Below, one piece after another: positions 1 to 36,091 of a stretch of 36,091 nucleotides of DNA. The stretch is from NCBI GenBank assembly GCA_945862005.1, contig CAMAWQ010000007.1, positions 1-36,091 of the forward strand, read 5' to 3'. The translations under genes and the position numbers were made by a program. Numbering within the stretch: position 1 is the stretch's first letter; each line of letters starts with the position of its first letter. The DNA comes from Hylemonella gracilis (GTDB lineage Bacteria; Pseudomonadota; Gammaproteobacteria; Burkholderiales; Burkholderiaceae_C). The notes beneath the pieces were generated by a model. The model was not told the origin of the DNA. It searched no databases and saw nothing but the letters and a program-made list of their open reading frames with translations.

Positions 1-681
1 GGGGTAGGTGTGGTGGTTGTTGTGCAGCTCTTCGCCGCCAATCAAAATACCCCACGGCACGATGTTGGTGCTGTGGTCGGCTGCTTCAAAGTTGCGATAG
101 CCCCAGTAGTGGCCAATACCGTTGATCACTCCCGCCGCGGTAACAGGAATCCAGGCCATTTGCACCGCCCAGACCACCGCACCGGCAGCGCCAAACAAGG
201 CCAAATCAATGATCAACATCAGGCCCACGCCTTGCCATTTATAGAGGGAATACAGGTTGCGCTCAATCCAGTCGTTGGGGGTGCCGTGGCCATAACGTGC
301 CATGGTGTCTTGGTTGTGAGTTTCAACGCTGTAAAGCTCGGCACCTTCCCAAAAGACTTTGCGAATGCCAAAAACTTGGGGGCTGTGGGGGTCTTCAGCG
401 CTTTCGCACTTGGCGTGGTGTTTGCGGTGAATAGACGCCCACTCTTTGGTGACCATGCCGGTGGTCAACCACAACCAAAACCGGAAAAAATGCGCCACCC
501 ATTTGTTCAGGTCTAAAGAACGATGGGCCTGATGGCGGTGCAAAAAGATGGTGACCGACGCAATGGTGATGTGAGTGAACACCAGCGCCACCAGCACCTG
601 CTGCCACCAAGAGACCTGCCAAAGACCATGGGCCAGCCAGTCAATGATGGCGTTGAACACTGCCGAATCAGATATCCACAT
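1..681 (-). CDS. Acyl-CoA desaturase (fatty acid delta-9-type), 3' end cut off by window
   Basis: Membrane di-iron desaturase that would introduce a double bond into a fatty acyl chain using O2 and an electron donor. My translation from ATG at 679-681 runs open for 227 codons to the window edge, so the C-terminus is missing. All three histidine boxes are visible: HRHQAH near residue 52, HRKHH near residue 86, and HNNHH close to the edge, each next to hydrophobic stretches as in the family. A purine-rich GGAAAG lies upstream of the start. It is separated from the RsmB-like gene by about 130 bases holding a hairpin, so it probably has its own promoter. Substrate (acyl-CoA versus lipid-bound acyl) cannot be told from sequence. 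Confidence 0.9.
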   Translation of the reverse strand, partial: MWISDSAVFNAIIDWLAHGLWQVSWWQQVLVALVFTHITIASVTIFLHRHQAHRSLDLNKWVAHFFRFWLWLTTGMVTKEWASIHRKHHAKCESAEDPHSPQVFGIRKVFWEGAELYSVETHNQDTMARYGHGTPNDWIERNLYSLYKWQGVGLMLIIDLALFGAAGAVVWAVQMAWIPVTAAGVINGIGHYWGYRNFEAADHSTNIVPWGILIGGEELHNNHHTYP

Positions 682-712
682 GTTTCAAAACTTTCCGTAA
701 ATCAATAAAACT

Positions 713-736
713 AAGGGTGGAATAAATCCACCCCTT
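713..736 (-). terminator. Possible weak terminator hairpin after the RsmB-like gene
   Basis: A 9-base arm (AAGGGTGGA) faces TCCACCCCTT across a 5-base loop, with one bulged C. Read on the minus strand it lies downstream of the methyltransferase stop and is followed by AGTTTTATT, a poor T-tract. It could end the HNH-purN-methyltransferase transcript, or be a leader structure in the desaturase mRNA. Confidence 0.35.
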
Positions 737-813
737 AAGACGTTAACTTATTCCATTCTACGTGCGAGCCCCTCAAACCCCTAATTTGGGCTTAATATCG
801 CTCAAAAACCGTT

Positions 814-2088
814 TTATTTTTTCTGCCAAACGGCAGCAAAAAAACCATCGGTATGGTGCACATGGGGCCATAAACGCAAATAAGTAGCCCCCTCCTCGCC
901 AAAACTGCACAGGCTAGAAGCCTCAGGCACCTTTAGGTCGGTCAACAAGGTTTGCACCGACAGGGCCTCAAAATCAGGGTGCATTTGGCTAAAGGCTTGG
1001 GCAATAACTTCGTTTTCTTGGCTCAGCAAGCTGCAAGTGGCGTACACCAAGCGCCCACCCGACTTGAGCAACTTGGCCGCACTGTCCAAAATCGCGGTTT
1101 GCTTAACTGACATTTCTTCTACAGCTTGTAGGCTTTGGCGCCACTTCAAGTCGGGGTTACGGCGCAGTGTGCCCAAACCGCTGCAGGGCGCATCTACCAG
1201 CACACGATCTAACTTACCAGCCAGCCGCTTGATGCGGTCGTCACGCTCGTGGGCAATAGCCGCGGGATGTACGTTAGACAAGCCACTTCTCGCCAGCCTT
1301 GGTTTTAAGGCATCCAGCCGATGACCCGCCGTGTCAAAGGCATACAGCCTGCCGGTATTGCGCATGCAACCGCCAATGGCCAAGGTTTTGCCACCAGCAC
1401 CTGCGCAAAAGTCCGCCACCATTTCACCGCGCTTGGCGTCGAGCAGCAGAGCCAACAACTGGGAGCCTTCGTCTTGCACTTCAAAGGCCCCCCGGTTAAA
1501 GGCCTCCAGCTTGTTCAAAGCAGGCTTGCCTTGCAGGCGCAGCCCCCAAGGTGAATAGGGCGTAGGTTCAGCCCGCAAGCCCGCGGCCACCAGCTCTTTT
1601 AAAACAGACTCACGTTTTTCGTTAAGGATGTTGACGCGCACATCCAAACCTGCCGTTTGATTCAAGCTGTCGGCCAAAGCCCAAAACGCTGAATCAGGCA
1701 GCTGCGGCTTGAGGCACGCCACCAGCCAATCGGGCAAGTTGTGGCGGTGGCGGTCCATCAAGTCTTGGGGGTTGACCTGATCGCACTGCTCCAGCCAGCG
1801 CAACTCTTGCGGGTTTAAGGCGCCCTTAAGGAAATCACGTGGGGCTTGAAACCCCAATATGGCCAAGCGGCGCTCTTTGGGGCCACTGCCTGATGGGGCC
1901 AAATGGTCAAACAACAGCTTTTTACGCAGCACCTCGTACACCGTTTCGGCCAAGGTGGCGCGCTCACGAGGGCCTAGGGCGCGGTGGTCGCGAAAAAAGC
2001 GAGACACCACCGCATCGGCAGGGTGTTCAAATTTCAGTGTTAAGCGGACAAGTTCAGCGCTGAGGTCCAGTAGGGCTTTAGGGTGCAT
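814..2088 (-). CDS. RsmB/NOP-family rRNA (cytosine-5) methyltransferase
   Basis: SAM-dependent RNA m5C methyltransferase, 424 aa, close to the usual RsmB length (about 430). The N-terminal third resembles the NusB-like RNA-binding part of RsmB. The C-terminal half is the Rossmann methyltransferase, with an AdoMet-loop motif DFCAGAGGKT and the two family cysteines: C302 in VDAPCSG (general motif IV) and C352 in YATCS (motif VI). Their 50-residue spacing equals that of the E. coli RsmB catalytic pair. It starts 6 bases after the purN stop, so the two are probably co-transcribed. Burkholderiales often carry more than one RsmB-like protein, so whether this one makes m5C967 of 16S rRNA is not certain. 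Confidence 0.88.
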   Translation of the reverse strand: MHPKALLDLSAELVRLTLKFEHPADAVVSRFFRDHRALGPRERATLAETVYEVLRKKLLFDHLAPSGSGPKERRLAILGFQAPRDFLKGALNPQELRWLEQCDQVNPQDLMDRHRHNLPDWLVACLKPQLPDSAFWALADSLNQTAGLDVRVNILNEKRESVLKELVAAGLRAEPTPYSPWGLRLQGKPALNKLEAFNRGAFEVQDEGSQLLALLLDAKRGEMVADFCAGAGGKTLAIGGCMRNTGRLYAFDTAGHRLDALKPRLARSGLSNVHPAAIAHERDDRIKRLAGKLDRVLVDAPCSGLGTLRRNPDLKWRQSLQAVEEMSVKQTAILDSAAKLLKSGGRLVYATCSLLSQENEVIAQAFSQMHPDFEALSVQTLLTDLKVPEASSLCSFGEEGATYLRLWPHVHHTDGFFAAVWQKK

Positions 2089-2094
2089 GAACTC

Positions 2095-2679
2095 TTATAC
2101 AGCACCACGCAAAAGCTTGGCGATGGCGCGCGGGTAAATCAGGTGCTCTTGCGTCAGCACCCTTGCCGCCAGGGTGTCGGCATTGTCATCAGGCAGCACG
2201 GGCACCACAGCCTGATCAAGTATGGGGCCGTGGTCCAGCTCTGCCGTGACCCTGTGCACGGTGGCGCCGGCAAACTTGCAGCCTGCATCCAGCGCGCGCT
2301 GGTGGGTGTGCAAACCGGTAAACGCTGGCAATAGGGAGGGGTGAATATTGACCAAGCGGCCTTCATAGTGCGACACAAAGCCCGGCGTCAAAATGCGCAT
2401 GAAGCCCGCCAACACCACCAATGCCGGGATGTGGGTATCGATGGAGTCCATCAGGGCTTGGTCAAATGCATCACGGCTGGGGTAAGACTGGTGGTTGATC
2501 ATCTCAGTAGCTACACCCTTAGCCATGGCTAACTCCAGTCCTTTGGCATCAGGCCGGTTGCTGATGACCGCGGCCACTTGGGCTCCTAAAGTATCAGCCC
2601 AGCGCTGGGTTTGTGCGGCTTTCAAAATGGCTGCCATATTGGAGCCGCCGCCAGAGATCAGAATGACAAGGTTCTTCAT
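2095..2679 (-). CDS. purN: Phosphoribosylglycinamide formyltransferase PurN
   Basis: Transfers formyl from 10-formyl-tetrahydrofolate to GAR, the third step of de novo purine synthesis; cytoplasmic. The chosen start (ATG 2677-2679) gives 194 aa beginning MKNLVILISGGGSN, exactly where family members begin. The open frame extends further upstream (ATG at 2688 and beyond), but those residues do not look like PurN. Seen: phosphate-binding GGGSN at residues 10-14, the active-site stretch NIHPSLLPAF with its Asn and His, and DHGPI with the catalytic Asp. No strong Shine-Dalgarno is visible. It sits between the HNH gene (78-base gap) and the methyltransferase (6-base gap) on the same strand. Confidence 0.95.
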   Translation of the reverse strand: MKNLVILISGGGSNMAAILKAAQTQRWADTLGAQVAAVISNRPDAKGLELAMAKGVATEMINHQSYPSRDAFDQALMDSIDTHIPALVVLAGFMRILTPGFVSHYEGRLVNIHPSLLPAFTGLHTHQRALDAGCKFAGATVHRVTAELDHGPILDQAVVPVLPDDNADTLAARVLTQEHLIYPRAIAKLLRGAV

Positions 2680-2757
2680 GCAAACCATTATCGGCGCGGA
2701 TAGAACTTGAGCACGCTCTCTTAGCATGCACCTCAAATAGAGAAGTAAGTGGAGCGG

Positions 2758-3315
2758 CTAGCTCAGCAGCCGTGAGTACTTCGGCACATGGGCCATCAGA
2801 AACTCCATCTGATCGGCCAAGATGCGGCGGTTGCGCAAAATAAAGTCTTCCCAGAGGCTGGGTACGTAGGGTGTGTAGAGCAAAGGCATGCCCGCTTGCT
2901 CGGGGGTGCGGCTGCTCTTACGGTGGTTGCACGCGCGGCAGGCTGTCACCACATTCATCCAAGTGTCCACGCCTTTTTGAGCAAAGGGCACGATGTGTTC
3001 GCGGGTCAGCTCTGTCTCGTGATAGGGGTCGCCACAGTAGGCGCACACATTGCGATCGCGAACAAACAACTTGGTGTTGGTGAGGCTGGGGCGAAGGTCA
3101 AAGGGGTTGATGTTGGGCACGCCCTTGGTGCCACTGATGCTGTTAACTCGGATGATGGACTGCTGTCCGGTGATGGCGTTGTGTCCGCCATGAAACACAG
3201 CGACTTCGCCGCCGGACTCCCAACGAACCTCGTCCGCAGCGTAATGCAGCACCGCTTCCTCTAAGGTGATCCACGATTGCGGTAAACCTTGAGCCGACAG
3301 CTTCAATACTTTCAA
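2758..3315 (-). CDS. Stand-alone HNH endonuclease-domain protein
   Basis: 185 aa with a complete HNH/zinc module in the middle: CxxC at C91/C94, REHIVP with H107, N121 in NVVTACRACNHRK, then CxxC at C126/C129 and H131. The two CxxC pairs should hold a structural zinc, and H107-N121-H131 form the beta-beta-alpha metal nuclease site. The flanking parts (residues 1-80 and 140-185) are conserved-looking but have no recognised domain. The start is TTG (3313-3315), 6 bases after a perfect AGGAGG; there is no upstream in-frame alternative before a stop. No restriction, phage or CRISPR genes are adjacent, so a house-keeping or repair role is as likely as defence. Substrate unknown. Confidence 0.85.
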   Translation of the reverse strand: MKVLKLSAQGLPQSWITLEEAVLHYAADEVRWESGGEVAVFHGGHNAITGQQSIIRVNSISGTKGVPNINPFDLRPSLTNTKLFVRDRNVCAYCGDPYHETELTREHIVPFAQKGVDTWMNVVTACRACNHRKSSRTPEQAGMPLLYTPYVPSLWEDFILRNRRILADQMEFLMAHVPKYSRLLS

Positions 3316-3494
3316 AACGATCCTCCTGACAAGTCAGTCAACCATCCACTAAAACGAAAGTGTGTACTAGCGGACGGCTGGGTCGTCGCCGCCTCGCCAT
3401 TGCGTCACAATATACAGCCTTTCAGTGACATAGCCCCCGCAGGGCACATGCGCACTGTGTTTGATGCCTGACGAACTGCCACCTTTTTGCCTGC

Positions 3495-4484
3495 ATGAAC
3501 CACCACCCCATGAGAGTCTTCAGAGGGTTTCATCACCCTGGCATTGCCCCAGCCTGTGCCTTAACCATTGGTAATTTTGATGGAGTGCACCGGGGCCACC
3601 AAGCCATGATCGCATTGATGCGCAGCGAGGCCGAGCAGCGCGGCGTGGCCAGTTGCGTGCTCACGTTTGAGCCGCATCCGCGTGACTTTTTTGCCCTGCG
3701 GGCTCAGCGACCTGAACTCGCGCCCAGCCGCGTGGCCACTTTGCGCGACAAACTGGCCGACCTGAAACGATGCGGTGTTGAGCAAACCGTGATCTTGCCT
3801 TTTGATGCTCATATGTCCTCGCTCAGCCCACAAGCTTTTATTGAAGACGTGTTGATTCAAGGCCTCAAAGCTCAGTATGTGCTGGTGGGCGACGACTTTA
3901 AATTCGGCGCCCAACGTGCCGGTGACTATGCGTTTTTAGATGCCGCCGCCAGCGCCCTGCCCACCCACCAGCAGTTTGATGTGGCGCGCATGAACAGCTA
4001 CGAGGTGCATGGGCTGCGCGTGTCCAGCTCCGCCGTGCGCCAAGCCCTGGCAGAAGGCCGCATGATGGACGCCGCTCGCTTGCTGGGTCATCCCTACCAC
4101 GTCACTGGCCATGTGGTGCATGGCCGAAAACTCGGCCGCGAACTGGGCTTCAAAACCTTAAACCTGCGCATTGCCCACAACCAACCCGCCACCACAGGTA
4201 TTTTTGTAGTGCGGGTCATGGGGCTCGGTGCAGAGCCCTTGGCAGGTGTGGCCAATTTAGGCCGCCGCCCCAGCTTGGATGTACATGATGTGAATGGCGG
4301 CCGCGTGCTGCTGGAAACGCATTGCCTAGACTGGCCAGAAGATTTAGGCCCCGATGGGGCCTACGGTAAGATCATTCGCGTGGAATTGCTGCACAAGCTG
4401 CACGACGAAATCAAGTACGACAGCTTAGACGCCCTAAAGCAAGGCATTGCCCGTGACTGCGAAGCCGCAAGGGCGTTTTTCTAG
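3495..4484 (+). CDS. ribF: Bifunctional riboflavin kinase / FAD synthetase RibF
   Basis: Converts riboflavin to FMN and then to FAD. The N-terminal FAD synthetase half shows [10 protein letters not shown] (nucleotidyltransferase HxGH at H32-H35), FEPHPRDFF and VGDDFKFG. The C-terminal riboflavin kinase half shows [29 protein letters not shown] and the acidic LHDEIKYDS region. Length of about 329 aa is normal. The start may instead be ATG 3510 (MRVFRGF, nearer the usual N-terminus); neither has a clear ribosome binding site. The stop is 19 bases before ileS, giving the classical ribF-ileS-lspA order. The 179-base divergent spacer with the HNH gene holds no promoter I can call confidently. Confidence 0.95.
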
Positions 4485-4503
4485 CCCCCTCTCCGTTTGC
4501 CCT

Positions 4504-7383
4504 ATGACCTCCGAAGCCCCCGACTACCGCGCCACCCTCAATTTACCGGACACCCCGTTTCCCATGCGCGGCGACCTGCCCAAACGCGAGCCCGCATGGG
4601 TCAAGACTTGGGAAGAGCAAGGCACTTATAAAAAGCTGCGCGACGCTCGCCGCGGTGCGCCCAAGTTTGTGCTGCACGACGGCCCGCCCTACGCCAATGG
4701 CCAAATTCATATTGGCCACGCTGTGAACAAAATTCTTAAGGACATGATTGTCAAATCGCGCCAGTTACAGGGCATGGACGCGCAATTTGTGCCCGGCTGG
4801 GACTGCCACGGCTTGCCCATTGAAAACGCCATTGAAAAACTCCATGGCCGCAACCTGCCCAGAGACGAGGTACAAGCCAAAAGCCGCGCGTTTGCCACCG
4901 AGCAAATTGCTGGCCAAATGGCCGACTTCAAACGTCTGGGCGTGTTGGGTGCGTGGGACGAGCCCTACCGCACCATGGACTTTGCCAACGAGGCCAACGA
5001 AATTCGTGCGCTTAAACGCATCATGGAGCGTGGTTTTGTGTACCGTGGGCTCAAGCCCGTTTACTGGTGTTTTGACTGCGCCAGTTCTTTGGCCGAATTT
5101 GAAATTGAGTACGCCGACAAAAAAAGTACCACGCTGGATGTGGCGTTTGAATGCGCTGAGCCCGACAAATTGGCGGCTGCCTTTGGTCTGCCCGCACTAG
5201 ACGGTCCTGCTTACGCCGTGATTTGGACCACAACCGCTTGGACCATTCCCGCAAACCAAGCCCTCAACCTCAACCCCGAGATTGAATACGCGCTGGTTCA
5301 AACCGAGCGGGGGTTGTTGCTGATGGCAGCGGTGTTGGTGGAGTCTTGCATGGCGCGCTACCAGTTGAGCGGCGACCAGAATGGCCGAGTGTCAGCTACC
5401 ACACTGGGCAAAAACTTGGCCCTTATCAACTTCAAGCACCCGCTTTACGATGTGGCAGACGCCAGTGGGCACTATGGATACCGCCGCTTCAGCCCCGTGT
5501 ACTTAGCCGATTACGCCACGGCGCAAGACGGCACCGGCTTGGTGCATTCGTCGCCCGCTTATGGGGTGGACGACTTCAACAGCTGCAAAGCCCACGGCCT
5601 CAACTACCAAGACATTCTCAACCCCGTAGGTTCCAACGGTGCTTACGCAGCAGACTTTCCGCTGTTTGGCGGGCAACACATCTGGAAAGCTGTACCGGCT
5701 GTGATTGAAGCCTTGCGCCAAGCGGGGCGCCTGTTGGCCACACAAGATATTCAGCACAGCTACCCGCACTGCTGGCGGCACAAATCACCCGTGATTTACC
5801 GCGCAGCTGCCCAATGGTTCATCCGCATGGATGAAGCTGACCAAGCGGGCACTGAAGGCGTGTTTACCCAAGACAAAGCGCCCCAAACCCTGCGCCAATT
5901 GGCCCTAGCGGCGATTGAAGAAACCCGGTTTTACCCAGAGAACGGCAAAGCCCGCCTGCGCGACATGATTGCCAACCGGCCGGACTGGTGCATCAGCCGA
6001 CAGCGCAGCTGGGGCGTGCCCTTGCCCTTTTTTATTCACAAAGATTCTGGCGAACTCCATCCCCGCACCATGGAGCTCATAGACCAAGCGGCCAACATGG
6101 TGGAGCATGGCGGCATTGAGGCCTGGAGCAAAGTGACCGCCGAGCACATGCTGGGTGCGCAAGACGCCCAACATTACAACAAGGTCAACGACATTTTGGA
6201 TGTGTGGTTCGATTCCGGCACCACCCATTACCACGTGCTGCAACAAAGCCACGCCGATGCCTCTGCTTGGCCTGCCGACTTGTATTTAGAAGGACATGAC
6301 CAGCACCGCGGTTGGTTTCACAGCTCTTTGCTCACTGCCTGCGCCATGTACGACCACGCCCCCTACAAAGGGCTGCTCACTCACGGCTTCACCGTGGACG
6401 GCAAAGGCCGAAAAATGAGTAAGAGCGTGGGCAATGTGGTGGCTCCGCAAGAAATCAGTAACAAATTGGGCGCTGAAATCATTCGCCTGTGGTGCGCCTC
6501 TACCGATTACTCGGGTGACCTGGGTGTGGACGACAAAATTTTGGCGCGCGTGGTGGATGCCTACCGCCGCATTCGCAACACCTTGCGCTTTTTATTGGCC
6601 AATGTGAGCGACTTCAACCCCGCCACCGACGCTGTACCTTTAGACCAACTGCTCGAGGTAGACCGCTACGCTATCAGCCGCGCCGCCGAAATTCAAGCCG
6701 ACATCTTGCGTCACTATGAGGTTTATGAATTTCACCCTGTGGTCTCCAAGCTGCAGGTGTACTGCTCTGAAGACTTGGGCGCTTTTTATTTAGATCTCCT
6801 CAAAGACAGGCTCTACACCACCGCACCCAAGTCATTTGCAAGGCGCAGCGCCCAAACGGCCTTGTGGCACATCACCCACGCCAAGCTGCGTTGGATGGCT
6901 CCGTTTTTAAGCTTTACCGCCGAAGAGGCATGGGAAGTTTTTGGCACATCCGACTCCATTTTTTTAGAAACCTACGCCCAGTTGCCTGAGCCCGATACCC
7001 AGTTGCTCACCAAGTGGTCCCGCATTCGCAACATTCGAGACGCAGTCAACAAAGACATTGAAACCCTACGCGCTGCCGGTCAGGTAGGCGCGTCTTTGCA
7101 AGCCCAAGTGCAACTTACGGTTAACGCGGCTGACTATGCCTTGCTCAGCAGTTTGGGCGCTGACTTGAAATATGTATTCATCACTTCTGGGGCCACTCTG
7201 AGCCTTGGGGAAGCGCTGAGCGTTCACACTGAGGTTTCACAAGACCCCAAGTGCGATCGCTGCTGGCATTACGCGTCAGATGTGGGCCAACAAGCGGACC
7301 ACCCCAGTTTGTGTGGCCGCTGCTTCAGCAGTTTGTTTGACAAGCCCACCACTTCAAGCGCTCCAGAGCGGCGGTTTGCCTGA
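4504..7383 (+). CDS. ileS: Isoleucyl-tRNA synthetase
   Basis: Class I aminoacyl-tRNA synthetase charging tRNA-Ile, with an editing domain against valine. ATG 4504 gives 959 aa (E. coli 938). HIGH is at residues 69-72 ([11 protein letters not shown]), KMSKS at 637-641, and a C-terminal zinc-binding knuckle uses C917, C920, C937 and C940. The complete zinc site marks the bacterial (IleS1-type), normally mupirocin-sensitive class rather than the eukaryote-like resistant class. The frame is open further upstream into ribF, but the sequence typical of IleS starts at [15 protein letters not shown]. lspA begins one base after the stop. Confidence 0.97.
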
Positions 7384-7384
7384 T

Positions 7385-7885
7385 ATGGCTAAAAACTTTT
7401 CTCGAGCTCCCTTTCAACCCAGTCTTGGATTGTGGCTGGGCTTAGCTGTTGTGGTGTTGTTGGCTGATCAGTTCACCAAGATTTTGATCTTGGGGCATTA
7501 CCAGTTGGGCGACAGCACGATGGTGACATCGTTTTTTAACGTGGTGCGGGTTCACAATGCCGGTGCGGCCTTTTCGTTTTTGTCAGACGCTTCGGGCTGG
7601 CAGCGCTGGTTGTTTATCGGTATTGGTGCAGTGGCCATGGTGTTGATCGTGTGGATGCTGCGATCTAACCCAACTCAGCGTTTGTTCTCGGCCGCACTGA
7701 CCCTGATTTTGGGCGGCGCGATGGGCAACGTTTTAGACCGACTTCTCTACGGCTACGTGGTGGACTTTATTGACGTGCACTGGGCGGGCTGGCACTTTCC
7801 AGCATTCAATGTGGCCGACAGCGCCATTTCGTTGGGCGCTGCGGCACTGATTCTGGACGAACTCCTGCGAGTTCGACGTTCTTAA
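7385..7885 (+). CDS. lspA: Prolipoprotein signal peptidase (signal peptidase II)
   Basis: Inner-membrane aspartyl protease that cleaves lipoprotein precursors before the lipidated Cys. 166 aa with about four membrane helices. The catalytic aspartates are D118 in [14 protein letters not shown] and D145 in FNVADS, 27 residues apart as in E. coli (D114/D141). [10 protein letters not shown] is the family's conserved periplasmic motif. The ATG at 7385 overlaps the region of the ileS stop (TGATATG), so translation is probably coupled. Its stop codon interlocks with that of qorA on the other strand. Likely clients in this window are the lipoproteins at 10622 and 28139. Confidence 0.96.
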
Positions 7886-8874
7886 AGCGTCAAAATCGTG
7901 CAGCCCGTGGTGTTGCGGGCTTCTAAATCGATGTGCGCCTGTTGAATCTGTTCCAGCGGATAGGTTTGGTCGATATTGATTTTCACTTTGCCGCTCACCA
8001 CCACGTCAAACAAATCATTGGCCATAGCCTGAGTGCTTTCGCGCGTGGCAATATGAGTGAACAGGGTTTGGCGCGTCACGTAAAGTGAACCTTTACCGGC
8101 CAGTGAGCCTGGCGCAAAAGGTGGCACGGGGCCTGACGCATTGCCAAAACTGGCCATCAATCCAAAGGGGCGCAAGCAATCCAACGACTTGTCCCAAGTG
8201 TCTTTACCCACCGAGTCGTACACCACCTTGACGCCCTTGCCACCGGTGATCTCTTTAACTCGCGCCGCAAAATCTTCTTTGCTGTAGTTGATGGCAAAGG
8301 CCGCGCCATTGGCTTTGGCCAATTCGCACTTGGCGTCTGAACCTGCAGTACCAATCAATTGAAGGCCCAAGGATTTGGCCCACTGGCACACAATTTGGCC
8401 TACACCGCCTGCCGCCGCATGAAACAACACATGGTCACCTGGCTCTAAGCCCTCTACAGGGCGCACTTTTTTAAGCAAGTACTGGGCGGTTAAACCCTTT
8501 AGCATCATGGCCGCGCCGGTTTCAAACGAAATCGCGTCTGGCAATTTGCACACACATTTGGCAGGCATGACCCGCACTTCGCAATAGCTTCCAGGGGGCT
8601 GGCTAGCATAGGCCGCACGGTCGCCCACCTTCAAGTGGGTCACGCCCTCGCCCACGGCTTCCACTACGCCAGAGGCCTCCATGCCCAAATTCAAAGGCAT
8701 GGGCAGTTGGTACAAACCAGAACGCTGGTACACATCAATAAAGTTCAAACCCACCGCTTTGTGGCGGATGCGAATCTCCCCAGGGCCTGGATCCCCCACT
8801 GTCACCATGGCAATTTTGAGCTGCTCAGGCCCACCGTGTTGTGCAATTTGAACGGCGCGTGAAGTTAAGGTCAT
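7882..8874 (-). CDS. qorA: NADPH:quinone oxidoreductase (QorA-type, MDR family)
   Basis: Zinc-free medium-chain reductase reducing quinones or other alpha,beta-unsaturated carbonyls with NADPH. The chosen start (ATG 8872-8874, preceded by GGAG) gives 330 aa; a longer frame exists but lacks a good start signal. Landmarks: [12 protein letters not shown], the NADPH-binding loop [29 protein letters not shown] and [10 protein letters not shown], all very close in pattern to E. coli QorA (327 aa). The zinc ligands of alcohol dehydrogenases are absent, as expected. Monocistronic, convergent with lspA. Confidence 0.93.
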
Positions 8875-8894
8875 GAGAGGTCTCCTAATATGTT

Positions 8895-8923
8895 TTGGGT
8901 TGATATGGCTCAAATTCTATAAG
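8895..8923 (+). promoter_or_regulatory. Candidate sigma-70 promoter for the CHAD gene
   Basis: TTGGGT (8895-8900), a 17-base spacer, then TATAAG (8918-8923). The -10 matches consensus at 5 of 6 positions. The predicted transcript start near 8930 leaves a leader of roughly 28 bases before the ATG at 8959. It lies in the divergent gap with qorA. Confidence 0.45.
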
Positions 8924-8958
8924 GGCGGCCAACTGCAAGATCTGGGGGCTTAAACGCC

Positions 8959-9741
8959 ATGCCCAAACCGCTCATCCTTGACCCTAAAGCCTCGTGCCGC
9001 CAGAACGCGCAACGCTTGCTGGGAGAAAACTTGCAACAATTTTTTGAATGTCTCCAAGCCATACCTAACTCTGATGACCCCGAACTGATCCACCAAGCGC
9101 GCATGGCTTGGCGGCGCTCCCGCGTTCTTTGGCGCTTGTTCCAGCCAGTAGACACTTTAGGCTCACCTTGGGGCGAGCTTAGTCCTCTGCTTAAGCCACT
9201 GGGGCTTGTGCGTGACCTTGACGTTGCCCGACTCGAAACCCGGCCCCAGCGCCTAAAAGCCGCCCCCTTATCCCCCGCTTACTTGTGGGCTCAGCAGGCT
9301 CTGCAACGGCTTTCAGACTCAGCTCGTCTTCAGTTGATTGACCAAATCGCCACACTCCAGCCGCCCAAGTTGCACCACCTGACCCATTGGCTGGCAGCAC
9401 TTCAAATCCAACCCCAACACCCGAAGTCTTGGGCTAGGGCCCGTGCAAGGAAATGGGTAGAGGCCTTGACGCGCAGCTACGAGGAAGCGCAAATACAAAC
9501 CTTTAGCGCCAAAAGGTGGCACTTGGTGCGCCTTAGAGCCAAGCGACTGCGCTACGGTATTGAGGCCCTTGGCCCTCTGCTGCCCCGCAAATGGGCCAAG
9601 CTATGGCACCACAGAGCACGCCAACTCCAAATCCGTTTGGGTCTTGAAAGAGACGCGCTGCGACTCACCGAATTGTTACAGTGCACGTCATGTCCACCCA
9701 AGCGTACGCACGACTCACCCCCGCCACCATCCTGCTCCTAA
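8959..9741 (+). CDS. CHAD-domain protein (polyphosphate-binding helical domain)
   Basis: CHAD (conserved histidine alpha-helical domain) proteins bind inorganic polyphosphate through conserved His/Arg/Lys faces. In this 260-aa protein, H45 opens the first motif HQARMAWRRSRVLWRLF and the second repeat carries LRAKRLRYGIEAL. The fold begins near the N-terminus, with no CYTH triphosphatase domain, and no ppk or ppx gene is nearby. The typical CHAD end is at RLGLERDALRLTELL; the last 20 or so residues (Cys/Pro/Ser-rich) are read out of frame across the start of the next gene and look like overlap-driven extension. It overlaps the DMT gene by about 50 bases. Confidence 0.82.
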   Translation: MPKPLILDPKASCRQNAQRLLGENLQQFFECLQAIPNSDDPELIHQARMAWRRSRVLWRLFQPVDTLGSPWGELSPLLKPLGLVRDLDVARLETRPQRLKAAPLSPAYLWAQQALQRLSDSARLQLIDQIATLQPPKLHHLTHWLAALQIQPQHPKSWARARARKWVEALTRSYEEAQIQTFSAKRWHLVRLRAKRLRYGIEALGPLLPRKWAKLWHHRARQLQIRLGLERDALRLTELLQCTSCPPKRTHDSPPPPSCS

Positions 9742-10607
9742 CCATCCCGCCCCTCATGTGGGCCGGCAATGTGGTGGTAGGCCGGATGTTGAGCCCGCAT
9801 GTTTCGCCGGTCACGCTGAATTTCATCCGCTGGAGCTTGGCTTTTTTAATTTTGCTGCCGCTGGCTTGGCGCGTCGTGCTGCCGGGCAGTGGCTTGTGGG
9901 CCAGCTGGAAGCGCTTCACCTTGCTGGGTTTGCTGGTCGGTTGCTACAACGCGCTGCAGTACATGGCGCTGGAAACCTCCTCACCGCTCAACATCACCCT
10001 AGTGGCGTCCAGCAGCCCGATTTGGATGATGGCCATAGGCCGCTTGTTTTTTGCAGCGCCCATCAGCCGCAGGCAAGGCCTTGGGGCGGTGTTGTCCATG
10101 CTGGGCGTTGCCTTGGTTTTAAGCCGCGGCGAATTGGACGCCTTGCTGAATTTGCGATTGGTGGTGGGCGATGTGTACATTTTGGTGGCCACCCTGTCTT
10201 GGGCGTATTACAGCTGGATGCTGACCCAAAAAAATCAAGAACCGGCCCATATTCGCAACAATTGGTCGGCATTTTTACTGTCTCAAATTGTGTTTGGCAT
10301 GGGTTGGGCAGGCGTGTTTGCGGCCGGCGAATGGGCGACAGACCGCGCCTTTGTAAATTGGAGCTGGCCAGCAGCTGCCGGCATGTTGTTTGTAGCGCTC
10401 GGACCTGCACTGCTGGCCTACCGTTGCTGGGGTGCCGGCGTGCAAAGGGCGGGACCCGCGGTAGCCTCCTTTTTTTCCAACCTCACCCCCCTGTTTGCGG
10501 CCTTAGGGTCTTTGGCTTTATTGGGCGAATTGCCCCAATACTTTCATGTGCTGGCTTTTGCGTTCATTGTGGGGGGGATCGTGGTATCTTCAAAACGTTT
10601 TCAATGA
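9690..10607 (+). CDS. DMT-superfamily (EamA) membrane transporter
   Basis: About 305 aa with ten predicted membrane helices in two EamA repeats; the first begins LLLTIPPLMWAGNVVVGR, a typical EamA opening, and the second starts near VGDVYILVATLSWAYYSW. Members export amino acids or other metabolites, but the substrate cannot be read from sequence. Start chosen at ATG 9690; GTG 9681 is possible. Neither has a strong ribosome binding site and both lie inside the end of the CHAD gene, suggesting coupled translation. Its TGA overlaps an ATG of the lipoprotein frame (ATGA, 10604-10607). Confidence 0.88.
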   Translation: MSTQAYARLTPATILLLTIPPLMWAGNVVVGRMLSPHVSPVTLNFIRWSLAFLILLPLAWRVVLPGSGLWASWKRFTLLGLLVGCYNALQYMALETSSPLNITLVASSSPIWMMAIGRLFFAAPISRRQGLGAVLSMLGVALVLSRGELDALLNLRLVVGDVYILVATLSWAYYSWMLTQKNQEPAHIRNNWSAFLLSQIVFGMGWAGVFAAGEWATDRAFVNWSWPAAAGMLFVALGPALLAYRCWGAGVQRAGPAVASFFSNLTPLFAALGSLALLGELPQYFHVLAFAFIVGGIVVSSKRFQ

Positions 10608-10621
10608 TCGAGTCTTCTCCC

Positions 10622-11128
10622 ATGAACCACCCACCTCAAGCCCAAGTTACGGATGGACAAACTGCCCGCTCAGGCCGCTTGGCTTGGGTATGTGGCTTAC
10701 TGGCTTTGGTCTTGAGCGCCTGCGGAGCCACCACACCGCTCAACGAGAGCAGCGCCAATACTTCCCCCATTTCCAGGGAAATGAACGACCTGATCAACAA
10801 CAACCAGTTGCCTGCGGGGGCCAAAATCAACCATGGACAGTCGCTCATCATGGGCGCAGGCGACAACTGGGTGGGCCGAGTGGTGATGGAGCTGAGCCAA
10901 AGCCCTAACGCCACCTACAACTTTTTTCTAGACCAATACCCCGCGCAAGGCTGGACTTTGGTGACGGCAGTGCGAGGCAAAACCAGTTTGCTGGTGTTCA
11001 CCAAGGCCGACCGAACAGCCTCGGTGGAAATGGTGGAGGGCGCTTTTGGTGCCACCCAAACCACTTTAACAGTGACCCCCAAAACCACGCTGCCCACCCC
11101 GGCATCGGCCAGCCCCGCTCGGCGTTAG
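10622..11128 (+). CDS. Small putative lipoprotein, function unknown
   Basis: 168 aa from ATG 10622; an in-frame ATG at 10604 overlapping the previous stop (ATGA) would add 6 residues. A hydrophobic segment ends in a lipobox LSAC with Cys34, followed by Gly, which favours outer-membrane sorting. The mature part has a compact region (about residues 75-140) with VGRVVMELSQSPNATYNFFLDQYPAQGWTL-like features, resembling small envelope domains seen in Burkholderiales lipoproteins, then a Thr/Pro/Ala-rich tail. No enzyme motif is seen. Linked to the DMT exporter by overlap; a shared role is not demonstrated. Confidence 0.75.
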   Translation: MNHPPQAQVTDGQTARSGRLAWVCGLLALVLSACGATTPLNESSANTSPISREMNDLINNNQLPAGAKINHGQSLIMGAGDNWVGRVVMELSQSPNATYNFFLDQYPAQGWTLVTAVRGKTSLLVFTKADRTASVEMVEGAFGATQTTLTVTPKTTLPTPASASPARR

Positions 11129-11164
11129 AACCTAAGTTAAGGTCTTAGTTAGGACGTTAAAGCC

Positions 11165-11953
11165 TTAGTAGGTTCCGGGGTACGCACCCCCGTCTGCCAA
11201 TACGTTTTGCCCATTGATGTAAGCGGCCTGTTGGCTGCACAAAAAGGCGCAAATGGCGCCAAATTCTTGCGGGTTGCCAAAGCGTTGCGTCGGAATTTGC
11301 TTGCGGCGCGCATCCATCACGGCCTCCAGCGGTTGACCGGTTTTTTTAACGGCATTGGCAAAGTTGCCACGCAAACGGTCGGTATCAAAAGCGCCTGGTA
11401 AGAGGTTGTTGATGGTCACCCCATGAGCGGCCAACTTAGGGTTGCGCGCCACACCTGCCACAAAACCGGTTAAACCGCTGCGCGCACCGTTGGACAAGCC
11501 CAAAATGTCTATGGGCGCCTTCACCGCGCTGGAGGTGATGTTGATGATGCGTCCAAACCCACGGGCCGCCATGCCGTCTACCGTGGCCTTGATGAGTTCA
11601 ATAGGGGTGATCATGTTGGCGTCCACAGCCTTGATCCAAGCCTCGCGGTCCCAGTCGCGGAAGTCTCCGGGGGGTGGGCCTCCTGCGTTGGTGACCACAA
11701 TGTCAAATTCTTGGCGCTGTGCAAACACGGCCTGCCGCCCATCGGGGGTGGTGATGTCAGCCGCCACGGCCAAAACCTCTCCTGCACCTTGCAGTGCCTT
11801 GAGTTCGGCTACAGCGGCGTTCAGGGCTTCAGCACCCCGGGCCACGATGAGCACATGCGCCCCTTCTTGGGCCAAGGCCTGAGCGCAGCCCAAACCCAAA
11901 CCTTTGCTGGCCCCACACACCAACGCCCATTTACCTCTAATTCCTAAGTCCAT
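11165..11953 (-). CDS. SDR-family oxidoreductase with altered catalytic site
   Basis: 262-aa Rossmann protein. The cofactor motif reads CGASKGLGLG and the central motif NAGGPPPG, both variants of the classical TGxxxGxG and NNAG. The Ser of ITSS is kept, but where YxxxK is expected the sequence reads SNGAR: aligned on the following SGLTGF, the catalytic Tyr is Ser and the Lys is Arg. This matches the FabG-like atypical subgroup annotated as 3-oxoacyl-ACP-reductase-like (cd05344-type), whose substrate is not established. ATG 11953 has AGGA upstream. The GGT gene lies 34 bases upstream on the same strand, so co-transcription is likely. Confidence 0.9.
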   Translation of the reverse strand: MDLGIRGKWALVCGASKGLGLGCAQALAQEGAHVLIVARGAEALNAAVAELKALQGAGEVLAVAADITTPDGRQAVFAQRQEFDIVVTNAGGPPPGDFRDWDREAWIKAVDANMITPIELIKATVDGMAARGFGRIINITSSAVKAPIDILGLSNGARSGLTGFVAGVARNPKLAAHGVTINNLLPGAFDTDRLRGNFANAVKKTGQPLEAVMDARRKQIPTQRFGNPQEFGAICAFLCSQQAAYINGQNVLADGGAYPGTY

Positions 11954-11987
11954 ATTGCAAGTCCTACTTCAAATAAAAAAAAACGCC

Positions 11988-13607
11988 TTAATAACCTGCA
12001 GCCAGACCATCGCGTCGCGCGTCGCTAGCCGCCACATAGCCTTCTACCTTAGGGTCGCCCGCACGCCAAATAAACTGACCCGCACCAAAGTCTTGATAAG
12101 AATCGTTGATGACTTCCATTTTGTGGCCACGCTCGGCCAAACCTTGTACCGTGGCGATTGACATACCGGCTTCCACATTGATTTCTAACCCTGCGTTGTA
12201 ACGCCACCTTGGGGCGTCGCAAGCAGTTTGCGGATCTTGCTTGTAATCCAGCATGCGCACCAGCGTTTGCATGTGCCCCTGGGGTTGCATGTTGGCGCCC
12301 ATCACCCCAAAGCTCATCACAGGTTGGCCGTTTTGAGTCAAAAAGGCGGGGATGATGGTGTGGAAAGGCCGCTTGCCTGGCGCTACCAAGTTGGCCGGGT
12401 TGTGGGCATTGGCTAGCAAGTTGAACGCATGGCCTCGGTTTTGCAGACTCACGCCAAATTCCGGCTCCACACAACCTGAGCCAAAGCCCATGTAATTGCT
12501 CTGAATAAAGCTGACCATCATGCCGTTTTCATCGGCCGTGGTGAGGTAAATGGTGCCGCCCTTGACCGGGTTGCCCGCCCCAAAGTCCTGCGCCTTGTTC
12601 ATTTGAATCAGCTTGGCGCGCGAGGCCAAATAGGCGTCATCCAGCATCTGCTTGGCACTCACTTGCATGCTGCCGGGTTCGGCCACATAGCGGTAGACAT
12701 CGGCAAAGGCCAGCTTCATCGCTTCAATTTGCAGGTGCTGAGAGTCCACACCATCCACCGGCAAACCCGCCACATCCAGCTGGTTCAAGATGCCCAAGGC
12801 AATCAAGGCGGCAATGCCCTGACCATTGGGTGGAATTTCGTGCAGGGTGTAACCACGGTAGTTTTTGCCAATGGGCTCTACCCACTCAGGCTTGTAGGCG
12901 GCTAAATCGCTGGCCTTAAGGCAGCCGCCGTATTCATTCGAAAAACGCTCCAGAGCCTGGGCGATTTCGCCGCCATAAAAGGCCTGCCCTTTGGAAGCTG
13001 CAATGGCACGCAAACCCTTGGCTGCAGCCGCAAACTTAAACAACTCGCCCACACGGGGTGCCCTGCCCCAAGGCAAAAAGGCCTGCGCAAACCCCGGCAT
13101 GCTCTGCAGCTCGGCGGTGGCGGCTTCCCATTTTTGTTGCACCACCACGGGCATCAGGTAACCGCGCTCTGCAATTTCAATGGCCGGGGCCATCAAATCG
13201 GCAAAAGGCAACTTGCCAAAGCGCTCGCTCATGGCCACCCAACTGGCCACCGCACCAGGCACGGTCACAGCGTCCATGCCGCGCTTTGGCGGGTGCGCTT
13301 GCGCACCGTATTTAGATTCAAAGTACTGGGGTGTCCAGCCTTGGGGCGCACGCCCTGAGGCATTCAAGCCATGCAAGGCCTTGCCGTCCCACAAAATCGC
13401 AAACGCATCGCTGCCTAGGCCATTGCTAACGGGCTCACAAATGGTCATAGCTGCAGCCGCTGCAACCGCCGCATCCACCGCGTTACCCCCGCTTTGCAAA
13501 ATGCGCAAACCCGCCTGGGCCGCCAAGGGGTGAGAGGTAGACACCACGTTGCGCGCAAATACGGGCAAGCGGGTGCTGGCATAGGGATTGGAAAAATTGA
13601 ACTGCAT
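11988..13607 (-). CDS. Gamma-glutamyltransferase-family protein (cytoplasmic)
   Basis: Ntn-hydrolase that self-cleaves into two subunits and transfers or hydrolyses gamma-glutamyl groups. 539 aa. The N-terminal part shows the family sequence SGGNAVDAAVAAAAAM and EPVSNGLGSD. The predicted nucleophile is T352 in GGTIYLTTAD, which would release a 188-residue small subunit, the normal size. FGVMGANMQPQGHMQ near the end is also typical. No signal peptide is present, unlike E. coli Ggt, placing it with the YwrD-like cytoplasmic branch whose real substrate is often not glutathione. It lies downstream of tctBA, separated by a hairpin, and 34 bases upstream of the SDR gene. Confidence 0.92.
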   Translation of the reverse strand: MQFNFSNPYASTRLPVFARNVVSTSHPLAAQAGLRILQSGGNAVDAAVAAAAAMTICEPVSNGLGSDAFAILWDGKALHGLNASGRAPQGWTPQYFESKYGAQAHPPKRGMDAVTVPGAVASWVAMSERFGKLPFADLMAPAIEIAERGYLMPVVVQQKWEAATAELQSMPGFAQAFLPWGRAPRVGELFKFAAAAKGLRAIAASKGQAFYGGEIAQALERFSNEYGGCLKASDLAAYKPEWVEPIGKNYRGYTLHEIPPNGQGIAALIALGILNQLDVAGLPVDGVDSQHLQIEAMKLAFADVYRYVAEPGSMQVSAKQMLDDAYLASRAKLIQMNKAQDFGAGNPVKGGTIYLTTADENGMMVSFIQSNYMGFGSGCVEPEFGVSLQNRGHAFNLLANAHNPANLVAPGKRPFHTIIPAFLTQNGQPVMSFGVMGANMQPQGHMQTLVRMLDYKQDPQTACDAPRWRYNAGLEINVEAGMSIATVQGLAERGHKMEVINDSYQDFGAGQFIWRAGDPKVEGYVAASDARRDGLAAGY

Positions 13608-13660
13608 AGCGACTCAGAACCTCAAAGCAAACAAACTCTAAAACAGACTATTTAACGTAC

Positions 13661-13684
13661 AAACGGCACCCTAAGGTGCCGTTT
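13661..13684 (-). terminator. Terminator-like hairpin after tctA
   Basis: Perfect 10-bp inverted repeat AAACGGCACC / GGTGCCGTTT with a 4-base loop. On the minus strand it begins 23 bases after the tctA stop and is followed by GTACGTTAAAT; the stem ends in TTT but the T-run is short. It likely ends or attenuates the tctBA message before the gamma-glutamyltransferase gene. Confidence 0.65.
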
Positions 13685-13706
13685 GAGGGTTGCAGTGTAA
13701 AAGAAC

Positions 13707-15218
13707 TTACTCTTCTACAAAGGCCTCTTCACGTTTGGCCTTCACAGCAGGCATCAACACGATGATCAGCAACACCGCAGCAATTGCCAGCAATGTGGCC
13801 GACAAAGGCCGCGTGACCAACACGCTCCAGTCACCGCGAGACAACAGAAGCGCACGGCGTAGGTTTTCTTCCATCATCGGGCCCAAAATGAAGCCCAGCA
13901 ACAAAGGTGCAGGCTCCACACCCAGTTTGATAAAGATATAGCCGATGACACCAAATATCGCCACCATCCAAATATCGAAGGTGTTGTTATTGGTGGTGTA
14001 CACACCCAAGGCGCAGAACAGCACGATGGCGGGGAACAACCAACGGTAAGGCACGCTGAGCAGTTTGATCCAAATGCCAATCAATGGCAGGTTCAAAATG
14101 ATGAGCATCAGGTTACCGATCCACATGGAGGCAATCAGACCCCAGAACAGCTCGGGGTTGCTGGTCATCACCTGTGGGCCAGGCTGGATGTTGTGGATGG
14201 TCATGGCACCCACCATCAAAGCCATCACGGCGTTAGGTGGAATACCTAGCGTCAGCAAAGGAATGAAGGAGGTTTGCGAGCCTGCATTGTTAGCAGACTC
14301 AGGAGCCGCCACGCCGCGAATGTTGCCCTTGCCAAACGGAACTTCACCGGGCTTGAGCTTGGTTTTCTTTTCGACGGTGTAGGCCGCAAACGCCGCCAAC
14401 AAAGCGCCACCACCGGGCAAGATACCCAGCATAGAACCCAAAGCCGTGCCACGGAGAATAGCAGGCGTCATGAGCTTGATGTCTTCCCAGTTAGGGTAAA
14501 GGTTGCTTACCTTGTCAGTGAACACTTCGCGGTCTCCTTCCTTGACCGAAAGGTTGGCAATGATCTCGCCATAACCGAACACACCCATGGCAATGATGAT
14601 GAAGCCAATACCGTCGGTAAGTTCAGGAATGTCAAAGGAGAAGCGTGCCACACCAGAGTTCACGTCGGTACCCACTAGGCCGAGCAGCAAGCCCAGAATG
14701 ATCATGGCCACAGCCTTGAGCAAAGAACCCGAGGCCAACACCACCGCACCAATCAGACCCAACACCATGAGCGAAAAGTACTCAGCAGGGCCGAACTTGA
14801 AGGCGACTTCAGTTAGAGGAGCCGCAAAGGCCGCCAAAATCAAAGTGCCCACGCAACCGGCAAAGAAAGAACCGATACCGGCAGCGGCCAAGGCAGGGCC
14901 CGCACGGCCGCGTTTGGCCATTTGGTGTCCGTCAATAATGGTCACCACCGATGAAGATTCACCGGGCAAGTTCACCAAAATGGCGGTGGTAGAGCCACCG
15001 TACTGCGCACCGTAGTAAATACCGGCCAACATAATCAGCGCTGCAACTGGGGGCAGCGCATAAGTTGCAGGCAGCAACATAGCGATAGTGGCAATGGGGC
15101 CCACACCGGGCAACACGCCAATCAAAGTGCCCAAGAGGCAGCCGATAAAGGCATAAATCAGGTTGGTGGTGGTAAACGCAACACCGAAACCTAAGCTGAG
15201 GTTATTGATCAAATCCAT
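13707..15218 (-). CDS. tctA: Tripartite tricarboxylate transporter large membrane subunit TctA
   Basis: Inner-membrane channel subunit of a TTT carrier that takes up carboxylates delivered by a periplasmic TctC protein. 503 aa with about 11-12 membrane helices. Two family signatures are clear: GTLIGVLPGVGPIATIAMLLP near residue 30 and YYGAQYGGSTTAILVNLPGE near residue 70; a second-half repeat has GILPGGGALLAAF and GIPPNAVMALMVGAM. ATG 15218 is preceded by GAGGAGA at good spacing. It follows tctB after 11 bases. No tctC is in the window, so the substrate is unknown. Confidence 0.96.
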   Translation of the reverse strand: MDLINNLSLGFGVAFTTTNLIYAFIGCLLGTLIGVLPGVGPIATIAMLLPATYALPPVAALIMLAGIYYGAQYGGSTTAILVNLPGESSSVVTIIDGHQMAKRGRAGPALAAAGIGSFFAGCVGTLILAAFAAPLTEVAFKFGPAEYFSLMVLGLIGAVVLASGSLLKAVAMIILGLLLGLVGTDVNSGVARFSFDIPELTDGIGFIIIAMGVFGYGEIIANLSVKEGDREVFTDKVSNLYPNWEDIKLMTPAILRGTALGSMLGILPGGGALLAAFAAYTVEKKTKLKPGEVPFGKGNIRGVAAPESANNAGSQTSFIPLLTLGIPPNAVMALMVGAMTIHNIQPGPQVMTSNPELFWGLIASMWIGNLMLIILNLPLIGIWIKLLSVPYRWLFPAIVLFCALGVYTTNNNTFDIWMVAIFGVIGYIFIKLGVEPAPLLLGFILGPMMEENLRRALLLSRGDWSVLVTRPLSATLLAIAAVLLIIVLMPAVKAKREEAFVEE

Positions 15219-15229
15219 TTAGGGTCTCC

Positions 15230-15718
15230 TCAACCAGTAATGAAAGCAGGCCAAACGGGCAACTGCAACTTCAGCAGCTTCACAAAGGCCAAGTAACTGC
15301 CAATCGACAAAACCACGCTGAGGATCAACACCTCTTTGAGCTTGAAGACTTCACCGGCCAAGCTGGCCACAATCACCAAGCCAAAAATTCCAACGATCAA
15401 GCCCATATGTGGAATACCCAACTTGGGCAAACCACCGAGCAAGATACCAAACAACACGTTGGCCGAGATCACGAAGAACAAGGGCTTCCAAGCCCATTTG
15501 CCGATCTTATCGCCACCTTGCGCTTTTGAGGTAAAGCCCGTCACAGTGATGAGCACGCCCAAAATGGTTAAGACGGTCCCAAGCAAGGTTGGGAAGTAAC
15601 CTGGGCCCATACGGGCGCCGGTACCCAAGTTATAACTGGAAGCGCCATAGACAAAAGCCAAGCCCAACGCAGTAAACATGAGTCCGGAGAAAAAGTCTTT
15701 CTGACTCTTGATATTCAC
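15230..15718 (-). CDS. tctB: Tripartite tricarboxylate transporter small membrane subunit TctB
   Basis: Small four-to-five-helix partner of TctA, 162 aa. The GTG start (15716-15718) is chosen because AGGAGA sits 6 bases upstream and it yields the normal TctB length; an ATG-initiated longer frame would run through the upstream palindrome and has no ribosome binding site. The region NLGTGARMGPGYFPTLLG near residue 30 is the family signature linking the first two helices. First gene of the tctBA pair. Confidence 0.92.
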   Translation of the reverse strand: MNIKSQKDFFSGLMFTALGLAFVYGASSYNLGTGARMGPGYFPTLLGTVLTILGVLITVTGFTSKAQGGDKIGKWAWKPLFFVISANVLFGILLGGLPKLGIPHMGLIVGIFGLVIVASLAGEVFKLKEVLILSVVLSIGSYLAFVKLLKLQLPVWPAFITG

Positions 15719-15757
15719 AAAAGATCTCCTACAAATTTCTAGAAGGTCGCATTCTGC

Positions 15758-15786
15758 CTTGTATTCATGCGGCTTCTGGATGTGGA
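15758..15786 (-). promoter_or_regulatory. Possible tctB promoter
   Basis: On the minus strand: TCCACA (15786-15781), a 17-base spacer, TACAAG (15763-15758). Each hexamer matches consensus at 4 of 6 positions, so this is a weak sigma-70-type promoter that would need an activator. Start near 15751 would give a leader of about 33 bases. Confidence 0.3.
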
Positions 15787-15805
15787 TACCACCTATTTGC
15801 GCCAT

Positions 15806-15823
15806 CCTAGGGATATCCCTAGG
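15806..15823. promoter_or_regulatory. Perfect 18-bp palindrome upstream of tctB, candidate operator
   Basis: CCTAGGGATATCCCTAGG is identical to its reverse complement over all 18 bases. It sits between the spermidine-synthase-like stop (15831) and tctB, centred about 64 bases upstream of the transcription start implied by the weak promoter at 15758-15786. This is a classical class-I activator distance. No spacer loop is available, so it is a poor terminator and a good dimeric-protein site. The binding protein is not identified. Confidence 0.55.
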
Positions 15824-15830
15824 CACATCC

Positions 15831-16652
15831 TCAAGATATCAAGTCAACGGGTTTGAAGCCTTTGATCCATTTCAGTGCAGGCAAACCCCAACGGGCTTGT
15901 ATGAGCTCGGCACGTTGCACCAAAAGCTTGCGGTCGGGTCGCTTTGGAGTGCGTTGGGCCAGCACCACGGTGTTGCCCTCGCGCGTGGCCTTAAATGTCC
16001 ACAAGGCATCTGTCCCAAAAGCCTTGGCCATTTTTTGAAGGCTGCGCTGGTAGCTGGACGAACGCCCAAATAAATTGACTGTCATGCAACCATGCTCCGT
16101 TAAGGTGGCGCAGCAATCGGCATAAAAAACCTCACTATCGAGCACAGGGGCAGCGGCTTGAGCGTCGTACAAGTCCACCTGCAAGGCATCCACACTGGCC
16201 TGCCAATGCGCTTGCCGAATTTCTTCAGCCGCATTGCCCAACACCACTTGCATGCGTTTTGTGTTGGCTGGCAGCTTGAACCAGCCGCGGCAGGCGGCAA
16301 TGACCTGTGGGTTGAGCTCAATAGCGGTGGTCTGCATGCGCAGCACCTTGTGGCAAAACTTGGTCAAAGACCCTGCGCCCAAGCCCAGTTGCAGGGCTTG
16401 GAGACTGGGCACCGTGTCGGGCTCTACCAGCAGCATCCAAGCAAACATGCGTTGAATGTATTCATGCACCAAGGCGGTGGGGTCATCTATTCGCATAGAA
16501 CCCTGAATCCACTCGGTTTCCAAGTGCATGTGCCGCACATCGCCCCAATCCGAAAAATGCACCTCGGGCAAAACCGCAGCTGCTACTTGAGCAGCTTTTG
16601 AGACACCAGGGGATTTGGGAGCGCTTTTGCTCACAGGTAGGGCTGTACCCAC
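15831..16652 (-). CDS. Spermidine-synthase-like (SpeE-fold) methyltransferase family protein
   Basis: About 273 aa with the class I SAM-type fold of spermidine synthases: LQLGLGAGSLTKFC is the cofactor loop, TAIELNPQVI the acidic strand end, and VDALQVDLYDA the motif carrying the key Asp residues. It lacks the N-terminal beta-hairpin domain and clear polyamine-binding motifs of true SpeE, so the product is uncertain. ATG 16652 overlaps the preceding SDR by 22 bases; GTG 16634, which forms GTGA with that SDR's stop, is an equally likely start (267 aa). Last gene of the lolC-lolD-tatD-SDR run. Confidence 0.8.
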   Translation of the reverse strand: MGTALPVSKSAPKSPGVSKAAQVAAAVLPEVHFSDWGDVRHMHLETEWIQGSMRIDDPTALVHEYIQRMFAWMLLVEPDTVPSLQALQLGLGAGSLTKFCHKVLRMQTTAIELNPQVIAACRGWFKLPANTKRMQVVLGNAAEEIRQAHWQASVDALQVDLYDAQAAAPVLDSEVFYADCCATLTEHGCMTVNLFGRSSSYQRSLQKMAKAFGTDALWTFKATREGNTVVLAQRTPKRPDRKLLVQRAELIQARWGLPALKWIKGFKPVDLIS

Positions 16653-17551
16653 TGCTCACTGCGCTCCCATAGAGCGCGGGCCAGGCTTGCGTCTTGCCCC
16701 AAGGGGGTGGGCAGCACGTGCTTGCACAGGTCGTAATAAAGACCCGTTTCGTTTGCGCATTGCGCTGAAGTGGCGCAGAACAGCGAGGTGCGAGCACCTT
16801 CTTCTGGAGTGATCATGCCGCGCAACTTAAGCAAATGCCTAAAGGGCAAGGGAACGGCTCGCCACACCTCTGTGGACACCACGCCAGGGTGCAAGGCATA
16901 GCTGGTCACGCCTGTATCCTGCAGGCGTCTGCCCAGCTCTGCGCTGAACCAAATATTGGCCAGCTTCGAGACGCCGTATTCCTGAATGCCGGTAAACGTT
17001 CGGGTGGGTTGCTGCAAGGCCTCCCAACTCCAAGCCTGGGCTTTGCGGTGGGCCCGACTGGCCACCGTGACCACGCGCGCCGAACCATAAGCAGAGGCCG
17101 TGGCCTTGAGCTTAGGCAGCAGCAACTGCGTGAGCAAAAAATGGCCCACGTGGTTGACGCCAAATACCTTTTCAAATCCGCTTGCAGACAAGCCGCGCGC
17201 ACCCGCCAAGCCTGCGTTGTTGATCAAGATGTGAAGAGGAAACCCAAGGCTCAAAAAAGCTTGGGCACAAGCTTTTACAGAATGCAGGTCGCCAAGGTCA
17301 AGTGGCAACCATTCCACCTGCCCAATAGGGGGCACGGTGGCAGCGGAATTAGAAATAGGCATCAGGGTGGGCCAGGCCCGGATTTCGTCCAGAACCACTT
17401 GGGTTCTTTCCTGCGACAAACCTGCCAAAAACACCCTCGCACCATGGCGAGCCAGTTCTCGAGCCGTCACGCGGCCTATGCCTGTGTTGGCGCCAGTGAT
17501 CAAGGCAACTTTTCCGGTCAAGTCTGGCAGGTTCAGCGGGGGGATGTTCAT
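16631..17551 (-). CDS. SDR-family oxidoreductase, retinol-dehydrogenase-like
   Basis: 306-aa classical-type short-chain dehydrogenase with intact motifs: TGANTGIG cofactor loop near residue 20, NNAG, the active-site Ser in VASRAHR, and YGVSK as the catalytic YxxxK. LHPGVVSTEVWR follows, as in the retinol dehydrogenase/WWOX-like group that prefers NADP(H). The real substrate is unknown; bacterial members are often assigned only as oxidoreductases. Its ATG overlaps the tatD stop (ATGA, 17548-17551), giving translational coupling. Confidence 0.9.
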   Translation of the reverse strand: MNIPPLNLPDLTGKVALITGANTGIGRVTARELARHGARVFLAGLSQERTQVVLDEIRAWPTLMPISNSAATVPPIGQVEWLPLDLGDLHSVKACAQAFLSLGFPLHILINNAGLAGARGLSASGFEKVFGVNHVGHFLLTQLLLPKLKATASAYGSARVVTVASRAHRKAQAWSWEALQQPTRTFTGIQEYGVSKLANIWFSAELGRRLQDTGVTSYALHPGVVSTEVWRAVPLPFRHLLKLRGMITPEEGARTSLFCATSAQCANETGLYYDLCKHVLPTPLGQDASLARALWERSEQWVQPYL

Positions 17552-18450
17552 GGCGTGATTATCTTTGGGTGAATTGGCTTGGGGGCGCTTGGGGGCAAAA
17601 GCGCGCGCAGCTTGGGTAAAGCGCTGCAGGCGTTGGCTAGGGTTGCAGCTTGCAAGACGTCTAAGCTGATGCCCCGTAAATCTGCTACCACCTTTGCAAT
17701 TCGCGGCAATTCTGCAGGCTCGTTGCGTCCCTGCGGCTGGCCCAGCGCCCGGTCTGCGGCGGTGGTGTAGAGCCAGTGCGGCGGAATGTCGGGGGCGTCG
17801 GTCTCCAACACCAAGGCGCTTATGGGCAGCTCTGTGGCCAAACGTCTCAGTTGCTGGGCTCGCTCATACGTCACTGCGCCGCCGAAACCCAATTTAAAAC
17901 CCAATTCTAAAAAGCTATCGGCTTGCTGTGCACTGCCATTAAAAGCATGGGCAATGCCCCCCATGGGCTGGTGCGTCCGCAACCCCTTAAGCAACTGGTC
18001 TGCAGACTTGCGCACATGCAAAATCACCGGCAACTGGTGATGTGCTGCCAGCTGCAACTGCGCCTTATAAAAATACAGTTGCTTGTCCCGCATGGCGGGC
18101 GTGCACAACTGAGGCACAAAAAAATCTAAACCTATTTCGCCCACGGCCACCAAATGTGGGTCCTGAACATGGTCCCTAAGCGCTTGGTCCAACACATTCA
18201 AGTCGGATTCCGGCGCCTGCGGTACATACAAAGGGTGAATGCCCAAGGCATAACTGTCTTTATGGTGTTGTCCGTTGAACGCCACACCTTGGTGTGCCAA
18301 CCGGCGCACGGCGTCAAAGTTGGCCACCTCTACCGCAGGCAATACGCAATGCACTAAGCCAAGGGACGCGGCGCGCTGGCGCACCGGCAAGTGCTGCCCT
18401 AAAAATTCTGGGGCGTCTAGATGGCAGTGGGTGTCGATCCAGCCCTTCAT
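17548..18450 (-). CDS. TatD-family metal-dependent DNase
   Basis: TIM-barrel metallohydrolase, 300 aa. Metal ligands are visible in order: DTHCHLD near residue 6, GIHP near residue 90, GEIGLDF, LHVRK, HAFNGS and LETDAPDIPP. Members have 3'-5' exonuclease or deoxyribonuclease activity linked to DNA repair; it has nothing to do with Tat export despite the name. The loop after GEIGLDF reads FVPQLCTPAMRDKQ, and the full Q..F segment for substrate contact is present. It starts 10 bases after lolD ends. Confidence 0.92.
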   Translation of the reverse strand: MKGWIDTHCHLDAPEFLGQHLPVRQRAASLGLVHCVLPAVEVANFDAVRRLAHQGVAFNGQHHKDSYALGIHPLYVPQAPESDLNVLDQALRDHVQDPHLVAVGEIGLDFFVPQLCTPAMRDKQLYFYKAQLQLAAHHQLPVILHVRKSADQLLKGLRTHQPMGGIAHAFNGSAQQADSFLELGFKLGFGGAVTYERAQQLRRLATELPISALVLETDAPDIPPHWLYTTAADRALGQPQGRNEPAELPRIAKVVADLRGISLDVLQAATLANACSALPKLRALLPPSAPKPIHPKIITP

Positions 18451-18460
18451 GGCAGGGCTT

Positions 18461-19141
18461 TTAAAGCTTTGAGAGTCGGCCTTGCACCAGCTGACACTGA
18501 TGCCCGCAACGCTGCGCCAGGGCGGGGTCGTGGGTCACCACCACAAACGCCGTACCCTGTTGTTGGGCCAGATTCAGCATCAGGTCCAACACCCCTTGTG
18601 CGGTGGAGCGGTCTAGATTGCCCGTGGGTTCATCGGCCAACACGCAGGCGGGCTGGGTCACCAAAGCCCGGGCAATGGCCACGCGCTGCCGCTCACCTCC
18701 TGACAGTTCTGAAGGTCGGTGGTGCAAGCGGCCCGACAAACCCACCGCCGCCAACAAGTGTTCTGCCGCAGCAGCAGCTTGGGCTTTGGGCTGCCGTCTT
18801 ATCCACAAAGGCATGGCCACATTTTCTAGCGCTGAAAATTCTGGGAGCAGGTGGTGAAACTGAGACACAAAACCTAGGTGCTGGTTGCGCAAGCGTCCAA
18901 GCTGCGCTGCACTGAGTCGGCTGATGTTTTCCCCCAGCCAATGCACCGTGCCTTGCGTGGGTGCATCTAAGCCCCCCAGCACATGCAACAGCGTACTTTT
19001 GCCCGAACCCGAGGCCCCCACTATGGCCCAGGTTTCTCCGCTTTTCACTTGCAAGTCCACCCCTTGCAGGACCTGTACATCCAACGGGCCTTCATGAAAG
19101 CGCTTGCTTATGCCCTGCGCATCCAGCACCAGACTATTCAT
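18461..19141 (-). CDS. lolD: Lipoprotein-releasing ABC transporter ATPase LolD
   Basis: Cytoplasmic ATPase of the LolCDE complex that extracts outer-membrane lipoproteins from the inner membrane for LolA. 226 aa. Walker [10 protein letters not shown] at residues 42-50, signature [15 protein letters not shown], Walker [12 protein letters not shown] and the H-loop VVTHD. Starts 8 bases inside the end of lolC, the usual coupling for this pair. It closely resembles the MacB/LolD subfamily, and the permease next door decides the assignment. Confidence 0.95.
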
Positions 19142-20378
19142 ATCGCAGAGCCTCAGCTGGATTCACGCGGCTGGCCTGCCAGCTGGGGTACAAAGTGGAT
19201 ACCCAAGACAGCGCCAATGAAATCAAAGCGATGGGCACGATGTCTGCGCTTTGCGGGTCGCTGGGCATGCGGCTGATTAGGTAAATGTCTTGAGGTAAAA
19301 AACTCGCGCCCAACAAATGCTCCAGGGCGGGTACCAGCACATCAATGTTCAAGGCTACTGCCAAACCCAAACCCAAACCGACCAAAGTGCCCATGACGCC
19401 CACCGCGGCGCCCTGCACCACAAAAATGATCAATATGCTGCGCGGGGTAGCGCCCAGTGTTCGCAAAATGGCAATGTCTGCACGTTTGTCGGTGACCGAC
19501 ATCACCAAGGTGGACACCAAGTTAAATGCCGCCACCGCCACGATCAGGGTAAGGATGATGAACATCATGCGTTTTTCAAGCTGCACAGCGGCAAACCAAT
19601 TGCGGTTTTGGCGGGTCCAGTCGCGCACATAAAACCGGTTTTCTAAGGCCAGGCTCAACTGCTCGGCCACGCGCGGGGCTTGGTGCAGATCGCGCAGCTT
19701 CAAGCGCAGACCTGTGGGGCCTTCCAGCTTGAAAATGCGGGCGGCGTCGTCCAGATGCACCAAAGCCAGAGAGGCGTCAAATTCAAAATGCCCCGAATCG
19801 AAAGTACCCACCAACGTCATTTGTTTAAGACGTGGCACCACGCCAGCAGGGGTCACTTGGCCTGATGGGGCCACCAAGGTCACTTTATCGCCAGTGCGCA
19901 AGCCTAAAGAGCGCGCCAACTCGCTACCCAAGACCACACCAAATTCACCGGGCACCAGTTGAGACAGTGCCGGAATGTGCAAATCGGTCACCGTGGGCTC
20001 AAGGGCAGGGTCTATGCCTCTGACCACAGCGCCTTTCATGTCTTCGCCGCGCGCCACCAAGGCTTGTGCGCCAATAAAGGGCGCCGCCCCCACCACCTGC
20101 GGATGGGCGCGCACCACGCTTAGGGTTTGGGCCAAGTTGGTCAAGGCGTCGCCATAGGGCGCCAACACTTCAACGTGCGACACGACGCCCAGCATGCGGT
20201 CGCGCACTTCTTTTTGAAAGCCGTTCATCACGCTCAGCACAATGATGAGGGCGGCCACCCCAAGGGCAATGCCCAGCATGGACACCGCTGAAATAAACGA
20301 AATAAACCCATTGCGGCGCGTCGCCTTACCCGCACGGGTATAGCGCCAACCCAAAATGAGTTCGTAAGGAAATAGCAT
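19134..20378 (-). CDS. lolC: Lipoprotein-releasing ABC transporter permease LolC/LolE
   Basis: Inner-membrane permease with four helices and a large periplasmic domain. ATG 20376-20378 gives 414 aa beginning [18 protein letters not shown], the standard LolC/E opening; the frame continues upstream but that part does not resemble the family. The first helix contains [30 protein letters not shown] and the C-terminal block has [15 protein letters not shown], both hallmarks. Only one permease gene is present, so the transporter may work as a LolC/E (LolF-like) homodimer. Start of the minus-strand run lolC-lolD-tatD-SDR-SpeE-like. Confidence 0.95.
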
Positions 20379-20463
20379 GTGGGCGAAGCTTTTTGGGGGT
20401 GTGGTGACTTGAGTTGCGATTATTCGCCATTTGCTGACCCAGCGGCGGGAGACAATACAAGCT

Positions 20464-21558
20464 ATGCCTCCTGATTCGCAAGCTGCTCCTTCTCCAGCAC
20501 CCTCACACGTGTTGGTTCCATTTGCAGTGTGTGAGGATCCCGCCAGCCGCCAAGCCCTGCGCAAGCTGGATTTGCCCAACCTAGACGCTCTGCTGCAATC
20601 GTTGTTGCCCCAAGGGGTACAGAGCATTCCGCTCCAATCGCCCACACTTGCGCATGAGCGCCTATGGGCAGGCGCGCACCAACTCAACCCCTTGGCCCCC
20701 GCCTGGGCAGCTTGGCATGCACAGCGCATGGGGCTGGACCCGCTGGGGCAATGGGCTTGGGCTTGGATTACCCCTTGCTATTGGCAGGTGGCGCAAGCCC
20801 AAGTGACCCTAAGCGACCCCGATGAGCTGCAACTGAGTGCGCCAGAATTTCAAGCCCTGCTTGAAAGCATGCAACCCTATTTTGCAGAAGACGGCATAGA
20901 ACTTAAGCAAGTGGAACACCCCCCCAATTTGCCAACGCCTTTGCTCCCCCCTATGCCAACCTCTATGTCAACCTCATGGCTGGCCAAAGGCGAGGTATTT
21001 CGGTCTTACGATGTTTTTTCTTCTTATGTGTCTTTAGAGCGCGCCCTTGACCAAGACCTGACCCCGTGGATGCCCGCGCACCCCACGCTACGGCGTTTGC
21101 AAAATGAAATGCAAATGCTCATGTACACCCACCCCGTCAATGAGGCGCGCAGCCAAGCCCGAAGACCCACCGTCAATTCCTTTTGGATCAGTGGCGCTGG
21201 TGCGCTGGATGGCATCTCCACATCCAGCCCTTCCCCCTCAAGCGCTTCCATGAAATATGCACAAAACTTGTCCCGGCCCGCCTTGCAAGGCGACTTGCAA
21301 GGTGACTGGCAGGCTTGGAGCGAGGCTTGGAGCGCACTGGACGCCCAAACACTGGCACCCTTGTTGGCCAAGGTGCGCTCAGCCCAAGCTGGGGCAACAG
21401 AACCACATGCACCACACCGTCAAATCAGCCTCACGCTGTGCAGCGCCTTTAAGTCGCACACTTTTTGCAGCGGTAACGTGTCGGCTTGGTCAAGATTCAA
21501 ACGCGTATTTCAGCCCTCAGCCACTGCGCGGCGGCATGCCTTCATGGAGCAACTGTGA
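20464..21558 (+). CDS. RpfE-like / phosphoglycerate-mutase-like regulatory protein of unknown function
   Basis: 364 aa from ATG 20464; an upstream TTG is possible. No catalytic histidine signature of phosphoglycerate mutase is seen, although proteobacterial relatives are often labelled that way. The conserved feature is NSFWISGAG at about residues 238-246, preceded by a helical EMQMLMYTHPVNEAR segment. The middle (residues 160-180) is proline-rich and the C-terminal part has ALQGDLQGDWQAW with a small internal repeat. The recJ-rpfE pairing is known from the Xanthomonas rpf region, and here the gene overlaps the recJ start by GTGA (21555-21558). Biochemical function is unknown. Confidence 0.6.
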   Translation: MPPDSQAAPSPAPSHVLVPFAVCEDPASRQALRKLDLPNLDALLQSLLPQGVQSIPLQSPTLAHERLWAGAHQLNPLAPAWAAWHAQRMGLDPLGQWAWAWITPCYWQVAQAQVTLSDPDELQLSAPEFQALLESMQPYFAEDGIELKQVEHPPNLPTPLLPPMPTSMSTSWLAKGEVFRSYDVFSSYVSLERALDQDLTPWMPAHPTLRRLQNEMQMLMYTHPVNEARSQARRPTVNSFWISGAGALDGISTSSPSPSSASMKYAQNLSRPALQGDLQGDWQAWSEAWSALDAQTLAPLLAKVRSAQAGATEPHAPHRQISLTLCSAFKSHTFCSGNVSAWSRFKRVFQPSATARRHAFMEQL

Positions 21559-23264
21559 ACATCACCCCTCGGGACATTCCCCCACGTGCCGTTTGGGCCT
21601 TAGAGCAAGCAGGAGTGCACCCTTTGCTGGCGCGTTTGTATGCCGCACGCGGCGTGAACGACCCCGCTGAACTGGACGATGGCTTGGCCAAATTGCTGCC
21701 GCCCTCTGACATGTTGGGCACGCAAGCCGCTGCCACGTTGTTGGCTGACGCCATGGCGCGCCAAGCGCCCATTTGCATCGTGGCCGACTACGACTGCGAT
21801 GGCGCCACTGCCTGCGCCGTGGCCGTGCGCGGCCTGCACTTGCTGGGTGCCACGCGCGTGAGCTACGTGGTACCCGACCGCGTGGTGGATGGCTATGGCC
21901 TAACCCCTCCCATTGCCCAGCGGGTTCACGCCACCGGTGCCCAAGTGCTGGTGACGGTAGACAACGGTATTGCCAGCGTGGAAGGCGTGGCCACCGCCCA
22001 AGCTTTGGGCCTGCAGGTGCTGGTGACCGACCACCACCTGCCCGGCCCCGAATTGCCCGCGGCGGAAGTCATCGTCAACCCCAACCAACCGGGCTGCACT
22101 TTTGCTAGCAAAGCCATGGCAGGTGTGGGGGTGATGTTTTATGTGCTGCTGGCCTTACGCGCCGAGTTACGCGCACGTGGCGCCTTTACCGCGGAGCAAC
22201 AACCCAAACTCGACACCCTGTTGCCCTTGGTGGCACTAGGCACCGTAGCCGATGTGGTCAAGCTTGATGCCAACAACCGTCGTTTGGTGGCGCAAGGCCT
22301 CAAGCGGATTCGCGCGGGCGCGCTTCCGGCGGGCTTGGCCAGCCTGTTTGCGGTGGCGGGCCGCAAAGCTGCTCTAGCCACCACCTTTGATTTTGGATTT
22401 GCCGTAGGCCCGCGCTTGAATGCTGCGGGCCGTTTGTCTGACATGACCCTAGGCATTGAGTGCCTGCTTACAGACGACCCCGCCCGTGCCGACGAACTGG
22501 CACGCCAGCTGGACGCCATCAACCGCGAACGCCGCGAAATTGAAGGCGATATGCGCGAGCAGGCTTACCAATTGGCCGAAGAACTTTTGGACCCGCATGA
22601 AGAACCCCCGCCTGCCATTTGCGTGTTTGACCCCGACTTTCACGAAGGCGTAGTGGGCATTGTGGCCTCGCGCCTCAAAGACAAATTGCACCGCCCTACC
22701 TTTGTGTTTGCGGCCAGCCAAGCCCCCGGCAAAGAACATGAGCTCAAAGGCTCGGGCCGCTCGATACCGGGTTTTCATTTGCGAGACGCGCTGGACTTGG
22801 TAGCCAAACGCTACCCCGGCGTGTTGCTGCGCTTTGGTGGCCACGCCATGGCGGCAGGATGCACCGTGGCTGAAGAACATTTAGACACCTTTGAACAAGG
22901 CTTGATGGAGGTGGCCGCCGAATGGCTGGACGCCGCCACACTGACCCGCCAATTGCAAACCGATGGCCCACTGCCTCCCGAATACTGCCGCATTGACATG
23001 GTGGACGTGCTGCAGCAACCCGTATGGGGGCAAGGCTTTGCGCCGCCCACCTTCAGTGAGGAGCTGGAAGTGGTGTCACAGCGGCTGGTGGCCGAGAAAC
23101 ATATGTCCTTAAAACTCAAGCACCAAGGCCAAGCCATTGACGGTATTTGGTTTGGCCGCACCGAGCCCTTGCCACCTCGTGCCCTGTTAGCCTTTAGGCT
23201 GGAAGCGGACGAATGGCAAGGCCAGCGGCGGGTGCGGTTTTTGGTGGAGGGCGCTGCCCTCTAA
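21555..23264 (+). CDS. recJ: Single-stranded-DNA-specific 5'-3' exonuclease RecJ
   Basis: Mn2+-dependent exonuclease of mismatch repair, base excision and RecF recombination. GTG 21555 is chosen because GGAG lies 5 bases upstream and it overlaps the previous stop; this gives 569 aa (E. coli 577). Motifs: DYDCDG at residues 78-83 (metal site), DNGIAS, DHH at 159-161, GTVADVV and FAVGPRLNAAGRLSD. The DHHA1 part has HEGVVGIVASRLK, GSGRSIPGFHLRDAL and RFGGHAMAAGC. The C-terminal OB-like region completes a full-length enzyme. The next gene follows after 9 bases. Confidence 0.97.
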   Translation: MNITPRDIPPRAVWALEQAGVHPLLARLYAARGVNDPAELDDGLAKLLPPSDMLGTQAAATLLADAMARQAPICIVADYDCDGATACAVAVRGLHLLGATRVSYVVPDRVVDGYGLTPPIAQRVHATGAQVLVTVDNGIASVEGVATAQALGLQVLVTDHHLPGPELPAAEVIVNPNQPGCTFASKAMAGVGVMFYVLLALRAELRARGAFTAEQQPKLDTLLPLVALGTVADVVKLDANNRRLVAQGLKRIRAGALPAGLASLFAVAGRKAALATTFDFGFAVGPRLNAAGRLSDMTLGIECLLTDDPARADELARQLDAINRERREIEGDMREQAYQLAEELLDPHEEPPPAICVFDPDFHEGVVGIVASRLKDKLHRPTFVFAASQAPGKEHELKGSGRSIPGFHLRDALDLVAKRYPGVLLRFGGHAMAAGCTVAEEHLDTFEQGLMEVAAEWLDAATLTRQLQTDGPLPPEYCRIDMVDVLQQPVWGQGFAPPTFSEELEVVSQRLVAEKHMSLKLKHQGQAIDGIWFGRTEPLPPRALLAFRLEADEWQGQRRVRFLVEGAAL

Positions 23265-23273
23265 AATGAGTCG

Positions 23274-24128
23274 GTGAGCACGATACTTAACGCCGACCTT
23301 CACTGCCACTCTGTGGTGTCTGACGGCACGCTCACGCCCGAGGCTCTGGCCCAACGCGCCAAAGCCAATGGCGTAGAACTTTGGGCCCTAACCGACCACG
23401 ACGAAGTGGGCGGCCAGCAACGGGCCCAAGCAGCCGCCCAGGCACTGGGCATGGGTTATTTAACGGGTACCGAAATTTCCATCACCTTTGCGGGCCAAAC
23501 CGTTCACATTGTGGGCTTGGGCTTTAATGCCGAGGACGACAACATTCAAAAAGGGCTGTACCAAACCCGCGGCGGGCGTGGCCTAAGGGCTCAAGAAATG
23601 TCCGCCAGCTTGGCTGCGGCGGGCATTAAAGGGGCTTACGAGGGCGCGCTGAAGTACGCGGGCAACCCGGAGCTGATTTCCCGTACCCACTTTGCGCGCT
23701 TCTTAGTCGAAGCTGGGGTGTGCAGCGAAACCAATGAGGTGTTTCGCAAATACCTCACTGAAGGTAAGCCGGGGTTTGTGCCGCACCGCTGGGCCAGCCT
23801 GAAAGACGCCGTGCATTGGATTCGAGATGCTGGCGGCGTGGCCGTGATTGCCCACCCCGCCCGATACCCCTTTAGCGCCACCGAAGAATATGCACTGTTC
23901 AGCGAATTTAAGGCGCACGGCGGGCAAGCGGTAGAAGTGGTTACTGGCAGCCACACCGCCGCCGAATACGTCAAATACGCCGATATGGCGCTGGAGTTTG
24001 ACTTGGCAGCTTCTCGAGGCAGCGATTTTCACAGCCCAGATGAATCGCGCACCGACTTGGGCACCCTGCCCTACTTGCCCGGCAAGCTCACGCCGGTATG
24101 GGATTTGCTGACCCACCGTATTCAGTAA
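23274..24128 (+). CDS. rnm: PHP-domain phosphoesterase, RNase AM / 3',5'-nucleoside bisphosphate phosphatase
   Basis: 284-aa PHP protein of the YciV (RNase AM/TrpH) type, which trims 5' ends of rRNAs and degrades short RNAs and 3',5'-bisphosphonucleotides in E. coli. Metal ligands: DLHCHSVVSDG (H10, H12), LTDHDEVGG near residue 40, the Glu of TGTEIS, H in THFARFL, VIAHPARYP and GSDFHSPDE near the end. The start is GTG 23274; no better codon is in frame. The order recJ-rnm followed by yciO and an M50 protease suits the Burkholderiales backbone. Confidence 0.9.
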   Translation: MSTILNADLHCHSVVSDGTLTPEALAQRAKANGVELWALTDHDEVGGQQRAQAAAQALGMGYLTGTEISITFAGQTVHIVGLGFNAEDDNIQKGLYQTRGGRGLRAQEMSASLAAAGIKGAYEGALKYAGNPELISRTHFARFLVEAGVCSETNEVFRKYLTEGKPGFVPHRWASLKDAVHWIRDAGGVAVIAHPARYPFSATEEYALFSEFKAHGGQAVEVVTGSHTAAEYVKYADMALEFDLAASRGSDFHSPDESRTDLGTLPYLPGKLTPVWDLLTHRIQ

Positions 24129-24159
24129 GTCAAGCGCTGTAAGTTTTGCGCCCCACGTT

Positions 24160-25041
24160 TTGAACCGATCTCCTTTGCTGGGCATTGCGCTGGTGTTGTG
24201 CGCTTTGGCCTGCTTTGCCACCTTGGACACCGTGACCAAATACGTCACCCTGACGGTGCCGGTGATGTTTGCATTGTGGTTTCGCTATGCGTTTCAAGCA
24301 GTGGCGACCACTGTGCTCATGTGGCCACAGCGCGGTGTGACCCTTTGGAAGACCCAACGTGTGGGCTTGCAGTGCTTGCGCGGCACCTTGCTGCTGCTCA
24401 CCAGCATGTTCACGTTTATGAGCCTCACCTTCATGCCGGTGGGCGAATTTACGGCTGTGGCCATGATCACCCCGCTGGTGGTCACCCTGCTGGCTACGCT
24501 GCTGCTTAAAGAGCGCGTGTCGGTGTGGCGCTGGCTGTTGGTGGCGGGCGGGTTTACGGGCACGCTGCTCATCATCCGGCCTGGAGGCGAGCTATGGAGC
24601 TGGTTGCTGTTGCTGCCACTGTGTCAAGTGCTGGCGTACGCGTCGTTTCAAATTCTCACCAGTCGCATGGTGCAAACCGAAGACCCCATCACCACCCACA
24701 TTTACACCGGTTGGGTAGGCACCGCCTTGGCCAGCGTGCCACTGTATTTTTATTGGCAACCGCCTGCAAGCTGGGCCGAATGGGCGGGCTTGGCGGTCAT
24801 GGGCCTCACCGGGTCTTTGGGCCACTTTTGTTTGATTCACGCCTTCAGAAAAGCGCAAGCCGCCACCCTGACCCCGATTTTTTACGCTCAAATTGGCATG
24901 GCCATGTTGGGCGGCTGGCTGATGTTTTCTCACCTGCCTGATGGCTGGGCCTTGGCGGGTATGGCCTTGATTGCAGTGTGCGGCGCCACCAGCACTTGGC
25001 TGGCCGTACTTGAAAGCCGCTTGCGCACCCACCCAAAATAG
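24160..25041 (+). CDS. DMT-superfamily (EamA) membrane transporter
   Basis: About 293 aa with ten membrane helices in two EamA repeats. ALACFATLDTVTKYV opens the first and LAYASFQILTSRMV the second; FTAVAMITPLVVTLLATLLLKERV is the usual helix 4-5 block of the family. Start taken as TTG 24160, since the next ATG would delete the first helix; no strong ribosome binding site is visible. Substrate unknown; relatives range from amino-acid to nucleotide-sugar or riboflavin-type transport. It lies between rnm and yciO on the same strand and is probably read through. Confidence 0.85.
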   Translation: MNRSPLLGIALVLCALACFATLDTVTKYVTLTVPVMFALWFRYAFQAVATTVLMWPQRGVTLWKTQRVGLQCLRGTLLLLTSMFTFMSLTFMPVGEFTAVAMITPLVVTLLATLLLKERVSVWRWLLVAGGFTGTLLIIRPGGELWSWLLLLPLCQVLAYASFQILTSRMVQTEDPITTHIYTGWVGTALASVPLYFYWQPPASWAEWAGLAVMGLTGSLGHFCLIHAFRKAQAATLTPIFYAQIGMAMLGGWLMFSHLPDGWALAGMALIAVCGATSTWLAVLESRLRTHPK

Positions 25042-25048
25042 ACAGACC

Positions 25049-25672
25049 ATGGCCCAGTATTTCGAACTCCACCCCGACAACCCCCAGCCCCGGCTGCTCA
25101 AGCAGGCTGCGGCCTTACTCACACAAGGCGGCGTGCTGGCCGTCCCCACCGACTCCAGCTACGCGCTGGTCTGCCACTTAGACGACAAAACCGCCTCCGA
25201 CCGCTTGCGCAGCCTCAGGGGTGTGGACGACAAGCACCACCTGACGCTGCTGTGCCGCGACTTGAGCGAGCTGGCCACGTACGCCAAGGTCGACAACTGG
25301 CAATTTCGATTGCTTAAAGCGGCCACGCCAGGACCCTTTACCTTTATTTTGGAAGCCACCAAAGAAGTGCCCCGCCGCCTGAGTCACCCAGCGCGGAAAA
25401 CCATAGGCTTGCGCGTGCCCGAACATCGGGTATTGCTTGACCTGCTGGCCCAGCATGGCGCGCCCCTGCTGGCCACCACACTGATTCCTGCTGGCGAAAC
25501 CGAGCCTTTAAACGATGCGCAAGACATACGCGAACGCTACGAGCACCAGCTGGCGGGCGTGCTGGACGCTGGCGCCTGCACCTTAGAGCCCACCACAGTG
25601 GTGGACCTAAGTTCCGACGCACCCACCGTGTTGCGCCAAGGCGGCGGCGACCCCGCCTTGCTTGGGCTTTAA
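25049..25672 (+). CDS. yciO: YciO-type Sua5/YrdC-domain protein
   Basis: YrdC-fold protein related to threonylcarbamoyl-AMP synthases (TsaC/Sua5) that act in t6A tRNA modification. 207 aa, same length as E. coli YciO, with the same landmarks: YFELHPDNPQPRLL at the N-terminus, GGVLAVPTDSSYAL, LTLLCRDLSELATYAKVDN, TPGPFTFILEATKEVPRR and KTIGLRVPEH. The C-terminus has PTTVVDLS and VLRQGGGDP. ATG 25049 follows the transporter stop by 7 bases. YciO proteins are paralogues of TsaC, and whether they make the t6A intermediate in vivo is debated. Confidence 0.9.
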   Translation: MAQYFELHPDNPQPRLLKQAAALLTQGGVLAVPTDSSYALVCHLDDKTASDRLRSLRGVDDKHHLTLLCRDLSELATYAKVDNWQFRLLKAATPGPFTFILEATKEVPRRLSHPARKTIGLRVPEHRVLLDLLAQHGAPLLATTLIPAGETEPLNDAQDIRERYEHQLAGVLDAGACTLEPTTVVDLSSDAPTVLRQGGGDPALLGL

Positions 25673-25714
25673 GCGTGCGCCCTACATTTTTGTGACCTCT
25701 GAGACAATCCGCTC

Positions 25715-26383
25715 GTGGACTTCGCCCATCTGATCCAAACCGTTTTAATTTACGCCCTACCCGTGCTGTTTGCCATTACGGTGCATGAGGCGGCTCACGG
25801 CTACGCTGCACGAGCTTTGGGCGACAACACTGCTTGGATGATGGGGCGCGTCACCCTCAACCCCATGAAGCACATTGACCTGGTGGGCACCATCCTGATG
25901 CCGCTGGTGCTGTACTTTGCCACCTCAGGTGCTTTTTTGTTTGGCTACGCCAAGCCCGTACCGGTTCGTTTTGATTTGCTGCGCCACCCCAAGCGCGACA
26001 TGGTGTGGGTGGCTTTGGCCGGGCCTGGCGCCAACCTGCTGCAGGCCTTGTTGTGGGGCATAGCCCTGTACGCCATGATGGCCATGAGCGTGAGCGAGCG
26101 CTTTTTTTTAGAAATGGGCAAGGCGGGCATGCTGACCAATGTGGTCATGTTTGCTTTTAACCTGTTTCCGCTGCCGCCGCTCGATGGCGGGCGCATTGTG
26201 GTGGGCTTGTTGCCCTGGAAGCAAGCCGCTTGGTTTGCACGCATTGAGCCTTGGGGCTTTTTTATTGTGATGGGCCTGGTAGTGGCGGGTGTGGTCAGCA
26301 CCTTGTGGATGCAGCCTGTGATGCGACTGACTTTTGATGTGCTCGATGTCATGCTCTATCCATTTGCTTATCTATTGAGATAA
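25715..26383 (+). CDS. Site-2 protease family (M50) membrane metalloprotease
   Basis: 222-aa intramembrane zinc protease. HEAAH with H24, E25 and H28 in the second hydrophobic segment supplies two ligands and the catalytic Glu; the third ligand is in LFPLPPLDGGRI, the NxxPxxxxDG-like motif. NPMKHIDLVGTILMP and FGYAKPVPV are typical of the small, PDZ-less M50 branch common next to trpS in beta-proteobacteria. Start is GTG 25715. No RseA- or FtsB-like substrate gene is adjacent, so its substrate is unknown. Confidence 0.92.
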   Translation: MDFAHLIQTVLIYALPVLFAITVHEAAHGYAARALGDNTAWMMGRVTLNPMKHIDLVGTILMPLVLYFATSGAFLFGYAKPVPVRFDLLRHPKRDMVWVALAGPGANLLQALLWGIALYAMMAMSVSERFFLEMGKAGMLTNVVMFAFNLFPLPPLDGGRIVVGLLPWKQAAWFARIEPWGFFIVMGLVVAGVVSTLWMQPVMRLTFDVLDVMLYPFAYLLR

Positions 26384-26438
26384 CCCAAAGAGATAAACCA
26401 AACCAAAAACCTCACCCTGTAAAAAAGACCCCGCGTTT

Positions 26439-27749
26439 ATGAAAGCCACCCGAGTTCTGACCGGCATCACCACCTCAGGCACCCCGCATTTAGGCAACTA
26501 CGTGGGGGCCATTCGACCCGCCATAGCCGCCAGCCGCGCGGCTGGGGTGGAAAGCTTTTACTTTTTGGCCGACTACCACGCCCTGATCAAGGTGGACGAC
26601 CCAGCGCGCATTCAGCGCTCTACGCTTGAAATTGCCGCCACCTGGATTGCCTGCGGCCTAGACCCTGAGCGCGTGACTTTTTACCGACAGTCAGACATAC
26701 CGGAAATTCCCGAGCTCACTTGGTTTTTAACTTGCGTGTGCGGCAAAGGCTTGCTCAACCGCGCCCACGCCTACAAAGCCGCGGTAGATAAAAACACCGA
26801 GGCCCAGCAAGACCCCGATGCCGATGTCACGGCGGGCTTATTTATGTACCCCGTTCTCATGGCGGCAGACATTTTGATGTTCAACGCCCACCAAGTGCCG
26901 GTGGGCCGCGATCAAATTCAGCACATCGAAATGGCGCGCGATCTGGCGTCCAGCTTCAACCACCGCTATGGCGAACACTTTGTGCTGCCCGAGGCGCTCA
27001 TTGAAGACCATGTGGCCACCCTGCCTGGGCTAGATGGGCGCAAGATGAGTAAAAGCTACGACAACACCATCCCGCTTTTTGCGCCGCCCGAACAACTGCA
27101 AAAAATTATTGCTGGCATCAAAACCGACTCGCTTGCCCCCGGCGAACCCAAGACTACAGATGGGTCTGCACTGTTTCAGATTTACCAAGCCTTTGGCTCT
27201 GTCGCCGAATGCGACGCTATGCGTCAAGCCTACGCCCAAGGCATTGCCTGGGCAGATGCCAAGCACCAGTTGTTTGAGCGTATCAACCAAGAAATTTCAC
27301 CCTTGCGAGCCCGCTACGAAGGGCTGATGGCGCACCCCGAACAGCTCGAAGCGCTGCTGCAGGCAGGGGCCGCCAAAGCCCGGAGCATGGCCACCCCCAT
27401 GATGAGCCGAGCACGCCATGCGGTGGGCCTGCGCAACCTGCTGGATCTGCGTAACTCTAAGGTTTCACACAACGCAAAAGCTCATAAAACCGCACTGCCC
27501 AGTTTCAAACAATACCGGGATGCAGACGGCAAGTTTTACTTCAAACTGGTGGATGCAGCGGGCAAACTGTTGCTGCAAAGCCAAGGCTACGCCTCACCTC
27601 AAGACGCGGGGATAGACGTTAAAAAACTGCAGGCAGATCCTAAAGAACTTGCCAACCTGATTGGCAACCTTAATCTGATTGTTGCCACCGATTCGCAGCT
27701 TGAAGAGGCGCTAAATGCCCTCCAGCAACTTAAAGACACAGCAGCTTGA
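26439..27749 (+). CDS. trpS: Tryptophanyl-tRNA synthetase with C-terminal extension
   Basis: Class I synthetase charging tRNA-Trp, 436 aa (typical bacterial TrpS about 330-340). The catalytic core has HLGN at residues 17-20, GRDQIQHIEMARDLASSFN and KMSKS at 202-206. The extra 85 or so residues (from about 350) contain KFYFKLVDAAGKLLLQSQGYASPQDAG, which resembles the small YegP/DUF1508 module, followed by a helical tail. Long TrpS forms of this kind occur in Burkholderiales, so this is likely a lineage feature and not a fusion error. ATG 26439 has no strong ribosome binding site. Its stop is 86 bases before tRNA-Ser. Confidence 0.96.
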   Translation: MKATRVLTGITTSGTPHLGNYVGAIRPAIAASRAAGVESFYFLADYHALIKVDDPARIQRSTLEIAATWIACGLDPERVTFYRQSDIPEIPELTWFLTCVCGKGLLNRAHAYKAAVDKNTEAQQDPDADVTAGLFMYPVLMAADILMFNAHQVPVGRDQIQHIEMARDLASSFNHRYGEHFVLPEALIEDHVATLPGLDGRKMSKSYDNTIPLFAPPEQLQKIIAGIKTDSLAPGEPKTTDGSALFQIYQAFGSVAECDAMRQAYAQGIAWADAKHQLFERINQEISPLRARYEGLMAHPEQLEALLQAGAAKARSMATPMMSRARHAVGLRNLLDLRNSKVSHNAKAHKTALPSFKQYRDADGKFYFKLVDAAGKLLLQSQGYASPQDAGIDVKKLQADPKELANLIGNLNLIVATDSQLEEALNALQQLKDTAA

Positions 27750-27797
27750 GCAGGAGCGCTTGAAGGAGTGGCGCCTCAGGTAAAAGGGGATTGCCAC

Positions 27798-27824
27798 AGG
27801 GGCTGCACAGTACAATCAGCCCCT
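27798..27824 (+). promoter_or_regulatory. Hairpin with embedded -10 element ahead of the tRNA pair
   Basis: An 8-bp inverted repeat (AGGGGCTG 27798-27805 / CAGCCCCT 27817-27824) encloses an 11-base loop ending in TACAAT (27811-27816), a good -10 hexamer 20 bases before the mature tRNA-Ser. No convincing -35 is present at 17 bases (GGATTG is the best). The same hairpin, followed by TTC, could weakly end trpS transcription. Confidence 0.35.
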
Positions 27825-27835
27825 TTCGGCGCTGC

Positions 27836-27925
<90 letters not shown>

Positions 27926-27962
27926 AATGGGTATGTGCCATAATCCACCCCTTTATCTCTTT

Positions 27963-28047
27963 GCCCGGGTGATGAAATTGGTAGACGTAGGGGACTCAAA
28001 ATCCCCCGCCGCAAGGCGTGTCGGTTCGAGTCCGACCCCGGGCACCA
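27963..28047 (+). tRNA. tRNA-Leu (anticodon CAA)
   Basis: Type II tRNA: acceptor GCCCGGG / CCCGGGC, discriminator A and encoded CCA. The anticodon arm GGGGACTCAAAATCCCC has CAA, decoding UUG. Variable arm CGCCGCAAGGCGTG, T arm TCGGTTCGAGTCCGA. It lies 37 bases after tRNA-Ser, so the two are likely co-transcribed. A T-run at 28067-28072 follows but has no hairpin. Confidence 0.97.
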
Positions 28048-28102
28048 CCCTCTTGTAGTTTCCCCCTTTTTTCTATGCCGTCCTGTTTAGGCAGAATGTT
28101 GT

Positions 28103-28116
28103 TTGATTTGAGTCAA
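28103..28116. promoter_or_regulatory. FNR/CRP-like box ahead of the caspase-CHAT operon
   Basis: TTGATTTGAGTCAA matches the FNR/Anr consensus TTGATNNNNATCAA at all but one defined position; the palindrome extends by one more base pair on each side (GTTTGA / TCAAAC). It is centred 29 bases before the first ATG of the cassette, too close for standard class-II activation of a promoter feeding that start, so if functional it would more likely overlap the promoter and repress. A chance match cannot be excluded. Confidence 0.35.
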
Positions 28117-28138
28117 ACCTGATGGAACAAAGGGAACC

Positions 28139-28636
28139 ATGAAGCCACATTTTCGTATCCGCGCGCTGGTTGCAGTTTTAGCACTTTCGGCGCTTTCAGC
28201 CTGCAACACCACCCCCATCAACACTTCTGAGCCCATCACGCCGCAAGCTAGAGTGAGCTTTATTGACATTTCAAAGTTCGACCGTGAATTGGCCAGCTCT
28301 GTAGATTCGCCTCTGGAGTCTGTGGATGTGGTGTTTTATGACCGCGTGGGGCCCAACAACATGCCGGAACGCTTGCAAAAATGGTTGGCCGCCGTGGAAA
28401 AGAACGGCGGCGTGGTGCGTGTGGTGCCACCCCCTAATGAAATTGCGCCGCGTGACCCTTTGGCCCTACTTGGCTTGGTAGGCAGCTTGTTTAGCGTGAT
28501 CAAGAACCTGGCGGCGATCAACACAGACCGCGTGTTTGAAACGGTTAAAGGCCGTGACGCGGCCATTGCACTGGAACGAAACGCTGCTGGCGAGTTGGTG
28601 GTGGGTAAGCTGCAATTTACTAAACGCAAGCCATGA
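28139..28636 (+). CDS. Cassette gene 1: lipoprotein of unrecognised family
   Basis: 165 aa. A signal peptide with basic n-region (KPHFRIR) and lipobox LSAC places lipidation at Cys22; the next residue is Asn, not Asp, so outer-membrane localisation via Lol is expected. The mature part contains FIDISKFDRELASS, then VDVVFYDRVGPNNMPERLQKWLAAVEKNGGVVRVVPPP, then a hydrophobic stretch (LALLGLVGSLFSVIKNLAA, about residues 108-126), ending in a basic tail. I recognise no domain. The start is ATG 28139 with AGGGA just upstream. The stop overlaps the caspase ATG (ATGA), so the two are made together, which suggests it serves as its partner, anchor or inhibitor; this is inference. Confidence 0.85.
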   Translation: MKPHFRIRALVAVLALSALSACNTTPINTSEPITPQARVSFIDISKFDRELASSVDSPLESVDVVFYDRVGPNNMPERLQKWLAAVEKNGGVVRVVPPPNEIAPRDPLALLGLVGSLFSVIKNLAAINTDRVFETVKGRDAAIALERNAAGELVVGKLQFTKRKP

Positions 28637-30339
28637 CCAACGGCTTCTCCCGCTTTGTGCGAGCGGTAACAGCGTCTTGCTTTTCAACGGCTTTGCTTGC
28701 TGCCACGTTTTGCGCCATGCAGCCCGCACTGGCCCAAGACACATCTAATCGCACGGCCCTAATCATTGGCATTGGTGAATACGGCTATTCCGGCGTGACG
28801 TCTTTGACCGGGGTGCCTTATGACATGACCAGCGCCCAGCGTATTGCTTTGGCCATGGGCATTCCTGAAAAAAATATCAAAACCCTCATCAACGCCCAAG
28901 CCACCAAAGAAAATATTCTGAAAACTCTTCAAGAGTTGGGACGCAACACCCAGCCCGGCGCTCGGGCGTTTGTGTATTTTTCTGGGCATGGCACACGCTA
29001 TCCAGACCCTACTTCGGGCGGGTGCATTGAAGGGCTTTTGACCTACGAGGGTCAAACCATCACCAACAAAGAGCTGGCCAGTGCCAGCCAACAGCTGCAC
29101 CAAAACGCTGACAAGCTCATCACCTTAATGGATGCCTGCCACTCTGGCGGCGTTGCTAACGCCTTCAACACCCGCTCCGCCAACGCCAACCTTTTTAAAC
29201 CTAAGTTTTTTTTAAAGGCGGATGCATCTGCCAGTATGTGCAGCCAGCCCACCAACATGCGCACCCGTGCCTTCATTAACGAAGCTACACGGCTAGGCGC
29301 CTTGCAAGAAAACGTGGTTCAAATCACCTCGTCACGGCCCGACGAGGTCAGCTTTGACGAACCCGGCAAAGGTGGGCTTGCCACCCAAGGCCTGCGCGAT
29401 TGCTTGCTGGGCCAAGCCCAAGACACCGACGGATCCGGCGCAGTGAATTTGGCCGAAATTCAGAAGTGCGCGCAAAACTTTGTAGACAACAAACTTAAAA
29501 ATGTGCCGGGCTTGTCTCCCCACCACATCACCGTCAAGGGCAACCGAAATCTGATTCCGGTGATAGCACCTGTACCTGTATCAGCACCTGCGCCCGCAAT
29601 TGCTGCTCCACCTACACCCTTAATTGCCGCTGTGCCCGAAAGCACTTCTGTTCTGGCGGCTATTCAGCCTAACGCCTCATCCACCGAACCCTCTGCTGCT
29701 CAAACCACATCTCCACCGGCAGTTCAACCTGCCGCAACAAGGCCCGAGCCCGCCCCAGTGAAACCAGCTCCACAAGCTCCGGCCGAAGTTCAAATGGCTC
29801 CAGCTCCTGTCAAGCCTGCGCCGGTTGTGGTTCCGCCCGCCTTGGCCTCTTTGGCTACTCTCAAAGACATTGAACAGCAGCGCAACCCCAAGCGCAAAGT
29901 AGAGGTCAAACTCAGTAAACCGGCGCTCAAAATTGGCAAAGATTTGCTGGACCTGAGCATTCAGTCCAGTCATGCGGGCTATGTGTATTTGGTGCTTTTG
30001 GGCAGCGACAGCAAAAGTTTTTATGTGCTCTACCCCAATGGCCTAGACCAAAACAACAAAATATTGGCAGGCCAAACCTTGCGCATTCCCAAACCGGAAT
30101 GGCAAATTAAATCTGTTGGTCCTGCGGGTACCAACCACATGCTGGTGATGGTGTCAGACAGCCCACGCAAGCTTGACAGCTTGGTTATGGCAGAGCCCTC
30201 GGCGTCAGCGCCTTTTACCTATGCCTTAAACAATTTTGAAGGGCGCTCCGCGCTCATCCGTTTTTTAACCAGCTCAGGCGCCAACGGCTCTTCTGAGAGC
30301 TTTGGTGCCAAAATTCTTTCAGTCAAGGAGGTTCTATGA
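28633..30339 (+). CDS. Cassette gene 2: exported caspase-like (C14) protease with EF-hand loop and DUF4384-like domain
   Basis: 568 aa. Signal peptide to about residue 34 (PALA cut before QD). Peptidase C14/caspase fold from about residue 40: ALIIGIGEYGY, then the catalytic H119 in YFSGHG and C169 in LMDACHSGG. The S1 region SSRPDEVSFDE follows. DTDGSGAVNLAE at residues 264-275 has all the spacing of a calcium-binding EF-hand loop. Residues 308-403 form an Ala/Pro/Val-rich linker. The C-terminal part (about 423-515), GYVYLVLLGSDSKSFYVLYPN, resembles DUF4384, a domain often found at the end of exported bacterial caspases. Both catalytic residues are intact, so active protease is expected. Specificity (Asp, or Arg/Lys as in metacaspases) cannot be told. 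Overlaps its neighbours on both sides by ATGA. Confidence 0.92.
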   Translation: MTNGFSRFVRAVTASCFSTALLAATFCAMQPALAQDTSNRTALIIGIGEYGYSGVTSLTGVPYDMTSAQRIALAMGIPEKNIKTLINAQATKENILKTLQELGRNTQPGARAFVYFSGHGTRYPDPTSGGCIEGLLTYEGQTITNKELASASQQLHQNADKLITLMDACHSGGVANAFNTRSANANLFKPKFFLKADASASMCSQPTNMRTRAFINEATRLGALQENVVQITSSRPDEVSFDEPGKGGLATQGLRDCLLGQAQDTDGSGAVNLAEIQKCAQNFVDNKLKNVPGLSPHHITVKGNRNLIPVIAPVPVSAPAPAIAAPPTPLIAAVPESTSVLAAIQPNASSTEPSAAQTTSPPAVQPAATRPEPAPVKPAPQAPAEVQMAPAPVKPAPVVVPPALASLATLKDIEQQRNPKRKVEVKLSKPALKIGKDLLDLSIQSSHAGYVYLVLLGSDSKSFYVLYPNGLDQNNKILAGQTLRIPKPEWQIKSVGPAGTNHMLVMVSDSPRKLDSLVMAEPSASAPFTYALNNFEGRSALIRFLTSSGANGSSESFGAKILSVKEVL

Positions 30340-30992
30340 AACGTTCATATCTTCTAGGTTGTGTACTCGGCGGTCTGTACTTGGCCAGCAGCTGCCAAGT
30401 TGGCGCACAACCCCTGCAAAACGCCACGGTAGACCAGCTGGTCGAACAGCTGGCCCCCAGCACCCCCATGCGCACCCGCGGCATGCGCAATTTGGCGCCA
30501 CAAAGGGCCCCAGGTGCTACTGCCGGCACGGACGCAGTGGCAGTCAATGCTCCCGACGCCACAACTGGCACCTCTACCAACATGGCGGCTGGTACATCAA
30601 CTTCTTTGGCCTCATCTTCAGCGGCTGCCGATACCCCAACAGCCCCAGAGGCACCGCGCAGTGTGGACTTGGTCATCAACTTCAACTTTGATTCAGCCAG
30701 CCTTCAGCCTGCCAGCAAGCCGCTGCTGGATGTGTTGGCCATTGCCTTGAGCAGCGACAAACTCAAAACCATTCGATTTAAGGTGGAGGGCCATACCGAC
30801 GCCAAAGGCCAACAGGCCTATAACCAACAGCTCAGCAGCCGCAGAGCGGAATCGGTGGTGAGCTACTTGACAGAAAAAGGCGTGCCCAAAGACCGCATGC
30901 TGCCCGAAGGCAAAGGCTTTTCCGAGTTGCTGTACCCCGAAAAACCCACTGCCATGGAAAACCGCAGAGTTCGCATTACCGCGTTGCAATAA
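30336..30992 (+). CDS. Cassette gene 3: OmpA-family peptidoglycan-binding protein
   Basis: 218 aa. N-terminal signal peptide ending around VGAQ (a weaker lipobox-like ASSC at Cys20 is an alternative). A short helical segment and a Ser/Thr/Ala-rich linker (about 55-105) lead to an OmpA C-terminal domain at 110-217: INFNFDSASLQPASKPLL, VEGHTDAKG with D155, and LSSRRAESV with R170. D155 and R170 are the pair that holds diaminopimelate in the wall, with the standard 15-residue spacing. There is no beta-barrel, so it acts as a soluble or tethered wall anchor. The ATG overlaps the caspase stop, and AAGGAGG 5 bases upstream is the strongest ribosome binding site of the cassette, which suggests high expression. 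Confidence 0.9.
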   Translation: MKRSYLLGCVLGGLYLASSCQVGAQPLQNATVDQLVEQLAPSTPMRTRGMRNLAPQRAPGATAGTDAVAVNAPDATTGTSTNMAAGTSTSLASSSAAADTPTAPEAPRSVDLVINFNFDSASLQPASKPLLDVLAIALSSDKLKTIRFKVEGHTDAKGQQAYNQQLSSRRAESVVSYLTEKGVPKDRMLPEGKGFSELLYPEKPTAMENRRVRITALQ

Positions 30993-31009
30993 ATCAAAGG
31001 GAAATTCAA

Positions 31010-31477
31010 ATGGCCAAGTCCAAGCACTTAGTTGTATCTTGTGCCCTAACAGCTTGCGTGGCGCTACTGAGCCCTCTGGCCCACTCTGCGCCGCCGCAGC
31101 TGGTGAGCACTGAAGAAATGCAAGCCTCTAATGCGGCGCCACCCCCGTTTGTGGCACGCTCAGTACCCGACCGTAATGCGCCCCAAATTGAGCTGCTCAA
31201 CCCCAAACTGCCCAGCACCGTGAGCTCGCCCACCCCCATTGAGGTGAAATTTCAACCCGCTGCATCCAGCCAAGTCAAACCTGAGACCTTTAAGGTGTTG
31301 TATGGCAGCTTTCAAATAGACATCACCCGCCGCATCTTGAACGTGGCCAAAGTGACCGATTCGGGTATTCAGGTGCAAGAAGCATCTTTACCCAAAGGCA
31401 AACACAAGCTGCTGATGCAAATTGAAGACAACGCCGGGCGGATCGGTAGCCGCCAAGTGGAGTTTGAGGTCAACTGA
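31010..31477 (+). CDS. Cassette gene 4: small exported Ig-like protein
   Basis: 155 aa. Signal peptide cleaved near AHSAPP (residue 27). A proline-rich spacer is followed by one beta-rich domain (about 58-155): PKLPSTVSSPTPIEVKFQPA, VLYGSFQIDITRRI, LPKGKHKLLMQIEDNAGRIGSRQVEFEV. The pattern of strands with a final DNxGR turn resembles bacterial Ig-like/cadherin-like domains used for binding, with no enzyme motif. AAGGGAA precedes the ATG; 17 bases after gene 3 and 3 bases before gene 5. Likely a binding partner in the periplasm; specific role unknown. Confidence 0.8.
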   Translation: MAKSKHLVVSCALTACVALLSPLAHSAPPQLVSTEEMQASNAAPPPFVARSVPDRNAPQIELLNPKLPSTVSSPTPIEVKFQPAASSQVKPETFKVLYGSFQIDITRRILNVAKVTDSGIQVQEASLPKGKHKLLMQIEDNAGRIGSRQVEFEVN

Positions 31478-31480
31478 GCC

Positions 31481-34400
31481 TTGAACACTCCCAGCGCCAC
31501 CCAGATGACACACATGTCGAGGTCTTGGAGGTGGCTTGTCTTGGTGTTGAGTGTTGGGGGGCTCGTCTGTTTACTGCACCCCTCCCTAAGTTTGGCGCAA
31601 TCGGACGCACCCGAAACCCTGCAACTACCCTCGGAAGAGCTGGCTAGGCTGCGTGAAGTTCTGAACCGCCCCATAGATCCCAACAGCCTGAACCAAACCA
31701 AAGAAGAGCTCTACAAACTCAAAGATAACGCAGCCTGGCGTTTAGGCGACATGGTCAAACGCGAAGAGGTGCTGCGCGAATGGGCACAGATCAGCAACGA
31801 CGGCAAATGGACGCTTCGCGACTATTTGGCAGGCACCGAAAAGCGCGCAGAGGCCTACGCTATTGGCAAGGAGCTGATAGAGGTGATGAAATTTCCACCC
31901 TCTGCCGCCCGAATTCGTGTCACGCTGGCGTCCAACAACATTGACGACAGCAACCTAAAAGAAGCGGGCAGGCTGCTGGACCAAGCTGAAAAAATTATCA
32001 AGGAGGAGTGGCGCAATGTGCCACCTAGAGGGGCCAACACTTTTCACATGGCTAGGGCCGAGATGGAGTTTCACAACATCAAGGCCCTGTATTTATGGCG
32101 AATGTCTCGCTGGGCCGAATCGGTGCAGAGCTCAGAACTCTCCATCCGTAAGGGCAAAGAGATGATCAAAAACGACGCTCAAGCAGATGAGCGTCAAAAG
32201 CAATTTTCAAAAAACTACTTGATTTTTTGCCACAACATTTTGGCCTTAACCCAAATGACATCGGGTCAATATGCCAATGCAGAGTGGAGCCTTAGGGAGG
32301 CTTACAAGCTGGCTAAAGAATTTAAGTTCAGCGATAACCAACTGATCGGTGTGTTCAATCGATATGCAGACTTAAGAAACGCTTTGGGTCTTACCGATGA
32401 AGCCAAGGCTTACGCAGAAAAAAGCTTGGCCTTACTCACAGCCCAGGGGTACAAACCAGGCTCATTCAACTGGGTATTTGCCAGCAACAAAATTTCGCTA
32501 GCTCTTACTATTGCGGGCAAATGGAAAGAGGCCTTAAACCAGTTTGAACTGGTAGATCAAGAAGTTTCCAAACTCAAAACACAATCGTCTCAGTCTCGCC
32601 TGTCCTTTGTGCGGGGTTTGGTTTACATGAACAATGACAAAGCCACCGATGCCCTTAAATATTTGGAGCCCACCTTCAAATGGCATGTTCAAAATTTTGG
32701 CGAGAACCATTACCAAACTGCCGTTGCCGGTGGTCTTTTGGCCTCGGCTTTGAGCCTTTCTGGGCAGCCTACTTTAGCTAGGCCGCAGTTTGAGCAAGCC
32801 ATGCGCAACATCACTGCGCCTGAAGTGCTCACAGGAGACTTTGCCGAGACCGCATTTCAAAAAGCGGCCAAGCGCTTTGTATTTCAAACCTACTTGCAGC
32901 TTTTGTCTAAAACCGCATCTCAAAACCCCAAAGATGCAGAAACTATTTTTGGGCTGGCAGATTTCCTGAATGCCTCGTCGGTTCAGCAGGCTCTGAGCGA
33001 TGCCGCGGTGCGCTCAGGTATTGATGTGCCCGTTTTGTCGGACATCATCCGCAAAGAGCAAGACGCCAAAGGAGAAATGACCAGCTTGCTGTCTTACCTG
33101 TCCAGCCAAAGCGGCGAAGGCGACGTCCGCCGCATCACACCGCAGGTGGTCGAGCAAATGCGCGTGAGGCTGCGCGAACTCGAAGCTGAGCGCCGCAAGT
33201 ACAAAGAAGACATTGCCCAGCGGTTTCCAGACTACTTTCAGCTCATTCAGCCCCGCTCGCCTAAACCTTCAGACATTGCCAAGCTGCTCAAACCCGACGA
33301 AGTGTTTGTGTCAGTGCTGCCCATGGACGCCGAAACGTTTGTATGGGGCATCAATGCGCAGGGAGATATTCATTTCCACCGGTGGGCCTTGAGCGAAAAG
33401 GCCATGAATGCGCTGGTAGAGCGAGTGCGCCAAACTTTGGACGTGGCCGGTTACGGCACCCAAGCACCCGCATTTGATGCAGCGGGCTCGCACCAGATTT
33501 ATCAGGGCTTGTTGGGGCCGCTAGAGCGCATGCTTGCTGGCAAACACCATATGGTGCTTGCCACTTCCGGCCCCTTGGCAAAACTGCCCCTTGCGGTGCT
33601 GGTGCGCACAACTGGTAAGGCCAAAGCGGCTGCCCCGCATTACTTGATTCAAGACATGGCGGTCAGCCACGTGCCTACAGCCAGCGGCTGGATGGCCCTT
33701 AAACGGTTTGGCAAGGTGGGCACCACTGGTCGACCCTTGGTGGCTTGGGGAGACCCTGTGTTTGAAGCCAAGCAATTGGCCATCAACACCAGCGGTAGCG
33801 CACAAGTGCGCTCGGCACTTGCGATTAGGTCAGTTTTGGAACCCCGCACACTCCCCCAAGGCGGCCTAGAAACGGGGGTGATGAATTTTGTGGACTATGC
33901 CCAATTGGCCCCACTGCCCGAAACGCGAGACGAAGTATTGGAATTGGCGCAAATTTTGGGCAGCCTGCCCGATCAGGATCTGTTTTTAGGGCCCAAAGCC
34001 ACCCGCAAATCGGTGCTGCAACACAGCAGCTCAGGCCAGTTGGCTCAAAAACAGGTGGTGGTGTTTGCCACCCACGGCCTATTGGCCGGAGACCTGCCCA
34101 ACCTAAACCAACCCGCCTTGGCCATGGCGGTGACTTCCAACCCGGCAGAGTCACCCCTGCTCACGCTGGATGACGTGCTGAGCTTGAAGCTGAACGCAGA
34201 CTGGGTGGTCCTGTCGGCCTGCAACACCGCCGGTGCTGACGGAAAAGCCCAAGAGGCACTCAGTGGTTTGGCGCGCGGCTTTTTTTACGCAGGCAGCCGC
34301 AGCTTGCTGGTGACGCACTGGTCTGTGGAGTCTGAAAGCGCCATGCTGCTCACCACTCGCACCTTTGAAGCCTACAAAACCCATCCCGACATGCGCCGCG

Positions 34401-34504
34401 CCGAAGCCCTACGCCAAGCCATGCTCCAAACCATGAAAGACAAACGATTTGCCCACCCGGCCTTTTGGGCACCTTATGCGTTGGTGGGAGAGGGTGGTCG
34501 GTAA
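31481..34504 (+). CDS. Cassette gene 5: exported helical-repeat (TPR-like) plus CHAT protease
   Basis: Up to 1007 aa (numbering from TTG 31481, which has GAGG upstream; ATG 31505 or 31514 are alternatives and keep the signal peptide). The signal sequence RSWRWLVLVLSVGGLVCLLHP ends SLA before QSDA (about residue 39). Residues 120-480 are a long helical array with TPR-like pairs, for example NAEWSLREAYKLAKEF and LGLTDEAKAYAEKSLALL. The CHAT domain occupies about 600-1007 with H865 in VFATHG and C914 in LSACNTAGADG, both intact, plus GLARGFFYAGSRSLLVTHW, a strong family signature. CHAT is a caspase/separase-like clan-CD fold; TPR-CHAT proteases are usually cytoplasmic, so the signal peptide is notable. 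Last gene of the cassette. Confidence 0.92.
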   Translation: MNTPSATQMTHMSRSWRWLVLVLSVGGLVCLLHPSLSLAQSDAPETLQLPSEELARLREVLNRPIDPNSLNQTKEELYKLKDNAAWRLGDMVKREEVLREWAQISNDGKWTLRDYLAGTEKRAEAYAIGKELIEVMKFPPSAARIRVTLASNNIDDSNLKEAGRLLDQAEKIIKEEWRNVPPRGANTFHMARAEMEFHNIKALYLWRMSRWAESVQSSELSIRKGKEMIKNDAQADERQKQFSKNYLIFCHNILALTQMTSGQYANAEWSLREAYKLAKEFKFSDNQLIGVFNRYADLRNALGLTDEAKAYAEKSLALLTAQGYKPGSFNWVFASNKISLALTIAGKWKEALNQFELVDQEVSKLKTQSSQSRLSFVRGLVYMNNDKATDALKYLEPTFKWHVQNFGENHYQTAVAGGLLASALSLSGQPTLARPQFEQAMRNITAPEVLTGDFAETAFQKAAKRFVFQTYLQLLSKTASQNPKDAETIFGLADFLNASSVQQALSDAAVRSGIDVPVLSDIIRKEQDAKGEMTSLLSYLSSQSGEGDVRRITPQVVEQMRVRLRELEAERRKYKEDIAQRFPDYFQLIQPRSPKPSDIAKLLKPDEVFVSVLPMDAETFVWGINAQGDIHFHRWALSEKAMNALVERVRQTLDVAGYGTQAPAFDAAGSHQIYQGLLGPLERMLAGKHHMVLATSGPLAKLPLAVLVRTTGKAKAAAPHYLIQDMAVSHVPTASGWMALKRFGKVGTTGRPLVAWGDPVFEAKQLAINTSGSAQVRSALAIRSVLEPRTLPQGGLETGVMNFVDYAQLAPLPETRDEVLELAQILGSLPDQDLFLGPKATRKSVLQHSSSGQLAQKQVVVFATHGLLAGDLPNLNQPALAMAVTSNPAESPLLTLDDVLSLKLNADWVVLSACNTAGADGKAQEALSGLARGFFYAGSRSLLVTHWSVESESAMLLTTRTFEAYKTHPDMRRAEALRQAMLQTMKDKRFAHPAFWAPYALVGEGGR

Positions 34505-34522
34505 ATTTTGGTCGTCCAAAAT
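34505..34522. terminator. Small inverted repeat at the end of the cassette
   Basis: ATTTTGG and CCAAAAT flank a TCGT loop immediately after the CHAT stop codon. A 7-bp AT-rich stem without a T-tract is a weak terminator at best. It lies in the 43-base convergent gap between the CHAT gene and the epimerase. Confidence 0.3.
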
Positions 34523-34547
34523 GGAGTCAAACGTCATCCTATCTGGA

Positions 34548-35504
34548 TTAAGACCTCAATCCATCCTCCACTTTCGGATACCAAAGCCTTAAACCCAGCT
34601 CCTGCTTCATGCGCTGATTGCTTAACCGGCGCGATTCGCTCATAAAGCTCAGCAGCATGGGGGACAGACGTTGCTGAGCATCGGCTCGTGAAATCAGCTC
34701 GGGCTTGGGCAGGCCGAACAGTTCGGCCGCCAAATCAAAGTACTCACCCATGGAGAGGTCGGAGTCGTCGCACACGTTGTAAATACGCTGGGGCGCAGCC
34801 CGCCACAGAGCTGCAATGCAGGCGCGGGCCAGGTCGTTGGCATGAATGTGGTTGGTGTACACGTCGTCTTGCGGCAGCAGCGCGGGGGTGCCCCGCAGCA
34901 AGCGCTCGCGTGGGGTGCCACCTTCGCGGTCTGGGGCGTAAATGCCCGGAATACGCAGCACACTCACCCAAACCCCCGTGGCACGCCCCAGCCAGCGCAG
35001 GTGCTGCTCTGCATCGCCCCTGCGCTGGGCGCGGGCGGTTTGAGGGTTGGGTGGCGTGGTTTCTGACGTCCACTGGCCTTGCCGGTCGCCATAAACGCCG
35101 GTTGTGGACCCGTACACCAAAGACGCAGGCAAGCTGCGCAGCCGCAAGGCCCGCACCAGCGCTAGGGTACGCGGGTCAGAGGCCGGAGGCGGGGCAGCAT
35201 TGGCTGGGGGCGCAATATTGGGCGGCGGGGCCAGGTGCAATACCCGCGTGGCTAAGCCCGCCAGGCGGCGCAAGGTGTGTGGCGCATCAAGGTTGCCCAA
35301 AATGGGGGCAGTACCCAAAGCGCGCAGCTCGTCGAGCCGCTGCGGGCTGGAGGTTAGCGCCAACACCCGCAGGGCTTGGGGGCTTTGCGCGGCTTGCAGC
35401 TGGCGCAGCACACGCAAGCCCACATCGCCGCAGCCCACAATCAGCAGCCGTTGGCGGCGAAATCTGGCAGGCAGCGCGCCTAAGGGTGTTTGGTTTGAGG
35501 GCAA
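34548..35504 (-). CDS. NAD(P)-dependent epimerase/dehydratase-like SDR (YeeZ-type)
   Basis: 318 aa, extended/atypical SDR. The cofactor motif LLIVGCGDVGLRVL near residue 20 is the GxGxxG variant of the YeeZ-like group. LVYGSTTGVYGDRQG and SVLRIPGIYAPDR carry the residues that replace the usual YxxxK. HIHANDLARACIAAL and YNVCDDSDLSMGEYFDL follow, as in nucleotide-sugar epimerases. The start appears to be TTG 35502-35504; no ATG is available before an upstream stop. Substrate unknown. It runs toward the CHAT gene and diverges from the reductase gene. Confidence 0.85.
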   Translation of the reverse strand: MPSNQTPLGALPARFRRQRLLIVGCGDVGLRVLRQLQAAQSPQALRVLALTSSPQRLDELRALGTAPILGNLDAPHTLRRLAGLATRVLHLAPPPNIAPPANAAPPPASDPRTLALVRALRLRSLPASLVYGSTTGVYGDRQGQWTSETTPPNPQTARAQRRGDAEQHLRWLGRATGVWVSVLRIPGIYAPDREGGTPRERLLRGTPALLPQDDVYTNHIHANDLARACIAALWRAAPQRIYNVCDDSDLSMGEYFDLAAELFGLPKPELISRADAQQRLSPMLLSFMSESRRLSNQRMKQELGLRLWYPKVEDGLRS

Positions 35505-35549
35505 AATTCCAGCTTCTTAAAAAACTTCAACTCCAAGGATAGCCAAAAC

Positions 35550-36091
35550 ATGTCAACCGCCGTTCCCCACAAGATCCACGTACAACCCAGCGGACGCGAA
35601 TTTACAGTGGAGGGTGAAGAAACCATTTTGGCGGCAGGCATTCGGCAAGGCATTGGCCTGCCCTATGGCTGCAAAGACGGGGCCTGTGGTTCGTGCAAAT
35701 GCAAAAAAATATCGGGCACCGTGGTGCACGGCACTCACCAAAGCAAAGCCCTAAGCGACGAAGAAGAAGCCCAAGGCATGGTGCTGACCTGCTGCGCCGT
35801 GCCCCAAAGCGATGTGGTGCTCGAGTCGCGCCAAGTCACCGAGGCGGGGGCCTTTGCCATTCGCAAAATGCCGGTGCGGGTGAACAGCCTGGCCAAAGTG
35901 TCGGACGATGTGATGGTGCTGAAGCTGCAACTGCCCGCCAATGATGCGTTTCAGTACCACGCGGGCCAGTATGTGGAGTTTTTGCTGCGCGACGGCAGCC
36001 GCCGCAGCTACTCCATGGCCAATGCGCCGCACCTGCTGGCCAAAGAGAGCCCGCAAATTGAGCTGCATATTCGGCACATGCCGGGCGGCAA
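35550..36091 (+). CDS. Ferredoxin-type flavin reductase (CDP-6-deoxy-delta-3,4-glucoseen-reductase-like), 3' end cut off
   Basis: Translation from ATG 35550 runs open for 180 codons to the window edge. The N-terminal plant-type [2Fe-2S] domain has C41, C46 and C49 (GCKDGACGSCKC) and a fourth ligand at C81 in LTCCA. A ferredoxin-reductase FAD domain follows, with HAGQYVEFLLRDGSRRSYSMANAP, whose RxYSxA binds FAD. The NAD-binding part is beyond the window. Such proteins pass electrons from NAD(P)H to oxygenases or dehydrases; in Burkholderiales they are commonly annotated as AscD-like without known partner. AAGGA lies upstream of the ATG. Confidence 0.88.
   Translation, partial: MSTAVPHKIHVQPSGREFTVEGEETILAAGIRQGIGLPYGCKDGACGSCKCKKISGTVVHGTHQSKALSDEEEAQGMVLTCCAVPQSDVVLESRQVTEAGAFAIRKMPVRVNSLAKVSDDVMVLKLQLPANDAFQYHAGQYVEFLLRDGSRRSYSMANAPHLLAKESPQIELHIRHMPGG

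Follow-up and report, generated by a model that had tools for sequence, protein, structure and literature searches.

The DNA analysed here (the window, 36,091 nt of Hylemonella gracilis) carries a tctBA operon within a run of minus-strand genes. Their order, taken from Pfam and NCBIfam profiles, is an aminopropyltransferase-like gene, a palindromic site, tctB, tctA, a gamma-glutamyltransferase gene and an SDR gene. The genes of the locus and the ribosome-binding site of tctB are as follows.

15831-16652, minus strand: polyamine aminopropyltransferase-like gene (NF003380, below its cut-off), ending 7 nt before the palindrome.
15726-15730, minus strand: AGGAG ribosome-binding site of tctB, read from the sequence and aligned in relatives.
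15230-15718, minus strand: tctB (TctB, PF07331; E 8e-17), with its start at GTG 15718 by homology.
13707-15218, minus strand: tctA (TctA, PF01970; E 3e-157), second gene of the operon.
11988-13607, minus strand: gamma-glutamyltransferase gene, conserved downstream of tctBA, either directly or with tctC or another gene in between.

The start of tctB was placed at GTG 15718 on the basis of homology in 73 genomes, a conserved V-N/K-I-K-S-Q start and the AGGAG site. In the stretch 11988-15718 there is no tctC beside tctBA, and the gamma-glutamyltransferase gene lies directly downstream. In three relatives (G013, G016 and G019) tctC lies between tctA and the gamma-glutamyltransferase gene, and in other genera a different gene is found there. 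Because tctC is missing next to tctBA here while it or another gene is present in relatives, the binding protein that partners TctAB of this organism is probably encoded at another locus. The conservation of the gamma-glutamyltransferase gene beside the operon is a hint of glutamate-type substrates; we regard it as a lead only. On the other side of the operon, many relatives have a GspE/PilB-like gene (named by reading its C-terminal sequence) instead of the aminopropyltransferase gene as the nearest upstream gene, and the site stays with tctB even where the upstream gene differs. An earlier note, made from the sequence alone, had remarked that no regulator gene is adjacent; in ten tctBA neighbourhoods, none was found to adjoin the operon or to lie near it.

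The promoter region of tctBA contains the following putative features.

15806-15823, no strand assigned: putative distal operator, CCTAGGGATATCCCTAGG, fitting CTAGGG-N4-CCCTAG and enriched before tctB in the family.
15780-15795, minus strand: putative proximal operator, TAGGTGGTATCCACAT, with family consensus TANGTGNAATCCACAT and core GTGG-N3-CCAC, centred at about -43 and adjoining the -35 position.
15751-15756, minus strand: -10-like hexamer CAGAAT, 23 nt past the proximal site, identified from alignments.

The palindrome is self-complementary at 18 of 18 positions and begins 7 nt past the stop codon of the upstream gene, inside the 112-nt gap between that stop (15831) and tctB, just as the earlier note had described it: a perfect 18-bp palindrome in a short intergenic gap. 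Allowing up to three mismatches, it is the sole match in the window (0.01 expected by shuffling) and the sole copy in its own genome (1.7 Mb, 72% complete), which rules out a dispersed, REP-like palindromic repeat. The shorter form TAGGG-N4-CCCTA has four copies in the genome, namely the palindrome, one in a tRNA gene, one in pdxA and one on contig C8. The tRNA copy (window 27882-27895, within the tRNA at 27836-27922) is regarded as a coincidence. The pdxA copy, CTAGGGTTACCCCTAG (own contig C16; 2001-2016 of locus L107), was likewise rejected as an operator, being a coincidental match within the pdxA coding sequence of both the window's genome and G015. No second credible operator site was found in this 72% complete assembly, and a plasmid search gave no match. 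Across 85,000 species genomes the exact 18-mer has eight matches; both of those in Hylemonella are the tctB site, and the rest are unrelated or terminator-like.

For conservation, the sequences upstream of tctB orthologues were set in the same orientation and compared. The comparison revealed that the tctBA promoter contains two sites: distal CTAGGG-N4-CCCTAG, followed by the proximal site TAGGTGNNANCCACAT (window 15780-15795). The latter had been missed in the earlier note; it adjoins the promoter and is even more conserved than the palindrome. The first 30 regions upstream of tctB include 29 that have it, and among 61 genomes it occurred only before tctB with the exception of one off-consensus match. 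The distal element has the form AGGG-N4-CCC, at its best CTAGGG-N4-CCCTAG. Matches to at least 9 of its 12 positions were found in 22 of 45 tctB promoters, compared with 1.6 expected from dinucleotide shuffles (shuffle maximum 6), and matches to at least 10 in 13 of the 45 (0.1 expected). In about half of the tctB promoters of the family the proximal site is present without a clear distal one, so the distal site is auxiliary. The palindrome does not vary among the three closest species (18/18, with G015 and G020 both keeping it), while the flank just upstream is largely replaced, and an independent genus has the perfect palindrome CTAGGGTCATCCCTAG before tctB.

The two sites were also searched for as a module (AGGG-N4-CCC, 8-38 nt, TANGTGNNANCCACA) in 401 family genomes. 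It was found in 31 of them, spread over 16 genera, with none for the reversed control, and all 30 readable modules directly precede tctB. Traits outside the search pattern are constrained as well: the 4-nt centre is almost all A/T, and a C stands before the left arm in 16 of 19 cases. The site is thus dyad-symmetric, intergenic and conserved beyond its flanks at orthologous promoters, and this conservation excludes a chance origin of the palindrome. It also supports the earlier proposal of an operator-type regulatory site for tctBA. That proposal had come with its own test, namely whether the motif is absent upstream of tctB orthologues or scattered into coding regions. The motif does precede tctB orthologues, and the sites in relatives almost always lie outside genes. 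Three nearly complete species of the genus (G003, G007 and G008) have an altered proximal site, TAGG-N-GAATCCAGAA. Their tctB promoters lack the distal site and their genomes contain hardly any CTAGGG-N4-CCCTAG, which looks as though the regulator had been lost or changed in them.

The proximal site stands at a fixed distance from the -10. In relatives a -10-like [CT]A[CG]AAT follows the proximal site by 22-24 nt, and the conserved CAGAAT at 15751-15756 predicts a transcription start near 15744. No sigma-70 consensus promoter was found before tctB; a consensus -35 is missing, as would be expected for an activator-dependent promoter. Relative to the predicted start the palindrome is centred at about -70. 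The earlier note had placed it in a typical class-I activator position, about 64 bases before tctB. An upstream, activator-like position is indeed plausible, but the distance is wrong: it matches an ATG at 15752 that reads only MRPSRNL-stop (seven codons), and with the start at GTG 15718 the distance from the start codon up to the palindrome centre becomes 96-97 nt. The spacing of the distal and proximal sites is mostly 22-26, 32-34 or 41-45 nt, and in two cases 48-49. When it was examined at 10.5 bp by a Rayleigh test, p was about 0.01, with values that are not independent and with the window's 26 outside the main 22-24 cluster; helical phasing of the two sites is therefore suggestive only.

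Kept in place by relatives while the surrounding DNA changed, the palindrome is almost certainly bound by a regulatory protein. We think it probable that it serves as the upstream (distal) activator operator of the tctBA promoter, together with the proximal operator. A dimeric regulator would bind CTAGGG-N4-CCCTAG near -70, and a second player, either the same regulator or another, would bind the proximal TAGGTG-N2-AT-CCACAT near -43. The two sites would then jointly recruit RNA polymerase to a weak promoter with CAGAAT as its -10, and the effect would be activation rather than repression.

The distal motif is not confined to tctB. Within the genus, CTAGGG-N4-CCCTAG or its CCCTNG variant typically occurs two to four times per genome, with controls near zero, and in the family as a whole 37 of 121 genomes contain the motif. 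Only 4 of 56 perfect CTAGGG-N4-CCCTAG sites are clearly inside genes, compared with 72% of random positions, close relatives among these sites not being independent. Its neighbours, several named by reading the sequence and some checked by profile, include livK next to an AMP-ligase gene, a Crp-type gene divergent from an AMP-ligase gene, TctC, acetyl-CoA hydrolase/transferase, electron transfer flavoprotein, MFS carriers, a GNAT acetyltransferase and a LysR/holin pair. For example, at one locus (L110, site at 2001-2016) an acetyl-CoA hydrolase/transferase gene is preceded by two palindromes, CTAGGGTAAACCCTAG and CAAGGGTTTACCCTTG, with a distance of 25 nt between them, close to the spacing of the tct pair. 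At seven loci (L089, L109, L112, L215, L218, L219 and L224) a perfect CTAGGG-N4-CCCTAG separates an aldehyde:ferredoxin oxidoreductase/4Fe-4S (or CoxS-like) operon from a divergent GAF-Fis-HTH regulator gene. Many Comamonadaceae share this arrangement, in which the regulator has no AAA domain. Throughout the genus, a LysR gene and the holin-like gene divergent from it have between them a conserved TAGGGTT-W-TC-N-CTA-like site (L240-L263), mostly about 75-95 nt before the LysR start.

Could the palindrome instead be a repressor operator, with a dimer bound to it (and to the proximal site) blocking tctBA until an inducer binds? Perfect palindromes are typical of repressors, and at three other loci (L108, L111 and L123) the motif ends in CCCTAGAAT and overlaps a -10-like TAGAAT, which suggests repression at those promoters; one protein may both activate and repress, or similar sites may be bound by different proteins. 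Before tctB, however, about 55 nt separate the palindrome from the -10 downstream, too many for simple blocking, the proximal site ends short of the -10, and the core promoter is without a -35, as expected for activation. We therefore consider repression of tctBA unlikely. Somewhat less unlikely, though still doubtful, is that the resemblance to CTAGGG-N4-CCCTAG elsewhere is coincidental and that the tct distal site is a second copy of a tct-specific proximal operator. In one relative (L198) a second element resembling TAGGTG-N4-TCCACAT does stand upstream of the proximal site, some distal variants (TAGGGAAAACTTGTA, for example) are intermediate between the two, and TAGG is common to the half-sites. 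Against this, the distal dyad (GGG-N4-CCC) is even-centred whereas the proximal one (GTGG-N3-CCAC) is odd-centred.

Readings at the level of RNA fare much worse. An intrinsic terminator or attenuator of the upstream gene would suit an element that begins 7 nt past a stop codon and can form a 6-7 bp hairpin, and some of the unrelated exact 18-mer matches do lie in terminator-like inverted repeats (L003 and L007). Yet the palindrome has no T-tract and a loop of only 4 nt, a terminator search found none here, and in other genera its place is fixed relative to tctB rather than to the upstream gene. A terminator is accordingly very improbable, as the earlier note had judged from the small loop. We hold a structured RNA leader of tctB to be just as improbable. 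Folding of the 122-nt intergenic strand is slightly more favourable than that of shuffled sequences (z -2.3), but Rfam gave no match above the gathering score, the distance between palindrome and tctB varies among relatives, and the palindrome lies upstream of the conserved -10 and so is probably not transcribed from the tctB promoter.

The perfect sites found in relatives before LIV, TctC, aldehyde oxidoreductase and other promoters, almost always outside genes, make a wider regulon possible. CTAGGG-N4-CCCTAG might, in the broadest form of this idea, be the operator of one unrecognised Comamonadaceae regulator. Such a regulator would control tctBA, TctC and livK (organic-acid and branched-chain-type uptake), acyl-CoA synthesis or CoA transfer, electron transfer flavoprotein and the aldehyde:ferredoxin oxidoreductase operon, with only the tctBA branch kept in the window's reduced genome. 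We regard this as a tentative idea that is rather unlikely to hold. Four candidate regulators were considered, and all fit poorly. The Crp-type gene by the AMP-ligase promoter and a second one by the LIV/AMP-ligase cluster were found neither in the window's genome (G000) nor in G015 or G020, genomes that are 70-84% complete, so that this result is not final. Of this family G000 has only an FNR-like protein (KLETISR) and one short Crp-type protein, and no site lies upstream of either. The GAF plus Fis-HTH protein without an AAA domain, divergent from aldehyde oxidoreductase, was likewise not found in the window's clade (again, genomes 70-84% complete); it is a good candidate reader of the aldehyde oxidoreductase copy of the site. 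The LysR divergent from the holin-like gene is present in the clade, but G023 (99% complete) has no match at E 1e-25 although it has kept several sites.

TctABC systems are very numerous in Burkholderiales, and to our knowledge the control of most of them is not known. Among the regulator families with similar promoters, LysR-type proteins act at two-site promoters composed of an RBS and an ABS. The tctBA promoter likewise has a distal dyad and a proximal site near -35, and the window's genome has a LysR gene with a similar site upstream. The distal site here is, however, even-centred and without the T-N11-A box, and it is the proximal site that is the more conserved. CRP/FNR-type operators are 5-4-5 dyads such as TTGAT-N4-ATCAA. 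TAGGG-N4-CCCTA has this geometry, the positions are class I/II-like, and in relatives a Crp-type gene abuts one such site, but the half-site differs, and neither the window's genome nor its two closest relatives yielded the motif-linked Crp-type genes. BctDE of Bordetella is grouped with the TctDE-type control of tripartite tricarboxylate transporter operons. TctD, an OmpR/PhoB-subfamily regulator, has its own gene among its targets, and Pseudomonas opdH-tctCBA is under TctDE (PMC4513871). The promoters under TctDE belong to the same kind of transporter operon and have regulator sites within them. The present case differs in that ten tctBA neighbourhoods contain neither a regulator nor a sensor gene, and in its distal site, a perfect inverted repeat. 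The ACTU motif of the LuxR-type regulator CrbR is, like the palindrome, an inverted repeat at carboxylate-use genes, required for their activation at acetate-use promoters (PMC5715377), but by eye instances such as TACTACCATCGTCGAAT do not fit CTAGGG-N4-CCCTAG (PMC5715377). A literature search for the motif returned nothing in a relevant context. The operator sequence is thus apparently undescribed, while its kind, an ordinary upstream operator, is well known. Since the distal motif recurs at other promoters, its regulator may have further targets there, and the precise two-site module, common to at least 16 genera, provides a ready bait for fishing that regulator out.
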